Source: Georgenia sp. EYE_87 (lineage in GTDB: Bacteria; Actinomycetota; Actinomycetes; Actinomycetales; Actinomycetaceae). Taken from it: 64,000 nt of DNA. Shown piece by piece: positions 1 through 64,000 of the stretch. The position numbers were made by a program, and so were the translations under genes. The stretch lies in assembly GCF_023148685.1 (NCBI RefSeq), contig NZ_JAHXNL010000011.1, positions 53,184-117,183 on the forward strand. The letters are read 5' to 3'. Within the stretch, counting starts at the first letter, position 1. Each line of letters starts with the position of its first letter. The notes beneath the pieces were generated by a model. It worked only from the letters and a program-made list of their open reading frames with translations. It ran no database searches and was not told the origin of the DNA.

Positions 1-717
1 CGCCGCCTCGTGTCGTACTACGAGAGGGCGCTCGAGGCGCGCGGCCCGGACGTTCCCGCGGGCATCGACCTGGACCTGGCGCGGCAGGTCGCCAGACGCG
101 AGCTCGCCGCCAAGACCACGAAGAAGTCGGAGGAGAACGTCTTCAGCATGATGCGGCGCATCGGTCAGGCCAAGGCCGGTCCCGCCGCGGACTACGCCGC
201 ACAGCTCGTGCGCAGCGTCGGCAAGGTGGTCTTCTTCGCCAAGCACGTCGACGTGATGGACGCGGCCGAGGAGGTCTTCGCCGGGCGCGGCATCCGGTTC
301 GTGTCGATCCGTGGGGACCAGTCCTCGGCGGCGCGTCAGAAGGCCATCGACGCCTTCACCAACGATCCCGAGGTCGCCGTCGCGGTCTGCTCGCTGACCG
401 CCGCCGGTGTCGGGCTCAACCTGCAGGTCGCCTCCAACATGGTCCTCGCGGAGCTGTCGTGGACCGACGCGGAGCAGACCCAGGCGATCGACCGCATCCA
501 CCGCATCGGTCAGGCGGAGCCCGTCACCGCGTGGCGGATCATCGCCGCGCAGACCCTCGACGCCCGGATCGCGGAGCTGATCGACAGCAAGGCGGGGCTC
601 GCCGCCCGGGCGCTCGACGGGTCGGACGAGGAGATCTCCTCCTCGACCGACGTGCAGCTTGACGCCCTCGTGGCGCTGCTCACCGACGCGCTGACGGAGC
701 TGCAGGTCACCGCCTAG
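1..717 (+). CDS. SNF2-family DEAD/H helicase, C-terminal part (5' end outside window)
   Basis: The reading frame is open from the first base, so only the last ~238 residues are present. They hold the second RecA-like (helicase C) lobe of an SNF2/SMARCAL1-type ATPase: a KVVFFAKHVDVMD strand-turn, the motif V region SLTAAGVGLNLQVASNM and motif VI QAIDRIHRIGQ with its arginine finger. Family members are dsDNA translocases that remodel protein-DNA complexes or restart forks; substrate and partners cannot be read here. The acidic DEEISSSTD tail is ordinary. A long hairpin directly after the stop suggests it ends its transcription unit. Confidence 0.88.
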   Translation, partial: RRLVSYYERALEARGPDVPAGIDLDLARQVARRELAAKTTKKSEENVFSMMRRIGQAKAGPAADYAAQLVRSVGKVVFFAKHVDVMDAAEEVFAGRGIRFVSIRGDQSSAARQKAIDAFTNDPEVAVAVCSLTAAGVGLNLQVASNMVLAELSWTDAEQTQAIDRIHRIGQAEPVTAWRIIAAQTLDARIAELIDSKAGLAARALDGSDEEISSSTDVQLDALVALLTDALTELQVTA

Positions 718-719
718 GC

Positions 720-766
720 ACGCACCGAGTGACCTGCGAGCTCCGCGGGTCAGGGCCTCGGTGCGT
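720..766 (+). terminator. Hairpin terminator after the SNF2 helicase
   Basis: A perfect 10-base inverted repeat (acgcaccgag at 720-729, ctcggtgcgt at 757-766) encloses a second 5-base stem (tgacc 730-734, ggtca 748-752). It begins two bases past the helicase stop. There is no T tract, which is usual for high-GC actinobacterial terminators. Confidence 0.55.
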
Positions 767-808
767 CCGGGAGGCAGTTGCTCTCAGGACGACGTCGCTA
801 CCACCTGA

Positions 809-1034
809 TCACAGCGCCTCGAGGAGCGGCAGATGGCCGGAACGACCGGTGATGGGCTCCTCCGGCGGGGCTGCCCCGAGCTGGTAGCGGACGACGAGAC
901 CGCGAGAACTGCCATCCCGAGGCGAGCACGCCGACGAAGATGCCGGTCGGTCTGAGCGATTCCAGCGTCCTGTCGTTCGCGGCATCGACGTCGCCGTCGT
1001 AAGCAGGTACCCGTACCCCGGTGGCAGTGGGCGC
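809..1034 (-). pseudogene. Possible decayed or frameshifted gene remnant
   Basis: On the minus strand one frame reads a protein-like stretch (YDGDVDAANDRTLESLRPTG, then IFVGVLASGWQ), and a second frame continues near 905 with SRGLVVRYQLGAAPPEEP and runs to a TGA at 809-811. A stop at 1035-1037 closes the upstream side and no start codon with a ribosome site is visible. The rest of the 718-1111 gap holds only the two hairpins annotated separately. I do not recognise a family; this may be chance coding potential. Confidence 0.25.
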
Positions 1035-1050
1035 CTACCGGCCCCAGGAA

Positions 1051-1086
1051 AAGACGAAGCCCGAACCTTCAGCAGAAGGTCCGGGC
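1051..1086 (-). terminator. Terminator of tRNA-Arg
   Basis: Inverted repeat gcccgaaccttc (1059-1070) / gaaggtccgggc (1075-1086) with one mismatch and loop agca. On the minus strand it is followed by cttcgtctttt (T-rich), 25 bases downstream of the tRNA-Arg 3' end. Confidence 0.7.
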
Positions 1087-1111
1087 CGATCCGTGATGCC
1101 GACTCACACTG

Positions 1112-1184
1112 TGCGCCCGAAGGGACTCGAACCCCCAACCTTCTGATCCGTAGTCAGATGCTCTATCCATTGAGCTACGGGCGC
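1112..1184 (-). tRNA. tRNA-Arg (anticodon ACG)
   Basis: A 73-base cloverleaf read on the minus strand: acceptor GCGCCCG pairs with CGGGCGC, discriminator A, anticodon loop CTACGGA giving ACG, and T-arm GGGTTCGAGTCCC. The CCA end is not encoded. A TTTGGA-N16-GATAGA promoter lies just upstream and a T-tailed hairpin downstream. Confidence 0.97.
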
Positions 1185-1486
1185 GTGGCCTTGTGGGCCG
1201 AAGAAGACTCTATCGCGACCGGCCCGGCGCTCCAAACGCGAAGACGGTGAGCCGCGTCACCGGTGGCCGCCCTGACAGGGGGGCACACCGCCCGCGCAGG
1301 GCGCGTCACGGTCGCCACCCGGCGCCGACCGCCAGGACCAGCTGAGGGACGCCAGGATGATCCCGGCCCAGCGCGAGGGTGAACGCCGTGCCGTTCGGCT
1401 CCGGAGCCCTTGACCGGCCACGAGACCAGATCTAGCGTCGAGTCGCCGGTCGGTCGATGGTCGCCCGACCCGCACGGGAGGCCGCC
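1185..1486. other. Intergenic region with tRNA-Arg promoter only
   Basis: 302 bases between tRNA-Arg and the VOC gene. Apart from the minus-strand tRNA promoter at its left end and a GGGAGG ribosome site before the VOC start, I see no supported gene. A 72-codon minus-strand frame here is rich in Arg/Ser/Pro with no recognisable motif and looks like chance. Confidence 0.5.
1209..1236 (-). promoter_or_regulatory. Promoter of tRNA-Arg
   Basis: Minus strand: -35 TTTGGA (1231-1236), 16-base spacer, -10 GATAGA (1209-1214). Transcription would start near 1202, about 18 bases before the mature tRNA 5' end. Confidence 0.5.
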
Positions 1487-1870
1487 ATGCTCTCCACCTA
1501 CAGCCCGATCCCCACCCTCGCCGTCAAGGACGTCGCCGCCGCGCGGTCCTTCTACGAGGGCACGCTCGGCTTCGCCCCCGGGAGGGAGGAGACCGGCGGC
1601 ATCGTCTACACCGCCGGGTCTGGGCAGTTCCTCGTCTACGAGTCGGCCTACGCCGGCACCAACAAGGCCACTGCCATGGCCTTCGAGGCACCCGACGGCG
1701 ACTTCGACACCGAGGTCCAGAAGCTCCGCGACAAGGGTGTGCAGTTCCAGACCTTCGAGATGGAAGGCCTCGAGTGGGACGGCGACGTCGCGAAGTTCGG
1801 CGACAGCAGGGCCGTCTGGTTCAACGACCCCGACGGCAACATCCTGAGCCTGGGCACCGAGCTCATGTGA
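1487..1870 (+). CDS. VOC (glyoxalase/bleomycin-resistance) superfamily protein
   Basis: 127 residues, the usual length of a two-module VOC (beta-alpha-beta-beta-beta) protein. The first module begins PIPTLAVKDVAAARSFYEGT; the end carries the typical WFNDPDGNILSLGTELM strand. Family members bind a metal or small ligand (glyoxalases, dioxygenases, antibiotic-binding proteins); few candidate metal ligands (His/Glu) are visible, so a reaction cannot be assigned. The ATG at 1487 is preferred over an in-frame upstream ATG at 1457 because GGGAGG lies about six bases before it and the VOC fold starts there. It stands alone between tRNA genes. Confidence 0.85.
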   Translation: MLSTYSPIPTLAVKDVAAARSFYEGTLGFAPGREETGGIVYTAGSGQFLVYESAYAGTNKATAMAFEAPDGDFDTEVQKLRDKGVQFQTFEMEGLEWDGDVAKFGDSRAVWFNDPDGNILSLGTELM

Positions 1871-1949
1871 GCGCGCGCCGGCCCCGCCGGGAGCGGCGCC
1901 GCAGTCTCGACGTCGGGGGCGCTGGCACAGGTCGTGGGCGTGCGTACGG

Positions 1950-1985
1950 AAAAGCCCGAACCCCTCGGACCGAGGGGTTCGGGCT
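1950..1985 (-). terminator. Terminator of tRNA-Ser(GCT)
   Basis: agcccgaacccctcgg (1953-1968) is complementary to ccgaggggttcgggct (1970-1985). On the minus strand the stem is followed by TTTT, a classic intrinsic terminator placed 30 bases beyond the tRNA 3' end. It also faces the end of the VOC gene and may serve both. Confidence 0.85.
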
Positions 1986-2014
1986 GTCCGCGATGCCCTG
2001 CGACATCACACGAG

Positions 2015-2103
2015 CGGAGACGGTGGGATTTGAACCCACGGACGGGTTACCCCGTCACATCCTTAGCAGGGATGCGCACTAGACCAGACTATGCGACGTC
2101 TCC
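2015..2103 (-). tRNA. tRNA-Ser (anticodon GCT)
   Basis: An 89-base class II tRNA on the minus strand: acceptor GGAGACG/CGTCTCC with discriminator G, anticodon loop CTGCTAA giving GCT, a long variable arm (gacggggtaacccgtc region) and T-loop GGTTCAAATCC. CCA is not encoded. Confidence 0.97.
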
Positions 2104-2165
2104 CGGTCACCGGACAGGTTACCCAACGACCGGCTCACGGGCCAAAACTGCCGGACGGGCGGTCG

Positions 2166-2695
2166 CTAGGGCATGCGACGCCGCGCCAGACGGGGGTATC
2201 TCGCAGCGAGCGCGGCGACGTTGCTCTCGTCGAACGGCTCGCCGCGAGGTGCGCCGTCGGGATCCTCGATCACGAGGTCGCCGCCGACGTCCTGCTGCGC
2301 GTCACGCCCTGTGCGCCGCTCGTAGACATCCGCGGCGACGTAAGAGAGGAGCTCGGCGTCGGTGGCCTCCTCGACGTCCCTCGGCCCGAGGCGTGCCAAC
2401 AGGTCCGGCTCGGCGAGCACCTGACGACACACCCGTGACCCGCGGGAGACGAGCCACGAGCGCAGGTCGGTAAAGGTGTCGTCACCGCAGCCGCCGAAGA
2501 TCACGAAGGCCGCGCCCCACAGGTCCCAGGTGTAGAGCCGGTGGTTGGCCGCGACGAACTGGGTGTGGAAGCCGAGCACGCCCTCCACCGGCAGTGGTCA
2601 AGGATCGTCTCGAGCACGGCGGCCTGCCGCTCCACGCTCCCCACGGACGCCCACCGGCTCGCGCTGACGATCCGCCAGAACTGTCGCTCGTCCAC
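2166..2695 (-). pseudogene. DUF4240 protein gene interrupted by a frameshift
   Basis: Read from a GTG at 2695 (preceded by GGAGGAGGAG), the first frame encodes VDERQFWRIVSASRWASVGS and continues to LETILDHC near 2600. The rest of the family, from EGVLGFHTQFVAANHRLYTW through DLWGAAFVIFGGCGDDTF and FRSWL-type residues, lies in a different frame ending at 2166. Joining them needs one extra base around 2590-2605, i.e. a one-base deletion in the gene or in the assembly. DUF4240 function is unknown. The gene sits between tRNA-Ser(GCT) and tRNA-Ser(TGA). Only the second part could be made from an internal start. Confidence 0.75.
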
Positions 2696-2849
2696 CGTGC
2701 TCCTCCTCCGCCCGGCGGAAACGTTAGCCGCTCCGCTGCGTGGCGAAGCTCCACGCGTGGGACACCCCGACGACGTCGTCGAGGTGCTCACCGCACCGGC
2801 TGCCCAGCGGCCGGGCTTCCTCGATCGGCTGCCGGGTCGCGGCCGCTGG

Positions 2850-2937
2850 CGGAGGGCAAGGGATTCGAACCCTTGGTGCGGGGTTACCGCACAACGGTTT
2901 TCAAGACCGTCACATTCGGCCGCTCTGTCAGCCCTCC
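2850..2937 (-). tRNA. tRNA-Ser (anticodon TGA)
   Basis: An 88-base class II tRNA on the minus strand: acceptor GGAGGGC/GCCCTCC with discriminator G, anticodon loop CTTGAAA giving TGA, long variable arm (tgcggtaaccccgca) and T-loop GGTTCGAATCC. CCA is not encoded. About 750 bases separate it from tRNA-Ser(GCT). Confidence 0.97.
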
Positions 2938-3179
2938 CTGCCCCGGCGTCGACCGCCCGGCCCAGCGTTGCCAGAAGACTCCGTACCGGGATGCGGTACA
3001 AGCCCTTCTGTCAGGGCGGCGGGCCGAGGTGGTCGGCCGAGGCGCGCACCAGTGTAGGTGAGCGGAACCTCCGGTCCCGCGCCGTGGCCGCACAGACGCG
3101 GCCGGGACGGCGGCGCGGCACGTCCTCCCGCCCACGGGCGCGGCTCGGCCGGCAAGGCCACCTCGGGCACGATGGGCCC

Positions 3180-4148
3180 ATGCGCGCCATCACCATCACC
3201 GACGACTCCGACTTGCTGCTCACCGACGTCCCCGACCCGCGGCCCGGCCCCGCCGAGGTGCTCGTGCGGGTGGCCGCCGCGGGCGTGAACCGGGCCGACC
3301 TCCTCCAGCGCGCCGGCCACTACCCGCCCCCGCCGGGGGCCAGCGAGATCCTCGGCCTGGAGGTCTCCGGCACTGTCGTCGCCGTCGGCGACGGCGTCAC
3401 CGGCTGGGCCGAGGGAGACGAGGTGTGCGCCCTTCTCGCCGGCGGCGGCTACGCCGAGCTGGTCGCGGTGCCCGCCGGCCAGCTGCTCCCCGCCCCGGCC
3501 GGGCTGGATCTCATCGACGCCGCCGCGCTCCCGGAGGCCGTGTGCACCGCCTGGTCGAACCTTGTCGGCACCGGGGGGCTGCGGGCGGGCGAGACGGTGC
3601 TGGTCCACGGCGGCTCCGGCGGGGTGGGCTCGGCGGCGATCCAGCTCGCCGCCTCCGTCGGGGCGCGGGTGCTGACGACGGCCGGGGGGCCGGAGCGGGC
3701 GGCCAGGTGCCGCGAGCTGGGCGCCGACGTCGCCATCGACCACCGCGCGCAGGACGTCGCCGCCGCCGTGGCGGCGGCGACGGACGGCCGCGGCGTCGAC
3801 GTGATCCTCGACGTGCTGGGCGCCGGCGGGCTGGACCAGAACGTGCGTAGCCTCGCCACCGGCGGCCGCCTCGTGGTCATCGGCACCCAGAAGGGCCGCA
3901 AGGGCGAGATCGATCTCGGCCGGCTGATGACGAAGCGGGCCAGCGTCCACGCCACCACGCTGCGCGCCCGACCGCTGGAGGAGAAGGCGGCGATCGTCGC
4001 CGACGTGCGCGAGCGAGCCTGGCCCCTGCTCGAGGACGGGCGCCTGCGCCCCGTGGTCGCCGAGCGGCTGCCGCTCGCGGAGGCGGCCCGGGCGCACGAG
4101 CTGCTCGACTCCGGCGCTGTGTTCGGCAAGGTGCTGCTGGTCCCCTGA
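3180..4148 (+). CDS. NAD(P)H-quinone oxidoreductase, zinc-independent MDR family (PIG3-like)
   Basis: 322 residues. An alcohol-dehydrogenase-like GroES N-terminal domain (about 25-110, with AAGVNRADLLQRAGHYPPPP) is followed by a Rossmann domain with the nucleotide-binding loop HGGSGGVGSAAIQLA (about 140-155). The catalytic and structural zinc cysteines of true alcohol dehydrogenases are absent, as in quinone oxidoreductases, which reduce quinones one electron at a time with NADPH. The start is the ATG at 3180, where the family N-terminus MRAITIT begins; a longer open frame upstream has no family similarity. A CACGAT box six bases before it suggests a leaderless message. Confidence 0.9.
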   Translation: MRAITITDDSDLLLTDVPDPRPGPAEVLVRVAAAGVNRADLLQRAGHYPPPPGASEILGLEVSGTVVAVGDGVTGWAEGDEVCALLAGGGYAELVAVPAGQLLPAPAGLDLIDAAALPEAVCTAWSNLVGTGGLRAGETVLVHGGSGGVGSAAIQLAASVGARVLTTAGGPERAARCRELGADVAIDHRAQDVAAAVAAATDGRGVDVILDVLGAGGLDQNVRSLATGGRLVVIGTQKGRKGEIDLGRLMTKRASVHATTLRARPLEEKAAIVADVRERAWPLLEDGRLRPVVAERLPLAEAARAHELLDSGAVFGKVLLVP

Positions 4149-4196
4149 ACCGCCGGGAGCCGCAGGTCCGCCGTGCGGGACCTCACGTTGCGCCTC

Positions 4197-4212
4197 ATAC
4201 CCCCTTGGGTAT
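4197..4212 (+). promoter_or_regulatory. CsoR/CstR-like operator before the rhodanese gene
   Basis: Inverted repeat ATACCC-CCTT-GGGTAT. G/C-tract palindromes flanked by ATAC/GTAT are the established target type of CsoR-family regulators, including the persulfide sensor CstR that controls rhodanese genes. A possible TTGCGC (4188-4193) and TATCGT (4210-4215) pair brackets it, so binding would block the promoter. No CsoR-family gene is present in this window. Confidence 0.6.
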
Positions 4213-4271
4213 CGTGTCAGGGTCGGCGCCGCCAGGGCGCCACCCTGTCCCCCACCTCAGGAAACGGATTC

Positions 4272-4889
4272 GTGACAGCGCTCAACACCGCCATGACCAC
4301 ACCCGCCACCGGCTCCGCCGTGCTCGACCCGCACTCCCTGATCGAGCGGCTGGGCTCGGCGACGCCGCCCCGGCTGATCGACGTCCGCACCCCTGCCGAG
4401 TTCGAGACGGTCCACATCCCCGGCGCGTACAACGTGCCGCTGGACACCCTCAAGGAGCACCGGGAGGAGATCGCCCGGCGCCTCGACGAGGACGTCGTGC
4501 TGATCTGCCGCTCCGGGCAGCGTGCGAGCCAGGCCCGCGAGGCACTGGCCGCGGCCGGGCTGCCGAACCTCCACCTCCTGGACGGAGGCATGCAGGCCTG
4601 GCAGTCCGCCGGCGGCGAGGTCAACCGCGGCCGGAGCAGGTGGGACCTCGAGCGGCAGGTGCGCCTCGTCGCCGGCTCGGTCGTGCTCACCAGCATCCTG
4701 GCCAGCACCCGCGTGCCGGGGGCCAAGTGGCTCGCCGCGGCGCTCGGCGGCGGGCTCACCGCGGCCGCGCTGACCAACACGTGCGCCATGGGCTCGGCGC
4801 TGTCCAAGCTGCCGTACAACCGTGGCGCCTCGCTGGACCCGGCCGAGGCCGTCGCCCAGCTCCGCCCGGGCGGCCCCGCCGGGCAGTGA
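4272..4889 (+). CDS. Rhodanese-like sulfurtransferase with C-terminal two-TM DUF2892 domain
   Basis: 205 residues. A single rhodanese domain (about 18-118) contains PRLIDVRTPAEF, HIPGAYNVPLD and the active-site loop CRSGQR with the persulfide cysteine at about position 79. Residues ~125-180 form two hydrophobic segments around GAKWLAAALGGG, the DUF2892 pattern, so the sulfurtransferase is membrane-tethered facing the cytoplasm. The family moves sulfane sulfur to thiol acceptors in sulfide/persulfide detoxification. GTG 4272 is chosen because AGGAAA lies seven bases ahead; ATG 4293 is possible. Control by a persulfide-responsive repressor is inferred from the operator upstream. Confidence 0.9.
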   Translation: MTALNTAMTTPATGSAVLDPHSLIERLGSATPPRLIDVRTPAEFETVHIPGAYNVPLDTLKEHREEIARRLDEDVVLICRSGQRASQAREALAAAGLPNLHLLDGGMQAWQSAGGEVNRGRSRWDLERQVRLVAGSVVLTSILASTRVPGAKWLAAALGGGLTAAALTNTCAMGSALSKLPYNRGASLDPAEAVAQLRPGGPAGQ

Positions 4890-4924
4890 GTACTGCCGCC
4901 GCCCGCGGGCGGCGGTGACGAGCA

Positions 4925-4956
4925 GGAGCCGCCCCGTTCCCCCACGGGGCGGCTCC
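4925..4956. terminator. Bidirectional terminator
   Basis: A 13-base perfect stem, ggagccgccccgt (4925-4937) with acggggcggctcc (4944-4956), loop tccccc, lies between the convergent rhodanese and hydrolase genes. A second palindrome (gccgccgcccgcgggcggcg) sits just before it at about 4895-4914. Confidence 0.75.
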
Positions 4957-4970
4957 GCCGTTCGGGAGCG

Positions 4971-5813
4971 TCAGTCCGCCCCGGGCCCGCGCGCCGTGGG
5001 CGCCACGACCCCGACGTGCTCGCCCGCGAGGAACCGCAGGATGTCGGCGCGGACGCGCCGGCTCATGAACGGGCCGACGTGCCCCATGCGCGGGTACAGC
5101 CGCAGCCGCCCTCCCGGGACGCCGGCCGCCGTACGGCGGAAGAGCTCGGGGCTGTAGTAGCCGTCGCGCGCCCCGGCGACCACGAGCGTCGGGGCCTGCA
5201 CGGCACCGAGCCGGTCGCAGACGTCGAAGGCGTCCTCGGCCTCGATGGTCCGGAGCAGGTCGGTGGGATCCGCCGGCGTCATCGCCGGGCCGGCGAGCCG
5301 GAGGCCGGCGCGCATGACCAGGGTGCCGGCCGCCGTCGCCGCCATGACGGGGGCCAGCTCGACGATGCCCCGCCCGTAGTCGCCCGCCGCGGTGCGCTCC
5401 GCGAGACGCCGCTGGGCGGCACGCCCGGGGTCGGAGAGACGGCACGCCGCCGACAGCAGGACCAGCCGGCGCACCGCCTCCGGGTGGTCGACCGCCAGCT
5501 GCAGCGCCACGGACCCGCCGGTGGAGGAGCCGAGGACGTCGACGGGCTCGCCGAAGCGGTCCGCGAGCGCCCGGGCGTGCAGGTCCGCCAGGTCGGCCAT
5601 GGTCACGCCGGCGGGCAGGCCGGCCGGGCGCCTCACCACGTGCACCCGGTGCCGCCGCGCGTACGCGCGCAGGCCGCGCAGCTCCCGGGCGCGGGCCGCC
5701 CCGGTCGGGTTGACGTTCTCGGCCTCGAGACCGGCCAGCACGACGAGCGCCGGTCCGCCGCCGAACGCGAGGTACGGCAGGCCCCCGGTCAGGGTGCCCT
5801 CGACGAGCTCCAT
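4971..5813 (-). CDS. Alpha/beta hydrolase
   Basis: 280 residues with the alpha/beta-hydrolase layout: nucleophile elbow GSSTGGS (serine ~97), acid candidate in VAGARDGYYSPELF and histidine in YPRMGHVGPFM near the end. The usual HGG oxyanion loop is replaced by GGGPALVVLAGL. Substrate unknown; esterase, lactonase or peptidase activity is equally possible. GGGAG precedes the ATG by six bases. It converges on the rhodanese gene and is probably monocistronic. Confidence 0.85.
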   Translation of the reverse strand: MELVEGTLTGGLPYLAFGGGPALVVLAGLEAENVNPTGAARARELRGLRAYARRHRVHVVRRPAGLPAGVTMADLADLHARALADRFGEPVDVLGSSTGGSVALQLAVDHPEAVRRLVLLSAACRLSDPGRAAQRRLAERTAAGDYGRGIVELAPVMAATAAGTLVMRAGLRLAGPAMTPADPTDLLRTIEAEDAFDVCDRLGAVQAPTLVVAGARDGYYSPELFRRTAAGVPGGRLRLYPRMGHVGPFMSRRVRADILRFLAGEHVGVVAPTARGPGAD

Positions 5814-5926
5814 GGTCGCTCCCGTCCGCGCGCGCCGCGCCCGCCGCGTCGCGTGCGCCCACGCCGAGCATCCCGCGCGGGAGCGGGACGGACAAGGACC
5901 GCCGGTCCCTTTGACACACTGTCCGG

Positions 5927-7042
5927 GTGCGAGCCGGCGCCTCCGCGACCCTCAGCGACCGCGTGCTGGGCCGTTCCACCCTGCAGCGCCAGCACCTCCT
6001 CGCCCGGGCCGGGCTCCCCGTGCCGGAGATGCTCGAGCACCTCGTCGGGCTGCAGGGGCAGGTGCCCGGGGTGCCCTACACGGCGCTGTGGTCGCGGGTG
6101 GCCGCGTTCGACCCGGAGGAGCTCTCCTCGGCGATGGCCGGGCGGACCGTGGTGCGCGCCCCGCTGATGCGCACGACGCTGCACACCGTGACGGCGCGTG
6201 ACTGCCTCGCGCTCCAGCCGCTGACCGCGCCGGTGCTCGCCCGGACGTTCGCCTCGACCGCCTGGGCGCGGCGCCTCCGCGGGCAGGATCTCGGCCCGGC
6301 GCTCGACGCGGCCGGGCGGCTCGTCGCCGAGCGGCCCCTGACCCGGGCCGCGCTGGCACAGGAGCTCGACCTCCGCTTCCCCGAGCTGGACGCGACATCG
6401 CTGGCGTGGGCGTTCAGCTACCTCGCGCCGGTGCTGCAGGCGACCCCCCGGGGGCTGTGGCGCCGGTCCGGTCCCTCTGCTCTGACGACGATCGAGGCCT
6501 GGCTCGGCGAGGCGCCCGGCGCGGGCATGAGCCTGCAGACCCTGGTGCGCCGCTATCTCGTGGCGTTCGGGCCGGCGAGCGTGAACGACGTGCAGGCCTG
6601 GTGCGGGCTGACCCGGCTGCGCGAGGTCACCGACGGCATGGACCTGCGCCGTTACCGCAGCACCGGCGGGGCCGAGCTCCTCGACCTGCCGGACGCCGCC
6701 GTGCCCGACGAGGAGGCGCCCGCGCCCGTGCGGTTCCTCGGCGAGTACGACAACGCCCTGATCGGGTACGCGGACCGCTCGCGCACCGCGGCGGGGTCGC
6801 TGCTCGACCTGCCGCGGGGCGGCCCGGGCGGGGCGGTCGGTACGGTGCTGGTCGACGCGGCGGTGCGCGGGACGTGGGCGCTCCGGCGGCGCGGGGACGG
6901 CTACGCCCTGACGGTCCACCCGAGAGCGTCGCTCAGGCGCGCAGAGAAGGACGAGGTCCTCGCCGAGGCGACGGCGCTCGGCGCCTTCCTGACCGTGGGC
7001 GCGGACGTGCGCGTGGAGGTCGCCCGGCCCGAGGCCGGCTGA
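5927..7042 (+). CDS. Winged-helix DNA-binding domain protein (HTH_42, AlkZ/YcaQ-like)
   Basis: 371 residues belonging to the AlkZ/YcaQ-type winged-helix family (PF06224). The N-terminus carries LQRQHLLARA and HLVGLQGQVP; the LQGQ element aligns with the QxQ catalytic motif of the AlkZ DNA glycosylases that unhook interstrand crosslinks or remove alkylated bases. The conserved VRFLGEYDNALIGYADRSR stretch is near residue 265. Actinobacteria often have several copies of unknown substrate, so base-excision repair is an inference. GTG 5927 is the most upstream start compatible with family length. Confidence 0.8.
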   Translation: MRAGASATLSDRVLGRSTLQRQHLLARAGLPVPEMLEHLVGLQGQVPGVPYTALWSRVAAFDPEELSSAMAGRTVVRAPLMRTTLHTVTARDCLALQPLTAPVLARTFASTAWARRLRGQDLGPALDAAGRLVAERPLTRAALAQELDLRFPELDATSLAWAFSYLAPVLQATPRGLWRRSGPSALTTIEAWLGEAPGAGMSLQTLVRRYLVAFGPASVNDVQAWCGLTRLREVTDGMDLRRYRSTGGAELLDLPDAAVPDEEAPAPVRFLGEYDNALIGYADRSRTAAGSLLDLPRGGPGGAVGTVLVDAAVRGTWALRRRGDGYALTVHPRASLRRAEKDEVLAEATALGAFLTVGADVRVEVARPEAG

Positions 7043-7123
7043 CGGACGACGGCGAGCGCCGGCACCGCCGTCGGGAAGAGGCGGCAGCCGCCGGGAAGAG
7101 GCCGCCACCGCAGGGAGGCCGAG

Positions 7124-7154
7124 GGCCCGCCCGACCACGACGGTCGGACGGGCC
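7124..7154. terminator. Bidirectional terminator
   Basis: ggcccgcccgacc (7124-7136) pairs with ggtcggacgggcc (7142-7154) except one central mismatch; loop acgac. It lies between the convergent winged-helix gene and the sugar permease operon end. Confidence 0.7.
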
Positions 7155-7170
7155 CCGAGCCTTCCTGGGT

Positions 7171-8133
7171 TCAGCCCTTGACGGACCCGGCGAGCAGGCC
7201 GCGCACGAAGTACTTCTGCAGGGCCAGGAACACGATCAGCGGCACGATGATCGACACGAACGCGCCGGAGGTCAGCAGGTGCCAGTCCTGACCGCGCGAG
7301 CCGGCCATCTCCGCCAGGCGTGCGGTCAGCGGCTGGACCGCGTTGTTCCCGCCGGTGAAGGTCAGGCCGACCAGCAGGTCGTTCCACACCCACAGGAACT
7401 GGAAGATCGCGAAGCTCGCGATCGCCGGGACGAGCAGCGGGAGCATGACCTTGAGGAACACGGTCACGTGCCCGGCGCCGTCCACCCGGGCGGCCTCGAT
7501 CAGCTCGCGCGGCACCTCCGCCATGAAGTTGTGCAGGAGGAACGTGGCCAGCGGCATGGCGAAGCACGCGTGCGCCACCCACACGGCGAGGTACGGGAAC
7601 GCGTCGAGCGCCGCCGAGCCGGCGAAGATGCGCAGCAGCGGGATCAGGGCCATCTGCAGCGGCACGATCTGCAGGGCGAAGACGACGACGAAGATCGTGT
7701 CCCGCCCGCGCCACTTCAGCACCGAGAACGCGTACGCCGCCATGGTCGCCGCGACCAGCGGGATGAGGGTGCCCGGGACGGTGATCACGAGCGAGTTGAC
7801 GAAGAACGTCGACAGCTGCCCGGAGGAGGCGCGCCCGAACAGCACCTCCTGGTAGTTCTCCAGCGTGAAGGCGGGGTTCGAGAAGAACGTCCACCAGCCC
7901 GAGGTGCGGATGTCCCCCTCGGGCCGCACGGAGCTGACCAGCATGCCGACGATCGGCACCGTCCACAGCAGGGCGATGACGATGGCGACGGCGGAGCCCA
8001 CGCGGGAGGTGAGCATCCGCCTGGCCCGGGCCGGGGCACCGAGCCGCGGCTCGGCCGAACCCATCGGGTCGGGCAGGGTGCGGGAACGGCCCTCGACGGC
8101 GACGGCCGGGTTGGCCGGGGTGGTTCCGCTCAT
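7171..8133 (-). CDS. Carbohydrate ABC transporter permease (MalG/AglG type)
   Basis: 320 residues; a ~35-residue cytoplasmic extension precedes the first membrane helix (VGSAVAIVIALLWTVPIVGM). The binding-protein-dependent permease domain carries the EAA loop EAARVDGAGHVTVFLKVMLP, which contacts the ATPase. It is the third gene of a binding protein-permease-permease operon on the minus strand; its ATG overlaps the stop of the upstream permease (ATGA). No ATPase gene is adjacent, so a shared MsiK/MalK-type ATPase elsewhere is expected. Alpha-glucoside transport is suggested by similarity in layout to AglEFG, but the sugar is unproven. Confidence 0.92.
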   Translation of the reverse strand: MSGTTPANPAVAVEGRSRTLPDPMGSAEPRLGAPARARRMLTSRVGSAVAIVIALLWTVPIVGMLVSSVRPEGDIRTSGWWTFFSNPAFTLENYQEVLFGRASSGQLSTFFVNSLVITVPGTLIPLVAATMAAYAFSVLKWRGRDTIFVVVFALQIVPLQMALIPLLRIFAGSAALDAFPYLAVWVAHACFAMPLATFLLHNFMAEVPRELIEAARVDGAGHVTVFLKVMLPLLVPAIASFAIFQFLWVWNDLLVGLTFTGGNNAVQPLTARLAEMAGSRGQDWHLLTSGAFVSIIVPLIVFLALQKYFVRGLLAGSVKG

Positions 8134-9116
8134 GCTCCTCGCACCTCACGGTTCTTGATCATCTGACGCACGTTGAACACCACGATCGGGATCACCAGCA
8201 GGAAGATGACCACGGCGAGCGCCGAGCCCGTGCCGGTGTTGCCGAAGGTGAACGACTGGTCGTACATCATGTTGGCCAGCACCTGCGTGTCGAACCGGGC
8301 GCCGGTCATGGCCCGCGGGATGTCGAAGATCTTCAGCGTGGCGATGGTGATGGTGGTGACCACCACGACGAGCGTGGGACGGATGCTCGGCACCGTGATG
8401 TTGCGGAACATCTGCCACGCGTTGACGCCGTCGAGGCGGGCGGCCTCGACGATGTCGTCCGGGATGGCCTTGATCGCGGCCGAGAGCAGCACCATGGCGA
8501 AGCCGGCCTGGATCCAGATCATCACGACGATGAGGAAGAACGTGTTCCACGGCGCGTCCTGGAGGAAGCGCAGCGGCTCGAACCCGAGGCCGACGATGAT
8601 GGCGTTGAGCAGGCCGATCTGGTCCTGCGCGGCGCCGCGGTACTCGTAGACGAACTTCCAGATGATGCCGGCGCCGACGAACGAGATGGCCATCGGGACG
8701 AACAGCAGTGTCTTGGCGACCTTCTCGAAGCGCGCCTTGTCCACGAGGATCGCGTAGAGCAGCCCGACGGTGGTCGAGACGGTCGGCACGAGCACGACCC
8801 ACCAGAACGTGTTGATGAAGGACTGCAGCGAGTCGGGGTTGGTGAAGACCCACTCGTAGTTGGCCCAGCCGACCCAGTTCTGGCTGGTGCGGTCCATGAA
8901 CGACATGACCGTCGTCCGGATCGCGGGGTAGATGAGCCCGAGCGTCAGCAGGAACGCCGCCGGGCCGCCGAAGCAGAGGACCATCCACCACGTGCGCGAG
9001 CGGCCGGCGAAGCGGTCGGCCAGGCTCGCGAGGAACAGGATGATCCCGACGACCACCGCGAGCACGATGACGGCGAAGATCATCTGCCCGAACTTGGAGT
9101 AGAGGAAGAAGTCCAC
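8130..9116 (-). CDS. Carbohydrate ABC transporter permease (MalF/AglF type)
   Basis: 328 residues. After an N-terminal helix (MIFAVIVLAVVVGIILFLAS) comes a five- to six-helix permease domain with EAA loop EAARLDGVNAWQMFRNITVP. The N-terminal VDFFLYSKFGQ and long first loop recall AglF-type alpha-glucoside permeases. GTG 9116 is chosen: GGGAGG lies eight bases upstream and the family N-terminus begins there. A strong hairpin separates it from the binding-protein gene. Its stop overlaps the next permease start by four bases, implying translational coupling. Confidence 0.92.
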   Translation of the reverse strand: MDFFLYSKFGQMIFAVIVLAVVVGIILFLASLADRFAGRSRTWWMVLCFGGPAAFLLTLGLIYPAIRTTVMSFMDRTSQNWVGWANYEWVFTNPDSLQSFINTFWWVVLVPTVSTTVGLLYAILVDKARFEKVAKTLLFVPMAISFVGAGIIWKFVYEYRGAAQDQIGLLNAIIVGLGFEPLRFLQDAPWNTFFLIVVMIWIQAGFAMVLLSAAIKAIPDDIVEAARLDGVNAWQMFRNITVPSIRPTLVVVVTTITIATLKIFDIPRAMTGARFDTQVLANMMYDQSFTFGNTGTGSALAVVIFLLVIPIVVFNVRQMIKNREVRGA

Positions 9117-9141
9117 CCTTGGTACCTCCCTTTGATGCCAA

Positions 9142-9173
9142 GACGGGGGCACGGCGTGAGCCGTGCCCCCGTC
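9142..9173 (-). terminator. Intercistronic hairpin between binding protein and permease
   Basis: A perfect 14-base stem, gacgggggcacggc (9142-9155) with gccgtgcccccgtc (9160-9173), loop gtga. It lies 11 bases after the binding-protein stop. Such structures partially terminate or protect the upstream message so the binding protein is made in excess over the permeases. Confidence 0.75.
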
Positions 9174-9184
9174 GGACGGTCAGA

Positions 9185-10558
9185 TCAGCTGGCCGGCCAG
9201 GCGGCCTCGATCTGGTCGAGCACCGCGGAGGTCTCCGCACCGTTGATCCAGTCGACCATGCCGGTCCAGAAGGCACCGGCGCCGACCTCGGAGGGCATGA
9301 GGTCCGAGCCGTCGAAGCGGGCCACGGCGTCCTCCTGCTGCAGCAGCTCGATGGCCAGCCGCAGCACGTCGGACGAGGCCAGCTCGGGGTCGACGCCCTT
9401 GTTCGCCGAGGTCACGCCGCCGATCTCGACGCGGGTGTTGGCCCACTCCGAGGACGCCATGAACGTCTGGACGGCGTCGATGGCCTCGCTCTCGTTGAAC
9501 TTGGCGACGAACTCGCCGGCCACGAGCAGCGGGGTCTCGTCCGCCGTCTCGCCGGGCAGGTAGAACGCGAAGACGTCACCGTCGGGGCCGACCTCGGTGC
9601 CCTCGGGCCACTGCGCCTCGTAGAAGGAGGCCATGCGGTACATGAAGCACTCGCCGTCGAGGATGGGCAGGCCGCCGTCGTTGAACGACGTGGTGGCGAT
9701 CGAGCGGGAGTCGCCGATGCCGCCGTTGACGTAGTCCTCGTTCTTGAGGATGGCGCCGGCCATGTCCACGGCCTCGACGATCTGCGGGTCGTTGAACGGG
9801 ATCTCGTGGTTGACCCACTGGTCGTAGACGTCGCCGCCGCCGGTGCGCAGGACCACGTCCTCGATGAAGTCGGTGGCCGGCCAGCCGGTCGCACCGCCGG
9901 ACTCGATGCCGGCGCACCAGGGCTTGACGGTCTCGGAGCCCTGCTCGTCGGCGATGGTCTGCGTGAGGGTCATCAGCTCGTCCCACGTGGTGGGGACCTC
10001 GTAGCCGTTCTCCTCGAACGCCGTCGGGGAGTACCAGACGAAGGACTTCACCGACGCCATGAGCGGGGCGGCGTAGAACTCGCCGTCCACGGTGCCGTAG
10101 CCCTTCCAGTCCTCGGACCAGCCCTCGTCCACGTTGGCGACGACGGACTCCGCCGGGGCCTTGACGTAGCCGTCGCGCACCATGCGCTGGAGCAGGCCAG
10201 GCTGCGGGATGATCGCGAGGTCCGGGGCGTTGCCGCCCTCGGCCTGCACCACGAGCTGCTGCTCGAACTCGCCGGAGCCGTTGTGCACGACCTCGATGCC
10301 CGTGCACTCGCTGAACTCGGCGAAGGAGTCCTGGAGCTGGTCGGCCTCGACCTCGCGGATGGAGGAGAAGATGTCGACGCTCTCCCCCTCGAAGGTGCCG
10401 TACTCCTCGAACGCGGAGCAGTCGGTCTCGCCGGCGGTGCTGTCGCCGCCGCCCCCGCCGCCGCCGCCAAGGTCGTCCGCGCCGCCGCAGGCGGCCAGGG
10501 TCAGGGCGAGCGCGGCAGCGCCAGCCAGGCTCGCCGTCGTCCGGCGTCGGTTCGTCAT
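9185..10558 (-). CDS. Carbohydrate ABC transporter substrate-binding lipoprotein (alpha-glucoside type)
   Basis: 457 residues. A type II signal peptide ends in the lipobox LTLAACGG (lipidated cysteine ~24), followed by a glycine-rich linker (GGGGGGGG) and a family 1 solute-binding fold: GNAPDLAIIPQPGLLQRMV, PTTWDELMTL and a C-terminal EIGGVTSANKGV. Trp- and Tyr-rich stretches (WCAGIES, AFWTGMVDW) fit sugar stacking. It is the first gene of a minus-strand operon with two permeases. The ATG at 10558 is where the signal peptide begins. The divergent operon 305 bases away encodes a second, distinct sugar-binding protein. Confidence 0.93.
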   Translation of the reverse strand: MTNRRRTTASLAGAAALALTLAACGGADDLGGGGGGGGDSTAGETDCSAFEEYGTFEGESVDIFSSIREVEADQLQDSFAEFSECTGIEVVHNGSGEFEQQLVVQAEGGNAPDLAIIPQPGLLQRMVRDGYVKAPAESVVANVDEGWSEDWKGYGTVDGEFYAAPLMASVKSFVWYSPTAFEENGYEVPTTWDELMTLTQTIADEQGSETVKPWCAGIESGGATGWPATDFIEDVVLRTGGGDVYDQWVNHEIPFNDPQIVEAVDMAGAILKNEDYVNGGIGDSRSIATTSFNDGGLPILDGECFMYRMASFYEAQWPEGTEVGPDGDVFAFYLPGETADETPLLVAGEFVAKFNESEAIDAVQTFMASSEWANTRVEIGGVTSANKGVDPELASSDVLRLAIELLQQEDAVARFDGSDLMPSEVGAGAFWTGMVDWINGAETSAVLDQIEAAWPAS

Positions 10559-10676
10559 CGTCACTGAAGTACTCCTCGTCACCTCATCGTCACGAGCGCA
10601 AGAGCGCTCCCAGGGCCAACTCAAGCCGTCCGGACCGTGAGATTCAACATATCCGGGGTCACAGGCGGTAACGATC

Positions 10677-10690
10677 TTGCAACGTTTGCA
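10677..10690. promoter_or_regulatory. LacI-type operator-like sequence, leftward operon
   Basis: TTGCAACGTTTGCA, an imperfect palindrome around a central CG, the hallmark of LacI/GalR-family sites. It lies about 120 bases upstream of the leftward binding-protein start. tgcaacg (10678-10684) also forms an inverted repeat with cgttgca (10694-10700). Confidence 0.5.
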
Positions 10691-10793
10691 CCCCGTTGCA
10701 GCAGCGTGACCTCCGACCGAGCACCACGCCGCCACGATCGGCCACGGCCCCACCCCGAGCGAGCTCGCCAGGCCGAGGCCCCGGGCGACTCCT

Positions 10794-10822
10794 TTGACAC
10801 GCGGCAGATCAGGTGCCACAGT
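10794..10822 (+). promoter_or_regulatory. Promoter of the rightward sugar ABC operon
   Basis: -35 TTGACA (10794-10799), 17-base spacer, weak -10 CACAGT (10817-10822). The palindromic operator begins on the next base, covering the expected start site. Confidence 0.6.
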
Positions 10823-10842
10823 TTGCCGAATCGATTCGGCAA
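10823..10842 (+). promoter_or_regulatory. LacI-family operator (20-base perfect palindrome)
   Basis: TTGCCGAATCGATTCGGCAA reads identically on both strands and has the central CG of LacI/GalR sites. It directly follows the -10 box of the rightward operon, a position at which a bound repressor would block initiation. The LacI regulator encoded at the end of this operon (15216-16244) is the obvious candidate. Confidence 0.75.
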
Positions 10843-10863
10843 CTCGACGTGGAGGAACCAGAC

Positions 10864-12177
10864 ATGCGCAGCAAACTCGTCGCGGCGGCCCTTGCCGCAC
10901 CTCTTCTCGTGCTCGCGGCGTGCAGCGGCGCCGGCGGGGACAGCAACGGTGACGGTGGCGCGACCGCGGACGAGATCACCGTCTGGGCGCACCAGGGACA
11001 GGAGGCGGAGGTCGACGCGCTGCAGCAGGCGATCGACGAGTTCAACGCCCTCGGCGAGGGCGCCGTGAGTCTCCAGTTCGTCCCCGAGGCCGACTACACC
11101 TCCACGGTCACGACGACCTCCCCCGATGACCTGCCGGACGTCCTGGAGTTCGACGGTCCGATGATGGCATCGCTCGCCTACGCCGGGAAGCTCGCCCCGC
11201 TCGGCGACGTCGTCTCGGCCGACACCGTGGAGAACCAGACCGAGTCCGTGCTCGCGCAGAACACCAGCCCCGCCGACGGCGAGCTCTACGGCGTCTCCCA
11301 GTTCGACGCCTCGCTCGGTGTCTACGGCAACCGGGCCCTGCTCGAGGCGGCCGGGGTGGAGTACCCCGCCGGCCTGGACGACGCCTGGACCGCCGAGGAG
11401 TTCGAGGCGGCGCTCGAGACGCTCGCCGCACAGGACGACGACGGGAAGGTCCTCGACATCAAGGAGAACTACGGCGCCGAGTGGCCCACCTACGGCTTCC
11501 TGCCCGTCGCCTGGTCGGCCGGGGAGCGGATCGTGGTGGACGGCGCCGCGGACGGGCACCTCAACAGCCCTGCGGTGGTCGAGGCGGTCGAGCGCTTCGC
11601 CGGCTGGCGGCAGTACACGGACCCCAACACCGACGACGCCGCCTTCGTCGACGGCCGGGTCGCGCTCAGCTGGGTCGGGCACTGGGTCTACAACACCTAC
11701 GCGGAGGTGCTGGGCGAGGACCTCGTCGTGCTTCCGCTCCCGGACTTCGGGTCCGGACCCAAGAGCGGGCAGGGTTCTTGGGCATGGGGAGTCAGTCCCG
11801 AGAGCGACAACCCCGAGCTGGCCGGCCGCTTCCTCGACTTCCTCACCGCGGACGAGGCCGTGGCCGCGATGACGGAGGCCAACGCCGCCCCGCCGGCCAC
11901 CACGACCGTCACGGAGTCCTCGACGCTCTACGGCCCGGACGGACCGCTCGCGATCTTCGCCGAGTCGCTCGCCCGCACCTGCGGCGACGCCGCCCCGACC
12001 GCGGACTGCGTGGCCGCGCCACGGCCGATCACCCCGGCCTACCCGGTCATCAGCCAGCAGTTCTCCGAGGCGTTCTTCGGGGCCTACGAGGGCGGGGACG
12101 CCCAGGAGCTCCTCGACCAGGCCGCCCGCACGATCGACCTGGACTTCCAGGACAACGACGGCTACGGGCAGGGCTGA
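10864..12177 (+). CDS. Carbohydrate ABC transporter substrate-binding lipoprotein
   Basis: 437 residues. Signal peptide with lipobox VLAACSG (cysteine ~20), acidic linker, then a family 1 extracellular solute-binding fold: ITVWAHQGQEAEVDALQQ, DLPDVLEFDGPMMA, GVSQFDASLGVYGNRALLEA and WVGHWVYNTY. It should capture a sugar at the outer face of the membrane for the two permeases downstream. ATG 10864 follows GGAGG by eight bases. The gene leads a six-gene unit (binding protein, two permeases, glycoside hydrolase, LacI regulator) controlled by the palindrome upstream. The sugar is unknown; the hydrolase in the operon hints at a fructose-containing or similar oligosaccharide. Confidence 0.93.
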   Translation: MRSKLVAAALAAPLLVLAACSGAGGDSNGDGGATADEITVWAHQGQEAEVDALQQAIDEFNALGEGAVSLQFVPEADYTSTVTTTSPDDLPDVLEFDGPMMASLAYAGKLAPLGDVVSADTVENQTESVLAQNTSPADGELYGVSQFDASLGVYGNRALLEAAGVEYPAGLDDAWTAEEFEAALETLAAQDDDGKVLDIKENYGAEWPTYGFLPVAWSAGERIVVDGAADGHLNSPAVVEAVERFAGWRQYTDPNTDDAAFVDGRVALSWVGHWVYNTYAEVLGEDLVVLPLPDFGSGPKSGQGSWAWGVSPESDNPELAGRFLDFLTADEAVAAMTEANAAPPATTTVTESSTLYGPDGPLAIFAESLARTCGDAAPTADCVAAPRPITPAYPVISQQFSEAFFGAYEGGDAQELLDQAARTIDLDFQDNDGYGQG

Positions 12178-12196
12178 CGCTACCGCCACAACCCAC

Positions 12197-12226
12197 GGGG
12201 CGGCGATTCCTCACCGTCGCCGCCCC
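12197..12226 (+). terminator. Intercistronic hairpin between binding protein and permease
   Basis: ggggcggcga (12197-12206) is complementary to tcgccgcccc (12217-12226), with one further flanking C-G pair. It follows the binding-protein stop by 20 bases and precedes the permease ribosome site, the same arrangement as in the leftward operon. Confidence 0.7.
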
Positions 12227-12254
12227 GGGGGGATCCTCTCCAGGGAGATCGGTC

Positions 12255-13220
12255 ATGAGCACCACCACACAGACACCGCGGACGACGCCGCAGCCGGCAC
12301 CGCCGCAGGACCGCCGCTCGGTCCTACGCAGGGACGACCGCGCCGCCTGGGCGATGTTCCTGCCGGCCGCCGCCGGCCTCGTGCTCTTCGTCGTCGTCCC
12401 GTTCGTCATGGCCGGATGGCTGTCGCTGCACAACGTCAGGCTCGACGCCCCGACGCCGCCTAGCTGGATGGGGCTCGAGCAGTACCGCCGGATCCTGCTG
12501 GACCCGGACTTCCGGGGCGAGTTCTACCGCGGACTGCTCAACAACGTCCTGTTCGCGGCTGTTGTCGTGCCCGTCCAGACTGCGCTCGCCCTCACGCTCG
12601 CGACGCTGCTCAACCGGCCGCTGCGCGGCATGCCGGTGTTCCGCACGTTCTTCTTCATGCCGGTGGTCTTCCCCATGGCGCTCGTGGCCGTGGTCTGGAA
12701 GGTCATCTACGCCCGCGGAGAGCTCGGCATGCTCAACGCCGTCATCGACACCGTCTCGTTCGGGCACCTCGGCCCGTACGACTGGCTGGGCGACCCAGGT
12801 ACGGCGCTGCCCGCCGTCATCATCATGTCGATCTGGCAGGGGGCTGGCCTGCAGATGGTGATCCTCCTCGCCGGGCTGCAGGGCATCCCGGCCGACCTCT
12901 ACGAGGCGGCGTCGCTCGACCGCGCCGGCCGCTGGCTGCAGTTCCGGCACGTCACCCTGCCTGGCCTGCGTAACACGCTGATCTTCGTCGTGATGGTCAC
13001 GACGATCCTCGCGTTCCGGCTGTTCGACCAGGTCTACATCATGACCCAGGGCGGTCCGCAGCAGGCGACCACCACGGTGATGTACCAGGCGGTCACCACC
13101 GCGTTCGACGCGAACAACGTGGGCCGGGCGTCCGCGATCACCGTCCTGTTCTTCATCATCGTGCTGGCCGTCACGCTGGTCCAGCGCCGTGTGCTGCGCG
13201 AGGACCGGGAGGTCTCATGA
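12255..13220 (+). CDS. Carbohydrate ABC transporter permease (MalF type)
   Basis: 321 residues. A Thr/Pro-rich cytoplasmic start is followed by the first helix MFLPAAAGLVLFVVVPFVMA and a permease domain with EAA loop EAASLDRAGRWLQFRHVTLP (slightly divergent: serine and arginine in usual Ala/Gly places). ATG 12255 has an upstream GGGAG. Its end overlaps the next permease by four bases (ATGA). No ATPase gene accompanies the system. Confidence 0.93.
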   Translation: MSTTTQTPRTTPQPAPPQDRRSVLRRDDRAAWAMFLPAAAGLVLFVVVPFVMAGWLSLHNVRLDAPTPPSWMGLEQYRRILLDPDFRGEFYRGLLNNVLFAAVVVPVQTALALTLATLLNRPLRGMPVFRTFFFMPVVFPMALVAVVWKVIYARGELGMLNAVIDTVSFGHLGPYDWLGDPGTALPAVIIMSIWQGAGLQMVILLAGLQGIPADLYEAASLDRAGRWLQFRHVTLPGLRNTLIFVVMVTTILAFRLFDQVYIMTQGGPQQATTTVMYQAVTTAFDANNVGRASAITVLFFIIVLAVTLVQRRVLREDREVS

Positions 13221-14047
13221 GCCGGATCCGCACCACCCTGACGTACCTGACGCTGACCGCCCTGGCGATCGTCTTCGTCGCCCCGGTCGCCTACCTCGTC
13301 ATCGGCAGCCTCAAGCCCTCCGCCGAGGTCATCGACGGAATCGGGGGTTTCGTCCCCACGAACGCCTCGCTGCAGAACTACTCGGGCATGCTGGGCCGGT
13401 TCGACAGCCCGGCGACGGGCTACTTCCGCGACTTCTACCTCACGTCGCTGCTGGTCACGTCCGTCGTGGTGGCCGGGGGGCTGCTGGTCAACTCCATGGC
13501 CGCCTACGCGCTCGCCCGGCTGCGGTGGCGCGGGCGGGACGCGGCGCTGCTGGCCGTGGTCGCGCTGACCATCCTGCCGTTCGAGGCGATCGCGGTGCCG
13601 CTGTTCTACCTCTTGAACGACCACCGGAACACCTACTACATCCAGTACCTGCCCTTCGTCGCCAGCGCGTTCTCGATCTACCTCTTCTACTCGTTCTTCG
13701 TCGGACTGCCGCGCGAGCTCGAGGAGGCGGCCCGCATCGACGGGGCGGGGACGTGGCGGACGTTCTTCCGGATCATCGTGCCGATGTCGAAGCCGGTCTT
13801 CGCGACGGTGACGATCCTGACGTTCCTCACCACGTGGGGATCCTTCCTGTGGCCCGTGATGATGGTCGACCAGCCGCAGCGGCGCCCCCTCCCCCTGGCG
13901 ATCGCCGTGTTCCAGGGGCAGCCGCCCTACGACTGGGGCCAGATCTTCGCCTTCGGCGTGCTGATGGTGCTGCCCGTGCTCGTGGTCTTCCTCGCCTTCC
14001 AGCGCTGGTTCGTCCAGTCGCTCGCCTCATCGGGCCTCAAAGGCTGA
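13217..14047 (+). CDS. Carbohydrate ABC transporter permease (MalG type)
   Basis: 276 residues, normal for MalG-type permeases. First helix LTLTALAIVFVAPVAYLVIG, EAA loop EEAARIDGAGTWRTFFRIIV and the typical C-terminal QRWFVQSLASSGLKG, a tail reaching toward the ATPase. Start overlaps the preceding permease stop. Works with the permease and binding protein just upstream; ATP hydrolysis must come from an ATPase coded elsewhere. Confidence 0.94.
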   Translation: MSRIRTTLTYLTLTALAIVFVAPVAYLVIGSLKPSAEVIDGIGGFVPTNASLQNYSGMLGRFDSPATGYFRDFYLTSLLVTSVVVAGGLLVNSMAAYALARLRWRGRDAALLAVVALTILPFEAIAVPLFYLLNDHRNTYYIQYLPFVASAFSIYLFYSFFVGLPRELEEAARIDGAGTWRTFFRIIVPMSKPVFATVTILTFLTTWGSFLWPVMMVDQPQRRPLPLAIAVFQGQPPYDWGQIFAFGVLMVLPVLVVFLAFQRWFVQSLASSGLKG

Positions 14048-14194
14048 CGCGCGGGGGCGGCAGACCTCGACGACCTCGCGGGCCAGACCCCGCACCACCG
14101 CGCGGACGCTGCCCGCACCACCAGGTGCGAGCCGCACCGCCGCGCCCCGAAACCGCGCCGTGGCGCGTACGACCCGACCGGAAGGAGATGCGGC

Positions 14195-15160
14195 ATGGGG
14201 CTGCAGCTGGACGACAAGTGGATTTGGGACTTCTGGTTCGCCGTCGACGGACGGGAGGTTCACGTCTTCTACCTCCAGGCGCCCCGCTCGCTCGGCGACC
14301 CCGACCTGCGCCACCACCGCGCCACCGTGGGGCACGCTGTCTCCACCGACCTGCGTTCGTGGACGCTGCTGCCCGACGCCCTTGCGGCGGGGCCGGCCGG
14401 GGAGTTCGACGACCTCGCCACCTGGACCGGGTGCGTCGTTCGGCACGGGGACCGGTGGCAGATGTTCTACACCGGGGTGTCCCGCGCGGAGCAGGGTCGC
14501 GTCCAGCGGGTCGGGCTGGCCAGCTCCACCGACCTGATCCACTGGGAACGGCACGGGGCCGTGCTCGAGGCCGACCCGCGGTGGTACGAGGTGCTCCACC
14601 CCGGCGTTCGGGAGGAGGCCTGGCGCGACCCGTGGGTCTTCCGGGACGAGGCCTCGGGGCTCTTCCACATGCTCCTCACGGCGCGGGCGCCGCACGGGCC
14701 GGTCGACGGGCGCGGCGTCGTCGGGCACGCCACCTCGGACGACCTCGTGTCCTGGACGGCCGGGCCGCCGCTGTCCGAGCCGGGCGACTTCTACCACCTC
14801 GAGGTGCCCCAGCTCGTGAACGTCGGCGGCGCCTGGCAGGTGCTCTTCTGCGCCACCGCCGCGGACCAGAGCGCCGCACGGACCGCGCGTGGCGTCACGC
14901 CGCAGGGAGGCACCCACTACCTCCGGGCGGACACCCCGACCGGCCCGTACACACTCGCCGACGGCCCTTTCCTGGTGGGCGACGACGTCGCGAGCCGCTA
15001 CGCCGGCCGGATCCTGCGGCACGACGGCGAGGACCACTTCTTCGCCTGGGAGAACGTCGGGGCGGACGGCCGCTTCGTCGGGGCGCTGAGCGACCCGTTG
15101 CCGGTCACGGCCGTCCCCGACGGCGGCCTGGCGGTCATGCCGTCGGCTGCGGCACGATGA
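14195..15160 (+). CDS. Glycoside hydrolase, five-bladed propeller of the GH32/43/68 type
   Basis: 321 residues with no signal peptide, so cytoplasmic. Propeller motifs are visible: WIWDFW with candidate nucleophile Asp12, HVFYLQAPRSLGDPD, the RDPWVF motif (Asp145, transition-state stabiliser) and HLEVPQL (Glu203, candidate acid/base). This triad is shared by beta-fructosidases (GH32), GH43 and GH68 enzymes. A cytoplasmic enzyme encoded with a sugar importer probably cleaves the imported oligosaccharide, perhaps a fructoside; that substrate is inference. GGAAGGAG precedes the ATG by seven bases. Confidence 0.8.
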   Translation: MGLQLDDKWIWDFWFAVDGREVHVFYLQAPRSLGDPDLRHHRATVGHAVSTDLRSWTLLPDALAAGPAGEFDDLATWTGCVVRHGDRWQMFYTGVSRAEQGRVQRVGLASSTDLIHWERHGAVLEADPRWYEVLHPGVREEAWRDPWVFRDEASGLFHMLLTARAPHGPVDGRGVVGHATSDDLVSWTAGPPLSEPGDFYHLEVPQLVNVGGAWQVLFCATAADQSAARTARGVTPQGGTHYLRADTPTGPYTLADGPFLVGDDVASRYAGRILRHDGEDHFFAWENVGADGRFVGALSDPLPVTAVPDGGLAVMPSAAAR

Positions 15161-15215
15161 GGGCTCCCACCGCCCCCACCGGGCCGCGCGCCGGCCCCGC
15201 GACAAGCAGGAGAGC

Positions 15216-16244
15216 GTGAGTCCTCGAGCCCGCATCAGCGACGTCGCCCGGCTCGCCGGCGTGGCCCCGTCCACCGTCTCGGCCGTCCTCAACGACGTCA
15301 CCGGGGCGCGGGTGAAGGACAGCACCCGCGAGCGGGTGCGCCGCGCCGCCGACGAGCTCGGCTACGCCCCCAACGCGCTCGCCCGCGGTCTTCGCACCCG
15401 ACGGTCGGGCACCCTCGCGCTCATCAGCGACGTGATCGCGACGACCCCCTACGCGGGGCAGCTCATCCAGGGCGCGCAGGACGCGGCGTGGGCGGCCGGG
15501 CACGTGCTCATGGTCGTCAACACCGGCGGAGACGCTGCCATCGAGCGGCGCGCGTTGGCCGTCCTGCGCCAGCAGCAGGTGGGCGGTGTGCTCTGGGCGA
15601 CGATGTCCCACCGCGTGGTGCCCGCCCCCATGCCCCCGAACGGCACCCCCCTCGTCCTCCTCGACGCGCGCGACGAGGCGGGCGTCGTGCCCTCCGTGGT
15701 CCCCGACGAGGAGGCCGGCGCCCGGGCTGCCGTCGCCGAGCTCGCCGCCCACGGGCACCGGCGCATCGGGTTCGTCCTCGACCGTGACGACAGCCCGGCC
15801 TCGGAGGGCCGGACCGCGGGTTACCGCGACGCGCTCGCCGAGCGAGGGCTTCCCGTGGAGGACGCCCTGGTGGCGCGGGCGCAGTCCGACTCCACGGGCG
15901 GCGAGGCTGCGGCCGGGGTGCTGCTGGACCGGCCAGCCCCCCCGACGGCGATCTTCGCCTTCACCGACCAGATGGCCGTGGGGGTCTACCGCGCCGCCGC
16001 GGCGCGCCGGATGCGGATCCCCACCGATCTGTCGGTCGTGGGTTTCGACGACCTCGCGGTCCTCGCCCAGGAGCTCCGGCCGGGCCTGAGCAGCGTCGCG
16101 CTCCCCCACTACGCCATGGGGGAGACCGCAGCCGTGACCCTGCTGCGGCTGGTCGAGGACCCGGCCGCGGAGGTCCCAGCCGTCCAGCGTGTGCCCACCC
16201 GTATCGTGCGGCGCGACTCCGTGGGCCCGGCCCCGGCCACCTGA
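15216..16244 (+). CDS. LacI-family transcriptional regulator
   Basis: 342 residues. N-terminal helix-turn-helix ISDVARLAGVAPSTVSAVLN (about 6-25) with the hinge helix NALARGL, then a periplasmic-binding-protein-like sensor domain (FTDQMAVGVYRAAAARRMRI, SVVGFDDL). It binds a sugar or sugar phosphate and a palindromic operator with central CG. It ends the sugar ABC/glycoside hydrolase unit and most likely represses it through the 10823-10842 palindrome, and possibly the divergent operon. GTG 15216 is the only start before the HTH. Confidence 0.93.
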   Translation: MSPRARISDVARLAGVAPSTVSAVLNDVTGARVKDSTRERVRRAADELGYAPNALARGLRTRRSGTLALISDVIATTPYAGQLIQGAQDAAWAAGHVLMVVNTGGDAAIERRALAVLRQQQVGGVLWATMSHRVVPAPMPPNGTPLVLLDARDEAGVVPSVVPDEEAGARAAVAELAAHGHRRIGFVLDRDDSPASEGRTAGYRDALAERGLPVEDALVARAQSDSTGGEAAAGVLLDRPAPPTAIFAFTDQMAVGVYRAAAARRMRIPTDLSVVGFDDLAVLAQELRPGLSSVALPHYAMGETAAVTLLRLVEDPAAEVPAVQRVPTRIVRRDSVGPAPAT

Positions 16245-16388
16245 GCCGGTCATCCCCGAGGTCGCGACCGCGACCCGCCCCGGCATGGCGGGGATCGGTC
16301 GACGTCCGGCCCGTCCCGGGCTAGCGTGCGGTCCACCTGACCGGTTCTCTCCCGTCCGTAGCCGGGCTGGCGAGGAAGGACGTACGCG

Positions 16389-17087
16389 GTGGACATCATC
16401 CTGGTTCCGGGGCTGTGGCTGGACGCCTCGTCGTGGGAGCTCGTGGTGCCCGCGCTCGAGGCGGCGGGTCACCGTGCCCACCCGCTCACCCTGCCGGGCA
16501 CGGAGTCCAAGGAAGCGGACCGTTCGCGCGTCGGGCTGCGCGAGCACGTCGACGCGGTCGTCGCGGCGATCGACGCGTGCGATGCCGCGGTGCTCCTCGT
16601 CGGGCACTCCGCGGGCTGCGGCGTCTGCCACGCGGCGGTGGATGCGCGCCCGGACCGGGTGGCCCGGGCGGTGTACGTGGGCGGCTTCCCCACCGGCGAC
16701 GGCGGCACCCTGGCCGACGGCTTCCCCGTCATGGGCGACGACCTGCCGCTGCCCGACTGGTCCGAGTTCGGGGCCGAGGACCTCACGGACCTGGACGACG
16801 CGGCGCTGGCGCGGTTCCGCGAACGAGCCGTCGCCTCCCCCGCGCGCGTGGTCCGCGACCGTCAGCGGCTGACCGACGAGCGCCGCTACGACGTCCCCGT
16901 CACAGCGGTGGCGACGGAGTACACGTCAGAGATGCTCCGGGGCTGGATCGCGTCCGGGGCGGAGCCCGTGCAGGAGTTCACGCGCCTCGAGGTCGACCAC
17001 GTCGACCTGCCGACGGGGCACTGGCCCCAGCTGACCCGCCCCGACGACCTCGCGCGCGTGATCGTCGACGCGGCGGCGCGGGTGTGA
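16389..17087 (+). CDS. Alpha/beta hydrolase
   Basis: 232 residues with start VDIILVPGLWLDASSWELVV (HG-type oxyanion loop replaced by PGLW), nucleophile elbow LVGHSAGCGV (serine ~77) and a C-terminal histidine in LPTGHWPQLTRP. The compact length and PGxWxD start resemble the small pheromone-/MenH-like esterase group. Substrate unknown. AAGGA lies ahead of GTG 16389. It converges with the HAD gene; only ten bases separate the stops. Confidence 0.85.
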   Translation: MDIILVPGLWLDASSWELVVPALEAAGHRAHPLTLPGTESKEADRSRVGLREHVDAVVAAIDACDAAVLLVGHSAGCGVCHAAVDARPDRVARAVYVGGFPTGDGGTLADGFPVMGDDLPLPDWSEFGAEDLTDLDDAALARFRERAVASPARVVRDRQRLTDERRYDVPVTAVATEYTSEMLRGWIASGAEPVQEFTRLEVDHVDLPTGHWPQLTRPDDLARVIVDAAARV

Positions 17088-17097
17088 CGCCGCCGGC

Positions 17098-17979
17098 CTA
17101 GCGCTCCAGCAGCGCCCGGAGCACGACGGCGGCGCCGTCCTCCAGGACGTCGCCCGTGACGGCGTCCGCCACTGCGTGCACGTGCGGGCCGGCGTTCCCC
17201 ATGGCGACCCCGTGGGCGGCCCACCCGAGCATCTCGAGGTCGTTCCCGCCGTCGCCCATGGCGACGGTCGCGCCGGGGTCGACGTCCAGGCGGCCGCGGA
17301 GCATCTCGAGCGCGCTGGCCTTGTTGACCCCCTCGGGCGAGATGTCGAGCCAGGCCGTCCAGCCGACGGCGTACCCCACCCCGTGGAGCCCGATGCGGTC
17401 GACCAGCGCGTCGAAGTCCGAGGAGTCGAGGTGCGGGGCGCGCAGCGTCACACGGGTGGCAGGAGCGTCGAGCAGCTCCTCGAACGGGACGACCTGGACC
17501 TCGCCGGTCAGCTCTCCCATCGGGAACGGCGCGGTGACCTTGTAGCCCTTGCCGAGGTCCTCGACGGCGAAGAGCCCGTCGGGCAGCTCCTCACGCAGCA
17601 GCCGCAGCGCGGGGCCGGGGTCGAACGTGACGACGTCGGTGATCTCGTACCCGCTCTCCTCCCCGGGGTCGATGCGCACGCAGACGGCGCCGTTGGAGCA
17701 CACCATCATCCCGTCGGTGAGCCCGAGCTCGACGGCGACCGGGATGGTCGCCTGCACGGAGCGGCCGGTCGCGAGGACCACGTGCGCGCCGGAGGCCCGC
17801 AGGTCCGTGACGGCGCCGCGGACCTCCTCGCCCAGGCCGCCGTCATGGGTGAGGAGCGTGCCGTCGATGTCCAGGGCGACCATGAGCTCCGGGCCGGCGG
17901 CCGGCACGGAGTCGGGCACGAGGCGTCGCCAGCGGGCGGCTCGCTCGGCCACGGGCGCGAGTCGGTCGGTTCCCCTCAT
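17098..17979 (-). CDS. HAD-superfamily phosphatase (Cof-type, class IIB)
   Basis: 293 residues. Motif [11 protein letters not shown] supplies the nucleophile and acid aspartates (~37 and ~39); [12 protein letters not shown] is motif [13 protein letters not shown] gives the motif III lysine and [12 protein letters not shown] motif IV. The large central cap is of the Cof (C2B) type, typical of cytoplasmic sugar-phosphate or flavin-nucleotide phosphatases. The ATG overlaps the serS stop (ATGA), so the two genes form one translational unit; this serS-HAD order is common in actinobacteria. Confidence 0.92.
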
Positions 17980-19247
17980 GCGGGCTCGATGACCTCCAGC
18001 CCCCCGAGATAGGGCCGAAGGCCGGCCGGCACGCGCACGGAGCCGTCCGGCTGCTGGTGGTTCTCGAGGATGGCCACGATCCACCGCGTGGTCGCGAGCG
18101 TGCCGTTCAGCGTGGCCACCGGGCGGGTCTCCCCCGACGCCGTCCGCTCGCGCACGCCGAGGCGGCGGGCCTGGAAGGTGGTGCAGTTGGAGGTGGAGGT
18201 GACCTCCATGAACCGCTTCTGGGTCGGCAGCCACGCCTCGCAGTCGAACTTGCGCGCGGCGGACGTGCCCAGGTCCCCGGCCGCCGTGTCGATCACGCGG
18301 TACGGCAGCTCGACCGTGGCGAGCATCTGCTCCTCCCACTCCAGCAGGCGGGCGTGCTCGGCCTCGGCCTCCTCGACCGGCACGTAGGAGAACATCTCCA
18401 CCTTGTTGAACTGGTGCACGCGGATGATGCCGCGGGTGTCCTTGCCGTGCGAGCCGGCCTCGCGGCGGTAGCAGGAGGACCAGCCGGCGTAGCGCAGCGG
18501 ACCCTCGGTGAGGTCCAGGATCTCGCCGGAGTGGTAGCCCGCGAGCGCCACCTCGGAGGTCCCGACGAGGTAGAGGTCGTCGGCCTCGAGCCGGTAGATC
18601 TCGGCGTCGTGCGCGACGTCGAACCCGGTGCCCTGCATCGTCTCCGGACGCACGAGCGTGGGCGTGATCATCGGCACGAACCCGGCGGCGGTCGCCTGGT
18701 CCATCGCGGCGTTGAGCAGGGCGAGCTCGAGGCGCGCCCCGATGCCGGTGAGGAAGTAGAAGCGGGCCCCGGAGACCTTCGCGCCCCGGGCGACGTCGAT
18801 CGCGCGCAGCCCCTCGCCGAGGTCCAGGTGGTCCTTGGGCTCGAACCCCTCGGCGGCGAAGTCGCGCGGGGTCCCGACGTGCTTGAGCACGGCGTAGTCG
18901 TCCTCCCCGCCGACCGGCGCGGCGGGGTGGACGATGTTCGGCACGGCGCGGGCGACCTCGTCGAGGGCGTTCTGGGCCGCGTTCGCCTCCGCCTCGGCGG
19001 CCTTGACGCCCTCGGCGAGCTCCTTGGCCCGGGCGAGCACCGCCGGCCGCTCCTCCGGGGACGCCTTGCCGACCGACCGGGAGACCTGCTTCTGCTCGGC
19101 CCGCAGCTCCTCGAACCGGGCCAGGGAGGAACGGCGCCGGGCGTCAGCCTCCAGCAGGGAGTCCACCAGGGTCTCGTCCGCGCCGCGGGCGCGCTGGCTG
19201 GCGCGGACCAGCTCGGGGTCCTCGCGCAGGGCTCGAAGGTCGATCAT
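17976..19247 (-). CDS. serS: Seryl-tRNA synthetase
   Basis: 423 residues, normal length. The N-terminal coiled-coil arm (about 30-105, e.g. [20 protein letters not shown]) grips the long variable arm of tRNA-Ser; class II motif 2 ([15 protein letters not shown], then [11 protein letters not shown]) and motif 3 ([19 protein letters not shown]) form the ATP/serine site. It charges serine onto tRNA-Ser; two of its substrates are encoded at 2.0 and 2.9 kb. ATG 19247 is supported by family N-terminus [12 protein letters not shown] and by a TAGGCT box seven bases upstream, implying a leaderless message. Confidence 0.98.
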
Positions 19248-19254
19248 GCGTCCG

Positions 19255-19260
19255 AGCCTA
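19255..19260 (-). promoter_or_regulatory. Leaderless -10 box of serS
   Basis: TAGGCT on the minus strand ends seven bases before the serS ATG; transcription would begin at or next to the start codon. No Shine-Dalgarno sequence is present. Confidence 0.6.
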
Positions 19261-19339
19261 ACGGCCGCCCGTCGGCCCGCCCGCCTCGCGTCGCCGCCCG
19301 CCCCGCCGGCCCGGCGGGCGGCGCGGGCCCGCACGCCGG

Positions 19340-19345
19340 TAGGTT
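19340..19345 (+). promoter_or_regulatory. Leaderless -10 box of the DAG-kinase-like gene
   Basis: TAGGTT, six bases before ATG 19352 with no ribosome-binding purine tract between. It is back to back with the serS box. Confidence 0.55.
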
Positions 19346-19351
19346 GCGCCC

Positions 19352-20623
19352 ATGACGTTGGAACAGTGGGTCGCCGTCGCCGCGGTCGCAGCGCTCGTCC
19401 TCGCGCTGGCGGCGGTGATCATCGGCACGCTGGCCTGGCGGGCGGTGAAGCAGCGCACGCCGTCGTTCTCCGCGGAGGACGAGGCCGAGAAGCTGCCGCC
19501 GGCGCCGCGCTCCGGGCCCCCCGCGGTGATCGTCAACCCGTCGAAGTCCGCGGACCTGGCGTACCTCCGCGACCTGGTCGAGCAGACCGCCGCGGAGGTG
19601 GGCATCGAGCAGCCGCTGTGGTTCGAGACCACCGTGGAGGACCCCGGCCTCGGCCAGGCCAGGGAGGCGATCGAGAAGGGCGCGTCCGTCGTCGTCGCCG
19701 CGGGGGGCGACGGGACGGTGCGCGCGGTGGCCGAGGCGCTGGCCGGCACCGGCGTGCCGATGGGGCTCATCCCGCTGGGGACCGGCAACCTCCTCGCCCG
19801 CAACCTGGACCTGCCGCTCGGCAGCCAGCGCGAGCTCGTCGCGACCGCGCTGACCGGGCGCGACCGGCCGATGGACCTCGGCTGGCTGCGCACCGAGCCG
19901 CTCTCCCCCGACGACGAGGAGAAGGTCCGCGGCCGCGCCGACGCCTCGACGGCGAGGTCCGCGGAGAGGACCGACACCGGCGAGGCCGCCCGCGGCCCCG
20001 AGCTCGACGCCGCGATCCCGGAGGAGGGGGCCGCCGCGAAGGGGGTCACGCCGCCGGACACGGGCCACATCCCGGACGACGACCCGGACAAGGAGCACGT
20101 CTTCCTCGTCATCGGCGGTCTCGGGTTCGACGCGGCGATGGTCTCCGCCGCGGACGACGAGCTCAAGGCGAAGCTGGGCTGGATGGCGTACTTCGTCGCC
20201 GGCGTGAAGCACCTGACCGGCCGGAAGATCCACGCCTCGACCAAGCTCGGGGACTCCGAGGCCAGCGAGCCGTTCACCGCCCGGACGATCCTGTTCGCCA
20301 ACTGTGGCCGCCTGCCGGGCAACATCGTTCTCTTCCCCGACGCCCAGCTCGACGACGGCTGGCTCGACATCGCCGCGATCGACACCCGCGGCGGCCTCAT
20401 CGGGTGGGCGGACCTGCTGCGCAAGGTCACGCTGCAGGGGCTGGGCATCCGCAAGGACCTCGTGCCCTACAGCACCGGCTCGATCGAGTTCCGCCGCGCC
20501 CGTTCCGTCATGGTGCGCACCGAGGAGCCCGAGCACGTCCAGGTCGACGGCGACCTGGTCGGCTTCGCGACGACGATCCACGCCCGCGTGGAGAAGGGCG
20601 GCCTGGTCGTCCGCACCATGTAG
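19352..20623 (+). CDS. Diacylglycerol/lipid kinase family protein, membrane-anchored
   Basis: 423 residues. One N-terminal membrane helix ([20 protein letters not shown]) is followed by a DAGK catalytic domain with [13 protein letters not shown] and the ATP loop [17 protein letters not shown], then [13 protein letters not shown]. The insert of charged, Asp/Glu-rich sequence at about 185-250 is not part of the core fold. The C-terminal half has the beta-sandwich pattern ending in VQVDGDLVG. Such kinases phosphorylate diacylglycerol or related lipids using ATP. It is divergent from serS and convergent with pheA. The exact lipid substrate is unknown. Confidence 0.9.
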
Positions 20624-20634
20624 CGCGGGCCGGG

Positions 20635-20658
20635 GCGCACGCCGGACGCGGCGTGCGC
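20635..20658. terminator. Bidirectional terminator
   Basis: gcgcacgcc (20635-20643) pairs with ggcgtgcgc (20650-20658), loop ggacgc, between the convergent DAG-kinase-like gene and pheA. Confidence 0.65.
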
Positions 20659-20671
20659 GACGTGCGCGGCC

Positions 20672-21685
20672 TCAGTCGCCCGTGACGTGCGGGGCGCCGG
20701 ACAGCAGGCTCCCCACCCACTCCCGGGCGGCGCGGAAGTCGGCGTCGTAGGTGCCGGGTCGCACGTGCGGGCGCTGACCGTCGGCGCGCGGGTAGGAGCC
20801 GAGGAAGCGCACGGTCGGGCACACCCGGTGCAGGCCGATGAGCGTGGCCTGGAGCCGCTCCTCGGCCACGTGCCCCTCGGCGTCGATGCTGAAGGAGTAC
20901 CGGCCGAGCGAGTCCCCGATGGGGCGGGACTCGATGCGGGAGAGGTTCACGCCGCGGGTGGCGAACTGCTCGAGCATGTTCAGCAGGGCGCCGGCCTCGT
21001 TGTCGGCCAGGTGGACCATCAGCGTCGTCTTGTCGGCCCCGGTCGGCTCCGGCAGCCGGCCCGGGCGCGCGACGAGGACGAACCGGGTGACGGCGTGCGG
21101 GTTGTCCGCCACGCCCGCCGCGAGGACCTCCAGCCCGTACTGCCGGGCGGAGAGCTCCGAGCACAGGGCGGCGTCGAAGCCGGGCTCCGGCTCGCCCGAC
21201 GCCAGCAGCGCCGCCGCGGCGGCGGTGGACGTGGCCGGGACGTGGACCGCGCCGTCGAGGTGCTCGGTGATCCAGCGCCGGCACTGTGCCCAGGCGTGCG
21301 GGTGGGTCGAGATGCGTCGCACCTTCTCCAGGGTCATGCCCGGCCGCGCGCACAGGGTGAAGGTGACCGGCACGAGCATCTCGCCGACGATGACCAGCGG
21401 GGCGCCGGTGGAGAGGGTGTCGAGCGTGACGTTCACCCCACCCTCGACGGAGTTCTCGATCGGGACGACGGCGAAGTCCGCCTCGCCGGAGCGCACCCGC
21501 TCCAGCGCCGTGACGACGTCGGTGCAGGGCTCGAGGTCCGCCTCCTCCTCGCTGGTCACCTGCAGCAACGCGGCCTGGGTGAAGGTGCCCTCCGGCCCGA
21601 GGTAGGCGTAGCGGGGGCGGCGTTCCTGCCCCTCGTCCGGCCGGGCGGTCCCGGCCATGTCGTCCGGTCTGGGTTCGGCGTCCAC
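20672..21685 (-). CDS. pheA: Prephenate dehydratase
   Basis: 337 residues. Prephenate dehydratase domain: YLGPEGTFTQAALLQV, VPIENSVEGGVNVTLD, STHPHAWAQCRRW and the catalytic-threonine region VPATSTAAAAALL; then an ACT domain (about 225-300) with ESRPIGDSLGRYSFSIDAEG, the phenylalanine feedback site. It converts prephenate to phenylpyruvate in phenylalanine synthesis; no chorismate mutase domain is attached. GTG 21685 is chosen over ATG 21658 because a TAGGCT box lies seven bases before it. It is divergent from the membrane protein gene. Confidence 0.95.
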   Translation of the reverse strand: MDAEPRPDDMAGTARPDEGQERRPRYAYLGPEGTFTQAALLQVTSEEEADLEPCTDVVTALERVRSGEADFAVVPIENSVEGGVNVTLDTLSTGAPLVIVGEMLVPVTFTLCARPGMTLEKVRRISTHPHAWAQCRRWITEHLDGAVHVPATSTAAAAALLASGEPEPGFDAALCSELSARQYGLEVLAAGVADNPHAVTRFVLVARPGRLPEPTGADKTTLMVHLADNEAGALLNMLEQFATRGVNLSRIESRPIGDSLGRYSFSIDAEGHVAEERLQATLIGLHRVCPTVRFLGSYPRADGQRPHVRPGTYDADFRAAREWVGSLLSGAPHVTGD

Positions 21686-21692
21686 GCCCCGC

Positions 21693-21698
21693 AGCCTA
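21693..21698 (-). promoter_or_regulatory. Leaderless -10 box of pheA
   Basis: TAGGCT on the minus strand, seven bases before GTG 21685; decides the pheA start. Confidence 0.55.
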
Positions 21699-21743
21699 TC
21701 CGCGCCGCCGGAGCGGGCCGGGCGCCGCCCACGGCCGGGCACG

Positions 21744-21749
21744 TAGGCT
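21744..21749 (+). promoter_or_regulatory. Leaderless -10 box of the membrane protein gene
   Basis: TAGGCT, six bases before GTG 21756; mirror image of the pheA box 46 bases away. Confidence 0.55.
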
Positions 21750-21755
21750 GCCCGC

Positions 21756-24293
21756 GTGGGAACCAGGCGCAGCAGGAGGCAACGACGGGTCGTCCTCGTG
21801 CTCGCCGTCCTCGTCGTGCTCGGCCTTTTCCTGCCGCTGATGCTCCCGATGTTCACCGCGCCCGCCGCCTCCCACGAACCGGTCTCGGTCGGCGCGGTCG
21901 GCGTGGCCACGGCCGGCGTGGCCACGGCCGAGGAGTCGACGTCGGCCACGGCCACGGCCGACGAGGAGCACCCGCTCGTCGTCGTCGGCACCGCCGGGCT
22001 GCGGTGGGAGGACCTCTCCGCCCTGGCCACGCCGAACCTGTGGGAGTTCTCCGGCGGCGGCGCGGCCGCGAACCTCGTGGTGCGCTCGGTCCGCTCGACC
22101 ACCTGCCCGGCCGACGGCTGGCTCGCCCTGTCCGCCGGCCGCCGCGCCGCGGACGTCCCGATGGAGGAGTACGGGACCTGCCGCCGGCTGGAGAGCGCGA
22201 GCGTGGACGGCACGGTGCCGGCGTGGGAGACCTACGCCGACGCCGCCGCCGACGCCTCCTACGACGCCACCCCCGGGCTCCTCGGCGACCTGCTGGTCTC
22301 CTCGGGCACGTCCTCCGTCGCGGTCGGCCCGGGAGCCGCCGTCGCCCTGGCGACGTCCGGCGGCTCGGTGGCCGGCGACCACGCCTTCGCGTACGCGAGC
22401 CCCGCCCGGCTCGGCGCGCAGGTGGCCGAGGCCCTCCCGGGCCACGCGCTCGCCGTCGTCGACGTCGGCTCCGTCCGGGACCGGAACCGGCCCCTGGTCG
22501 GGGCGGAGAGGTTCACCCAGGAGCCGGCGCCGGAGCCGGACCCCTCCGAGACCCCCAGCCCCTCCACCGGTGAGGCCTGGCTGCTGCGCTCGCCCGCGCG
22601 CAGCCAGCAGGTGGCGGCCATCGACCAGCGCGTCGGGGCGGTGCTGGCGGCCGTGCGCGAGGTCGCCCCGGACGCCACCGTCCTCGTCGCCTCCCTGGCC
22701 GACTCCGGTACCCGGTCGCTGCTCCAGCTCGCCGTCGCCGACGGTCCTGCGCTGGGCGACGTGCCGGCCGACGGTGCCCTCCTCGGGAGCCGATCCACCC
22801 GCCAGCCCGGCATGATCCAGTCCACCGACCTGACCCCGACGATGCTCGCCATGCTCGGTGTCGACGCGCCCACCAGCCTCGTCGGGTCCCCGCTGGACGT
22901 CGCCCCGGACGGGCGCACCGGGACCACCCGGGTCTCCTACCTCACGGACGTCAGCGACCACGCCGTCGCCGTCCGCCCGCTCAAGGGGCCCTTCCACTCC
23001 GCGCTGGTGCTGGTCAACCTGCTGCTGTACGCGGCGGTCACGGTCGGCCTCAACCGCAGGAACCTCGACCGCGCGGCCGCGCGCCTGGACCGGCACGAGT
23101 CCCCCACCGCCCACCGGGCCGCCACCGCCCTCCGCTCCCGTCGGCCCGCGACGGCGCTGCGCGCGATCCGCGCCGTCGCCGTGACGGTCGGGGCGATCCC
23201 GGTCGCCTCCTACCTCGCCAACCTGCTGCCGTGGTGGCGCGCCGCGAGCCCGGGGGCGGTGCTGCTGAGCGCGACGGCGCTGATCGCCGTGGCGGTCACG
23301 GCCGCCGCGCTGCTGGGCCCGTGGCGCCGGAGCCTGCTCGGCCCCGTCGCGGTGGTCGCCGGGCTGACCGCGGTGGTGCTCGCCGTCGACGTCGTCACCG
23401 GCGCGACCCTGCAGATCTCCTCGCTCATGGGCGTCGAGCCGCAGGTGGGCGGGCGCTTCTACGGCTTCAACAACTCCTCCTTCTCCCTCTTCGCCGCGTC
23501 GACGATCCTGGTGGCCACGTGCGTGGCGGACCCGCTCGTGCGCGCCGGGCGACGGCGCCTGGCCGCCGCCGCCGTCGGGGCGATCGGGCTGGTCGCGGTC
23601 GTGCTCGACGGCGCACCGACCATCGGCGCGGACTTCGGCGGGCCGCCCGCCCTCATCCCCGGGTTCCTCGCCCTCGCCCTGCTGGCGGCCGGGGTGCGGC
23701 TCACGTGGCGGCGGATCGTCCTCGTCCTGGGCGTCACCTTCGTCCTCGCCCTGAGCTTCTCCGTCGTCGACTGGCTGCGCCCGCCCGCCGAGCGCTCGCA
23801 CCTGGGCCGGTTCGTCGAGACGGTCCTCGACGGCGGGCTGTGGTCGGTGGTGGGGCGGAAGCTGGCTCAGAACCTGGCGAACCTCTTCGGCTCGACGCTG
23901 ACGTTCCTGGCGATCGGAGGGATCGTCGTGGTGGTGGTGCTGCTGACGCGGCCGCTGCGCAACGCCGCCCGCCGCGGCCAGAACGACAGCTACGGCTGGC
24001 TCGTCGGGGGCGGCTCCGTCGGCCGGATCGACGGCGACATCCCGATGCTGCGGCCCGCCGTCCTGGCCCTCGCGGCGACGTTCACCATCGCGTTCCTGGT
24101 CAACGACTCGGGGATCGTGCTCCCCGCCATCGGCATCTCGTTGGCGGTGCCGCTGCTGGTGTCCGTGCTGGCCGGGTGGCTGCTCGCGCGCGGTGAGCCG
24201 GCTCAGGCCCCGGTCGCGCCGTCGTCCGTGCGGGCGACGGGCGCCTCGGTCGTCGACGCCTCGGGGGCAGGCGCGTCGGACCAGGCGCGGTAG
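21756..24293 (+). CDS. Large actinobacterial integral membrane protein with phosphatase-like extracytoplasmic domain
   Basis: 845 residues. An N-terminal helix (VVLVLAVLVVLGLFLPLML, ~12-30) precedes an extracytoplasmic domain (~45-395) of alkaline-phosphatase/sulfatase-like pattern: TLVVVGTAGLRWEDLS-type start, TTCPADGWLALSAG and STDLTPTMLAMLGV. Then come roughly ten membrane helices (~410-820) interrupted by a GGRFYGFNNSSFSLFAAST loop and a GAPTIGADFGGPPALIPGF loop. Genes of this kind sit beside cell-envelope glycosyltransferases, so a role in envelope polymer processing is plausible but unproven. Its last ~30 codons overlap the 3' end of the convergent GT2 gene. Confidence 0.8.
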   Translation: MGTRRSRRQRRVVLVLAVLVVLGLFLPLMLPMFTAPAASHEPVSVGAVGVATAGVATAEESTSATATADEEHPLVVVGTAGLRWEDLSALATPNLWEFSGGGAAANLVVRSVRSTTCPADGWLALSAGRRAADVPMEEYGTCRRLESASVDGTVPAWETYADAAADASYDATPGLLGDLLVSSGTSSVAVGPGAAVALATSGGSVAGDHAFAYASPARLGAQVAEALPGHALAVVDVGSVRDRNRPLVGAERFTQEPAPEPDPSETPSPSTGEAWLLRSPARSQQVAAIDQRVGAVLAAVREVAPDATVLVASLADSGTRSLLQLAVADGPALGDVPADGALLGSRSTRQPGMIQSTDLTPTMLAMLGVDAPTSLVGSPLDVAPDGRTGTTRVSYLTDVSDHAVAVRPLKGPFHSALVLVNLLLYAAVTVGLNRRNLDRAAARLDRHESPTAHRAATALRSRRPATALRAIRAVAVTVGAIPVASYLANLLPWWRAASPGAVLLSATALIAVAVTAAALLGPWRRSLLGPVAVVAGLTAVVLAVDVVTGATLQISSLMGVEPQVGGRFYGFNNSSFSLFAASTILVATCVADPLVRAGRRRLAAAAVGAIGLVAVVLDGAPTIGADFGGPPALIPGFLALALLAAGVRLTWRRIVLVLGVTFVLALSFSVVDWLRPPAERSHLGRFVETVLDGGLWSVVGRKLAQNLANLFGSTLTFLAIGGIVVVVVLLTRPLRNAARRGQNDSYGWLVGGGSVGRIDGDIPMLRPAVLALAATFTIAFLVNDSGIVLPAIGISLAVPLLVSVLAGWLLARGEPAQAPVAPSSVRATGASVVDASGAGASDQAR

Positions 24294-25063
24294 GGCCGGC
24301 CGGGACGCTGCCTGGCGGGGTTCTCCCCGCGGCGGGTGGGCGGCACGCGCACGCCGCGCACCTTGCGGGCGCTGACCGCGAGCGCCACGTCGCGGTACTG
24401 CGCCCCGCGGTGGAGCTGGCCGGACAGGTCGTCCGCGGAGGGTCGGTGGCGCAGGTCGCAGGGGACCTCCTGGACCGTGAACCCGGCGACGAGGAGGTCG
24501 ATCGTCATGCCGGTCTCCACTCCCCAGCCGCGGGAGAGCGGGGTGGCGGTGTCGAACGCCTCGCGGGTGAGGCACCGCTGCCCGGACAGCGGCTGCGTCG
24601 GGGACCAGCCGGTGGCCTTGACGATCGCGCGCCGGGCCAGGCCGGTGACGATGCCGCGCCCGCCGGCGCCGGGCTGCGGGGGGAGGACGGCGATGGTGCA
24701 GTCGGCGCGCCCCTCCAGGACCGGGGGCACCAGCGGCGCGGTGGCGACCGCGGTCTCGCCCAGGTCGGCGTCGAGGAAGAGCAGGAGCCGGCGCGGGGCG
24801 CCCTCGACGTCGCGCATGGCGACGACGGACGCGCCGGTCTCCATCGCGGAAGCCTTGCCCCGGTTGACCGAGTGGCGCACCACGACGGCGCCCGAGCGGC
24901 GGGCGACGTGCTGGGTGTCGTCCTCCGAGCCGTCGTCGACGACGAGCACGAGGTCCACGTGCGGGATGGCGCGTGCGGCGCGGACGGTGGCAGCGATGCG
25001 GTCCGCCTCGTCCTTGGCGGGGATCACGACCGCGACCCGCTGGGACCTCGCTCCTTGCCTCAC
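24203..25063 (-). CDS. Family 2 glycosyltransferase
   Basis: 286 residues. GT-A fold: VAVVIPAKDEADRIAATVRA, the nucleotide-sugar DxD region VLVVDDGSEDDT, HSVNRGKASAMETG and LLLFLDADLGETAVAT; the acceptor part has QPLSGQRCLTREAF. It transfers a sugar from a nucleotide donor to an unknown acceptor in the cytoplasm; the PLSGQRC element is typical of actinobacterial GT2 enzymes near envelope genes. GTG 25063 is chosen because TAGGCT lies seven bases upstream. The C-terminal ~30 residues are Ala/Thr/Pro-rich, disordered and overlap the convergent gene. Confidence 0.9.
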   Translation of the reverse strand: MRQGARSQRVAVVIPAKDEADRIAATVRAARAIPHVDLVLVVDDGSEDDTQHVARRSGAVVVRHSVNRGKASAMETGASVVAMRDVEGAPRRLLLFLDADLGETAVATAPLVPPVLEGRADCTIAVLPPQPGAGGRGIVTGLARRAIVKATGWSPTQPLSGQRCLTREAFDTATPLSRGWGVETGMTIDLLVAGFTVQEVPCDLRHRPSADDLSGQLHRGAQYRDVALAVSARKVRGVRVPPTRRGENPARQRPGRPYRAWSDAPAPEASTTEAPVARTDDGATGA

Positions 25064-25070
25064 GTGGCAA

Positions 25071-25076
25071 AGCCTA
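25071..25076 (-). promoter_or_regulatory. Leaderless -10 box of the GT2 gene
   Basis: TAGGCT on the minus strand, seven bases before GTG 25063. Confidence 0.55.
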
Positions 25077-25135
25077 TCCACGTTCCGGACCAAGCGCGTA
25101 CCGAGGCCGCGACGAACCTTGACCTGTCCATGACG

Positions 25136-25163
25136 GAGCGGGGGCGCCGCGACGCCCCCGCTC
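25136..25163 (-). terminator. Terminator of the DUF5926 gene
   Basis: An 11-base perfect stem gagcgggggcg (25136-25146) / cgcccccgctc (25153-25163), loop ccgcga, ten bases after the DUF5926 stop. It separates that gene from the GT2 gene on the same strand. Confidence 0.75.
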
Positions 25164-25172
25164 GCCGGGTCC

Positions 25173-26051
25173 TCAGCGCAGGCTGACCTGGCGGGAGACG
25201 ATGCCCGCGCGGGCGCGGCGCGCGTCGGCGTCGAGGGGCTCGGTGCTGGCCAGCGCCTCGTCGAGCTTCTTCTCGAAGTCGGCGAGCGGCGCGGCCAGCT
25301 CGTCGGCCTCGGTACCGGGCGCCAGCTCCCACACCGGGATGAGGATGCCGCACGAGCGGAAGGCGCCGACGAACTTGGCGCCGTCGTCGATGGCGGACTC
25401 GCGGGCGGCGTGCAGGCGGGCGATGGCGTCCAGGACCTGCTCCTGGTCCTCGGGGCGGGCCCAGCGCAGGAACTCCCGGCCCATGCGGCACCAGTAGGCG
25501 GACTGCACGCCGTCGACCTTCACCGTGGGGACGATGCTGCTGTTGGCCTGCTCGAGGGCGGCGGCCACCTCGCTCTCCTTCGCGGCGTCGTCGGTGAGCC
25601 AGAAGGCGAAGCTGTCGTGGACGGTGAGGTCGAACGGGCCCTCGAGGTCGAGGACGTCCTGGAGGCGCGGGCCCGGCTCGGGCAGCCCGGTCCCGGTCAG
25701 CGCCGTCCCGGGCTCGAGCTCGAGCGCGGCGAGGAGCGCGGCGGCGACGTCGCGGGAGGCGTCCCCGGAGTGGGCGGTGGTCTGGAGGGCGACGAGCAGC
25801 GTGCCGTCCTCGCGGTGCAGCGCGGGCAGCATGTCCGGCAGGAGCGTGACGAGCTGGACGTCGCGGGCGCCGTGCTCGGCGGTGGTGCGCACCGCGACCG
25901 AGGCGGCGGGGACGACCTCGCGCATCGCGACGAGGTCGGTCTCGGCGGGCAGCCCCTCGAAGGGACGCTCGACGAAGGGGACCTCCTGCCGCTTCGGCTT
26001 CGGGGTTCCCTCGGGACGGACCTGGCGCTTGCTGCGGCTCTTCTTACCCAT
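25173..26051 (-). CDS. DUF5926 family protein
   Basis: 292 residues. A lysine/arginine-rich start (MGKKSRSKRQVRPEG) is followed by a conserved actinobacterial domain with FVERPFEGLPAETDLVAMRE, TVHDSFAFWLTDDA and REFLRWARPEDQEQVLDAIA. Some database entries call such proteins SecA-like, because similar sequence is attached to SecA-type zinc-binding tails, but no motor motifs are present here. Function unknown. The ATG has a TACTCT box eight bases upstream, and a tandem-repeat array lies 5' of it. Confidence 0.85.
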   Translation of the reverse strand: MGKKSRSKRQVRPEGTPKPKRQEVPFVERPFEGLPAETDLVAMREVVPAASVAVRTTAEHGARDVQLVTLLPDMLPALHREDGTLLVALQTTAHSGDASRDVAAALLAALELEPGTALTGTGLPEPGPRLQDVLDLEGPFDLTVHDSFAFWLTDDAAKESEVAAALEQANSSIVPTVKVDGVQSAYWCRMGREFLRWARPEDQEQVLDAIARLHAARESAIDDGAKFVGAFRSCGILIPVWELAPGTEADELAAPLADFEKKLDEALASTEPLDADARRARAGIVSRQVSLR

Positions 26052-26102
26052 GGCGCCCAAGAGTACGGGCACCGCCGGCGCCGGTGCCGCCGGGCAGCCC
26101 GG

Positions 26103-26292
26103 CAGCCCTCGACCGAGCCCGGCAGCCCGGCAGCCCTCGACCGAGCCCGGCAGCCCGGCAGCCCCGGCCGCCCCCCGCGGACCGGCAGCCCCGGCCACCC
26201 TCCGCGGACCGGCAGCCCCGGCCGCCCTCCGCGGACCGGCAGCCCCGGCCGCCCCCCGCGGACCGGCAGCCCCGGCCGCCCGCGGCAGACGG
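26103..26292. repeat. Tandem array: two 28-base units then four and a half 27-base units
   Basis: Two identical 28-base units (26103-26130, 26131-26158; core cagccctcgaccgagcccgg) are followed by 27-base units at 26159-26185, 26186-26212, 26213-26239 and 26240-26266 (core cagccccggccgccc then gcggaccgg) and a decayed copy to 26292. Units 3-6 differ at only one to two bases. No spacers occur, so this is a minisatellite, not CRISPR. It lies 50 bases upstream of the DUF5926 start. Confidence 0.9.
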
Positions 26293-26335
26293 CAGGCCCC
26301 CGGGGCCGCCACGAAAAAGTGGCTTTCGGCCGGAT

Positions 26336-26355
26336 AAGTCGGCCTAGGTCGACTT
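26336..26355. promoter_or_regulatory. 20-base near-perfect palindrome
   Basis: AAGTCGGCCTAGGTCGACTT differs from its reverse complement at one symmetric pair. The A/T-containing ends stand out from the surrounding GC-rich repeats. It could be an operator or a small hairpin; no neighbouring regulator suggests which. Confidence 0.35.
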
Positions 26356-26492
26356 CATCTGCGCAAGAGCACTTAAACGTCGGGCTCTCGGCGGGTGCGA
26401 GCGCGGGTGCGGGTGCGGGCCCAGGATGTCAGGAGGCAGGAAGTACGGGAGGTCAGGAGGTCAAGAAGTCCGGAGGCCGGGAGGTGGCGAGG

Positions 26493-26846
26493 TCAGAGGA
26501 CGGCGGCGGCCCCGCCGTCGTCCCTCGTCACCGGGAGGCCGGCGGCCTCCCAGCCCTTCATGCCGCTGGCGAGGTTGTAGGCGTCGAAGCCGGCCTGGTT
26601 CAGCCACGCCACGGAGCGGGCGGACCGCCCGCCGGAGCGGCAGACCACGACGAGCTCGCCCTCGGGGATGTCGTCCATCCGGGCCGGGAGCTCGCCCATG
26701 GGGATGTGGACGGCGCCGGGCGCGTGGCCGGCGTCCCACTCGTCCTGCTCACGCACGTCGAGCAGCACGTAGCCGTCTGGGATCGGGTTCGAGGCGTCGA
26801 GGTCCTCGACGGTGACGTTGGTGCCAGGGGTGTCGGGAATCGCCAT
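26493..26846 (-). CDS. Single-domain rhodanese-like sulfurtransferase
   Basis: 117 residues, the size of a stand-alone GlpE/PspE-type rhodanese. Motifs: GYVLLDVREQDEWDAGHAPG, HIPMGELPARMDDIP and the active loop CRSGGRSAR with catalytic cysteine ~69. Cytoplasmic; moves sulfane sulfur between thiols. A TACCCT box seven bases before ATG 26846 indicates a leaderless message. Divergent from pgm. Unlike the 4.3 kb rhodanese it has no membrane domain. Confidence 0.93.
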   Translation of the reverse strand: MAIPDTPGTNVTVEDLDASNPIPDGYVLLDVREQDEWDAGHAPGAVHIPMGELPARMDDIPEGELVVVCRSGGRSARSVAWLNQAGFDAYNLASGMKGWEAAGLPVTRDDGGAAAVL

Positions 26847-26853
26847 GCGGCCA

Positions 26854-26859
26854 AGGGTA
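26854..26859 (-). promoter_or_regulatory. Leaderless -10 box of the rhodanese gene
   Basis: TACCCT on the minus strand, seven bases before ATG 26846, no ribosome site between. Confidence 0.5.
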
Positions 26860-27007
26860 GGACGGGCCGACGGCGCACGCTCGCCCCGTCCGCCGCGTGC
26901 CCGCCGGCTCCCGGGTCCGCGGGCCCGTACGAAGGCGCGGCCGTCCGGCCACCGGGACGACACCCCGTGTCCATGCCCTTGTCCCCGAGCGGTGGCAGGA
27001 TCGGGCC

Positions 27008-28687
27008 ATGCACGAGCGCGCCGGTACCCGAGCCCTGCCCGAAGACCTCATCGACGTCGACGAGGTCGTCTCCGCCTACTACGACCGCACGCCCGACCTC
27101 GACGACCCTGCCCAGCAGGTCGTGTTCGGCACGTCCGGGCACCGCGGCTCGAGCCTCGACGGCGCGTTCAACGAGGCGCACATCGTCGCCACGACCGCGG
27201 CGATCGTGGAGTACCGCCGGTCGCAGGGCTACGACGGCGCCCTCTACCTCGGGCGGGACACGCACGCACTGTCGGAGCCGGCGTGGCGCACCGCGATCGA
27301 GGTGCTCGCCGCCGCAGGCGTCGAGACGCGCATCGACGCCCGGGACTCCTGGACGCCCACCCCGGCGGTCTCGCACGCGATCCTGCGGGACAACGGCGCG
27401 GGCACCACGGGCGGCGTCCGCACCGAGGGCCCGGGCCTCGCGGACGGCATCGTCGCCACGCCGTCGCACAACCCGCCGCGCGACGGCGGCTTCAAGTACA
27501 ACCCGCCCCACGGCGGCCCGGCCGACTCCGACGCCACCAGCGTCATCGCGGCCCGCGCCAACGAGATCCTGCGCGACGGGTGGGAGAAGGTCGCGCGGAC
27601 CCCGTTCGAGCGCGCGGTCGCCGCGGAGACCACGCGCCGGAACGACTACATCACCGCCTACGTCGACGACCTCGCCAACGTCCTCGACCTCGAGGCCGTC
27701 CGGCGGGCCGGCGTGCGCATCGGCGCCGACCCGCTCGGCGGCGCGGCCGTGGAGTACTGGGCCGCCATCGGCGAGCGCCACGGGCTCGACCTGACGGTCG
27801 TCAACCCCGACGTCGACCCGCGCTGGTCCTTCATGACGCTGGACTGGGACGGCAAGATCCGGATGGACTGCTCCTCCCCCTCCGCGATGGCCTCCCTGCG
27901 GGAGAAGATGCGCGGCGACGGCGGAGCCTCGCCCTTCGACGTCGCCACCGGGAACGACGCCGACGCCGACCGGCACGGCATCGTCACCCCCGACGCGGGG
28001 CTGATGAACCCCAACCACTACCTCGCCGTCGCCATCGAGTACCTCTTCTCGCACCGTCCCGACTGGCCCGCGACGGCGGCCATCGGCAAGACCCTCGTCT
28101 CCTCCGCGCTCATCGACCGGGTGGCCGCGGGGCTGGGCCGCCGGCTCATCGAGGTGCCGGTGGGCTTCAAGTACTTCGTGCCGGGTCTGATCGACGGCTC
28201 GGTCGGGTTCGGCGGCGAGGAGTCCGCCGGGGCGTCGTTCCTGCGCAAGGACGGCACCGTGTGGACGACCGACAAGGACGGCATCCTGCTCGCGCTGCTC
28301 GCCTCCGAGATCATCGCGATCACCGGGAAGTCTCCGAGCCAGCTGCACGCCGAGCTGGTCGAGCGGTACGGCGCCAGCTCCTACGCCCGGATCGACGCCG
28401 CCGCCAGCAAGGCGCAGAAGGCGAAGCTGGGCAAGCTGCAGCCGGCCGCCGTGGCCGCGACCGAGCTGGCCGGCGAGCCGATCGTGGACCGGCTGGTGGC
28501 CGCGCCGGGCAACGGCGCCGCCATCGGCGGGCTCAAGGTCACCACCGAGAACGCGTGGTTCGCGGCGCGCCCCTCCGGCACGGAGGACGTGTACAAGATC
28601 TACGCCGAGTCCTTCCGCGGCGACGACCACCTCGCCCAGGTCCAGGCCGAGGCGAAGAAGGTCGTGGACGCGGCACTGGCGGAGTAG
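27008..28687 (+). CDS. pgm: Phosphoglucomutase (alpha-D-glucose specific)
   Basis: 559 residues. Hallmarks in order: [10 protein letters not shown], the phosphoserine loop [17 protein letters not shown] (Ser ~153), metal-binding [13 protein letters not shown], sugar loop GGEESAG and phosphate-binding [14 protein letters not shown]. It interconverts glucose 1-phosphate and glucose 6-phosphate, linking glycolysis to glycogen and nucleotide-sugar synthesis. ATG 27008 is preceded by CAGGAT six bases upstream and no ribosome site, so it may be leaderless. A small frameshifted gene begins eight bases after its stop. Confidence 0.97.
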
Positions 28688-28695
28688 GCCGCCGC

Positions 28696-29479
28696 ATGTG
28701 GACGAGCCGGGTGAGGCTGCTGGAGGACGTCTCGCCCGCGGACTGGCTCGGGAACTCGCTGACCGGGCCGCCGGGGACCGTCCACGGCACGGTGCCGGCC
28801 GGGTACGAGGCGTACGCGCGGGTACTGCACCCCGTCGAGATGCACGACGGCGAGAACGAACCCGTGACCTGGGCTCACGTCGGCTCGGTGACGGGGCATC
28901 GGGTGCACCCGACGGTGCAGTGGCACCGGCTCATCGGCGACGACGACCCGTTCACCCACGGCACCGCCCTCTGGCCGGCCGGCCGGCCGGCCGGAGCAGG
29001 GCAACCTCGTGCTCCCGGCGCTCCGCACGCTGTGCGACGTCCTGATGGAGCACACCGGCACGCCCGGCGACTGCTACTTCGCCCTGTGGGTGGGATGGGG
29101 GCAGCTGAGCGGCGGCCGGACGGTTCTCACCCTGGACGGGCACGGGCCGCCGTCGCCGCCGCTCCTCGACCCCCGGGAACGGGCAGGCCCCAAGGTGCGG
29201 CTGCCGGGCCGCGAGTACCACCTGCTGCGGGGTCCGCTCGAGGCGATGACCGAGCTCGTCCGGTACGACGGGCCGGGCGTGTGGTGGACGCAGTCACCGA
29301 GCCTCTTCTGGCCGGCCGACCGGGCGTGGTGCGTCGCCACCGAGATCGACCTCGACTCGACCCTGGTGGGCGGGAGCCGGGAGGCGGTCGGCGCGCTGCT
29401 CGGCACGCCCGGGCTCGAGGTGCTCCGGGTCGTCGGCGGCGACTCGCTCAGCCACGACGCCGACACCGTGAACACCTGA
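28696..29479 (+). pseudogene. Uncharacterised protein gene, frame broken in a (GGCC)5 tract
   Basis: From ATG 28696 one frame encodes MWTSRVRLLEDVSPADWLGN through HRLIGDDDPFTHGTALWPAG. After the GGCC repeat at 28973-28994 the protein-like sequence continues in the next frame: EQGNLVLPALRTLCDVLMEH, CYFALWVGWGQLSG, REYHLLRGPLEAMTELV and PSLFWPADRAWCVATEIDLD, to 29479. Removing one GGCC unit restores a single ~260-residue protein. I do not recognise a function; the WxQSPxLFWPADRAWCVATEIDLDST pattern is common in uncharacterised actinobacterial proteins. It may be phase-variable, a pseudogene or a sequencing artefact. Confidence 0.75.
28973..28994 (+). repeat. Tetranucleotide tract (GGCC)5GG inside a coding region
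   Basis: Five GGCC units plus GG. The number of units decides whether the two halves of the surrounding gene are in frame: four units (or one) join them, five do not. Confidence 0.9.
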
Positions 29480-29497
29480 CGCGGCGGGTCTCGCGCG

Positions 29498-29704
29498 TCA
29501 CTCCTCGGGCATGACGATCCACAGGATCGGGTAGACGAGGAGCGGGCTGCCGGGCAGCACGAAGAGCAGCACCAGGAACAGCACCCGCGCCACCCACGGG
29601 TCGAGGCCGAAGCGTCGGCCGAGCCCGGCGCAGACGCCGGCGATGATCCGGTCGTTCCGCGGGCGGACGAGGCCCTGGGCCCGGAGCGAGTCGTGCACCT
29701 TCAT
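29498..29704 (-). CDS. PspC domain membrane protein
   Basis: 68 residues, a complete minimal PspC protein: MKVHDSLRAQGLVRPRNDR then IIAGVCAGLGRRFGLDPWVA and one or two membrane helices (RVLFLVLLFVLPGSPLLVYP). PspC proteins respond to membrane stress; stand-alone forms are common in actinobacteria. AAGGAG lies six bases before ATG 29704. Convergent with the frameshifted gene. Confidence 0.9.
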   Translation of the reverse strand: MKVHDSLRAQGLVRPRNDRIIAGVCAGLGRRFGLDPWVARVLFLVLLFVLPGSPLLVYPILWIVMPEE

Positions 29705-29802
29705 GGTTCTCCTTCGATGGTGGGGACGTGCCACCGCCAACGTTGCACTCCGACGGCCGGCGGCGCATCGGGGAGAACCCCTGCACCGCCCCTGACCTAC
29801 CG

Positions 29803-30834
29803 TCAGCCGACGGCGGCACGGACGGCGGGGGCCACCTCCCGGGCGAACCGCTCGACCGAGGCCTCGACCACCGGTCGCGGCAGGCCGCCGAAGTCGACCT
29901 GGCCGAGGAACCGGTCGATGCCGCAGATCTCACGGAGGTCGAGGATCTTCGCGGCCACGTGCTCCGGTCCGCCGATGAGGAGGCCCGCGCCGCGCTCGGA
30001 GAGGTCGTTCATCTGGTCGCGGGTGACGTCCCAGCCGCTCGAGCGGCCCGTCGCCGAGGCGAGGTACCGGCGGTAGTGCGGGTAGGCGTCGTCGCGGGCC
30101 GACGCCGTGCCCTCACCGACGTAGAGGTGCGCGGCGAGTCCGATCTGGAGCGTCGCCGGGTCGTGCCCGGCCTGCTCGCCGGCGAGGCGGTAGGTCTCCA
30201 CCAGGCGCCGGGCGTTGTCGAGGTTGCCCCCGACGAACCCGAGCATCATCGGCAGGCCGAGGTCCCCGGCGCGCAGGGCGCTGGTCGGCGTGCCGCCCAC
30301 GCCCACCCACACCGGCAGCCGGCCGGCGTAGGCGCGGGGGGTGATCTCCTCGTCCAGCAGCGCGGGGCGGGACGAGCCGGCCCAGGTGACCCGCTCGTGG
30401 TCCCGGCACTGCAGCAGCAGGTCGAGCTTCTCCTCGTAGACCTCGTCGAGCCGGTCCGGATCCACCCCGAACAGGGCGAACGGCTCCGCGAACGCGCTGC
30501 GCCCCGCGACGATCTCCGCGCGGCCGTGGCTGAGGAGGTCCAGCGTCGCGTGGTCCTGGTAGACGCGGACGGGGTCGAGCGTGGTCAGCACCGTGGCCGT
30601 CGACACGAGGCGGACGCGGTCCGTGGCCTGGGCCACCGCCGCGAGCGCCACCACGGGGGACGACACGGCGAAGTCGTGGCTGTGGTGCTCCCCGACGCCG
30701 AAGACGTCGAGCCCCAGCCGGTCGGCGAGGATCCCGTAGGCCACGACGTCGTCCAGGCGCTGGCCGGGGGTCGGGGGCGTGCCGCCGTCGGCGGCCGCGT
30801 GGATGTCGGTGAGCGAGAAGACGCCGAGCTCCAT
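29803..30834 (-). CDS. LLM-class flavin-dependent oxidoreductase
   Basis: 343 residues, a single-domain luciferase-like TIM barrel: MELGVFSLTDIHAA, DVFGVGEHHSHDFAVSSP, VRLVSTATVLTTLDPVRVYQ and GRAEIVAGRSAFAEPFALFG, ending with HVAAKILDLREI. The GEHHSHDF signature is that of the FMN-dependent LLM group (TIGR03558-like neighbours). It probably uses FMNH2 or F420 to oxidise an unknown small molecule. GGAG precedes the ATG by seven bases. Next to a PspC gene and an acetyltransferase, not clearly in an operon. Confidence 0.9.
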   Translation of the reverse strand: MELGVFSLTDIHAAADGGTPPTPGQRLDDVVAYGILADRLGLDVFGVGEHHSHDFAVSSPVVALAAVAQATDRVRLVSTATVLTTLDPVRVYQDHATLDLLSHGRAEIVAGRSAFAEPFALFGVDPDRLDEVYEEKLDLLLQCRDHERVTWAGSSRPALLDEEITPRAYAGRLPVWVGVGGTPTSALRAGDLGLPMMLGFVGGNLDNARRLVETYRLAGEQAGHDPATLQIGLAAHLYVGEGTASARDDAYPHYRRYLASATGRSSGWDVTRDQMNDLSERGAGLLIGGPEHVAAKILDLREICGIDRFLGQVDFGGLPRPVVEASVERFAREVAPAVRAAVG

Positions 30835-30953
30835 GGGCGCGCTCCGTCCGGACGACAGCGGGCCGTGGCCCCGGCCCCTGGTTCCCAGTATGGAAGTCCG
30901 GGCCGTCCGGTCTCCTGGGTACGAGGACCCTTGCCCCTCCCGGGACGGCGGAC

Positions 30954-31529
30954 TCAGTCCGCCGTCTGCCGCACGACGCGGGCCGGGTTGCCCACCGCGA
31001 CGACGTTCGCCGGGAGGTCCTTGACGACGACGGCCCCCGCGCCGACCACGGTGTTCTCACCGATCGTCACGCCCGGGCAGACGATGGCGCCGCCGCCGAG
31101 CCAGACGTTGTCCCCGATGGTGATCGGCTCCGCGGCCTCCCACTTCTGCCGCCGGGGCTCGGCCTCGACGGGGTGGGTGGGGGTGAGCAGCTGGACGTTC
31201 GGGCCGATCTGGACGTCGTCGCCGATGGTGATGGGGGCGACGTCGAGCGCGACCAGCCCGAAGTTGGCGAAGGTGCGGGCCCCGACGGTGATGTGCGAGC
31301 CGTAGTCGACGTAGAACGGCGGCCGGATCTCGGTGTCCTCGCCGACCGCGCCCAGCAGCTCCTCGAGGAGCCGGCGGCGCAGCGGCCCCTGGCGCACGGT
31401 CGTCGCGTTGTAGGCGTCCATCAGGTCCAGGGCGGCCCGGCTCTGCTCGGCCAGCTCGGGGTCGTCGGCGATGTAGAGGTCCCCGGCGAGCATCCGCTCG
31501 CGCATGGTCCGGGGGTCGTCGTCCGTCAT
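30954..31529 (-). CDS. Sugar O-acetyltransferase (maltose/galactoside acetyltransferase family)
   Basis: 191 residues. N-terminal Mac domain (MRERMLAGDLYIADDPELAE), then left-handed beta-helix hexapeptide repeats (FYVDYGSHITVGARTFANFG, ITIGDDVQIGPNVQ) with the catalytic histidine in TPTHPVEAEPR and the closing repeats ITIGDNVWLGGGAIVCPGVT. It uses acetyl-CoA to acetylate sugar hydroxyls, a detoxification reaction for non-metabolised sugars, as a cytoplasmic trimer. A TACGTT box seven bases before ATG 31529 implies a leaderless message. Confidence 0.94.
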   Translation of the reverse strand: MTDDDPRTMRERMLAGDLYIADDPELAEQSRAALDLMDAYNATTVRQGPLRRRLLEELLGAVGEDTEIRPPFYVDYGSHITVGARTFANFGLVALDVAPITIGDDVQIGPNVQLLTPTHPVEAEPRRQKWEAAEPITIGDNVWLGGGAIVCPGVTIGENTVVGAGAVVVKDLPANVVAVGNPARVVRQTAD

Positions 31530-31536
31530 GGCCAGC

Positions 31537-31542
31537 AACGTA
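31537..31542 (-). promoter_or_regulatory. Leaderless -10 box of the acetyltransferase gene
   Basis: TACGTT on the minus strand, seven bases before ATG 31529. Confidence 0.45.
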
Positions 31543-31591
31543 CCTGGCGGCCGCCACCACGGCCGCCCTGGGCCGCACACCCGGCACCGGG

Positions 31592-32539
31592 TCAGGCGGC
31601 GTCGAAGAACTCGAGCACGTGGGAGACGAAGGACTCCGGCTGCTCCTCGGGGAGGTAGTAGCCGGCGCCGGAGATGTGCGCCATGGTGAACGCGTCGGCG
31701 TACTCCTCGTACCCACCGAGGCCCTTCGGGATCCCGCCCCCCTCGTCGCCGCCGTATAGCACCACCCCGTAGAGGCCGAGAGTCGGGGTGCGCAGCCTGG
31801 TGCTGCGGTACTCACCGGCCACGCTTCGGCGCGCCTCGCTCAGCGCCAGGCTCTTGTACAGCGCCACGGCCGCTCGAGCCCGAGCCGGGTCTCGCAGCCT
31901 GCTGAGGTACAGCTCGATGTCCTGCTCGGACCAGACGTCGCGATCGGAGGTCTCGGCAGTCATCAGGTAGCGAGGGAAACGCTGTCGGCCTCGAGACAGC
32001 AGGACGGGCCCCAGCCCGGGCGTGGCGGTGGCGAACATCGGCCACAGCTTCCACATGTGCGGGAGCATCCGAGCAGACACCCGGGGATAGGGGTGGGGGG
32101 CCGCGACGGCCACGTACTGCCGCACGCGCTCGGGGTGTGCCAGGCACACGCGGAAGCCCAGGATGCCGCCCACGTCGTGCCCCACCATACGAACCGAGTC
32201 CAGCCCGAGCTCGTCGAGCAGCGCGACGACGTCGGCCACCAGCTGGTCCCGTTCGTACCCGTGGGGCGGGGCGTCCGTCCACCCGGCACCTCGCAGATCG
32301 GGGCAAATGACGCGGTGGTGGGCGGCGAGGGCCGGCAGGACCTTGCGCCACGCCCACCAGTGCTGCGGGAAGCCGTGCAGCAGCAGCACCGGATCGCCCG
32401 AACCCGCCTCCGCGACGTGCATCCGCAGCCCGGGGAGCTCGACGAAGCGGTGGCGCACCCCCTCGATCTTCGGCAAGGGACGCCGTTGCGACGTCGTGGT
32501 CGTGGCCTCTGCGCGCAGTGCGCGCTCGTGGCGCTCCAT
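31592..32539 (-). CDS. Alpha/beta hydrolase, epoxide hydrolase/haloalkane dehalogenase type
   Basis: 315 residues. LLLHGFPQHWWAWRKVLPAL is the HGxP oxyanion loop; the nucleophile elbow is MVGHDVGG, with aspartate (~122) instead of serine, the mark of epoxide hydrolases, dehalogenases and fluoroacetate dehalogenases. The cap contains YLMTAETSDRDVWSEQDIEL and the C-terminus GAGYYLPEEQPESF; the usual catalytic His of GHxxxxE is not obvious there (AHISGAGYYLPEE fits loosely). Divergent from a TetR gene across 54 bases, so the regulator probably controls it. TAGCGT six bases before ATG 32539 suggests a leaderless message. Confidence 0.88.
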   Translation of the reverse strand: MERHERALRAEATTTTSQRRPLPKIEGVRHRFVELPGLRMHVAEAGSGDPVLLLHGFPQHWWAWRKVLPALAAHHRVICPDLRGAGWTDAPPHGYERDQLVADVVALLDELGLDSVRMVGHDVGGILGFRVCLAHPERVRQYVAVAAPHPYPRVSARMLPHMWKLWPMFATATPGLGPVLLSRGRQRFPRYLMTAETSDRDVWSEQDIELYLSRLRDPARARAAVALYKSLALSEARRSVAGEYRSTRLRTPTLGLYGVVLYGGDEGGGIPKGLGGYEEYADAFTMAHISGAGYYLPEEQPESFVSHVLEFFDAA

Positions 32540-32545
32540 GGCCAG

Positions 32546-32551
32546 ACGCTA
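32546..32551 (-). promoter_or_regulatory. Leaderless -10 box of the epoxide-hydrolase-like gene
   Basis: TAGCGT on the minus strand, six bases before ATG 32539. Confidence 0.5.
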
Positions 32552-32557
32552 CTACTT

Positions 32558-32586
32558 TTGTCGTACGCCGTCACTACTTCTATAGT
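32558..32586 (+). promoter_or_regulatory. Promoter of the TetR gene
   Basis: -35 TTGTCG (32558-32563), exactly 17 bases, -10 TATAGT (32581-32586). The start codon follows the -10 by seven bases, so the message is predicted leaderless. The direct repeat actactt and inverted TGTCG/CGACA within the 54-base divergent gap may be the regulator's own site. Confidence 0.65.
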
Positions 32587-32593
32587 TACCGAC

Positions 32594-33139
32594 ATGACGC
32601 CGACGAAAGCGCGCGCCCTCGACGCGGCGATCGAGCTCCTGGGCACCGAGGGGCTGCGGTCACTGACCCACGCCCGCGTCGACGAGCGGGCCGACCTGCC
32701 CAAGGGCTCGACGTCGAACTACTTCCGCACCCGCCAGGCGCTCGTCTCCGGCGTCGTCGCCCGGATCGTCGAGCTCGAGGAGGCGGAGATCGGCGCCACC
32801 TTCGCCCCGCCCGGCTCCGCGGCGGAGCTCGTCGACGGCGTCTGCGCCCTGTTCGACCACCTCACCCGCCGGAATCGCACGCAGACCACCGCCCGGCTCG
32901 TGCTGTTCATGGAGGCCAGCCACGACGCCGAGCTGCGGGAGGTGCTCTCCCGGGCGCGGACGGGCATGGCACGCTCCGTCGTCGCCACGATGGCCACGCT
33001 CGGCGCGAGGGATCCAGAGGTCGCCGCGGCCGCCGTCGTCGCCTGCTTCGAGGGCCTGCTCCTGCACCGCGTCGCCCGGCACGACGACACCGACCCGCGA
33101 CCGGTGCTCGACCAGGTGGTCAGGGGCGTCCTGACCTGA
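32594..33139 (+). CDS. TetR-family transcriptional regulator
   Basis: 181 residues. N-terminal TetR helix-turn-helix (ALDAAIELLGTEGLRSLTHA, then RVDERADLPKGSTSNYFRTR, ~8-48) and an all-helical ligand domain (ARLVLFMEASHDAELREVLS). These repressors leave DNA when a small ligand binds. The divergent epoxide-hydrolase-like gene is the likely target; self-control is likely too, since both promoters lie in one 54-base gap. Confidence 0.93.
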   Translation: MTPTKARALDAAIELLGTEGLRSLTHARVDERADLPKGSTSNYFRTRQALVSGVVARIVELEEAEIGATFAPPGSAAELVDGVCALFDHLTRRNRTQTTARLVLFMEASHDAELREVLSRARTGMARSVVATMATLGARDPEVAAAAVVACFEGLLLHRVARHDDTDPRPVLDQVVRGVLT

Positions 33140-33200
33140 GCTCCCGGGGCGGGCGCCGCGAAGCGCTGGCCGCCCCGTCCGGCCGGTGGGACAGTGGCGC

Positions 33201-33623
33201 ATGGCACGGCTCAACGAGGCGGCGCGGGCGCTGATCGAGTCCGGCGCGCTGGGTCACCTGGTCACGATCGAACCCGACGGCGCGCCCCAGGTCAGCGCGG
33301 TGTGGGTCGGTCTCGCGGGCGACGAGCTCGTCACCGCCCATCTCATGGCGACCCAGCGGAAGCTGGCGAACGTCCGCCGCGACCCGCGGGTGGCCATCTC
33401 GTTCGACGGGACGGGCGCGAACGCCGTCGGCATGCAGGACCACCTCGTCGTCCACGGGCTCGCCCGGCTCACGGCGGGTGGCGCCCCGGAGTTCCTGCAC
33501 CGCCTCGCGCAGGTCTACGTCGGCCTGGGCACGACGTTCCCGCCGATGCCCGACCCGCCGCCCGGCTTCGTCATGCACATCGCCGTGACGCGGGTCGGCG
33601 GCCTCGGACCCTGGTGGGACTGA
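33201..33623 (+). CDS. PPOX-class F420-dependent oxidoreductase
   Basis: 140 residues, a split-barrel flavin/F420-binding protein: LGHLVTIEPDGAPQVSAVWV, DELVTAHLMATQRKLANVRR, DPRVAISFDG and a C-terminal MHIAVTRVGGLGPWW. Members reduce small unsaturated molecules with F420H2 or bind FMN. Two luciferase-like oxidoreductases at 39-42 kb fit a cell that makes F420, though no F420 biosynthesis gene is present here. Its stop is three bases from the convergent deaminase gene. Confidence 0.88.
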   Translation: MARLNEAARALIESGALGHLVTIEPDGAPQVSAVWVGLAGDELVTAHLMATQRKLANVRRDPRVAISFDGTGANAVGMQDHLVVHGLARLTAGGAPEFLHRLAQVYVGLGTTFPPMPDPPPGFVMHIAVTRVGGLGPWWD

Positions 33624-33626
33624 GCC

Positions 33627-34100
33627 TCAGTCCTCGCCGATGTCCTCGTGCCAGAGCGTCGGCTCGGCCGCGATGAAGTCCCGCATGAGTGCGGCGCAGT
33701 CCGGGTCGTCCAGCACCACCACCTCCACGCCCCTCGAGCGCAGGAGGTCCTCCCCGCCGACGAACGTGCGGTTCTCCCCGACGACGACGCGCGGGATCCC
33801 GTAGAGCAGGATCGCGCCGGTGCACATGTCGCACGGCGAGAGGGTGGTGACCATGGTCGCGCGGGCGTAGACGCGGGCCGGCAGCCGCCCCGCGTTGGCC
33901 AGGCAGTCCGTCTCGCCGTGCAGGATCGGGCTGCCGTCCTGCACCCGGCGGTTGCGCCCGACGGCGAGCACCTCGCCGTCGACCACGAGCGCGGCCCCGA
34001 TCGGGATGCCGCCCTCCGCCCGCCCCGCCCGTGCCTCGTCCAGGGCGACGGCGAGTGCCTCGGCGTCGGACCTCACGCTCCGCCTCACGTCGGGGGTCAT
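33627..34100 (-). CDS. Cytidine/cytosine deaminase-family zinc enzyme (Fcy1-like)
   Basis: 157 residues. Zinc-binding and catalytic motifs HGETDCLANAG (His and Glu) and LSPCDMCTGAILLYGI (two Cys) define the family; the combination with VVVGENRTFVGGEDLLRSRG and VVVLDD resembles fungal cytosine deaminase Fcy1 and guanine deaminase-like enzymes. It deaminates a nucleobase, cytosine or a related base. ATG 34100 is preferred over ATG 34109 because a CAGGAT box lies seven bases before it. Confidence 0.9.
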   Translation of the reverse strand: MTPDVRRSVRSDAEALAVALDEARAGRAEGGIPIGAALVVDGEVLAVGRNRRVQDGSPILHGETDCLANAGRLPARVYARATMVTTLSPCDMCTGAILLYGIPRVVVGENRTFVGGEDLLRSRGVEVVVLDDPDCAALMRDFIAAEPTLWHEDIGED

Positions 34101-34130
34101 GGCCGCCATCCTGCCAGCGGGCGCCGCCGC

Positions 34131-35945
34131 TCAGCGCCCCGCGGCGTAGCCCTGCGCGCCGCGGGGGTTCGCCGCCGCGCCGAGGAGTCCGGTGGCGGGG
34201 TCGACGGTGACGGCGGAGAGCCGGCCGAGCGACCAGTCGCCGGCCCGGGTCACGCGGTGGCCCCTGCGCTCGAGCTCGGCGACGACGTCGTCGCCGAGGC
34301 GGTCCTCGACGACGGCGCCGCCCGGGGTCCAGGTGCGCGGCCAGAACGAGCCGGGGACGGAGGTGGTGTGCAGCGCCGGGGCGTCGATCGCCTGCTGCGG
34401 CGTGTAGCCGCCGACGATGGTGCGCAGCAGGTAGAGCAGCTGCCACTGGTCCTGCTGGTCCCCGCCGGGCGAGCCGAGCGCGGTGACGGGCCGGCCGTCC
34501 CGGAGGACGAGCGTGGGGGTCAGGGTGGTGCGCGGCCGCCGGCCGGGGGCGAGCGTGGCGGGCGACCCGTCCTCGAGCCACGTCATCTGGAGCCGGGTGC
34601 CGAGGCAGAAGCCGAGCTCGGGGACGGCCGGCGAGGACTGCAGCCACCCGCCGGAGGGGGTCGCGGAGACGATGTTGCCCCAACGGTCGACGACGTCGAG
34701 GTGGCAGGTGTCGCCGCACGTCTCCCCCGTGGGCGCGACGGTGGGCTCCCCCACCCCGCCCGCGGAGCCGCCCGTGGGCGGGGCGTAGTCCTCCCGCAGC
34801 GGCGGCACGAACGGCTCGACGCCCGGGACCCGGCCGGGCCGGAGCTCCGTCGAGGCGCGCTCGGTGATCAGCGCGTGCCGCTGCGCCGCGTACTCGGCGG
34901 AGAGCAGCACGTCGAGCGGGACGTCGCCGTCGCCGTAGTAGGCCTCGCGGTCGGCCATCGCGAGCTTCTCGGCCTCGAGGATCGTGTGGGCGCCGAGCGC
35001 GGTGGAGGGGTCGAGCCGGTCGTCGTCGAAGCCGTCGAGGATCGCCAGCATCTGGAGCAGGACCGGGCCCTGCCCCCAGGCGCCGGTCTTGGCGATCGTG
35101 TGCCCGCGGAAGTCCACGGTGACGGCGGGCTCGTAGCCCGCCCCGAAGGCCGCGAAGTCCTCGGCGGCGATGACGCCGGCGTGGTCGGCGCCGTCGGAGT
35201 GGCGGTGCGGGCGGGCCGCGAGGGCGGTCACGGCCTCGGCCACGAAGCCCTCGCGCCAGGCGCGGCGGGCGGCCTCGATCCGCGCGACCCGGTCGTCGGC
35301 GACGCCGGGGCCCCGGCCCGCCGCGACGAGGCGTTCGAGGGTGCGGGCGTAGGCCTCGTTGCGGACGATCTCGCCCTCGCGCGGCGGGCGTCCGTCCGGC
35401 ATCCACAGCTCGGCCGAGGTGGGCCAGTGCCCGGTGAAGAGGTCCGCGACCCGCGCGACGGTGTCGCCCACCCGCCCGAGCACCGGATGCCCGTCGCGCG
35501 CGTAGCCGATCGCCTGCGCCAGCGCGTCCGCCAGCTCCCAGGTGCCGTGGTCGCGCAGCAGGACGAACCAGGCGTCGACGGCGCCCGGGACGGCGGCCGC
35601 GAGCGCGCCCGACCCCGGCACCAGCTCCAGCCCCTCGGCGAGGAGGTGCTCCCGGGTGGCGCCCGCCGGGGCCGGGCCCTGGCCCATCAGGACGGTCGGC
35701 GTCGGGTCCTCCGCCGTCGCGAACACCGCCGTCAGGTCCCCGCCCGGGCCGTTCAGGTGCGGCTCGACCACGTGGAGCACGAAGCCGGCGGCGACGGCGG
35801 CGTCGAACGCGTTGCCGCCGCGTTCGAGGACCGACTGGGCGCACGCCGTCGCGATCCAGTGGGTCGTGGCCGACATCCCGAACGTGCCGCTGAGCGTGGG
35901 CCGGGTGGTGAACGAGGGCGGCTGGGTGAACGAGGCGCCGGGCAT
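34131..35945 (-). CDS. Gamma-glutamyltransferase family protein
   Basis: 604 residues, an Ntn-hydrolase precursor. SVLERGGNAFDAAVAAGFVL and EPHLNGPGGDLTAVFA lie in the large-subunit part; autocleavage and nucleophile threonine are expected at GDTCHLDVVDRWGNIVS, where the family has TTHxSVVD. RTTLTPTLVLRDGRP and ALGSPGGDQQDQWQLLYLLR follow. No signal peptide is evident, so the enzyme may be cytoplasmic, hydrolysing gamma-glutamyl compounds or glutathione-like substrates. ATG 35945 has TAGCCT seven bases ahead. Divergent from an MFS gene. Confidence 0.92.
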   Translation of the reverse strand: MPGASFTQPPSFTTRPTLSGTFGMSATTHWIATACAQSVLERGGNAFDAAVAAGFVLHVVEPHLNGPGGDLTAVFATAEDPTPTVLMGQGPAPAGATREHLLAEGLELVPGSGALAAAVPGAVDAWFVLLRDHGTWELADALAQAIGYARDGHPVLGRVGDTVARVADLFTGHWPTSAELWMPDGRPPREGEIVRNEAYARTLERLVAAGRGPGVADDRVARIEAARRAWREGFVAEAVTALAARPHRHSDGADHAGVIAAEDFAAFGAGYEPAVTVDFRGHTIAKTGAWGQGPVLLQMLAILDGFDDDRLDPSTALGAHTILEAEKLAMADREAYYGDGDVPLDVLLSAEYAAQRHALITERASTELRPGRVPGVEPFVPPLREDYAPPTGGSAGGVGEPTVAPTGETCGDTCHLDVVDRWGNIVSATPSGGWLQSSPAVPELGFCLGTRLQMTWLEDGSPATLAPGRRPRTTLTPTLVLRDGRPVTALGSPGGDQQDQWQLLYLLRTIVGGYTPQQAIDAPALHTTSVPGSFWPRTWTPGGAVVEDRLGDDVVAELERRGHRVTRAGDWSLGRLSAVTVDPATGLLGAAANPRGAQGYAAGR

Positions 35946-35952
35946 GGACGGG

Positions 35953-35958
35953 AGGCTA
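35953..35958 (-). promoter_or_regulatory. Leaderless -10 box of the gamma-glutamyltransferase gene
   Basis: TAGCCT on the minus strand, seven bases before ATG 35945. Confidence 0.5.
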
Positions 35959-36050
35959 GCGGTGCGCCGGCGCGGCCCACGCCCGGGGCGGTGTCCGACC
36001 TCACCGCCCCGGGCCCTCCGGACCGCCGACGTCGGTGGAACAATCGCCGG

Positions 36051-37271
36051 GTGCCCAACCCGTACCGCCAGATCCTCGGCCTGCCCGGGACCCTGGCGTT
36101 CTCGGCGGCCGGCCTGCTCGCCCGCTTCCCCGTCTCGATGGTGGCGATCGCCGTCGTCCTGATGCTCTCCAGCATCACCGGCTCCTACGCCACCGCGGGG
36201 ACCGTCTCCGCGACGTTCGTCGTCTCGCAGGCCATCTGCGCCCCGCAGCTGGCCCGGCTCGTGGACCGGCACGGGCAGGCGCGCGTGATGACGCCGGCCG
36301 TCACCGTCTCGGGTCTGGCCCTCGCCGGGCTCGTCGTGGCGGCCGTCGCCGGAGCGCCGCTGTGGACGGTCTACGCGTGCGCCGTCGTCTCCGGGGCCAG
36401 CGTCGGGTCCGTCGGCGCCCTGGTCCGGGCCCGCTGGACGCAGGCCGTGCGCACCCCGAGGGATCTGCACCGGGCCTACTCCTGGGAGTCGGCGCTCGAC
36501 GAGTCCACCTACGTGCTCGGCCCGGTGATCGCCACGATCCTGGCCACCTCGGTGACGCCGTGGGCGGGCGTCGCCACGGCCGCCGTCCTCATCGTGGTGG
36601 GCGGGTACGCCTTCCTGGGGCAGCGCGGCTCGGAGCCGCCGGCGCAGCCGCGCCACGAGGCCGGCGCGCACCGCGGCTCGGTGATGCGGTCGGGGGCGCT
36701 GGTGGGGATCGTCGTCGTCTTCCTCTTCGTCGGCGGGGTCTTCGGCGCCACCGACGTCGCGGTGGTCGCGTTCACCGCCGAGCACGGCCGTCCCGCGGCG
36801 GCGGGGGTGCTGCTCGGCATCTTCTCCCTCGGCTCGGTCCTCGCGGGCCTGCTCTACGGCGCGCGCACCTGGACCGGGCCGGCGTGGCGGCGCTTCGTCG
36901 TCGGGGTCGCCGTCCTGGCGGGCGGCACCGCCCTGTTCCTGCTGGTCGAGAGCCTCACGGTCATGGCCGCGGTGATGTTCGTGACCGGCTTCGCGATCTC
37001 TCCCACGATCATCAACGGCAACTCGATGGTCCAGCACCTCGTAGACCGGCGCCGCCTCACCGAGGGCCTGACCTGGCTGAGCACCGGCATCAACGTCGGC
37101 GTCTCGGTCGGTTCGTCGGTGGCCGGGGTGTTCATCGACGGCTACGGGTCCGTCGGCGGGTTCACGATGGTGGCCGCGAGCGGCGGCGTCGCCGTGGTGA
37201 CCGCCCTCGTCGTCGCGCCGCTGCTGCGCCGCCGGGACCACGGCGACCCGGTCCACCTGCCCGAGAGCTGA
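36051..37271 (+). CDS. MFS transporter
   Basis: 406 residues with about 12 hydrophobic helices. The loop between helices 2 and 3 reads LARLVDRHGQARVM, the MFS signature (D-R-x-G-R-type); a central charged loop (QRGSEPPAQPRHEAGAHRGS) divides the two six-helix halves. The pattern (SYATAGTVSATFVVSQAICA) is that of actinobacterial drug-efflux-like MFS proteins, but the substrate is unknown. GTG 36051 begins the family N-terminus NPYRQILGLPGTLAFS. Divergent from the gamma-glutamyltransferase gene. Confidence 0.9.
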   Translation: MPNPYRQILGLPGTLAFSAAGLLARFPVSMVAIAVVLMLSSITGSYATAGTVSATFVVSQAICAPQLARLVDRHGQARVMTPAVTVSGLALAGLVVAAVAGAPLWTVYACAVVSGASVGSVGALVRARWTQAVRTPRDLHRAYSWESALDESTYVLGPVIATILATSVTPWAGVATAAVLIVVGGYAFLGQRGSEPPAQPRHEAGAHRGSVMRSGALVGIVVVFLFVGGVFGATDVAVVAFTAEHGRPAAAGVLLGIFSLGSVLAGLLYGARTWTGPAWRRFVVGVAVLAGGTALFLLVESLTVMAAVMFVTGFAISPTIINGNSMVQHLVDRRRLTEGLTWLSTGINVGVSVGSSVAGVFIDGYGSVGGFTMVAASGGVAVVTALVVAPLLRRRDHGDPVHLPES

Positions 37272-37395
37272 GCCGGCCCGCCGGATCACGAGGCCCGGCG
37301 GCACCGGGGTGCGCGCGCGGCGACCGGCCCGACCTGCGGCCCGGCCGCTCCGCGGGCAGGATCGGACGGGACCGCGATCACACCTGGAGGCTGCC

Positions 37396-39138
37396 GTGGC
37401 CCGCTCCGTCGCCGAGTTTCTCGTCAACCAGCTTGTCGCCGCCGGCGTCGAACGCCTCTACGGCATCGTCGGCGACTCGCTGAACCCCGTCGTCGACGCC
37501 GTCCGGCGCACGCCCGGGATCGACTGGGTCCACGTCCGGCACGAGGAGGCCGCGGCCTTCGCCGCCGCCGCCGAGGCCGAGGTCACCGGGAAGCTCACCG
37601 CGTGCGCCGGCTCCTGCGGGCCCGGCAACCTGCACCTCATCAACGGCCTGTACGACGCGAACCGCTCCCGCGTGCCCGTGCTGGCGATCGCCTCGCACAT
37701 CCCGAGCGCGCAGATCGGCACGACCTTCTTCCAGGAGACCCACCCGGACCGGCTCTTCAACGAGGCGTCGGTGTACTCGGAGATGATCTCCACGGCCAAG
37801 CAGGTCCCGCGCGTGACGCGCACCGCGATCCAGCACGCCCTCACCGCCCCCGGCGTCGCCGTGCTCACCCTGCCGGGCGACGTCGCGGACGAGCAGGTGC
37901 CCGGCGACGACGCCCCCATCCTCGTCCCCGGCGCCTGCCCGGCCCGGGTGGTCCCGAACCTCGAGGACGTCACCGCGCTCGCCGACGCTGTCAACCGCGC
38001 CAAGAAGGTCACCCTGTTCGTCGGCGCGGGCGCCCGGGGCGCCCGCGAGGAGGTCCTCAAGCTCGCCGACCTCGCCGCCGCGCCGGTCGGGCACTCGCTG
38101 CGCGGCAAGGAGATCATCCAGTACGACAACCGCTTCGACGTCGGCATGTCGGGCCTGCTGGGCTACGGCGCCTGCCAGAGCGCCATGGACGACGCCGACC
38201 TCCTGGTCCTCGTCGGGACGGACTTCCCGTACGACGCCTTCCTGCCCGCGGACGTGCCGACGGCTCAGATCGACATCGACGCCTCGCACCTGGGCCGGCG
38301 CACCCGGCTGGACCTGCCCGTCCACGGCGACGTCGGCGAGACGCTGCGCCTGCTCAACCCGATGCTCACCCGCAAGACGGACCGCAAGTTCGTGCGCGCC
38401 ATGACGAGGAAGCACGCGAGCCTGATGACCCGGGTGGTCGGCGCGTACACGAGGAACGTGGAGCGGACGACGCCGATCCACCCCGAGTACGCCGCGGTGC
38501 TGCTGGACGAGGCCGCCGCGGAGGACGCCGTCTTCACGGTCGACACGGGCATGAACAACGTCTGGGCGGCCCGCTACCTCACCCCCAACGGGCGGCGGCG
38601 CGTGATCGGCTCCTTCCTGCACGGCTCCATGGCCAACGCGCTGCCGCACGCGATCGGCGCCGCGATGGCCGACCCGTCCCGCCAGGTGGTGGCCCTGGCC
38701 GGGGACGGCGGGCTGTCCATGCTGCTCGGCGAGCTGATCACGGTGCGGGCCTACGACCTGCCCGTCAAGGTCGTCGTCCTCAACAACGCCTCGCTCGGCA
38801 TGGTCAAGCTCGAGATGCTCGTCGAGGGCCTGCCCGCGCACGCCACCGACTCCCCGCCGGTGGACTACCGCAACGTCGCGCTGGCCCTGGACATCCCCGC
38901 CGTGCGGGTGGAGGAGCCGAAGGACCTGCGCAAGGCGCTGACCGACGGGCTGGCCCGGCCGGGGCCGGCGCTGATCGAGGTGGTCACCGACGCCAACGCC
39001 CTGTCCATCCCGCCCTCGATCACCTCGGGGCAGATCCGCGGCTTCGCGACGGCGATGACCAAGGAGATCCTCGGCGGCGGCATGGGCGAGGTCATGGCGA
39101 TGGCCCGCTCGAACCTGCGTAACGTCCCCCGCCCCTGA
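37396..39138 (+). CDS. poxB: Pyruvate dehydrogenase (quinone)/pyruvate oxidase
   Basis: 580 residues, three-domain thiamine-diphosphate enzyme. N-terminal domain with catalytic glutamate in HVRHEEAAAFAAAAEAEVTG; central FAD domain with VTLFVGAGARGAREEVL; ThDP-binding VVALAGDGGLSMLLGELITV ending in NN. The C-terminal tail (GGGMGEVMAMARSNLRN) resembles the membrane-binding peptide of E. coli PoxB. It decarboxylates pyruvate to acetate and CO2 and passes electrons to membrane quinone. CTGGAGG precedes GTG 37396 by about six bases. A hairpin follows the stop. Confidence 0.95.
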   Translation: MARSVAEFLVNQLVAAGVERLYGIVGDSLNPVVDAVRRTPGIDWVHVRHEEAAAFAAAAEAEVTGKLTACAGSCGPGNLHLINGLYDANRSRVPVLAIASHIPSAQIGTTFFQETHPDRLFNEASVYSEMISTAKQVPRVTRTAIQHALTAPGVAVLTLPGDVADEQVPGDDAPILVPGACPARVVPNLEDVTALADAVNRAKKVTLFVGAGARGAREEVLKLADLAAAPVGHSLRGKEIIQYDNRFDVGMSGLLGYGACQSAMDDADLLVLVGTDFPYDAFLPADVPTAQIDIDASHLGRRTRLDLPVHGDVGETLRLLNPMLTRKTDRKFVRAMTRKHASLMTRVVGAYTRNVERTTPIHPEYAAVLLDEAAAEDAVFTVDTGMNNVWAARYLTPNGRRRVIGSFLHGSMANALPHAIGAAMADPSRQVVALAGDGGLSMLLGELITVRAYDLPVKVVVLNNASLGMVKLEMLVEGLPAHATDSPPVDYRNVALALDIPAVRVEEPKDLRKALTDGLARPGPALIEVVTDANALSIPPSITSGQIRGFATAMTKEILGGGMGEVMAMARSNLRNVPRP

Positions 39139-39141
39139 CAC

Positions 39142-39164
39142 TCCGCCTCCTGCTGGAGGGCGGA
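39142..39164 (+). terminator. Terminator of poxB
   Basis: tccgcctcc (39142-39150) with ggagggcgga (39155-39164), one bulged base, loop tgct, three bases past the poxB stop. Confidence 0.6.
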
Positions 39165-39196
39165 ATATCGGCCGGGGCGTCGGGCTTTACCCTGAC

Positions 39197-40164
39197 ATGA
39201 CGGACTACGGGCACGACCTCCTCTTCGGGTCGTTCATCACCCCGACCAGCACCGCGCCCGAGCGGGTGGTCGCGCTGGCGCAGGCGTCCGAGGCTGCGGG
39301 GCTCGACCTCGCCACGTTCCAGGACCACCCGTACCAGCCGGCCTTCCTCGACACCTGGACGCTGCTCTCCTACGTCGCGGCGAGCACCGAGCGGATCCAC
39401 GTCGCGGCCAACGTCATCAACCTGCCGCTGCGCCCGCCGGCCGTCCTCGCCCGCGCCGCGGCCAGCCTCGACCTCCTCAGCGGCGGCCGCCTCGACCTCG
39501 CCCTGGGGGCCGGCGGCTTCTGGGACGCCATCGAGGCCATGGGCGGACGGCGGCTGAGCCCCGGCCAGGCCGTGGAGGCCACCGGCGAGGCCATCGACGT
39601 CATCCGCGGCCTCTGGGACACCAGCACCCGCGAGCGCCTCGTGGTGGACGGCACGTACCACCGGCTCGACGGCGCCAAGCGCGGCCCCGCCCCCGCCCAC
39701 GACATCCCGATCTGGCTGGGGGCGCTCAAGCCCCGGATGCTGCGGCTGATCGGCCGCAAGGCCGACGGCTGGCTGCCCTCGCTCCCCTACCTGAAGTCGC
39801 TGACCGCCCTCGCCGAGGGCAACGCCACATCGACGAGGCGGCCACCGCGGCCGGCCGCGACCCGCGCGCCGTGCGCCGGCTGCTGAACATCGGCGGCCAG
39901 CTCACGCCCCGGGCGTCCGACCGGCTCCTCGTCGGACCGCCGGAGCAGTGGGTGGAGCAGCTCGCCGCCCTCACCCTGGAGCACGGGGTCTCCGGCTACA
40001 TCCTCATGGGCGACGACCCCGGCACCCTCGCCGTGCTCGGCCAGGAGGTCGCGCCCGCGGTGCGCGAGCTCGTGGCGGCCGAGCGCGGGACTGCCGGGCA
40101 CGGGACTGCCGGGCGGGGGACGGCCGCCGCCCCCGCCCCGGTGTCGCTGCGCCCCCGCGGCTGA
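39197..40164 (+). pseudogene. LLM-class F420-dependent oxidoreductase gene with a frameshift
   Basis: From ATG 39197: MTDYGHDLLFGSFITPTSTA, LATFQDHPYQPAFLDTWTLL, LDLALGAGGFWDAIEAMGG and HDIPIWLGALKPRMLRLIG. The frame breaks near 39828 (in ggcaacgccacatcgacgag); reading one base out restores HIDEAATAAGRDPRAVRRLL and the normal C-terminus PPEQWVEQLAALTLEHGVSG up to 40164. A missing C in a CCC run is the simplest explanation. The intact protein would be ~320 residues and closely resembles the first domain of the next gene, so the pair arose by duplication. The interrupted product loses about the last third of the barrel. Confidence 0.85.
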
Positions 40165-40210
40165 CGCCCCGCGCCGGCTCCGCCACCACCTCGATCGAAA
40201 GACAGACCCG

Positions 40211-42544
40211 TTGGACTACGGTCACCCGCTACAGCTCGGCACGTTCCTCACGCCGGGCGACGACGATCCCCAGACCCCCGTCGAGCTCGCCCGCCTGAGC
40301 GAGGAGCTCGGCTACGACCTCGTCACCTTCCAGGACCACCCGTACCAGCCCCGCTTCCACGACACCTGGACCCTGCTCAGCTGCGTGGCAGCCCGCACCC
40401 AACGGATCCGGCTGGCGCCGAACGTCCTCAACGTGCCCATGCGCCCGCCCGCCGTCGTGGCGCGAGCCGCGGCGAGCCTGGACCTGCTGTCCCACGGCCG
40501 CGTCACCCTGGGCGTGGGCGCCGGTTTCTTCTGGGACGCCATGGCCTCCATGGGCGCGGAGCGCCTGGGCCCCGGCGAGTCGGTCGACGCGCTCGCCGAG
40601 GCGATCGACGTCGTCCGGTCGATCTGGTCGGCCGACCCCGCCCCGCTCCACGTGCCGGGCGCGCATCACCGGCTCGACGGCGCGCAGGGAGGTCCGGCGC
40701 CGGCGCACGACATCCCCGTCTGGGTCGGCGGCGGGAGGCCGCGCATGCTCGCCCTGGTCGGCGCCGCCGCGGACGGGTGGGTCGTGCCCGGCGGCGTCCG
40801 CGGGCTCGAGGCGCTGCGCGCCGGGAACGCCGCCGTGGACGCGGCGGCGGCCGCGGCCGGGCGGGGCCCGCGCGAGATCCGCCGCATCGTCAACCTCGCC
40901 GGCACCTTCGCCCGCACGCCCGGCGGCTTCCTCGCCGGCCCGGCCGAGCAGTGGGTCGACGACCTGCTGCCGCTCGTCGTCGACGACGGCGCCGCCACCC
41001 TGGTCCTGGCCTCCGACGACCCCGAGACGCTGCGCCGCTTCGCCGGTGACGTCGCCCCGGCCCTGCGGGAGGCCGTCGCCCTGGAGCGGGCCCGCCGCGG
41101 GGTGGCCGAGGGCGTCGTGCGCCCGGCCCGCGTCCGGGCCCGCCGCCGGGAGCGCATCTCCTACGACGCCGTCCCCGCCCCGCTCGCCGAGCGCGCCGTC
41201 GAGCCCGGCGACGCCCGCTACCCCACGGTCCGCTCGACGTACCTGCGCGGCGGGTCTCCGGGGCTGGTGCTGCGGCCGCGCGACGCGAGCGAGGTGGCCG
41301 ACGCCGTCACGTTCGCCCGCACCCAGCCCGTGCCGCTCTCCGTGCGCAGCGCCGGCCACGGCATCAGCGGGCGCTCCACGAACGACGGCGGCATCGTCGT
41401 CGACATCTCCGCGCTCAGCTCGATCGAGGTGCTCGACCACCAGGCCCGCCGGGTCCGCATCGGCCCCGGCGCCCGCTGGGGCGAGGTCGCCGCGGCCCTG
41501 CACCCCTACGGCTGGGCCCTCAGCTCCGGCGACTACGGCGGCGTCGGCGTGGGCGGCCTCGCCACGACCGGCGGGATCGGCTACCTCGGCCGCAGCCACG
41601 GGCTGACCATCGACCACCTGCGCGCGGTGGAGGTGGTGCTGGCGGACGGCTCGCTCGTCCGCGCCGACGAGGCGGAGAACCCCGACCTCTTCTGGGCCGT
41701 GCGGGGCGCGGGCTTCAACTTCGGCGTCGTCACGGCGTTCGAGTTCGAGGTCGACGAGGTCGGTGACATCGGCTTCGCCCAGCTCGTCCTGGACGCCACG
41801 GACACGGCCGCCGTCCTCCGCCGCTGGGGCGCCGCCGTCGAGGCCGCGCCGCGCGACCTGACGAGCTTTCTCATCATGGGCCGCCCCCGCGACGGCCAGG
41901 TCCTCGCCCAGCTCATGACCGCCGTCGACTCCGACGACGCCGCCACGATCCTGGAGCGCCTGCGCCCCCTGGCCGACCTCGGGCCGCTGCTCGGCCAGTC
42001 CGCGCAGATCGTGCCCTACCCGGCGGTGGTCGGCCTGCCCGACGCCGCCCAGCAGGGCCAGGGCGAGCCGGTCACCCGGTCCGGGCTGCTCGAGCACGTC
42101 ACGCCCGCCTTCGCCGCCGACGCCGAGCGCCTGGTCAAGAGCGGGGAGACCTTCTTCTTCCAGATCCGCGCGATGGGCGGGGCCATCTCCGACGTCGAGC
42201 CCGACGCCACCGCGTTCGCGCACCGCTCGGCGAACTTCTCCGTGGTGGCCTTCGGCGCCTCCCGGGCCCGGCTCGACCGGGCGTGGGACCCGATGCAGCA
42301 CCACTTCACCGGCATCTACCCCAGCTTCGAGACCGACCCGCGGCCCGAGCGGCTGCTGGACGCCTACCCGCCCCGCACGCTGGCGCGGCTGCGGGCGCTC
42401 AAGCGCCGCTACGACCCCGGCAACGTCTTCCGGGACAACTTCAACATCGCGCCGGAGCCGGAGCCTGGGGCAGAAGCGCGAGGGGTGCGGGCCGGCCCGA
42501 ACCCGGCGCTCCGGGGGCGTGGGCCGTCTCACTCAGGCAACTGA
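40211..42544 (+). CDS. Fusion: LLM-class F420-dependent oxidoreductase + FAD-linked (berberine-bridge-type) oxidase
   Basis: 777 residues without a frame break. Residues ~1-290 are a luciferase-like domain (YDLVTFQDHPYQPRFHDTWT, VGAGFFWDAMASMGAERLGP, PAEQWVDDLLPLVV). A basic linker (RPARVRARRRERISYDA) leads to a PCMH-type FAD domain (~340-500) with RSAGHGISG, where His ~383 is placed to bind the 8-alpha position of FAD, and GVGVGGLATTGGIGYLGRSH. The berberine-bridge C-terminal motif RRYDPGNVFRDNFNI is at ~730-745. The Cys used for bicovalent flavinylation is not seen. TTG 40211 is the start because DYGHPLQLGTFLTP aligns with the neighbour's start. Substrates are unknown; one polypeptide could hand a product between two flavin/deazaflavin sites. 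Confidence 0.88.
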   Translation: MDYGHPLQLGTFLTPGDDDPQTPVELARLSEELGYDLVTFQDHPYQPRFHDTWTLLSCVAARTQRIRLAPNVLNVPMRPPAVVARAAASLDLLSHGRVTLGVGAGFFWDAMASMGAERLGPGESVDALAEAIDVVRSIWSADPAPLHVPGAHHRLDGAQGGPAPAHDIPVWVGGGRPRMLALVGAAADGWVVPGGVRGLEALRAGNAAVDAAAAAAGRGPREIRRIVNLAGTFARTPGGFLAGPAEQWVDDLLPLVVDDGAATLVLASDDPETLRRFAGDVAPALREAVALERARRGVAEGVVRPARVRARRRERISYDAVPAPLAERAVEPGDARYPTVRSTYLRGGSPGLVLRPRDASEVADAVTFARTQPVPLSVRSAGHGISGRSTNDGGIVVDISALSSIEVLDHQARRVRIGPGARWGEVAAALHPYGWALSSGDYGGVGVGGLATTGGIGYLGRSHGLTIDHLRAVEVVLADGSLVRADEAENPDLFWAVRGAGFNFGVVTAFEFEVDEVGDIGFAQLVLDATDTAAVLRRWGAAVEAAPRDLTSFLIMGRPRDGQVLAQLMTAVDSDDAATILERLRPLADLGPLLGQSAQIVPYPAVVGLPDAAQQGQGEPVTRSGLLEHVTPAFAADAERLVKSGETFFFQIRAMGGAISDVEPDATAFAHRSANFSVVAFGASRARLDRAWDPMQHHFTGIYPSFETDPRPERLLDAYPPRTLARLRALKRRYDPGNVFRDNFNIAPEPEPGAEARGVRAGPNPALRGRGPSHSGN

Positions 42545-42623
42545 CGGCAATGCCTGATCCCTCCGCCCGCACGGTGGCACCGTTGGAGGCATTCCCTGGC
42601 CCGGCCCCGACGACGGAGAGATC

Positions 42624-43142
42624 GTGACGACTGACAAGCGCAACCACCTGGTGCTCATGGGCGTCGCCGGGTCCGGCAAGACGACGATCGCCGAGGAGCT
42701 CGTCGAGCGCCTGGGCTGGGTCAGCGCCGAGGCCGACGAGTTCCACTCCCAGGCCAACATCGACAAGATGGCCTCCGGCACGCCGCTGACGGACGAGGAC
42801 CGCTGGCCGTGGCTCGCCTCGATCCGCAGCTGGCTGGACGAGCAGACCGCGGCCGGGCGCAAAGCCGTCGTCACCTGCTCCGCGCTCAAGCGGGTCTACC
42901 GCGACGTCCTCCGCGGCGAGGGCGACGACGTCTGCTTCGTCCACCTGGGCGGCTCGAAGGACCTGATCGCCGGCCGGATGGCGCAGCGCAAGGGCCACTT
43001 CATGCCCACCTCGCTGCTGGACTCCCAGTTCGACACCCTCGAGCCGCTGGGCGAGGACGAGCCCGGCATCTCCGTGGACATCTCGGGCACCCCGGACCAG
43101 ATCACGGGCGACATCATCGCCCGGCTGCAGCTCACCGCCTGA
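42624..43142 (+). CDS. gntK: Gluconokinase
   Basis: 172 residues, the GntK/IdnK P-loop kinase type. Walker A LMGVAGSGKTTIAEEL (~11-26), substrate loops ADEFHSQANIDKMASGTPLT and DEDRWPWLASIRSWL, VVTCSALKRVYRDVLR and lid region RMAQRKGHFMPTSLLDSQFD. It phosphorylates D-gluconate to 6-phosphogluconate with ATP. GTG 42624 is nine bases after GGAGA. It starts the sugar-acid island and is followed 235 bases later by a gluconate permease. Confidence 0.96.
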   Translation: MTTDKRNHLVLMGVAGSGKTTIAEELVERLGWVSAEADEFHSQANIDKMASGTPLTDEDRWPWLASIRSWLDEQTAAGRKAVVTCSALKRVYRDVLRGEGDDVCFVHLGGSKDLIAGRMAQRKGHFMPTSLLDSQFDTLEPLGEDEPGISVDISGTPDQITGDIIARLQLTA

Positions 43143-43253
43143 CCCCGCCCGCCCGTCGCGACAGCCGGCGGGCGGCGCCCCTTCTCCGTCACCGGCGCCC
43201 GCCGTCGGCGCCCCGGCGTTTCCCCGAGCCCTCCGCACCGCCCTGCCCTAAGG

Positions 43254-43271
43254 TCCTGACCACAGGGTCAG
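43254..43271 (+). promoter_or_regulatory. Inverted repeat between gntK and gntP
   Basis: cctgacc-acag-ggtcagg. Just to its left, taaggt-cctg-acc resembles the AAAGGT-ATG-ACCTTT regulator site found elsewhere in the island but with a four-base centre. It may be a weak operator or a small hairpin. Confidence 0.35.
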
Positions 43272-43377
43272 GGCCGCCTCGCCGTGCTCGCACGGCCCCT
43301 CGGCGCGGTCCGTCGACCAACCGGTAGGACGGCCGGCTCCCCGCTGGCGGGGGGCGGCCCGACAGGACGGAGAAGTC

Positions 43378-44757
43378 ATGGAAGGTTGGACGCAGACCCT
43401 CGGAGCGGGACCGCTCCTGGGCATCGCCGCAGCGGCCATCGCGCTCATCCTCGTGCTGGTCATCGTGTTCAAGCTGCACGCGTTCCTCACGCTGGTGCTC
43501 GTCTCCCTGATCACGGCCTTCGCCACGGGCATCCCAGCGAGCGGGATCGTCGAGACGCTCGTCAGCAGCTTCGGCGGCACGCTGGGCAACGTCGCCCTGC
43601 TGATCGGCCTCGGGGCGATGCTCGGCAAGATGGTGGAGCACAGCGGCGGGGCGAGGATCCTCGCCGAGAAGATGGTCTCCGTCTTCGGCGAGAAACGGGC
43701 CCCGTTCGGGCTGGGGCTCGCCTCTCTCATCATGGGCTTCCCGATCTTCTTCGACGCCGGCCTCGTGGTCATGCTGCCGATCATCTTCGCCGTGGCCCGC
43801 CGGCTCGGGAACAACGTGCTGCTCTTCGGCATGCCGGCCGCCGCGGCGTTCTCCGTCATGCACGTCTTCGTGCCGCCCCACCCGGGCCCGGTGGCGGCGA
43901 CCGAGCTCTACGGCGCCAACCTCGGCCTCGTGCTGCTGGTCGGCGTCATCATCGCCTTCCCGCTCTGGTACCTCACCGGTTACCTCTGGGGCACCTACGT
44001 CGGGCGGCGCTACATCCTTCCCGTGCCGGCGCTCTTCGGCACCGTGGACGACGACGTCCAGAAGAACCCCCCGAGCGTGGGCACGGTCATCGCGATCCTC
44101 CTGCTGCCGCTGCTGCTGATCTTCATGAACACCGGCCTGGACTTCCTCGACGGCGCGGGCGTCGTCGACGCGGAGAACGAGACCTGGGTGCAGGTGCTCT
44201 CCACGATCGGGTCGGCCCCGGTCGCCCTGCTGATCTCGGTGCTGGTCGCCACGTTCGTGCTCGGCAACCGCCGCGGCGAGCACGGCACCGCCCTCGAGAA
44301 GGTCCTCGACTCCGCCCTGGGCCCCGTCTGCTCCGTCATCCTCATCACGGGCGCCGGCGGCATGTTCGGCGGCGTCCTGCGCACCTCCGGCATCGGCGAC
44401 GCGCTCTCCGACTCCCTCGCGGACGTCGGCCTGCCGATCATCGTGGCCGCCTACGTCATCGCCCTCATCCTCCGTGTCGCGCAGGGCTCGGCCACGGTCG
44501 CGCTCGTCACCGCCGCGGGCCTGATGGCCCCCGCCGTCGCCGCCGGCGACTTCTCCGTGCTGCAGATCGTGGCGATCACCCTGGCCACCGCGGCCGGGTC
44601 GGTCTTCGCCAGCCACGTCAACGACTCCGGCTTCTGGCTGGTCGGCCGGCTGATGGGCATGGACGTCAAGACGACGCTGAAGACCTGGACGGTCCAGCAG
44701 GCGCTGGAGTCCGTGGTCGGCTTCGCGCTGTGCCTGATCATCTTCTGGATCGGGTAG
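43378..44757 (+). CDS. gntP: Gluconate:H+ symporter, GntP family (first copy)
   Basis: 459 residues, about 12-14 membrane helices. Family marks: GIPASGIVETLVSSFGGTLG, GLGAMLGKMVEHSGGA, MGFPIFFDAGLVVMLPIIFA, HVFVPPHPGPVAATELYGAN and SHVNDSGFWLVGRLMGMDVK. It imports D-gluconate or related aldonates with protons. GGAGAAG precedes the ATG by three to four bases. It is the partner of gntK and ~80% identical by eye to the second copy at 45.7 kb. Confidence 0.96.
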   Translation: MEGWTQTLGAGPLLGIAAAAIALILVLVIVFKLHAFLTLVLVSLITAFATGIPASGIVETLVSSFGGTLGNVALLIGLGAMLGKMVEHSGGARILAEKMVSVFGEKRAPFGLGLASLIMGFPIFFDAGLVVMLPIIFAVARRLGNNVLLFGMPAAAAFSVMHVFVPPHPGPVAATELYGANLGLVLLVGVIIAFPLWYLTGYLWGTYVGRRYILPVPALFGTVDDDVQKNPPSVGTVIAILLLPLLLIFMNTGLDFLDGAGVVDAENETWVQVLSTIGSAPVALLISVLVATFVLGNRRGEHGTALEKVLDSALGPVCSVILITGAGGMFGGVLRTSGIGDALSDSLADVGLPIIVAAYVIALILRVAQGSATVALVTAAGLMAPAVAAGDFSVLQIVAITLATAAGSVFASHVNDSGFWLVGRLMGMDVKTTLKTWTVQQALESVVGFALCLIIFWIG

Positions 44758-44779
44758 CCCGGAGCACCTGCCGGGGGCC

Positions 44780-45538
44780 TCAGCGGCCGTCGTCTCCCGG
44801 TCCGCCGACCCCGCCCGCCGCCGGCGGCGCACCACCGCGGCGGGTGGGGTCGTCGATCTCGAGCCACACCTCCGCCACGACCGCCCGCGAGGCCGCCTCC
44901 GCCGCCTCCTGCTGCCCGTCCGCAACCGCCCGCGCGACCGCCTCGTGGTCGTCGAGGGACTTCGGGGCCGGCCACGCCGGCGTCAGCCCCAGCCGCGTCC
45001 GCCCGGCGAGGACCTCGGCGATGGTGCGCTGCAGGCCGAGGAACATCTCGTTCCCGCTCGCGTGGATCAGCAGGGTGTGGAAGGCGACGTCCGCCTCGAG
45101 GTACTCGGCCGTGTCGCCGAGGCCCTGCTCACCCAGCTCGCGCAGCCGTCGCGCCAGCCGCACCAGCTCTGCGCCGTGCCCGCGGCCACGATCCTGGGCG
45201 GCGAGCCGCGCGGCGGTCGGCTCCACCGCGTGACGCAGCTGGGTCAGGCTGCGTAGCTGGGCGTCCCGGCCCGGACCGGCCAGGCGCCAGCCGATGACCC
45301 GAGGATCGAGCACCGACCACCCGCCCACCTCCTGGACGACCACGCCCACCCGGCGCTTGGGCACGACCATGCCCAGGGACTCGAGCACGCGCACGGCCTC
45401 CCGGACGACGGTGCGGGAGACGCCGAACCGTTGCTCGAGCCGAGCCAGCGTGAGCACGCCGCCGGCCGGGTGGACCCCGGCGGCGATCTCCCGGCCGAGC
45501 GTGTCGAGCACATCGCTGTGCAGCACCGGTGCCGCCAT
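44780..45538 (-). CDS. FadR-subfamily GntR regulator (FCD domain)
   Basis: 252 residues. N-terminal winged helix: LHSDVLDTLGREIAAGVHPA, LEQRFGVSRTVVREAVRVLE and LGMVVPKRRVGVVVQE (~8-75). The FCD effector domain (~95-225) carries YLEADVAFHTLLIHASGNEM with Asp and His of the metal/carboxylate site, as in gluconate and lactate regulators. It lies between the two permease genes and divergent from the second. The palindrome AAAGAT-ATG-ATCTTT upstream, repeated before the dehydrogenase operon, is its probable target; a sugar acid is the probable inducer. Confidence 0.93.
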   Translation of the reverse strand: MAAPVLHSDVLDTLGREIAAGVHPAGGVLTLARLEQRFGVSRTVVREAVRVLESLGMVVPKRRVGVVVQEVGGWSVLDPRVIGWRLAGPGRDAQLRSLTQLRHAVEPTAARLAAQDRGRGHGAELVRLARRLRELGEQGLGDTAEYLEADVAFHTLLIHASGNEMFLGLQRTIAEVLAGRTRLGLTPAWPAPKSLDDHEAVARAVADGQQEAAEAASRAVVAEVWLEIDDPTRRGGAPPAAGGVGGPGDDGR

Positions 45539-45560
45539 GCCGCCTCCGCACGGTTTTGTC

Positions 45561-45575
45561 AAAGATATGATCTTT
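45561..45575. promoter_or_regulatory. FadR/GntR-type operator, regulator/gntP2 divergent promoter
   Basis: AAAGAT-ATG-ATCTTT, a perfect inverted repeat in an otherwise GC-rich region, 23 bases upstream of the regulator start and ~135 before the permease start. It contains TATGAT (45566-45571), a consensus-like -10 element, so binding would occlude transcription. The matching copy is at 47238-47252. Confidence 0.8.
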
Positions 45576-45709
45576 CTGTAAGGGTATCGGACAGAAGCCG
45601 CTGCCCGCACCGGGTCAGGGCGGGTCGAGGGGCCGACGCCGGTCCGCGCACCCGCCCCCGACTTCTCACACGCTCCGCCTCGGCGGCACCACAATCGATG
45701 GAGACACTC

Positions 45710-47086
45710 ATGGAAGATTGGACCCAGACCCTGGGAGCGGGCCCGCTCCTGGGGATAGCGGCCGGCGCGATCGCGCTGATCCTGATCCTGGTCATCAGGT
45801 TCAAGATGCACGCGTTCCTCACGCTCATCCTCGTCAGCCTGCTCACCGCGTTCGCCACCGGCATCCCCGCCAACGCCATCGTCGACACGATGGTGAGCAG
45901 CTTCGGCGGCACGCTGGGCTCGGTGGCGCTGCTCGTCGGTCTCGGCGCCATGCTGGGCAAGCTCGTCGAGCACAGCGGCGGCGCCAAGGTCCTCGCGGAC
46001 AAGATGGTCGACGTCTTCGGCGAGAGGCGCGCCCCCTTCGCGCTCGGCGTCGCCTCGCTGCTGATGGGCTTCCCCATCTTCTTCGACGCCGGCCTCATCG
46101 TCATGCTGCCGATCGTCTTCGCCGTCGCCCGCCGCCTGGGCAACAACGTGCTGCTGTTCGGCATCCCGACGGCGGCCGCCTTCTCGGTGATGCACGTCTT
46201 CGTGCCCCCGCACCCCGGCCCGGTCACCGCCACCGAGCTCTACGGCGCCAACCTCGGCCTCGTGCTGCTCGTCGGCCTCCTCATGGCCTTCCCCCTCTGG
46301 TACGTCTCCGGTTACCTCTGGGGCCTGCGCGTGGGGAAGAAGTACGTGCTCCCCGTTCCGGCGCTCTTCGGCGAGATCGACAAGGACCAGCCGGCGAACC
46401 CGCCCAAGGTCGGCACGGTCATCGCGATGCTGCTCCTCCCGCTGGTGCTGATCTTCATGAACACCGGTCTGGACTTCCTCCGCGCGGCCGGGACCGTCTC
46501 CGCCGACGCCACCTGGTTCCAGGTGCTCTCCGCCCTGGGCGAGTCCCCGGTCGCGCTGCTGATCTCCGTGCTCGTGGCCACCTGGGTGCTCGGCACCCGC
46601 CGCGGCGAGCACGGCACGGCCCTGGAGAAGGTCCTCGACTCCTCCCTCGGTCCCATCTGCTCGGTCATCCTCATCACCGGCGCCGGCGGGATGTTCGGCG
46701 GCGTCCTGCGCGCCTCCGGCATCGGCGACGCGCTCGCCGACACCCTCGACGGGATCGGCCTGCCCGTCATCGTGGCCGCCTACGTCATCGCCGTGATCAT
46801 GCGCGTGGCGCAGGGCTCGGCGACCGTCGCCCTGGTCACCGCCGCCGGCCTGATGGCCCCGGCCGTCGCCGCCGGGAACTTCGGCGTCATGGACGTCGTG
46901 GCCATCACCCTGGCCACGGCTGCCGGCTCGGTCTTCGCGGGCCACGTCAACGACTCGGGCTTCTGGCTCGTCGGCCGCCTCATGGGCATGGACGTCAAGA
47001 CCACCCTGAAGACCTGGACCGTGCAGCAGACCATCGAGTCGGTGCTGGGCTTCCTCCTGGCGCTGCTGGTGTTCGCGATCTTCTAG
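45710..47086 (+). CDS. Gluconate:H+ symporter, GntP family (second copy)
   Basis: 458 residues with the same motif series as the first copy (GIPANAIVDTMVSSFGGTLG, MGFPIFFDAGLIVMLPIVFA, HVFVPPHPGPVTATELYGAN, GHVNDSGFWLVGRLMGMDVK). ATG 45710 is preferred over ATG 45698 because it matches the start of the paralogue (MEDWTQTLGAGPLLG) and GGAG lies eight bases before it. With idonate and gluconate dehydrogenases downstream, this copy may import L-idonate or 5-ketogluconate; that division of labour is inference. A strong hairpin follows it. Confidence 0.95.
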   Translation: MEDWTQTLGAGPLLGIAAGAIALILILVIRFKMHAFLTLILVSLLTAFATGIPANAIVDTMVSSFGGTLGSVALLVGLGAMLGKLVEHSGGAKVLADKMVDVFGERRAPFALGVASLLMGFPIFFDAGLIVMLPIVFAVARRLGNNVLLFGIPTAAAFSVMHVFVPPHPGPVTATELYGANLGLVLLVGLLMAFPLWYVSGYLWGLRVGKKYVLPVPALFGEIDKDQPANPPKVGTVIAMLLLPLVLIFMNTGLDFLRAAGTVSADATWFQVLSALGESPVALLISVLVATWVLGTRRGEHGTALEKVLDSSLGPICSVILITGAGGMFGGVLRASGIGDALADTLDGIGLPVIVAAYVIAVIMRVAQGSATVALVTAAGLMAPAVAAGNFGVMDVVAITLATAAGSVFAGHVNDSGFWLVGRLMGMDVKTTLKTWTVQQTIESVLGFLLALLVFAIF

Positions 47087-47144
47087 ACGCGCACCCTCCA
47101 GAGAACCCGTCCGTCACCGACACGCTCGTCGGTGGCCGGCGGAA

Positions 47145-47176
47145 ACGGTCGCCGGGCACCCGCCCGGCGACCGTTC
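47145..47176 (+). terminator. Terminator of the second gntP
   Basis: A 13-base perfect stem aacggtcgccggg (47145-47157) / cccggcgaccgtt (47164-47176) with loop cacccg, 60 bases past the permease stop. Confidence 0.8.
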
Positions 47177-47237
47177 CTGTCCGTGCCCGCGCCGCGAGCG
47201 CCGACCGGTCGCGCCGTCCCGCCCCGCCGACCTTGCG

Positions 47238-47252
47238 AAAGGTATGACCTTT
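47238..47252 (+). promoter_or_regulatory. FadR/GntR-type operator before the dehydrogenase operon
   Basis: AAAGGT-ATG-ACCTTT: same length, centre and ends as the site at 45561-45575, with one symmetric pair exchanged (consensus AAAGRTATGAYCTTT). It contains TATGAC (47243-47248) as a possible -10. This is evidence that the FadR-type regulator also controls the operon starting at 47397. Confidence 0.8.
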
Positions 47253-47396
47253 GTGCGAGGGTCGGGGGCGAGGCACCACGAGGCAGGCACGACGTCAGGG
47301 ACGACGGCGCCCACGAGGCACCGCCGGCCCGGTCCAGGACCGACGACGTCCGGCCCGGCGGAGCCCGACACCCTCCGGATCGGCAAGGAAGTCACG

Positions 47397-48167
47397 ATGG
47401 TCAACTCTCTCTTCGACATCACCGGCAAGCTGGCGTTCGTCACCGGCTCCTCCCGCGGGCTCGGCAACGCCCTCGCCGTGGGGCTCGCCCAGGCCGGCGC
47501 GCGCGTCGTCCTCCACGGTCGCGACGCCGCCGCGCTGGCCACGGCCGAGGAGCAGCTCACGGCGATCACCGGCACCGACACCCCAGCCGTCTCCTTCGAC
47601 GTCACCGACCAGGCCGCGGTCCGCGACGGGGTGGCCGCACTCGTCGCCGAGCACGGCGTGCCGGACGTCCTGGTCAACAACGCCGGCATCCAGCGACGAG
47701 CACCGTTCAACGAGTTCGACCCGGCCGACTGGGACGACATCGTCGCCGCGAACCTCTCCAGCGCCTTCTACGTCTCCCAGCAGGTCACGCGCGGCATGGC
47801 CGAACGCGGCTCAGGGAAGGTCGTCAACATCGGCTCGGTGCAGTCGATGCTGGCCCGCCAGACCATCGCGCCTTACTCGGCCACCAAGGGCGGGGTCGTC
47901 ATGCTCACCAAGGGCATGGCCGCCGACCTCGCCCGGTTCAACATCCAGGTCAACGCCATCTCCCCCGGCTACTTCGCCACCGAGATGAACAAGGCGCTCG
48001 TCGAGGACGAGGCGTTCAACACCTGGGTGATCAACCGGACCCCGGCCCAGCGGTGGGGCAAGTTCGAGGAGCTCGTCGGAACGCTCGTCTACCTCGCCTC
48101 GGACGCCTCGAGCTTCGTCTCCGGCCAGAACATCTTCGTCGACGGCGGCATGACCTCCGTCGTCTGA
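47397..48167 (+). CDS. idnO: Gluconate 5-dehydrogenase (SDR family)
   Basis: 256 residues. Rossmann loop VTGSSRGLGNALAVGL (~16-31), catalytic Ser147, Tyr160 and Lys164 (INIG-type strand, then SVQSMLARQTIAPYSATKGG). IdnO-specific stretches are visible: NNAGIQRRAPFNEF, NAISPGYFATEMNKALVEDE, WVINRTPAQRWG. It interconverts 5-keto-D-gluconate and D-gluconate with NAD(P)(H), in the cytoplasm. AAGGAAG lies about six bases before ATG 47397. First gene of a five-gene run; with idnD it would turn L-idonate into gluconate for gntK. Confidence 0.95.
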   Translation: MVNSLFDITGKLAFVTGSSRGLGNALAVGLAQAGARVVLHGRDAAALATAEEQLTAITGTDTPAVSFDVTDQAAVRDGVAALVAEHGVPDVLVNNAGIQRRAPFNEFDPADWDDIVAANLSSAFYVSQQVTRGMAERGSGKVVNIGSVQSMLARQTIAPYSATKGGVVMLTKGMAADLARFNIQVNAISPGYFATEMNKALVEDEAFNTWVINRTPAQRWGKFEELVGTLVYLASDASSFVSGQNIFVDGGMTSVV

Positions 48168-48224
48168 CCGACCCCACCGGACCTCGCAGTCAAGCAACCG
48201 TCCCCCCGTCCCGAAAGAAGCGTC

Positions 48225-49250
48225 ATGAGAGCGATCGTCATCCACGGCAAGCAGGACCTGCGCGAGGAGGAGGTCCCCACCCCCGAGCCCGGCGAGGGAC
48301 AGGTCCGCCTGCGCATGGCCTTCGGCGGCATCTGCGGGTCCGACCTGCACTACTACTACGAGGGCGCCAACGGCGCCTTCGTGGTGCGCGAGCCCCTCGT
48401 GCCGGGACACGAGGTCTCCGGCACCGTCGACCTCGACCCCTCGGGCGAGCTCGCCCCGGGCACCCCGGTCACCGTGCACCCGGCCACGTTCGGCACGCCG
48501 CAGCCCGGGCTGGAGGACCACCGCCACCTGTGGCCAGACGGCGCCTACCTCGGCAGCGCCTCCACCTGGCCGCACACCCAGGGCGGGATGAGCGAGTACC
48601 TGCTGGTCACCAGGGACATGGTCCGCGTCCTGCCGGGCACCCTCCCGCTGCGGAGGGCCGCGCTTGCCGAGCCCCTCGCGGTCGGGCTGCACGGCATCAA
48701 CCTGGCCGGCGGGGTCGAGGGCAAGAAGGTCCTCGTCTCCGGCTCGGGCCCCATCGGGCTGCTGACCGCCGCGGCTGCCGTGGCCGGGGGCGCCACCGAG
48801 GTGGTCTCCACCGACGTCCTGCCCGGCCCGCTCGAGCGGGCCCGCGCCCTGGGCGCCCACCGCACCATCCAGGTCACCGAGGAGGAGATCCCGGAGGCGA
48901 GCTTCGACGTCGTCCTCGAGTGCTCGGGCGTCCCGGCCGCCATCAACGCCGCCCTTGTCGCGGCCCGGCGCGCCGGCACCTACGTCCAGGTCGGGATGGT
49001 CCCCAACGAGCCGAAGGGCATCAACCTCGCTCCGCTGATCTCCAAGGAGGTCACGATGCACGGGTCCTTCCGGTTCAACGACGAGATCGACGCCGCGATC
49101 GCCCTGCTGGACGCCACGCCCGGCATCGAGGACGTCATCACTCACGAGCTGCCGGCGGACCGGGCCCTCGAGGCCTTCGCCGCGGCGAAGGACTCCCAGG
49201 CCTCGGGCAAGGTCGTCGTCGCCCTCTGGCCGGACGGCGTCGACGCCTGA
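48225..49250 (+). CDS. idnD: L-idonate 5-dehydrogenase (MDR family)
   Basis: 341 residues. Catalytic zinc ligands are in FGGICGSDLHYYYEG (Cys ~37) and PGHEVSG (His/Glu ~62-63); NAD loop VSGSGPIGLLTAAAA; LAEPLAVGLHGINLA and HGSFRFNDEIDAAIAL match IdnD proteins. Oddly, the four-cysteine structural-zinc lobe found in E. coli IdnD is replaced by HPATFGTPQPGLEDHRHLW with no cysteine. It oxidises L-idonate to 5-ketogluconate. AAAGAAG lies five bases ahead of ATG 48225. Second gene of the operon. Confidence 0.92.
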   Translation: MRAIVIHGKQDLREEEVPTPEPGEGQVRLRMAFGGICGSDLHYYYEGANGAFVVREPLVPGHEVSGTVDLDPSGELAPGTPVTVHPATFGTPQPGLEDHRHLWPDGAYLGSASTWPHTQGGMSEYLLVTRDMVRVLPGTLPLRRAALAEPLAVGLHGINLAGGVEGKKVLVSGSGPIGLLTAAAAVAGGATEVVSTDVLPGPLERARALGAHRTIQVTEEEIPEASFDVVLECSGVPAAINAALVAARRAGTYVQVGMVPNEPKGINLAPLISKEVTMHGSFRFNDEIDAAIALLDATPGIEDVITHELPADRALEAFAAAKDSQASGKVVVALWPDGVDA

Positions 49251-49293
49251 GCAGCGACCCGACGAAGCCCGACCCGACGAAGCCGGAGCACCC

Positions 49294-50265
49294 ATGAAGA
49301 TCGTCATCACCGACTGCGACCACGCCTCGATCGACATCGAGGAGTCCGTGGCCCACGAGGCCGGCGCCGAGCTGGCGCTCGTGCAGGCCGTCACCCCGGC
49401 GGAGATCATCGCCCGCGCGGCGGACGCCGACGGCCTGGTCGTCCAGTACGGGCAGATCACCGCCGAGGTGATGGACGCGCTGCCGAACCTGCGCGCGGTC
49501 GGCCGCTACGGCGTCGGGGTCGACACGGTCGACGTCGAGGCGGCCACCGCCCGCGGGATCGCGGTGTGCAACGTCCCCGACTACGGCACCGAGGCGGTCT
49601 CGGACCACGCGATCGCCCTCGCGCTCGCCGTCGGCCGCGGGCTGGTCGCGCTCGACCGGGGCACGCGCGCCGGCCGGCCGAACCTGCCCGAGGTCGGCCC
49701 GATCTTCCAGGTCCCGGGCCGCACCTTCGGCGTGCTCGGCCACGGCGCCATCGGGCGGGCCACCGCCCGGAAGGCGGCGGGGGTCGGGTACGAGGTGGTC
49801 GTCCACGACACCGCCCTGGTGCCCGGCACGCTCACCGACGAGGGCCACGAGATCGTGTCGCTCGAGGACCTCCTGCGCCGCTCCCAGGTGCTCTCGATCC
49901 ATGTGCCGCTGGTCCCGGCGACGCACCACCTGATCAACGCCACCACGCTCGGCCTGCTCCCCGAGCACGCGATCGTCGTGAACACCTCCCGCGGCGGCGT
50001 GGTCGACACCGACGCGCTCGTGGCGGCGCTGGACTCGGGCCGCCTGCTCGGGGCGGGCCTGGACGTCTTCGAGACCGAGCCGCTGCCGGCCGACCACCCC
50101 CTCACCCGGTTCGACCGCGTGGTGCTCACCCCGCACGCGGGCTTCTACACCGAGGAGTCCTACGCCGAGCTCAAGCGGCGCACGATCCAGAACGTGGTGG
50201 ACGTCGTCGCGGGGCGCCGGCCGCGCAACATCCTCAACCCGTCCGTGCTCGGGGCCGTCCGATGA
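49294..50265 (+). CDS. D-2-hydroxyacid dehydrogenase family protein (2-ketogluconate reductase/PGDH-like)
   Basis: 323 residues. NAD(P) loop FGVLGHGAIGRATARKA (~145-161), catalytic Arg in VNTSRGGVVDTDALV, Glu in FETEPLPADHPL and His in LTPHAGFYTEESYAEL: the full 2-hydroxyacid dehydrogenase triad. Family members include phosphoglycerate dehydrogenase and 2-ketogluconate/2-keto-6-phosphogluconate reductases. Position between idnD and eda/kdgK favours a ketoaldonate substrate. The short leader contains a direct repeat gacccgacgaagcc. Its stop overlaps the eda start (ATGA). Confidence 0.88.
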   Translation: MKIVITDCDHASIDIEESVAHEAGAELALVQAVTPAEIIARAADADGLVVQYGQITAEVMDALPNLRAVGRYGVGVDTVDVEAATARGIAVCNVPDYGTEAVSDHAIALALAVGRGLVALDRGTRAGRPNLPEVGPIFQVPGRTFGVLGHGAIGRATARKAAGVGYEVVVHDTALVPGTLTDEGHEIVSLEDLLRRSQVLSIHVPLVPATHHLINATTLGLLPEHAIVVNTSRGGVVDTDALVAALDSGRLLGAGLDVFETEPLPADHPLTRFDRVVLTPHAGFYTEESYAELKRRTIQNVVDVVAGRRPRNILNPSVLGAVR

Positions 50266-50960
50266 GCGACGACGTGCTCGGCGCCGGCGTCCTTCCCGAC
50301 GGCCATGCCGCCGTGCTGGAGCGCCTCGGCGAGCTGCGCCTGCTACCGGTCGTCGTCCTCGAGAACGCGGCCGACGCCGTCCCGCTCGGCCGCGCGCTGG
50401 CCGGAGGCGGGCTGCCGGTCGCCGAGGTGACGTTTCGGACCGCGGCCGCCGCGGACGCCGTCCGTGCGCTGACCGACGCCCGCCTGAGCGGTCCCGACGG
50501 CCACGAGCTCCTCGTCGGGGCCGGCACGGTCGTGACCCCGGCGCAGGTGGACGCCGCCGTCGCCGCCGGGGCGAGCTTCGTCGTCTCCCCCGGGCTGAGC
50601 CCCGCCGTCGTCGAGCGGTGCCGAGAGCATGGCGTGCTCGTGGTGCCTGGCACGGCGACGGCCACCGAGGTGCAGACCGCCCTCACCATGGGGCTGCGCA
50701 CGGTGAAGTTCTTCCCCGCCGCCACCTCCGGCGGGCCCGCGGCCGTCCGGGCCCTCTCGGCGCCGTTCCCGCAGATGCGGTTCGTCCCCACCGGCGGGAT
50801 CACCGAGGGCGACGTCGCCGAGTACCTGGCGCTGCCCGCCGTGCTGGCGGCCGGCGGGTCGTGGATGGTGCCGGCCTCCGCCGTCGCCGCCGGTGACTTC
50901 GACGAGGTCCGGCGGCTCACCGAGGGTGCGGTCGCCGCCACCCGGAGGCCGCGCCCGTGA
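50262..50960 (+). CDS. eda: KDPG/KHG (2-dehydro-3-deoxyphosphogluconate) aldolase
   Basis: 232 residues, class I aldolase barrel. PVAEVTFRTAAAADAVRALT holds the catalytic Glu ~55; GAGTVVTPAQVDAAVAAGAS and FVVSPGLSPAVVERC follow; the Schiff-base lysine is in TVKFFPA (Lys ~149); phosphate site PTGGITEGDV. It splits 2-keto-3-deoxy-6-phosphogluconate into pyruvate and glyceraldehyde 3-phosphate. Start overlaps the upstream stop; its own stop overlaps the kinase start (GTGA), so the three genes are translationally coupled. Confidence 0.95.
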   Translation: MSDDVLGAGVLPDGHAAVLERLGELRLLPVVVLENAADAVPLGRALAGGGLPVAEVTFRTAAAADAVRALTDARLSGPDGHELLVGAGTVVTPAQVDAAVAAGASFVVSPGLSPAVVERCREHGVLVVPGTATATEVQTALTMGLRTVKFFPAATSGGPAAVRALSAPFPQMRFVPTGGITEGDVAEYLALPAVLAAGGSWMVPASAVAAGDFDEVRRLTEGAVAATRRPRP

Positions 50961-51904
50961 CGACGACGCAGCCGGGTCCGCCCGACGCCGCGCCCGCTCC
51001 GGAGGTGCTCTGCATCGGCGAGACCATGGCGATGGTGACCTCGACGGACGCGAGCCCGGTCGCCACCGCCCGGACGTTCACCATCTCGCCGGGCGGGGCC
51101 GAGTCGAACCTGGCCCAGTACCTGGCCGAGCTGGGCGTGCGGACGGCATGGGTCTCCGCGCTCGGCGACGACCCGCTGGGCGACCGGGTGCTCGCCGCGA
51201 TCGCGGCGTCCGGCGTCGACACCCGGTGGGTCAGCCGGGACCCGGGCGCGAACACCGCCGTCTACGTCAAGGACCCCGGTGCGAAGGTCTACTACTACCG
51301 CAAGGGCTCGGCGGCGTCGCGGCTCGGGCCGGCGCACGTGCCCGGCTGGCCGGTGGCGACCGCGCGCTGGGTCCACGTCTCGGGCATCACCCCGGCGCTG
51401 TCGGACTCCTGCCGCGCCCTGCTCCCGGCGGTGCTGGACGCCGCCCGGGCGGCGGGTGCCGGGATCTCGTTCGACGTGAACTACCGCCCGGCTCTCTGGC
51501 CCACGGCCGAGGCGGCCGCGACGCTCCGGCCGCTCGCCGACCGCGCCGACGTGGTCCTGGTGGGCCGCGACGAGGCCGAGGCGCTGTGGGGCACCCCCAC
51601 CGCCGAGGAGATCGCCGCGCTGTTCCCGCACACGGGCCGGGTGGTGGTCAAGGACGGGGCGGTCGAGGCCGTGGAGGTGGACCGCACCGGCGGGGCCGAG
51701 GTGGTCACCCGCGTGCCGGCGCGGCGCGTGGAGGTCGTGGAGTCCGTGGGCGCCGGGGACGCGTTCGGCGGCGGGTACCTGGCGGCCCTGCTGCGCGGCG
51801 ACGACGCCGAGGAACGCCTCGCGATGGGTCACTCGCTCGCGGCGTGGGTGCTCGGCTCGCCCGCCGACCACCGCTCCGGCCACGGGTCGCACGTCAGGGC
51901 CTGA
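50957..51904 (+). CDS. kdgK: PfkB-family sugar kinase (2-keto-3-deoxygluconate kinase type)
   Basis: 315 residues. Ribokinase fold: VLCIGETMAMVTSTD, GGAESNLAQYLAELGV (substrate glycines), KVYYYRKGSAASRL (a KdgK-like sugar-acid loop), SFDVNYRPALW and the catalytic-base signature SVGAGDAFGGGYLAALL. Substrate is probably 2-keto-3-deoxygluconate, feeding eda directly upstream; 2-ketogluconate (KguK-like) is the alternative. GTG 50957 overlaps the eda stop. Last gene of the island. Confidence 0.9.
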   Translation: MTTTQPGPPDAAPAPEVLCIGETMAMVTSTDASPVATARTFTISPGGAESNLAQYLAELGVRTAWVSALGDDPLGDRVLAAIAASGVDTRWVSRDPGANTAVYVKDPGAKVYYYRKGSAASRLGPAHVPGWPVATARWVHVSGITPALSDSCRALLPAVLDAARAAGAGISFDVNYRPALWPTAEAAATLRPLADRADVVLVGRDEAEALWGTPTAEEIAALFPHTGRVVVKDGAVEAVEVDRTGGAEVVTRVPARRVEVVESVGAGDAFGGGYLAALLRGDDAEERLAMGHSLAAWVLGSPADHRSGHGSHVRA

Positions 51905-51983
51905 GCCGGTCGCCGGGCGCGGAGAACCTGCCGCGCACGGCCGCCCATGCAGTGGACGGTTTACCATCCGGTAACGAAGTCAT

Positions 51984-52010
51984 GGTGGTATGCCCCACAC
52001 TGTTACCACC
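51984..52010 (+). promoter_or_regulatory. Inverted repeat upstream of the amino-acid ABC operon
   Basis: ggtggta (51984-51990) and taccacc (52004-52010) are complementary with a 13-base centre; tttacc and ggtaac at 51959-51974 form another imperfect repeat. The segment is AT-richer than its surroundings and lies within 75 bases of the binding-protein start, so an operator/promoter is likely. No clear -35/-10 pair can be fixed. Confidence 0.4.
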
Positions 52011-52033
52011 CCCGCGAGACCCGGAGGCCGACG

Positions 52034-52870
52034 ATGAGTGCTCGTTCCATCCGCACCGCAGCCCTGGCGGCCGGTGCCGCCCTGCTCCTCGCCGCGTGCG
52101 GCGGGGGCGGCGACGGCGGCGAGACCCCGGCGGGTGACACCGGAGCCGGCGGAGACGCCGCGGCCGAGTTCGACCTGGTCGAGCCCGGCACGCTGACCGC
52201 CTGCTCGGAGGTGCCGTACCCGCCGTTCGAGGTCGAGGACAGCGGCGCCCCCAGCGGCTACAGCGGGTTCGACATCGACCTCCTCCAGGCGATCGCCGAC
52301 AACCTGGGGCTCGAGCTCGCCGTCGCCGACGTCAGCTTCGACGCCCTGCAGTCCGGCACCACGCTGGTGGCCGGGCAGTGCGACGTCGGCGCCTCGGCCA
52401 TCACCATCACCGAGGAACGCAAGGCGAACCTGGACTTCACCGACCCGTACTACGACTCGCTCCAGTCCCTGCTGGTCCCCGCCGACTCCGACATCGAGGG
52501 CATCGAGGACCTCGCCGGCAAGAGCGTCGCGGTCCAGCAGGGCACCACCGGGCAGGCCTACGCCGAGGAGAACGCCCCGGAGGCGAAACTCTCTGCCTTC
52601 CCCGGCGACGGCGAGATGTGGCCGGCCCTGCAGGCCGGGCAGGTCGACGCGATCCTGCAGGACCTGCCGGTCAACGTCGAGCACGCCAAGGCGGACGAGA
52701 ACTACGTCATCGTCGAGGAGTTCGAGACCGGCGAGCAGTACGGCTTCGCCCTGGCCAAGGGCGAGAAGCCCGAGCTGCTCGAGGCGATCAACACCGAGCT
52801 GCAGAACCTGCGCGACGACGGCACCTACCAGGAGATCTACGACTCCTACTTCGCCGCCGACGGCTCCTGA
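52034..52870 (+). CDS. Polar amino-acid ABC transporter substrate-binding lipoprotein
   Basis: 278 residues. Type II signal peptide with lipobox LLLAACGG (Cys ~22), Gly/Asp-rich linker, then a family 3 solute-binding domain: [72 protein letters not shown]. It binds a polar amino acid outside the membrane. CCGGAGG precedes ATG 52034 by six bases. First gene of a three-gene operon with permease and ATPase. Confidence 0.95.
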
Positions 52871-52875
52871 CCCCC

Positions 52876-53661
52876 ATGCGCAGGACCACCCGCCAGCGCC
52901 TGTACCGGGGCGTCAACTACGCGATCTTCGCCGCGGTGGTGCTCTTCGTCGCGCTGGCCACGGACTGGGAGCGCATCCTCAACCAGTTCTTCCGGTGGGA
53001 CATCGCGCGCGAGCAGCTGCCCGAGATCGTCACGATCGCGCTCAAGAACACGATCCTGTTCACGCTCATCTCCTTCGCGGGCGGCCTCGTCCTCGGCGTG
53101 CTCATGGCGCTGCTCAAGCTGTCCTCGGTGGGCCCGTACCGGTGGTTCGCCACCGCCTACATCGAGCTCTTCCGCGGGGTGCCCGCGCTGCTGACGATCT
53201 TCGCGATGGCCTACATGCTCCCCATCGCGCTGGGGGTGCGCGTGCCCGGCGGCCAGGTGGGGGCGGGGCTGGTCGGCCTGATCCTCGTGGCCTCCGCCTA
53301 CATGGCCGAGGTGATCCGCTCGGGCATCCAGGCCGTCCCCAAGGGGCAGACGGAGGCCGCGCGCTCGCTGGGCATGTCCCCCTCGCGCACGATGTTCTGG
53401 GTGGTCCTCCCGCAGGGCTTCCGGATCGTCATCCCGCCGATGACCAACGAGTTCGTCCTGCTCCTCAAGGACACCTCGCTGCTGTTCATCGCCGGCTCGA
53501 CCGTCTTCACCAAGGAGCTGACCACCTTCGCCCGCGACGGCCTGACCACCTACGCGAACGGCACCCCGCTCGTCATGGCGGCGATGCTGTACCTGCTGGT
53601 CACCATCCCGCTGACCCGGCTGGTCGCGTGGCTCGAGCGAAAGATGGCGAAGAGCCGATGA
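52876..53661 (+). CDS. Polar amino-acid ABC transporter permease (HisM/GlnP type)
   Basis: 261 residues. An N-terminal helix ([15 protein letters not shown]) precedes the permease domain: [35 protein letters not shown] and EAA loop [20 protein letters not shown]. Likely works as homodimer, since only one permease gene exists. Starts five bases after the binding-protein stop and overlaps the ATPase gene by four bases. Confidence 0.95.
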
Positions 53662-54416
53662 GGGACACCACCAGACCGGTGCCGGGTGCGCCTGCGATCG
53701 ACATCCGCGGGCTGCGCAAGAGCTTCGGCGACGTCGAGGTGCTCAAGGGCATCGACCTCACCGTCCGGACGGGCGAGGTGGTCTGCGTGGTCGGGCCGTC
53801 CGGCTCCGGCAAGTCGACCCTGCTGCGCTCGGTGAACCTGCTCGAGCCGCCCACGGGCGGGGAGATCCTCATCGAGGGCGTCGACATCCTCGACCCGGAC
53901 GTCGACATCGACCGGATCCGCACCCGCATCGGCATGGTCTTCCAGCAGTTCAACCTGTTCCCGCACATGACGGTGCTCCGCAACCTCACCGTCGCCCAGG
54001 AGCGCGTCCTGCGGCGCTCGCGCGGCGAGGCGCAGCGGGTCGCCCGCGACATGCTCGACCGGGTGGGTCTGTCGGAGAAGGCCACCGAGCACCCCGGCCA
54101 CCTCTCCGGCGGCCAGCAGCAGCGCGTCGCCATCGCCCGGGCGCTGTGCATGAACCCGGACATGATGCTCTTCGACGAGCCCACCTCCGCGCTCGACCCC
54201 GAGCTCGTCGGGGAGGTCCTCGAGGTCATGCAGGCGCTGGCCTCGTCGGGGATGACGATGATGGTGGTCACTCACGAGATGGGGTTCGCCCGCGAGGTCG
54301 GCGACCGGCTGATCTTCATGGACGACGGCGTCATCGTGGAGGAGGGCGACCCCACCGAGGTCCTGGCGAACCCTCGTCACGAACGCACGCAGGCGTTCCT
54401 GTCCAAGGTGCTGTAA
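53658..54416 (+). CDS. Polar amino-acid ABC transporter ATPase (GlnQ type)
   Basis: 252 residues. Walker [18 protein letters not shown] (~46), Q-loop [18 protein letters not shown], signature [16 protein letters not shown], Walker [16 protein letters not shown] and H-loop VVTHEMGFA. Powers the importer encoded just upstream; ATG overlaps the permease stop. The next gene starts 21 bases on with its own ribosome site. Confidence 0.97.
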
Positions 54417-54437
54417 CCCCGCGAGACAGGAGCCGTC

Positions 54438-55250
54438 ATGCCGCAGGAAGCCGGTGCCCCCGAGCTGAGGACCGTGCGGATCACGGACGATCTGACGCTC
54501 CAGTACGCCGAGCAGGGCCGTCCCGACGGCGAGCCCGTGGTGCTGCTGCACGGCTACACCGACTCGTGGTTCTCCTTCAGCCGGCTGCTCCCGCTGCTCC
54601 CGCCGGAGCTGCACGTCCTCGCGCCGTCCCAGCGCGGCCACGGCGACTCCTCCAGACCTGACGACGGCTACACGACGGACGACTTCGCGGGCGACGTGCT
54701 GTCCCTCCTCGACGCGGTCGGCCTCGAGCGGGCGACGATCGTCGGCCATTCCGGCGGCAGCTTCACCGCCCGCCGCGTCGCCCAGCTGGCGCCCGGGCGG
54801 GTCACCCGGCTGGCCCTGCTCGGCTCGGCACCCACCGCGCTGACCGACGGCACACGGGAGCTGCGGGATGCTGTCCTCTCGCTCACCGATCCCGTCCCCG
54901 ACGAGTTCGCCCGCGAGTTCCAGGCCTCCACCATCTACCGCCCTGTGCCGGCGGAGTTCCTTGAGCGCGTCGTCGCCGAGAGCCTGAAGCTGCCGGCCCG
55001 CGTGTGGACGGCCGCGCTCGACGGGCTGCTGGGCCACGACGACTCCGCCGAGCTCGCGCGGGTCGGCGCCCCGACGCTCGTGCTCTGGGGCGACAAGGAC
55101 GGGCTGTTCACCCGGGAGGATCAGGAGTCGCTCGTCGCGGCCCTCCCCGACGCCCGGCTCGTCGCCTACCCCGAGACCGGCCACGCGCTGCACTGGGAAC
55201 GTCCCGAGGAGGTCGCCCGGGACCTTGTGGACTTCCTCCTGGCGGGCTGA
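54438..55250 (+). CDS. Alpha/beta hydrolase
   Basis: 270 residues. VVLLHGYTDSWFSFSRLLPL (oxyanion loop), SQRGHGDSSRPDDGYTTDDF, nucleophile elbow IVGHSGGSFTARRVA (serine ~104), acid in LWGDKDGLFTREDQE and histidine in PETGHALHWERPEEVA. The complete triad makes it an active hydrolase, e.g. esterase or C-C hydrolase; substrate unknown. ATG 54438 with GACAGGAG upstream. It may be read through from the ABC operon. Confidence 0.9.
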   Translation: MPQEAGAPELRTVRITDDLTLQYAEQGRPDGEPVVLLHGYTDSWFSFSRLLPLLPPELHVLAPSQRGHGDSSRPDDGYTTDDFAGDVLSLLDAVGLERATIVGHSGGSFTARRVAQLAPGRVTRLALLGSAPTALTDGTRELRDAVLSLTDPVPDEFAREFQASTIYRPVPAEFLERVVAESLKLPARVWTAALDGLLGHDDSAELARVGAPTLVLWGDKDGLFTREDQESLVAALPDARLVAYPETGHALHWERPEEVARDLVDFLLAG

Positions 55251-55261
55251 CGAGCCGGCCG

Positions 55262-55304
55262 GTCCGACTGCCCGGTCCGATTGCCCGGCCCGATTGCCCG
55301 GCCC
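55262..55304. repeat. 13-base tandem repeat, three copies
   Basis: gtccgactgcccg (55262-55274), gtccgattgcccg (55275-55287), gcccgattgcccg (55288-55300), then gcccg. It lies in the 79-base gap before the phosphotransferase gene. Confidence 0.8.
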
Positions 55305-55316
55305 GCGGGGCGGTTC

Positions 55317-55322
55317 TAGGTT
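55317..55322 (+). promoter_or_regulatory. Leaderless -10 box of the phosphotransferase gene
   Basis: TAGGTT, seven bases before ATG 55330; no ribosome site. Confidence 0.5.
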
Positions 55323-55329
55323 GGCCGCC

Positions 55330-56193
55330 ATGACCGTGGGCACCGGGACGTTCCCCGGCGAGCCGGGGGCGTCAGGGGCCGACGTCGAGGTGCTGGCGGG
55401 GGGCGTCGCCAACGCCGGGTCCGTCGTCCGGGTCGGCGACGAGGTCAGGCGGCCGGCGACCGGCCGCTCGGAGCTGATCTTCACGCTGCTCCGCCACGTC
55501 CGGGCCAACGGGTTCCTCGGTGTCCCCGAGCCGCTCGGGTTCGACAACCAGGGCCGGGAGCGCCTGCGGTTCATCCCCGGGGACGTCGCCGTCCCGCCCT
55601 TCCCGGGCTGGTCGCTCGCTCCCGGGCTCCTCGCCTCCACGGCGCGGCTGCTGCGCGAGTTCCACGACGCCGTGCGCGACTTCGTCCCGCCCGCCGACGC
55701 CGACTGGAGCACGGAGCTCGCCCACCCGGGCGGCGGGCCCCTGGTGGGGCACAACGACGTGTGCGTGGAGAACGTCGTCGTGCGCGACGGCCGGGCCGTC
55801 GCGCTGATCGACTTCGAGTTCGCCGCGCCGACCCACCCGCTGCACGACCTGGCGGTGCTGGCCCGGCACTGGGTGCCGATGGAGACCGAGCGGGACGCGC
55901 GGATCGACGGGCGCTCGGGCTTCGACGTCGCCGCGCGGCTGCGGATCGTCGCGGACGCGTACGGCGTGCCCCACGGCCGGCAGCGGCAGGAGTTCCTGGA
56001 CCTCCTGGTGGCCGGCATCCACCGCGGCGGCGCCTTCGTCCTCGCCCGCGTCGCCCGCGGCGAGCAGGCGTTCGTCGAGATGTGGGAGCGCAGCGGCGGG
56101 CAGGGGCGTCTGGACCGGCGCCGGGCGTGGATCGACTCGGTCCGGGCGGAGCTGCTCGCCGCGCTCGACGCCCCGGAGGGCGGCACGGGATGA
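55330..56193 (+). CDS. Aminoglycoside/choline-type phosphotransferase (APH family)
   Basis: 287 residues with an APH kinase fold. The catalytic loop is VGHNDVCVENVVVRDGRA (Asp and Asn; family HxDxxxxN) and the metal aspartate is in ALIDFEFAAPTHPLHDLAVL. An N-terminal nucleotide lobe starts EVLAGGVANAGSVVRVGDEV. Substrate may be a small alcohol or antibiotic; nothing here shows it confers resistance. Its stop overlaps the start of the FAD monooxygenase gene (ATGA), so the two are coupled. Confidence 0.88.
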   Translation: MTVGTGTFPGEPGASGADVEVLAGGVANAGSVVRVGDEVRRPATGRSELIFTLLRHVRANGFLGVPEPLGFDNQGRERLRFIPGDVAVPPFPGWSLAPGLLASTARLLREFHDAVRDFVPPADADWSTELAHPGGGPLVGHNDVCVENVVVRDGRAVALIDFEFAAPTHPLHDLAVLARHWVPMETERDARIDGRSGFDVAARLRIVADAYGVPHGRQRQEFLDLLVAGIHRGGAFVLARVARGEQAFVEMWERSGGQGRLDRRRAWIDSVRAELLAALDAPEGGTG

Positions 56194-57356
56194 GGGCGCT
56201 GGTGTGCGGCGCGGGGATCGCCGGCCTCACCGTCGCCGGGGAGCTCGGCCGGGCCGGCTGGGACGTCACCGTGGTCGAGCGCTCGCCGGCGCGGCGTGAG
56301 CACGGCTACATGATCGACTTCCTCGGCCCGGGGTTCGCGGCCGCTGAGGCGATGGGCCTGCTCCCCCGGCTGCGCGAGCTGGCCTACCCGATCGACCGGG
56401 TGAGCTTCGTCGACGAGGCCGGACGGGCGCGGCACCTGCGGTACGACCAGGTTGCCCGCGACCAGGGCGGCCGGCTGCTGAGCCTCATGCGCCCGGACCT
56501 CGAGCTCGCTCTCCTCGAGCGGCTCCCCCCGCACGTCGAGGTCCGCCTCGGCACCACGGTCACCACGATCGACAACGGCCCGGGCCGGGTCACCGCCACG
56601 TGCGCCGACGGCACGACCGAGTCCGCCGACGTCCTCGTCGGGGCCGACGGCATCCACTCGACGGTGCGCAGCCAGGTCTTCGGGCCCGAGGAGCGCTTCG
56701 TCCGTCAGCTCGGGTTCCACACCTGCGCCTTCCTCTTCGGCGCGGCGGAGCTGCACCAGCGGCTCGGTGCCACGTTCTACCTGACCGACACCTTGGACCG
56801 GGTGGCCGGCCTGTACGCCGTCCGCGGCGGCCGCGTCGCCATGTTCGGGGCGCACCGGGTCGACGACGTCGCCCTGCCCGCCGACCCGCGCGCCGCCGTC
56901 GTGCGGGCCTACGCCGGGCTCGGCCGCCTCGTCGAGGAGGCGCTCACGCACTGCCCCGAGTCTCCGGACCTGTACTACGACCAGGTGGCGCAGGTCGAGC
57001 TCGCACCGTGGAGCGCCGGGCGCGTCGTGCTGGCCGGCGACGCGTGCCAAGCGGTGTCCCTGCTCGCCGGGCAGGGGGCGTCGCTCGCCGTGGCCGGCGG
57101 CCGCCTGCTGGTCCATGAGCTGAGCACGGCGTCGTCCGTCCCGGAGGCCTTCGCCCACTACGAACGGCGGTGGGCGCCCGTCGTCGCCGACAGGCAGGCC
57201 GCCGGCAGGAGGGCCGCCGGCTCGTTCCTGCCCCGCTCCCGGCGGGCGCTGCTCCTGCGGCGGGCCGGCCTGCGGCTCCTGCAGGTGCCGCTCGCCCGGC
57301 GGCTCGTCAGCGGGCGGGTCGTGGGGAGGCGGGCGCCCACCACCACGCGTGACTGA
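56190..57356 (+). CDS. FAD-dependent monooxygenase (class A flavoprotein)
   Basis: 388 residues. FAD Rossmann loop MRALVCGAGIAGLTVAGELG, ribose/substrate region EHGYMIDFLGPGFAAAEAMG, the DG motif VLVGADGIHSTVRSQVFG and the GD motif VVLAGDACQAVSLLAGQGAS, which binds the FAD pyrophosphate. The FLGPGF start is typical of the TetX-like/UbiH group. It hydroxylates an unknown small molecule with NAD(P)H and O2. Coupled to the APH gene upstream, which could suggest joint modification of one compound (inference). Confidence 0.92.
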   Translation: MRALVCGAGIAGLTVAGELGRAGWDVTVVERSPARREHGYMIDFLGPGFAAAEAMGLLPRLRELAYPIDRVSFVDEAGRARHLRYDQVARDQGGRLLSLMRPDLELALLERLPPHVEVRLGTTVTTIDNGPGRVTATCADGTTESADVLVGADGIHSTVRSQVFGPEERFVRQLGFHTCAFLFGAAELHQRLGATFYLTDTLDRVAGLYAVRGGRVAMFGAHRVDDVALPADPRAAVVRAYAGLGRLVEEALTHCPESPDLYYDQVAQVELAPWSAGRVVLAGDACQAVSLLAGQGASLAVAGGRLLVHELSTASSVPEAFAHYERRWAPVVADRQAAGRRAAGSFLPRSRRALLLRRAGLRLLQVPLARRLVSGRVVGRRAPTTTRD

Positions 57357-57490
57357 ACGGAGTGCGACCAGGGCATGCACGGCAGGCGGAGTGCGCCTCG
57401 AGCTCCTCCAGGGACCGGCCCGATGTCTCGGGGATCGGTCCGGCTGGTCTGCATACCCACCGCTGCTCTCCGCTCGTGGCCGGCCCGGCC

Positions 57491-57568
57491 GACGTCCAGC
57501 CGCTACCGCAGCGCCACGGGCCCGTGGCCCGGCGGACGTTCAGCCGCTCCGGCGGCGCCACGGGCCCG
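57491..57568. repeat. Two 34-base imperfect direct repeats
   Basis: Copies at 57491-57524 and 57535-57568 (gacgtycagccgctmcsgc..., ending gcgccacgggcccg) differ at about four positions, with a 10-base spacer; the first abuts a palindrome cacgggcccgtg. Confidence 0.75.
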
Positions 57569-57633
57569 CCGAGGTCTGACGTTCGGCGGTACTTGTCAAC
57601 CTGACCGCCATCGTCAGACCTCACGACTTCGCC

Positions 57634-57718
57634 CGGTGTGCGGGCCTCTGCGACTCCCCCCGGTGTGCGGGCCTCTGCGACTCCGCCCGGTGTGCGGGCC
57701 TCTGGTGTGCGGGCCTCT
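57634..57718. repeat. 27-base tandem array, two full and two partial copies
   Basis: Units begin cggtgtgcgggcctctgcga at 57634, 57661 and 57688; the third breaks off after 17 bases and is followed by a further partial copy ggtgtgcgggcctct to 57718. Unit length equals that of the unrelated array at 26.1 kb. No CRISPR-like spacers. Confidence 0.85.
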
Positions 57719-57833
57719 CACGACACCGTCTGATGCCCTCGTCTGCGCATCGCTCCACGTGCGACCTGCGACGACACCCGCCACACTGGCCGTAACAGAC
57801 CCGCGCCGTCGGGTCGCGACGAGAGGAGCGGGC

Positions 57834-58064
57834 ATGGGGATCGGTGGAGGCATCTTCCTCATCGTGATCGGGGCGATCCTGGCCTTCGCGGTGTCCGACG
57901 TCATCGAGGGCGTCGACCTGTCGATGATCGGCTACATCTGCATGGGCGCCGGCGTGATCGCACTCGTCATCGCGCTGATCATGCACAGCCAGCGCACGAA
58001 CACCACCCACACCGAGCGCGTCGAGCGCCGCGACGACCGTCACATCCACGGCGACGGCGTCTGA
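57834..58064 (+). CDS. Small two-TM membrane protein (DUF6458-like)
   Basis: 76 residues: MGIGGGIFLIVIGAILAFAV is the first helix, MIGYICMGAGVIALVIALIM the second, with a short acidic loop (SDVIEGVDLS) and a charged His/Arg-rich cytoplasmic tail (THTERVERRDDRHIHGDG). This is the pattern of the DUF6458 family of actinobacteria, function unknown. GAGGAGCG precedes ATG 57834. A strong terminator follows, so it is probably monocistronic. Confidence 0.85.
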   Translation: MGIGGGIFLIVIGAILAFAVSDVIEGVDLSMIGYICMGAGVIALVIALIMHSQRTNTTHTERVERRDDRHIHGDGV

Positions 58065-58094
58065 CGCAGACGCTCGTCCGCCTCGGACCAGACC

Positions 58095-58124
58095 GCAGCC
58101 GGTGACCCTCGGGTCACCGGCTGC
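58095..58124 (+). terminator. Terminator of the small membrane protein gene
   Basis: A perfect 14-base stem gcagccggtgaccc (58095-58108) / gggtcaccggctgc (58111-58124), 30 bases past the stop. Confidence 0.8.
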
Positions 58125-58194
58125 CGGCGTCCCCGGGCCCTGTCCGGCGACCGCCGGGCGCCGGGGTCGCCTCGCCGCCGCCGGGGCCTCCGGC

Positions 58195-58200
58195 TAGCGT
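58195..58200 (+). promoter_or_regulatory. Leaderless -10 box of the App1-like gene
   Basis: TAGCGT, seven bases before ATG 58208; decides the start over GTG 58199. Confidence 0.5.
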
Positions 58201-58207
58201 GGGACCC

Positions 58208-59311
58208 ATGGGACTGTCCCGCTTCGCCTCCGCCGTCGAGGACGCCATCAACCGCCGCAGCGTCGCCTACCTCCGGGACAAGGGCTGGCGGCCTCGCATC
58301 ATCGGCCTGACCGGTTACGGCTCCGTCCAGAGCCTGCACGTCCTCGGGCGCGTGATCATGGCCGACCCGCAGGTGGAGGCCGAGGACCCGGAGGCGCTGG
58401 AGCGGGCCGCCCCCCTCGGGCCGATCAACGTGGCTGCCGAGGCGCAGCGGGGCTGGCGCTCCTTCTTCACCGCACAGGTGGGTTTCCTGCCCGTCACCGT
58501 GCACGCCAACGGGCAGTCGATCCGCACCCTGACCGACCGTGGCGGCTACCTCGACGTAATGGTCCGGGACCACGGTCTCGAGCCCGGCTGGCACGAGGTG
58601 ACCATTGAGGCGGCGGCCGCGCAGCCGGTCACCGCCAAGGTGCTGGTGGTGGACCCGAGCGTGCGGGCCGGGATCGTCTCCGACATCGACGACACGATCA
58701 TGGTCACGATGCTCCCGCGCGCCCTGATCGCCGCCTGGAACACCTTCGTGCGCCACACCTCCACCCGGAAGGCCGTCCCCGGCATGGCGGACCTGTACCG
58801 GAAGCTCCTCTCCGAGCACCCGACCGCACCGATCTTCTACCTCTCCACCGGCGCGTGGAACACGGTCCCGACGCTGCGGCGGTTCATGGACAGGAACGGC
58901 TACCCCGAGGGCCCGATGCTCATGACGGACTGGGGACCGACGCCCACCGGCTTCTTCCGCTCCGGCATCGAGCACAAGCGCACCCAGCTGCGGAACCTGC
59001 TGATCACGTTCCCGGACATCAACTGGGTGCTCGTCGGCGACGACGGCCAGCACGACCCGATGATCTACGACGAGCTGGCCCGCGAGCACCCCCGGCACAT
59101 CGCCGCCATCGCGATCCGGCAGCTCTCGCCGGCGGAGCAGGTGCTGGCGCACGGCACCCCGGAGGCGATCGAGCAGCCGCCCGCCCTGCGCAACGCGACG
59201 GCGGAGCACGGCGTGCCGACGGTCCAGGGTCGCGACGGGCACGCGCTGGCCACGGCGCTGCCCGAGGTCGTGGCCGAGCGGACCCACACGCTGGTGGCGC
59301 TCGACGACTGA
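58208..59311 (+). CDS. App1-like phosphatidate phosphatase (DUF2183)
   Basis: 367 residues. The catalytic DxDxT motif is IVSDIDDTIMVTMLPRALIA (~155-175), followed by TSTRKAVPGMADLYRKL, FYLSTGAWNTVPTLRRFM and LVGDDGQHDPMIYDELA, the conserved App1 blocks. An N-terminal ~150-residue beta-rich region (SFFTAQVGFLPVTVHANGQ) is typical of the bacterial members. By homology to yeast App1 it dephosphorylates phosphatidate; the bacterial role is unproven. ATG 58208 is set by the -10 box. Convergent with the M23 gene. Confidence 0.9.
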   Translation: MGLSRFASAVEDAINRRSVAYLRDKGWRPRIIGLTGYGSVQSLHVLGRVIMADPQVEAEDPEALERAAPLGPINVAAEAQRGWRSFFTAQVGFLPVTVHANGQSIRTLTDRGGYLDVMVRDHGLEPGWHEVTIEAAAAQPVTAKVLVVDPSVRAGIVSDIDDTIMVTMLPRALIAAWNTFVRHTSTRKAVPGMADLYRKLLSEHPTAPIFYLSTGAWNTVPTLRRFMDRNGYPEGPMLMTDWGPTPTGFFRSGIEHKRTQLRNLLITFPDINWVLVGDDGQHDPMIYDELAREHPRHIAAIAIRQLSPAEQVLAHGTPEAIEQPPALRNATAEHGVPTVQGRDGHALATALPEVVAERTHTLVALDD

Positions 59312-59332
59312 GCCCGCGCCGCGGCGCCCGCC

Positions 59333-60403
59333 TCAGGCCGGCCGGGCCACCCGCGTCCCGGGCAGCGCGACGCCCTGCGCCGCGAGGAAGGCGATCGGGT
59401 CGACCGGCGTGCCGTCGACCCGCACCTCGAAGTGCAGGTGCGGCCCGGTGGAGTTGCCGGAGGATCCCACGCGCGCCACCTGCTGGCCGGCGGTCACCGT
59501 GTCGCCCACGCGCACGAGGATCCCGTTGGGCCAGGGGTGGACGTACCGCGTCTGCACGCCGCCGCCGTGGTCGACGGCGACCATGTATCCGCTGTTGCCG
59601 CCGGAGGACGGGCCGGCGATGACCACGATCCCGTCGGCCGCCGCGTAGATGGGGTGCCCGTCCACCGCCGCGAGGTCGGCACCGGCGTGCAGCGTGCGCA
59701 TCCCGGTGATCGGGTGCGTGCGCACCCCGAACGCGGAGGTGTAGCGCACGTTGCCGAGGATCGGCGAGGTCCACCCCTGGGCCGTGACCGCACCCGCGCT
59801 CAGCGCGCTGCAGGGGCTCGGCCCCGCCGCCGCGGCGATGGCCTCCAGGTCCTCCCCCGCCAGCGCGGTCACGACGGCGACGGCGTCGCGCCAGTACCGC
59901 TCGTAGTGGTACGGGTCGGCGTTGCCCTGCACCCGGTGGGCCACGATCGTCGGCGGCTGGGTCGTGCGGTCGGCGAGGGTGGCGAGCCGGCGGAAGAACA
60001 TCGTCGCGGAGGTGGCGGGGTCCATCCGCTGCGCCTCGGAGCCCCACGCGCCGTTGTCCCGCTGCTGGAACAGCCCGCGGGAGTCGGGCCCGGCCGCGTC
60101 GCCGCGGTCGAGCACCTCGAGCCCGGACTCGCCCATCGCCGTCATGACGCCGATGGTCTGGTCGCGCACCGACAGCCCGAGGTCCGCGCCGGCGTTGATG
60201 ATCGCGGCGGCGTTCGCGAGCTGCACGCCGCTGTAGCCGTTGACCTCGCCCTCGGGGGCCGCGGCGAGCCTGACGCGCACCCCCGGCCCGTCCACGTTGC
60301 AGGTGGCCTGGTCGTCCTGCGCGTCGATGTAGAGCACCAGCGTCAACGAGCCCACGAGGACGGACGCCAGCGCCAGGACCAGCACGAGGAGTGCGCGGCG
60401 CAC
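59333..60403 (-). CDS. Cell-wall hydrolase with SLT-like region and M23 endopeptidase domain (conjugation-type)
   Basis: 356 residues. An N-terminal membrane anchor/signal (LLVLVLALASVLVGSLTLVL) leads to a lysozyme/SLT-like segment (~75-160: IGVMTAMGESGLEVLDRGDA, SRGLFQQRDNGAWG) and a M23 lysostaphin-type domain (~225-335) with AFGVRTHPITGMRTLHAGAD (zinc His and Asp), YVHPWPNG and HLHFEVRV. It would cut glycan and peptide bonds outside the membrane. Such two-activity hydrolases open the wall for Gram-positive conjugation machines. GTG 60403 immediately follows the lipoprotein stop by one base, so the two genes are coupled. Confidence 0.9.
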   Translation of the reverse strand: MRRALLVLVLALASVLVGSLTLVLYIDAQDDQATCNVDGPGVRVRLAAAPEGEVNGYSGVQLANAAAIINAGADLGLSVRDQTIGVMTAMGESGLEVLDRGDAAGPDSRGLFQQRDNGAWGSEAQRMDPATSATMFFRRLATLADRTTQPPTIVAHRVQGNADPYHYERYWRDAVAVVTALAGEDLEAIAAAAGPSPCSALSAGAVTAQGWTSPILGNVRYTSAFGVRTHPITGMRTLHAGADLAAVDGHPIYAAADGIVVIAGPSSGGNSGYMVAVDHGGGVQTRYVHPWPNGILVRVGDTVTAGQQVARVGSSGNSTGPHLHFEVRVDGTPVDPIAFLAAQGVALPGTRVARPA

Positions 60404-60404
60404 G

Positions 60405-60953
60405 TCAGCCCTGCCCTTCCGGCGGGACGACGCGCTCGACGAGCCACGGCGTCGGACCGTCCTGGCGTGAGAGCAGCACCTGCACCGTGCCGGCGTCCGT
60501 CGGGACGTCGACCCGCGCCAGGTACACGCTCGGCTCGTCGGCCACCGCGGGCTCGCCCGTCACCTCCCGGGCGAGGATGGCGCCCGGCTGGAGCCACTGG
60601 TAGTCCCGCTGCGCCGTCGGGGTGAGGAACACGGAGAGCTCGTCGAACCAGCGCGGGGCGGGCAGGTCGGGCCGGGCCCACGCCCGCACCGCGTCCCCCG
60701 CCACCTGGCGGGCCTGCGCTCGGGACGTCTCGTCCCACACCGGCACCTGCGCCCCGGTGACCGGCTCCTCCGGCTCGTCCATCGGCTCGCCCGCCGGCGG
60801 GGCCGGGACCGGGACGGGGGACGGCGGGAGCACCGTGCCGGTCGCCGTCGCCGTCTCGTCGGGGCCCGGCCGGGGCTCGGGACCACCGGGGAGGCAGCCA
60901 CCCAGCACGAGGGCGAGCACCAGCACGCCGACGCCCGCTCCGCCTGCACGCAT
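60405..60953 (-). CDS. Uncharacterised lipoprotein of the conjugation-like locus
   Basis: 182 residues. Signal peptide with lipobox ALVLGGCLPG (Cys ~20), a Pro/Glu-rich spacer (PPSPVPVPAPPAGEPMDEPE), then a ~115-residue globular part (WDETSRAQARQVAGDAVRAW, RWFDELSVFLTPTAQRDYQW, VQVLLSRQDGPTPWLVERVV). The fold pattern suggests an NTF2/VirB8-like or TcpC-like domain of T4SS outer parts, but I cannot prove it. Upstream gene of the two-gene unit with the M23 hydrolase; divergent from the plus-strand T4SS-like genes. Confidence 0.75.
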   Translation of the reverse strand: MRAGGAGVGVLVLALVLGGCLPGGPEPRPGPDETATATGTVLPPSPVPVPAPPAGEPMDEPEEPVTGAQVPVWDETSRAQARQVAGDAVRAWARPDLPAPRWFDELSVFLTPTAQRDYQWLQPGAILAREVTGEPAVADEPSVYLARVDVPTDAGTVQVLLSRQDGPTPWLVERVVPPEGQG

Positions 60954-61027
60954 GCGACCTCCGTCCCGCTCCGACGCGGCCCGGGCGGCGGCGATCCCCG
61001 TCCGCCCTGTTTTGCTTGCGTCATCCA

Positions 61028-61043
61028 GGTGACCATGATCACG
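61028..61043. promoter_or_regulatory. CRP/GlxR-like site in the divergent promoter region
   Basis: gGTGA-CCATGA-TCACg matches the CRP/GlxR pattern TGTGA-N6-TCACA in both half-sites except the outer base. It lies in the 157-base gap between the divergent lipoprotein and DUF6668 genes, about 80 bases from each start. Confidence 0.4.
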
Positions 61044-61110
61044 TAGGCACTGCATGATGGTGATCCGATCAGGACCGTCTCCGGACGCAACCCTTCGAAG
61101 GACGCACATG

Positions 61111-61680
61111 ATGGGTAGCCATCCACGGCTCGAGCACCGCGACGACGTCGCCGGTGCCGCCGCCCGTTTCCTCGTGCCGACGGGCCCGGCGATGCCGCAG
61201 CGCGGAGTGCCGTCGCCGGCGAACGGGCTGCCGGCCCGGGTGCGCACCGAGCGCCCCGCGCCGTGGTGGCTGGGCACGCACGGCGGCGCCGGGGAGTCCA
61301 CGCTCGCCGGGCTCGTCCCGAGCTCCGGCGCGGCCGGGCACGCCTGGCCCCTCCCCCGCGACGTCGACGACGTCCAGCCGGTCGTCCTCGTCGCCCGCAC
61401 CAGCCTGCGCGGCCTGGAGAGCGCCCGCGTCGCCGCCACCCAGTGGGCGGCCGGCGACGTGCTCGGCGTCGAGCTGCTCGGCCTCGTGCTCATGGCCGAC
61501 GCCCCGGGTCGCCTTCCCCGCCCGCTGCGCGACCTCGCCCACCACGTCGCCGGAGGCGTCCCCCGCGTGTGGTCCGTGCCGTGGGTCGAGGCGTGGCGCT
61601 CTGGCGGCGACGCCGCGCCGCACGCCCTCACGGTGCTCCGGCGCGACCTCACCACCCTCCTGCCCGGCCAGGAGGCCTGA
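61111..61680 (+). CDS. DUF6668 family protein with degenerate P-loop (ParA/MinD-like)
   Basis: 189 residues. The core WWLGTHGGAGESTLAGLVP looks like a ParA/MinD Walker A whose lysine positions are replaced (GGxGES rather than GKGGxGKS); VQPVVLVARTSLRGLESARV and VLGVELLGLVLMADAPGRLP match later strands of the fold, and the end PHALTVLRRDLTTLLPG is helical. ATP hydrolysis is therefore doubtful. Members accompany actinobacterial conjugation genes. ATG 61111 is chosen: GAAGGA is eight bases upstream; ATG 61108 is nearly as good. Followed by the two-TM protein after one base. Confidence 0.8.
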   Translation: MGSHPRLEHRDDVAGAAARFLVPTGPAMPQRGVPSPANGLPARVRTERPAPWWLGTHGGAGESTLAGLVPSSGAAGHAWPLPRDVDDVQPVVLVARTSLRGLESARVAATQWAAGDVLGVELLGLVLMADAPGRLPRPLRDLAHHVAGGVPRVWSVPWVEAWRSGGDAAPHALTVLRRDLTTLLPGQEA

Positions 61681-61681
61681 C

Positions 61682-61975
61682 GTGCTCGGCTCCGCCGTCG
61701 GCGCGCTGACCGCCGCCACCCTGACCCTGGCCAACGTGCCGGATCCCGGCCAGGGCGAGGCCCCGCCGGGCATGGAGGGCTTCCTGCAGCTGCTCTCGTG
61801 GACCAAGTGGATCGCGCTGGGCGTCTGCGTGCTCGGCCTGATGGTCGCCGGGGCGCTCATGGCGGTCAACGCGCGGCGCGGCGAGGGCGGCGAGCACCTC
61901 GGTCGCATCGGCATGGCCCTGGCGGGCGTGGTCGTCATCTCCGGCGCCTACTTCGTCGTCGGCGCGCTGGCGTAG
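61682..61975 (+). CDS. Small two-TM protein (TrbC/VirB2 pilin-sized) of the T4SS-like locus
   Basis: 97 residues. After a short extracytoplasmic start come WTKWIALGVCVLGLMVAGAL and GMALAGVVVISGAYFVVGAL, two helices joined by a positively charged loop NARRGEGGEHLGRI. Size and topology are those of VirB2/TrbC-like subunits, though the sequence is unlike Gram-negative pilins. The helix-loop-helix unit is repeated in the TrbL-like protein downstream (LGRVGVVLGGVVLISGAS). GTG 61682 begins one base after the DUF6668 stop. Confidence 0.8.
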   Translation: MLGSAVGALTAATLTLANVPDPGQGEAPPGMEGFLQLLSWTKWIALGVCVLGLMVAGALMAVNARRGEGGEHLGRIGMALAGVVVISGAYFVVGALA

Positions 61976-61983
61976 GAGCGGAC

Positions 61984-62748
61984 GTGCCGGCGGACGAGGG
62001 GCGCAGCGTGTGGACGCGCCCGGCGTTCGTGGGGTCCGCGGTGCTGCTCCTGGCCCTGGCCATCCTGGCCGTCTGGCTCCTCACCCGCGGCGACGGCGCC
62101 CCCGCCGGTCCCGGCTCCGCCGCCTCGCCCAGCGCGACGGAGGCTCCGACGTCGGGGCGGACGGGGACGGCCGACGCGCCGACCACCGCCCCGCCGTCGC
62201 CCCGGCCCTCCGTGTGCGGGCTGACGGCGGAGGCCGACTCCGGCACCCTGACCCGCGCGCCCGAGGCCGGCTGGGAGCTCGTCGGCACGGTCGCGGCGCC
62301 GTCGGTCGAGGGCATGGGGCCCGGGGCGGTCGAGGACGGCCTGCGCACCTGCTACGCCCGCACGCCCACCGGCGCGCTGCTCGCCGCCGCGAACGTCGCG
62401 GCCATGGGCTCGAACGCCACCCTCGTCGAGCGGATGACGGCGGAGATGACCGCCGAGGGCCCGGGCCGCGAGGCCGCCCTGGAGCGGATCGCCGACGAGG
62501 GCGCCCCCGCCGTGCCCGGTGCCGTGCGCTACCAGATCCGCGGCTTCCGGCTCCTGGACTACTCCGGCACCGAGGCGTCCGTGGACCTGGCGCTGGGCGT
62601 CGACGGCGGCCTGACCGGCAGCTTCGTGCTCGACCTGCGCTGGGAGGACGGCGACTGGAAGGTGGTCCTCACCGACGACGGCGGGCTCGGCAGCCTCCCC
62701 GCCCCGGTGCCCGACCTGACCGGCTACACCCTGTGGTCGGGGGCGTGA
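61984..62748 (+). CDS. Single-pass membrane protein of the T4SS-like locus
   Basis: 254 residues. A short cytoplasmic start (VPADEGRSVWTRP), one membrane helix (AVLLLALAILAVWLLT), a Ser/Thr/Pro linker (~35-75) and an extracytoplasmic domain starting at VCGLTAEADSGTLTRAPEAG, with GWELVGTVAAPSVEGMGPG and LRWEDGDWKVVLTDDGGLGS. The layout (helix, linker, small domain) recalls VirB8/TcpC-like assembly factors; sequence alone does not confirm it. Its stop shares a base with the next start (TGATG). Confidence 0.75.
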   Translation: MPADEGRSVWTRPAFVGSAVLLLALAILAVWLLTRGDGAPAGPGSAASPSATEAPTSGRTGTADAPTTAPPSPRPSVCGLTAEADSGTLTRAPEAGWELVGTVAAPSVEGMGPGAVEDGLRTCYARTPTGALLAAANVAAMGSNATLVERMTAEMTAEGPGREAALERIADEGAPAVPGAVRYQIRGFRLLDYSGTEASVDLALGVDGGLTGSFVLDLRWEDGDWKVVLTDDGGLGSLPAPVPDLTGYTLWSGA

Positions 62749-64000
62749 TGGCCGCCGACCCGACCGCTCCCCCCGCCGCCCCGCCGGGCGGCTGCGACCC
62801 GCTGGACGTCACCTGCGCGACGTCGACCTGGACCGCCGACGGCGGCGCCACCGCGCTGGACCAGCTCGGCGCCGCCGTCGCCGAGGCGCTGGACACGACG
62901 CTCGCCTCGCTCGGCACCATGTGGGAGAACGTGGCCACCCCCACCCTGACGGGGAGCGGCACCGGGGCCGTGGCGCCCGGCGACGTCGCACCCGGCTCGG
63001 TGCAGGCCGTCGAGACGGTCCTGGGCTGGGTGGTGTGGGTCTCCCTCGGCGTCGCCATGCTGTCCCTGCTCGCCCTGGGCGCCTGGCTCGCGCTGGCCGG
63101 GCGGCGCGGCGACGGCGAGCGCCACCTCGGCCGCGTCGGCGTCGTCCTGGGCGGGGTCGTCCTGATCTCCGGCGCGTCCGCGCTGGTCGGGGCGCTGGTG
63201 CCGCCGGAGCGGTTCGCGGGCGGCTCCGCGCCCGTCGCCTCCACGCAGAACGCCCTGTGGTGGTTCACGGCGGCGATGGCGGTGCTCTCCGTGATCGTGG
63301 CGGGGGCGAAGATGGCGTGGGAGCAGCGGGCGGCGCCCGGGCGGGACCTCGTGCGCTCGCTGCTCACGCTCGTGGTGGTGGCCGGCGCCGGGCTGACGGT
63401 CATCGGGCTCGCCGTCGTCGCGGCCGACGCCTTCGCCCTGTGGCTGCTCGACCGGGTCACCGGCGGCGCCGACTTCTCCGCGCGGGTGCGGGAGATGGTG
63501 GTGCTCTCCGACTCCCTCGGCGTGCTGCTCGTGATCGTCCTGGGCCTGCTCGCGGTGGTGGTCGCGTTCGTGCAGATCATGCTGCTGGTCCTGCGCGGCG
63601 CGATGCTCGTCATCCTGGCCGGGATCTTCCCGCTCTCGGCGGCGTTCACCAACACCGCGGTGGGCCGGGCCTGGTTCTCCCGGGTGGTCTCCTGGATCGT
63701 CGCGTTCGTGCTGTACAAGCCGGCCGTGGCCATCGTCTACGCCACCGCGTTCCAGCTCACCGACACCGGCCTCGTCACCGACGACGGCACCGGGCTCGTC
63801 CCGCTGCTCGCCGGCATCATCCTCATGGTCCTGGCGCTGCTGGCGCTGCCCGCGCTGATGTCCGTGGCCGCGCCCCTGATCGGCACCGTGACCCCGGGCG
63901 GCGCGCCCGCCGCGGCCGCGCTGCCGCCGGGCACGTCCGCGGCGCTGCCCACGGGGGCTGCTGCGGCCCACCGGGTGCGCCCCGCCGCCGCGCCCGCCGC
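62748..64000 (+). CDS. TrbL/VirB6-like multi-TM conjugation protein (3' end outside window)
   Basis: At least 417 residues; no stop before the edge. The extracytoplasmic start contains CDPLDVTCATSTWTADGGAT, then about seven helices: VVWVSLGVAMLSLLALGAWL, VVLGGVVLISGASALVGALV, WWFTAAMAVLSVIVAGAKMA, LLTLVVVAGAGLTVIGLAVV, VLLVIVLGLLAVVVAFVQIM and LVLRGAMLVILAGIFPLSAA, followed by a WFSRVVSWIVAFVLYKPAVA segment typical of TrbL-like channel proteins. Near the edge the sequence turns Ala/Pro-rich. It is the inner-membrane component of the T4SS-like machine; the ATPases (VirB4, coupling protein) would be expected beyond the window. Confidence 0.85.
   Translation, partial: MAADPTAPPAAPPGGCDPLDVTCATSTWTADGGATALDQLGAAVAEALDTTLASLGTMWENVATPTLTGSGTGAVAPGDVAPGSVQAVETVLGWVVWVSLGVAMLSLLALGAWLALAGRRGDGERHLGRVGVVLGGVVLISGASALVGALVPPERFAGGSAPVASTQNALWWFTAAMAVLSVIVAGAKMAWEQRAAPGRDLVRSLLTLVVVAGAGLTVIGLAVVAADAFALWLLDRVTGGADFSARVREMVVLSDSLGVLLVIVLGLLAVVVAFVQIMLLVLRGAMLVILAGIFPLSAAFTNTAVGRAWFSRVVSWIVAFVLYKPAVAIVYATAFQLTDTGLVTDDGTGLVPLLAGIILMVLALLALPALMSVAAPLIGTVTPGGAPAAAALPPGTSAALPTGAAAAHRVRPAAAPA

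Follow-up and report, generated by a model that had tools for sequence, protein, structure and literature searches.

A chromosomal type IV secretion-like locus with a putative VirB2-like pilin and no adjacent coupling protein in Georgenia

Organization of the locus

The window analyzed here, a stretch of 64,000 nucleotides from Georgenia sp. EYE_87, comprises bases 53184-117183 of contig C3 and stops because the contig itself terminates at 117183. A DUF6458 membrane protein gene (57834..58064, + strand; PF20059, 1.1e-15) forms the left anchor of the site, followed by the left neighbour of the locus, a gene for an APP1-type phosphatidate phosphatase (58199..59311, + strand; PF09949, 3.3e-51). 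Two genes on the minus strand encode an M23 protein (59333-60403; ORF call and Pfam) and a lipoprotein with the lipobox LGGC and no Pfam family (60405-60953). Between the lipoprotein and DUF6668 genes lies a divergent promoter region (60954..61107, no strand), where alignment revealed the element GCATGATG in all five aligned species. The genes on the plus strand encode a DUF6668 protein (61108-61680; Pfam 2.5e-14), a VirB2-like pilin (61682-61975), a DUF8175 protein (PF26526; 61984-62748) and a TrbL/VirB6-like protein that starts at 62748 and extends beyond 64000, its first 417 codons lying in the window before the contig end interrupts it. With gaps of 1 and 8 bases between the first three of these genes and an overlap of 1 base between the last two, the arrangement agrees with the divergent and tightly packed layout described by the initial annotation.

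Its assignment to a type IV secretion system (T4SS)-like locus is borne out as well, since the operon continues on contig C7 of the same genome, the first 3.4 kb of which hold the TrbL tail, SCO6880 and a VirB4-type ATPase. In full, the locus comprises an M23/lysozyme-like hydrolase and a lipoprotein, opposed to the divergent genes for DUF6668, pilin, DUF8175, TrbL/VirB6, SCO6880 and VirB4. In the genome of the window, the operon is split inside TrbL by the contig break (C3/C7). Elsewhere, a yybP-ykoY riboswitch suspected by eye upstream of terC gave no Rfam match at gathering score.

Envelope and pilus components

The wall hydrolase is VirB1-like, with an N-terminal transmembrane (TM) segment, a lysozyme-like region with a GES motif (identified by eye) and a C-terminal M23 domain (PF01551, 7.2e-30 in Pfam), the HxxxD and HxH motifs of which are kept in all five orthologues. 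Homologues of the lipoprotein occupy the equivalent position in plasmid loci, and it is possibly VirB8-like. DUF8175 combines a single TM segment with a predicted NTF2-like domain and may fill the VirB8 role.

The putative VirB2-like pilin has two TM helices and an RRGEGGEH loop. In the window it matches PF18895 (T4SS_pilin) at 7e-4, which is below the curated Pfam cut-off; at E<=0.01, PF04956 matches 20 and PF18895 matches 18 of the 37 family members, with best scores of 1.4e-5 and 5.7e-6, respectively. The TrbL/VirB6 protein is assigned to PF19590 by precomputed annotation, as are 117 of the 120 homologues listed, and matches PF04610 (TrbL) at 2.7e-3, below the curated cut-off. Several TM segments are predicted in its G. 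soli orthologue, so the VirB6-like polytopic membrane protein characteristic of the T4SS superfamily is present. Its N-terminal part contains a pilin-like hairpin (62976..63200, + strand): residues 77-151 match the pilin gene, and the pilin profile matches each of the best 120 of 516 homologues at iE<=1e-6. However, the hairpin is not universal at the threshold applied: at iE<=1e-3 it was detected in 55 of 69 TrbL proteins from loci, the 14 misses including Kribbella, L166, G144 and G418.

SCO6880 and the VirB4-type ATPase

SCO6880 on contig C7 matches NF042935 at 3.1e-175, with equivalent results in two orthologues. The VirB4-type ATPase, the second component typical of the T4SS superfamily, matches the C-terminal part of NF045971 (5.9e-11; equivalent in two orthologues) and, in the genome of the window, NF045975 (1.5e-8), scores that are far below the equivalog cut-offs but fall on the ATPase half of VirB4. 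Its Walker A sequence GLPGLGKS and the motif YFVVLDE are present in all five genomes. A VirB4-type ATPase of this kind occurs on 375 of 72,556 plasmid records, and its plasmid relatives are annotated as T4SS or ATP-binding proteins. When the lipoprotein, DUF6668, DUF8175, VirB4 and SCO6880 were compared by sequence with solved structures, none of them had an informative relative; because of this, we only infer that SCO6880 may correspond to VirB3 plus the N-terminal domain of VirB4.

DUF6668

ParA/MinD ATPases carry a deviant Walker A motif, K-GG-x-x-K-[ST]. DUF6668 shares their fold by prediction, but its P-loop is altered to HGGAGES, with both signature lysines substituted. Histidine and glutamate stand in their place throughout the 120 top-ranking homologues; among 47 proteins from the loci, 46 have the same pair and the other one is a fragment. 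The protein of G418 has histidine and valine at these positions, which makes glutamate non-universal. In the plasmid version of this cassette, the AAA protein carries GKGGANKT. DUF6668 would be a ParA-like scaffold, probably without ATPase activity; its name did not occur in the papers returned by the literature search.

Site, distribution and selection

Comparison of synteny, as proposed by the initial annotation, placed the locus at the same chromosomal site in five Georgenia species. It lies near the APP1 gene in five of nine genomes, at a gap of 21 bases to 3.9 kb, and no orthologue was found in the four others searched. The APP1 gene itself is present in all nine genomes and the DUF6458 gene (cluster c5) was called in eight of the nine regions. 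In the APP1 protein tree, the five locus-bearing genomes form one side (support 99/98).

All eight locus genes are open in the five species, with TrbL of the window genome seen as two pieces. Omega, computed for the eight genes in 5 of 10 genome pairs, ranged from 0.00 to 0.79 (0.04-0.18 for VirB4), so every gene has dN/dS <1, while synonymous distances reached about 0.8 in these pairs. VirB4 is 97, 92 and 88% identical, compared to 88, 84 and 78% for the neighbouring APP1. Conservation exceeds that of APP1 for VirB4 and SCO6880 alone; the six other genes (M23, lipoprotein, DUF6668, pilin, DUF8175 and TrbL) fall below it in the pairs G000-G004 and G000-G005. This lower conservation, together with an omega of up to 0.79 for DUF8175, could reflect relaxed constraint.

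The DNA-loading half

On C3/C7 and within 100 kb of the four orthologous loci, no PF12696 coupling protein, no relaxase (PF08751, PF03432) and no integrase (PF00589) was found, which extends the earlier observation that the latter two are not visible. Likewise, tblastn with three cognate coupling proteins gave no match at the locus in any of the five genomes, nor did PF01580. An FtsK/TcpA-type coupling protein was rejected as a candidate, as all PF01580 matches of the five genomes lie elsewhere and the nearest are partial and below the cut-off (about 46 kb away in G005, 39 kb in G006). A lenient tblastn for remnants of coupling protein, ParA and DUF4913 in the chromosomal regions returned a single ParA match at E 0.83. 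By these searches, which covered the relaxase families PF08751 and PF03432 and the integrase family PF00589, the attributes of a conjugative element, namely a coupling protein, a relaxase and an integrase with a variable attachment site, are not found at this locus. The initial annotation had left the choice between an integrated conjugative element and a resident system: the former is rejected here, as no relaxase, integrase or coupling protein of the families searched was found nearby, and the position at one site in five species speaks for the latter. Of the two parts whose absence downstream would have refuted the initial annotation, the VirB4-type ATPase is there and the coupling protein was not found.

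In related loci the situation differs. A coupling protein follows VirB4 within <=1.5 kb in 78 of 80 loci from named genomes (those listed among 318 relatives), and in 24 other genomes it adjoins 26 of 28 matches. Away from the locus, each of the five locus-bearing genomes carries a PF12696 coupling protein that belongs to another element and shares 33-35% identity with the cognate one; each also has a PF08751 relaxase elsewhere. Georgenia soli (G002) carries cognate coupling proteins and PF03432 relaxases on plasmid-like contigs. A coupling protein was also found in two of the four genomes without the locus.

A phage origin was considered and rejected, as none of 18 pattern matches in viral contigs is related to TrbL. 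A PHROGs search with seven of the eight proteins gave many matches for the wall hydrolase and weak ones for DUF8175 (Zot-like, 6.8e-4) and VirB4 (terminase, 2.7e-3). A defence system was rejected too: in a PADLOC search with five of the eight proteins, the single match was that of the ATPase to mads_8 (1.4e-9), which we take as a shared P-loop domain.

Interpretation

We moderately favour a resident, non-conjugative T4SS in which VirB4 would drive the assembly of a VirB2-like pilus. We read the locus in this way because it occupies the same site in five species and no relaxase, integrase or coupling protein was found there; since the coupling protein almost always follows VirB4 in related loci, this reading is the most likely one. 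The M23/lysozyme-like protein would open the wall, while the lipoprotein and DUF8175 may form a VirB8-like part spanning it. At the membrane, SCO6880 would anchor the VirB4 motor. VirB6 may seed pilin polymerization through its own pilin-like hairpin, and the ParA-like scaffold DUF6668 would position the machine. With no coupling protein to deliver it, DNA from the cytoplasm would not enter, and the output may be the pilus itself, serving adhesion, or substrates that the machine collects beyond the membrane once Sec has exported them. Mating is probably no longer performed, because the components for DNA recruitment and loading are missing. However, several points count against a resident machine. 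Supply of a coupling protein in trans is conceivable, six of the eight genes are less conserved than APP1 (with the high omega of DUF8175), the pilin of the window scores below Pfam cut-offs and the contig break divides the operon. Furthermore, null mutants of SCO6878 or SCO6881, in a related Streptomyces cluster, are described as free of sporulation or pigment defects (PMC2782261).

Such supply in trans would make the locus a conjugation helper, i.e., a channel half used by the coupling proteins and relaxases of a co-resident ICE or plasmid. The PF12696 and PF08751 proteins elsewhere in each locus-bearing genome and the plasmid-like contigs of G002 fit this idea. However, in all five genomes the elements with those coupling proteins bring their own VirB4-like genes, the coupling proteins found outside G002 are all of a different lineage, and two genomes have one without having the locus; we consider a helper unlikely. 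Rather improbable, too, is a Ptl-type exporter, in which a short pilus would drive proteins already exported by Sec across the wall. Ptl and Brucella VirB equally lack a coupling protein according to a review (PMC12857230), the extracytoplasmic parts evolve fast, and a large InhA-like MAM-domain protein is encoded downstream of the locus in four of five genomes, directly after it in G004. Its MAM domain scores 7.4e-10 in G004 and 6.5e-6, below the cut-off, in G005; its N-terminus is signal-like in G004 and G000, and the 12-20 kb examined in each of the four locus-less genomes did not contain it. Nevertheless, it is missing from 40 kb around the G002 locus and no functional link ties it to the machine.

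The loss of coupling, relaxase and partition genes, and the absence of the locus from four of nine genomes, would fit an integrated element in decay. Yet this reading is already disfavoured by the eight open genes, by omega values below 1 in pairs whose synonymous distance reaches about 0.8, and by a VirB4 more conserved than APP1, and we give it very little credence. We give equally little to DNA uptake as in Helicobacter ComB, which also lacks VirD4 (PMC12857230), since nothing at the locus speaks directly for uptake.

Extending the favoured reading of a resident T4SS, one might tentatively speculate, at somewhat less than even confidence, that a retired conjugation machine became a surface device. 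Its DNA-loading half would have been lost once in the ancestor of the five species, and a VirB2 pilus would be seeded by the hairpin fused to VirB6 and placed by an ATP-idle ParA-like scaffold. The same loss would have occurred independently in Geodermatophilus and in two genomes from a different actinobacterial family, and shedding the coupling protein would then be a path taken more than once in actinobacteria, leading from gene transfer to a resident organelle. The hairpin offers a handle on the model, so far only proposed in the literature, of VirB6 as a pilus-building platform.

Comparison with known systems

Plasmid pRE117-1 of Glutamicibacter arilaitensis (NC_014549) shows the same order as Georgenia: M23 and lipoprotein, divergent from DUF6668, pilin, DUF8175, TrbL, SCO6880 and VirB4, with VirB4 75-78% identical. 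In a comparison based on 16 of its proteins, the eight envelope and motor genes were all matched in the five Georgenia genomes. In contrast, pRE117-1 continues into a coupling protein, DUF4913, a MOBP relaxase and MobC, and also encodes AAA/ParA and HTH proteins; none of these six had a match in the five chromosomal regions. The Georgenia locus is the part of a conjugation cassette of actinobacterial plasmids that encodes envelope and motor. The initial annotation had recognized only the TrbL-like and M23 proteins as known T4SS parts, which needs correction, as pilin, lipoprotein, DUF6668 and DUF8175 belong to this cassette together with SCO6880 and the ATPase on C7.

In Streptomyces coelicolor, too, a VirB4-like ATPase, CmdB, is encoded in a cluster on the chromosome (cmdABCDEF, SCO4126-4131), and SCO6878, SCO6880 and SCO6881 of the cluster SCO6871-6884 are described as resembling cmdB, cmdC and cmdD (PMC2782261). 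According to the same study, deletion of cmd disturbs sporulation and chromosome segregation, whereas null mutants of SCO6878 or SCO6881 have no sporulation or pigment defect (PMC2782261). Among the papers searched, the one that pairs Georgenia with type IV secretion is a Bacillus genome paper.

Georgenia is an actinobacterium, whereas the hosts of Bordetella Ptl and Brucella VirB are Gram-negative; Helicobacter and Bartonella are Gram-negative as well. Like Georgenia, the T4SSs Ptl, Brucella VirB, Helicobacter ComB (VirB2-4 plus VirB6-10) and Bartonella Trw have VirB4 and no coupling protein VirD4, as stated in a 2025 review (PMC12857230). In its treatment of the subject, only Gram-negative systems are listed as lacking VirD4, roles of Gram-positive T4SSs beyond DNA movement are called a long-standing question, one Gram-positive protein exporter is named (Streptococcus suis, with VirD4), and Patescibacteria are termed unique among monoderms for potential conjugative pili (PMC12857230). 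Gram-positive T4SS classes are said to lack virB2 homologues in a further study (PMC12102498). The Georgenia locus is a test case for both points: it is chromosomal, lies in a cultivated genus, encodes a putative VirB2-like pilin and has no coupling protein beside it. According to the same study, the T4SSs of Patescibacteria are likewise chromosomal, monoderm, equipped with VirB2-like pilins and mostly without a linked relaxase; they belong to another lineage, however, have coupling protein homologues in their genomes, rarely near virB4, and some contain pilin arrays (PMC12102498).

Results

The initial annotation described the start of a T4SS-like transfer locus, with six genes at the window's right end, four of them tightly packed. 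All six are present there, spaced as described, and extension beyond 64 kb located the remaining operon, including a VirB4-type ATPase, on C7, another contig of the same genome (4.35 Mb, 38 contigs). The window covers bases 53184-117183 of contig C3, which terminates exactly at the window's end. The break falls in the glycine-rich tail of TrbL, and the first 0.4 kb of C7 encodes a TrbL tail whose end resembles the G. soli orthologue (HEGDGSRAGNR). SCO6880 (C7 417-1922) and the VirB4-type ATPase (C7 1919-3418) follow, and beyond them lie a TerC gene and genes of catabolism; genes outside the window were called with our own codon-score caller. The closest named relatives of the window proteins come from Georgenia (G. 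soli, G. daeguensis, G. muralis and G. subflava), and the genome is accordingly assigned to this genus.

At the start of C7 (L071), about 110 bases past the VirB4 stop, lies a perfect 23-base inverted repeat with a 12-base loop (L071:3529-3551 and 3564-3586), possibly the operon terminator. The long leader ahead of terC (L071:3587-3904) was suspected by eye to be a yybP-ykoY-type riboswitch and gave no Rfam match at gathering score. Genes for a DmpG-like aldolase, acetaldehyde dehydrogenase, aldehyde dehydrogenase and FAA hydrolases (L071:5235-12693) separate the operon from a GDPD gene; in G. soli, the operon is immediately followed by a GDPD gene. Upstream, the divergent promoter region (window 60954-61107) holds an element, GCATGATG, that is kept across five species and could be an operator.

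In five of nine Georgenia genomes the APP1 gene is a near neighbour of the locus, at a distance of 21 bases to 3.9 kb, with intervening genes in three of them. No close VirB4 orthologue was found in the whole genomes of the other four, where APP1 is followed by different genes (in G003 the contig ends 1.1 kb past APP1). In the APP1 protein tree the locus-bearing genomes make up one side (99/98), a pattern that may stem equally from a gain in their ancestor or from losses in the others. Within these five genomes, coupling proteins lie on other contigs or >600 kb off, every PF08751 relaxase and PF00589 integrase is on another contig or >100 kb distant, and PF03432 relaxases are confined to G. 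soli, where they lie on C1 and C3, the two smaller contigs.

Of 72,556 plasmid records, 375 carry the locus ATPase at E<=1e-60; 134 of these are typed as conjugative, 107 as mobilizable and 134 as non-mobilizable. Gene order was inspected on one, pRE117-1 (typed conjugative, MOBP). One strand carries AAA/ParA, M23, lipoprotein and HTH genes, the other DUF6668, pilin, DUF8175, TrbL, SCO6880, VirB4, coupling protein and DUF4913, with a relaxase and MobC farther along; its pilin and DUF8175, annotated as hypothetical, were named via tblastn. When 16 pRE117-1 proteins were compared by tblastn, the eight envelope and motor genes were common to all five chromosomal regions (divided between C3 and C7 in the window's genome), whereas AAA/ParA, HTH, coupling protein, DUF4913, relaxase, MobC, Fic and one hypothetical protein matched none. 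The plasmid HTH gene has no match at the Georgenia locus that carries GCATGATG. In the fetched part of the 164-kb G. soli contig C3, AAA/ParA, HTH, coupling protein and DUF4913 were all matched. The same contig (L043/L044, 18.1-25.1 kb joined) has a 506-aa/115-aa gene pair called twice, about 5 kb apart.

Loss of the coupling protein, as at this locus, is unusual. In the species-genome collection 318 relatives of the ATPase were detected; the survey covered 80 of them, and 78 of these 80 have a coupling protein <=1.5 kb after VirB4, the exceptions being Georgenia subflava (the G004 locus) and Geodermatophilus sabuli. Within the class, 25 of 394 genomes have the ATPase at E<=1e-120, and a coupling protein adjoins 26 of the 28 matches outside the window's genome. 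Both exceptions, G144 and G418, belong to one family; the G418 contig stops 1 kb past VirB4. The G144 ATPase DNA is closest to Streptomyces plasmids (73-75%). On the ATPase tree, which was built quickly and has several long branches, the five Georgenia rows group as a single clade (SH-aLRT 99) inside the family. Three changes are required to account for the missing coupling protein, and well-supported branches back at least two of them.

The Geodermatophilus sabuli locus (L166:4325-11485) is smaller (M23, lipoprotein, pilin, TrbL, SCO6880, VirB4), gave no DUF6668 or DUF8175 match and sits among apparently ordinary chromosomal genes. G144 has two facing T4SS loci (L174/L175, about 3.5-24.7 kb), one with a coupling protein and one without. 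Two records titled Croceicoccus and Deinococci MAG (L161, L116) carry the actinobacterial cassette, place within actinobacterial clades of the ATPase tree and are probably mis-binned contigs.

Discussion

Pairwise omega values (own NG86 script, five of ten genome pairs) were 0.04-0.18 for VirB4, 0.03-0.24 for SCO6880 and 0.08-0.36 for the pilin, and reached at most 0.55 in the lipoprotein and 0.79 in DUF8175. Conservation exceeded that of the neighbour APP1 for VirB4 and SCO6880, not for the other six genes. Judged by both measures, the motor is tightly held, while the outward-facing parts are drifting or adapting.

Lacking a coupling protein, a machine built from wall hydrolase, pilin, VirB6, VirB8-like parts and VirB4 cannot load DNA by the known route. 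Its most likely output would be a pilus or pseudopilus, since both the pilin and a VirB6-borne pilin relative are retained. The locus may instead assist other elements in trans, or it may serve two-step protein export. A lead for export is a large InhA-like MAM-domain protein, probably secreted, encoded downstream of the locus in four of the five locus-bearing genomes (L036:14911-17055; L038:472-2577, minus strand; L071:19623-20000), directly 3' of VirB4 in G004 and absent from the regions fetched from the four locus-less genomes. In G. soli, a 40-kb stretch around the locus did not show it. It is a possible partner or substrate of the machine.

According to a review, VirD4-less systems serve two-step toxin export or DNA uptake, or form pili thought to be adhesive, all in Gram-negative bacteria; the review also asks which roles beyond DNA transfer Gram-positive T4SSs have (PMC12857230). 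In Streptomyces, SCO6878/6881 cluster mutants showed no defect, and cmdABCDEF, a chromosomal relative, affects sporulation and chromosome segregation (PMC2782261).
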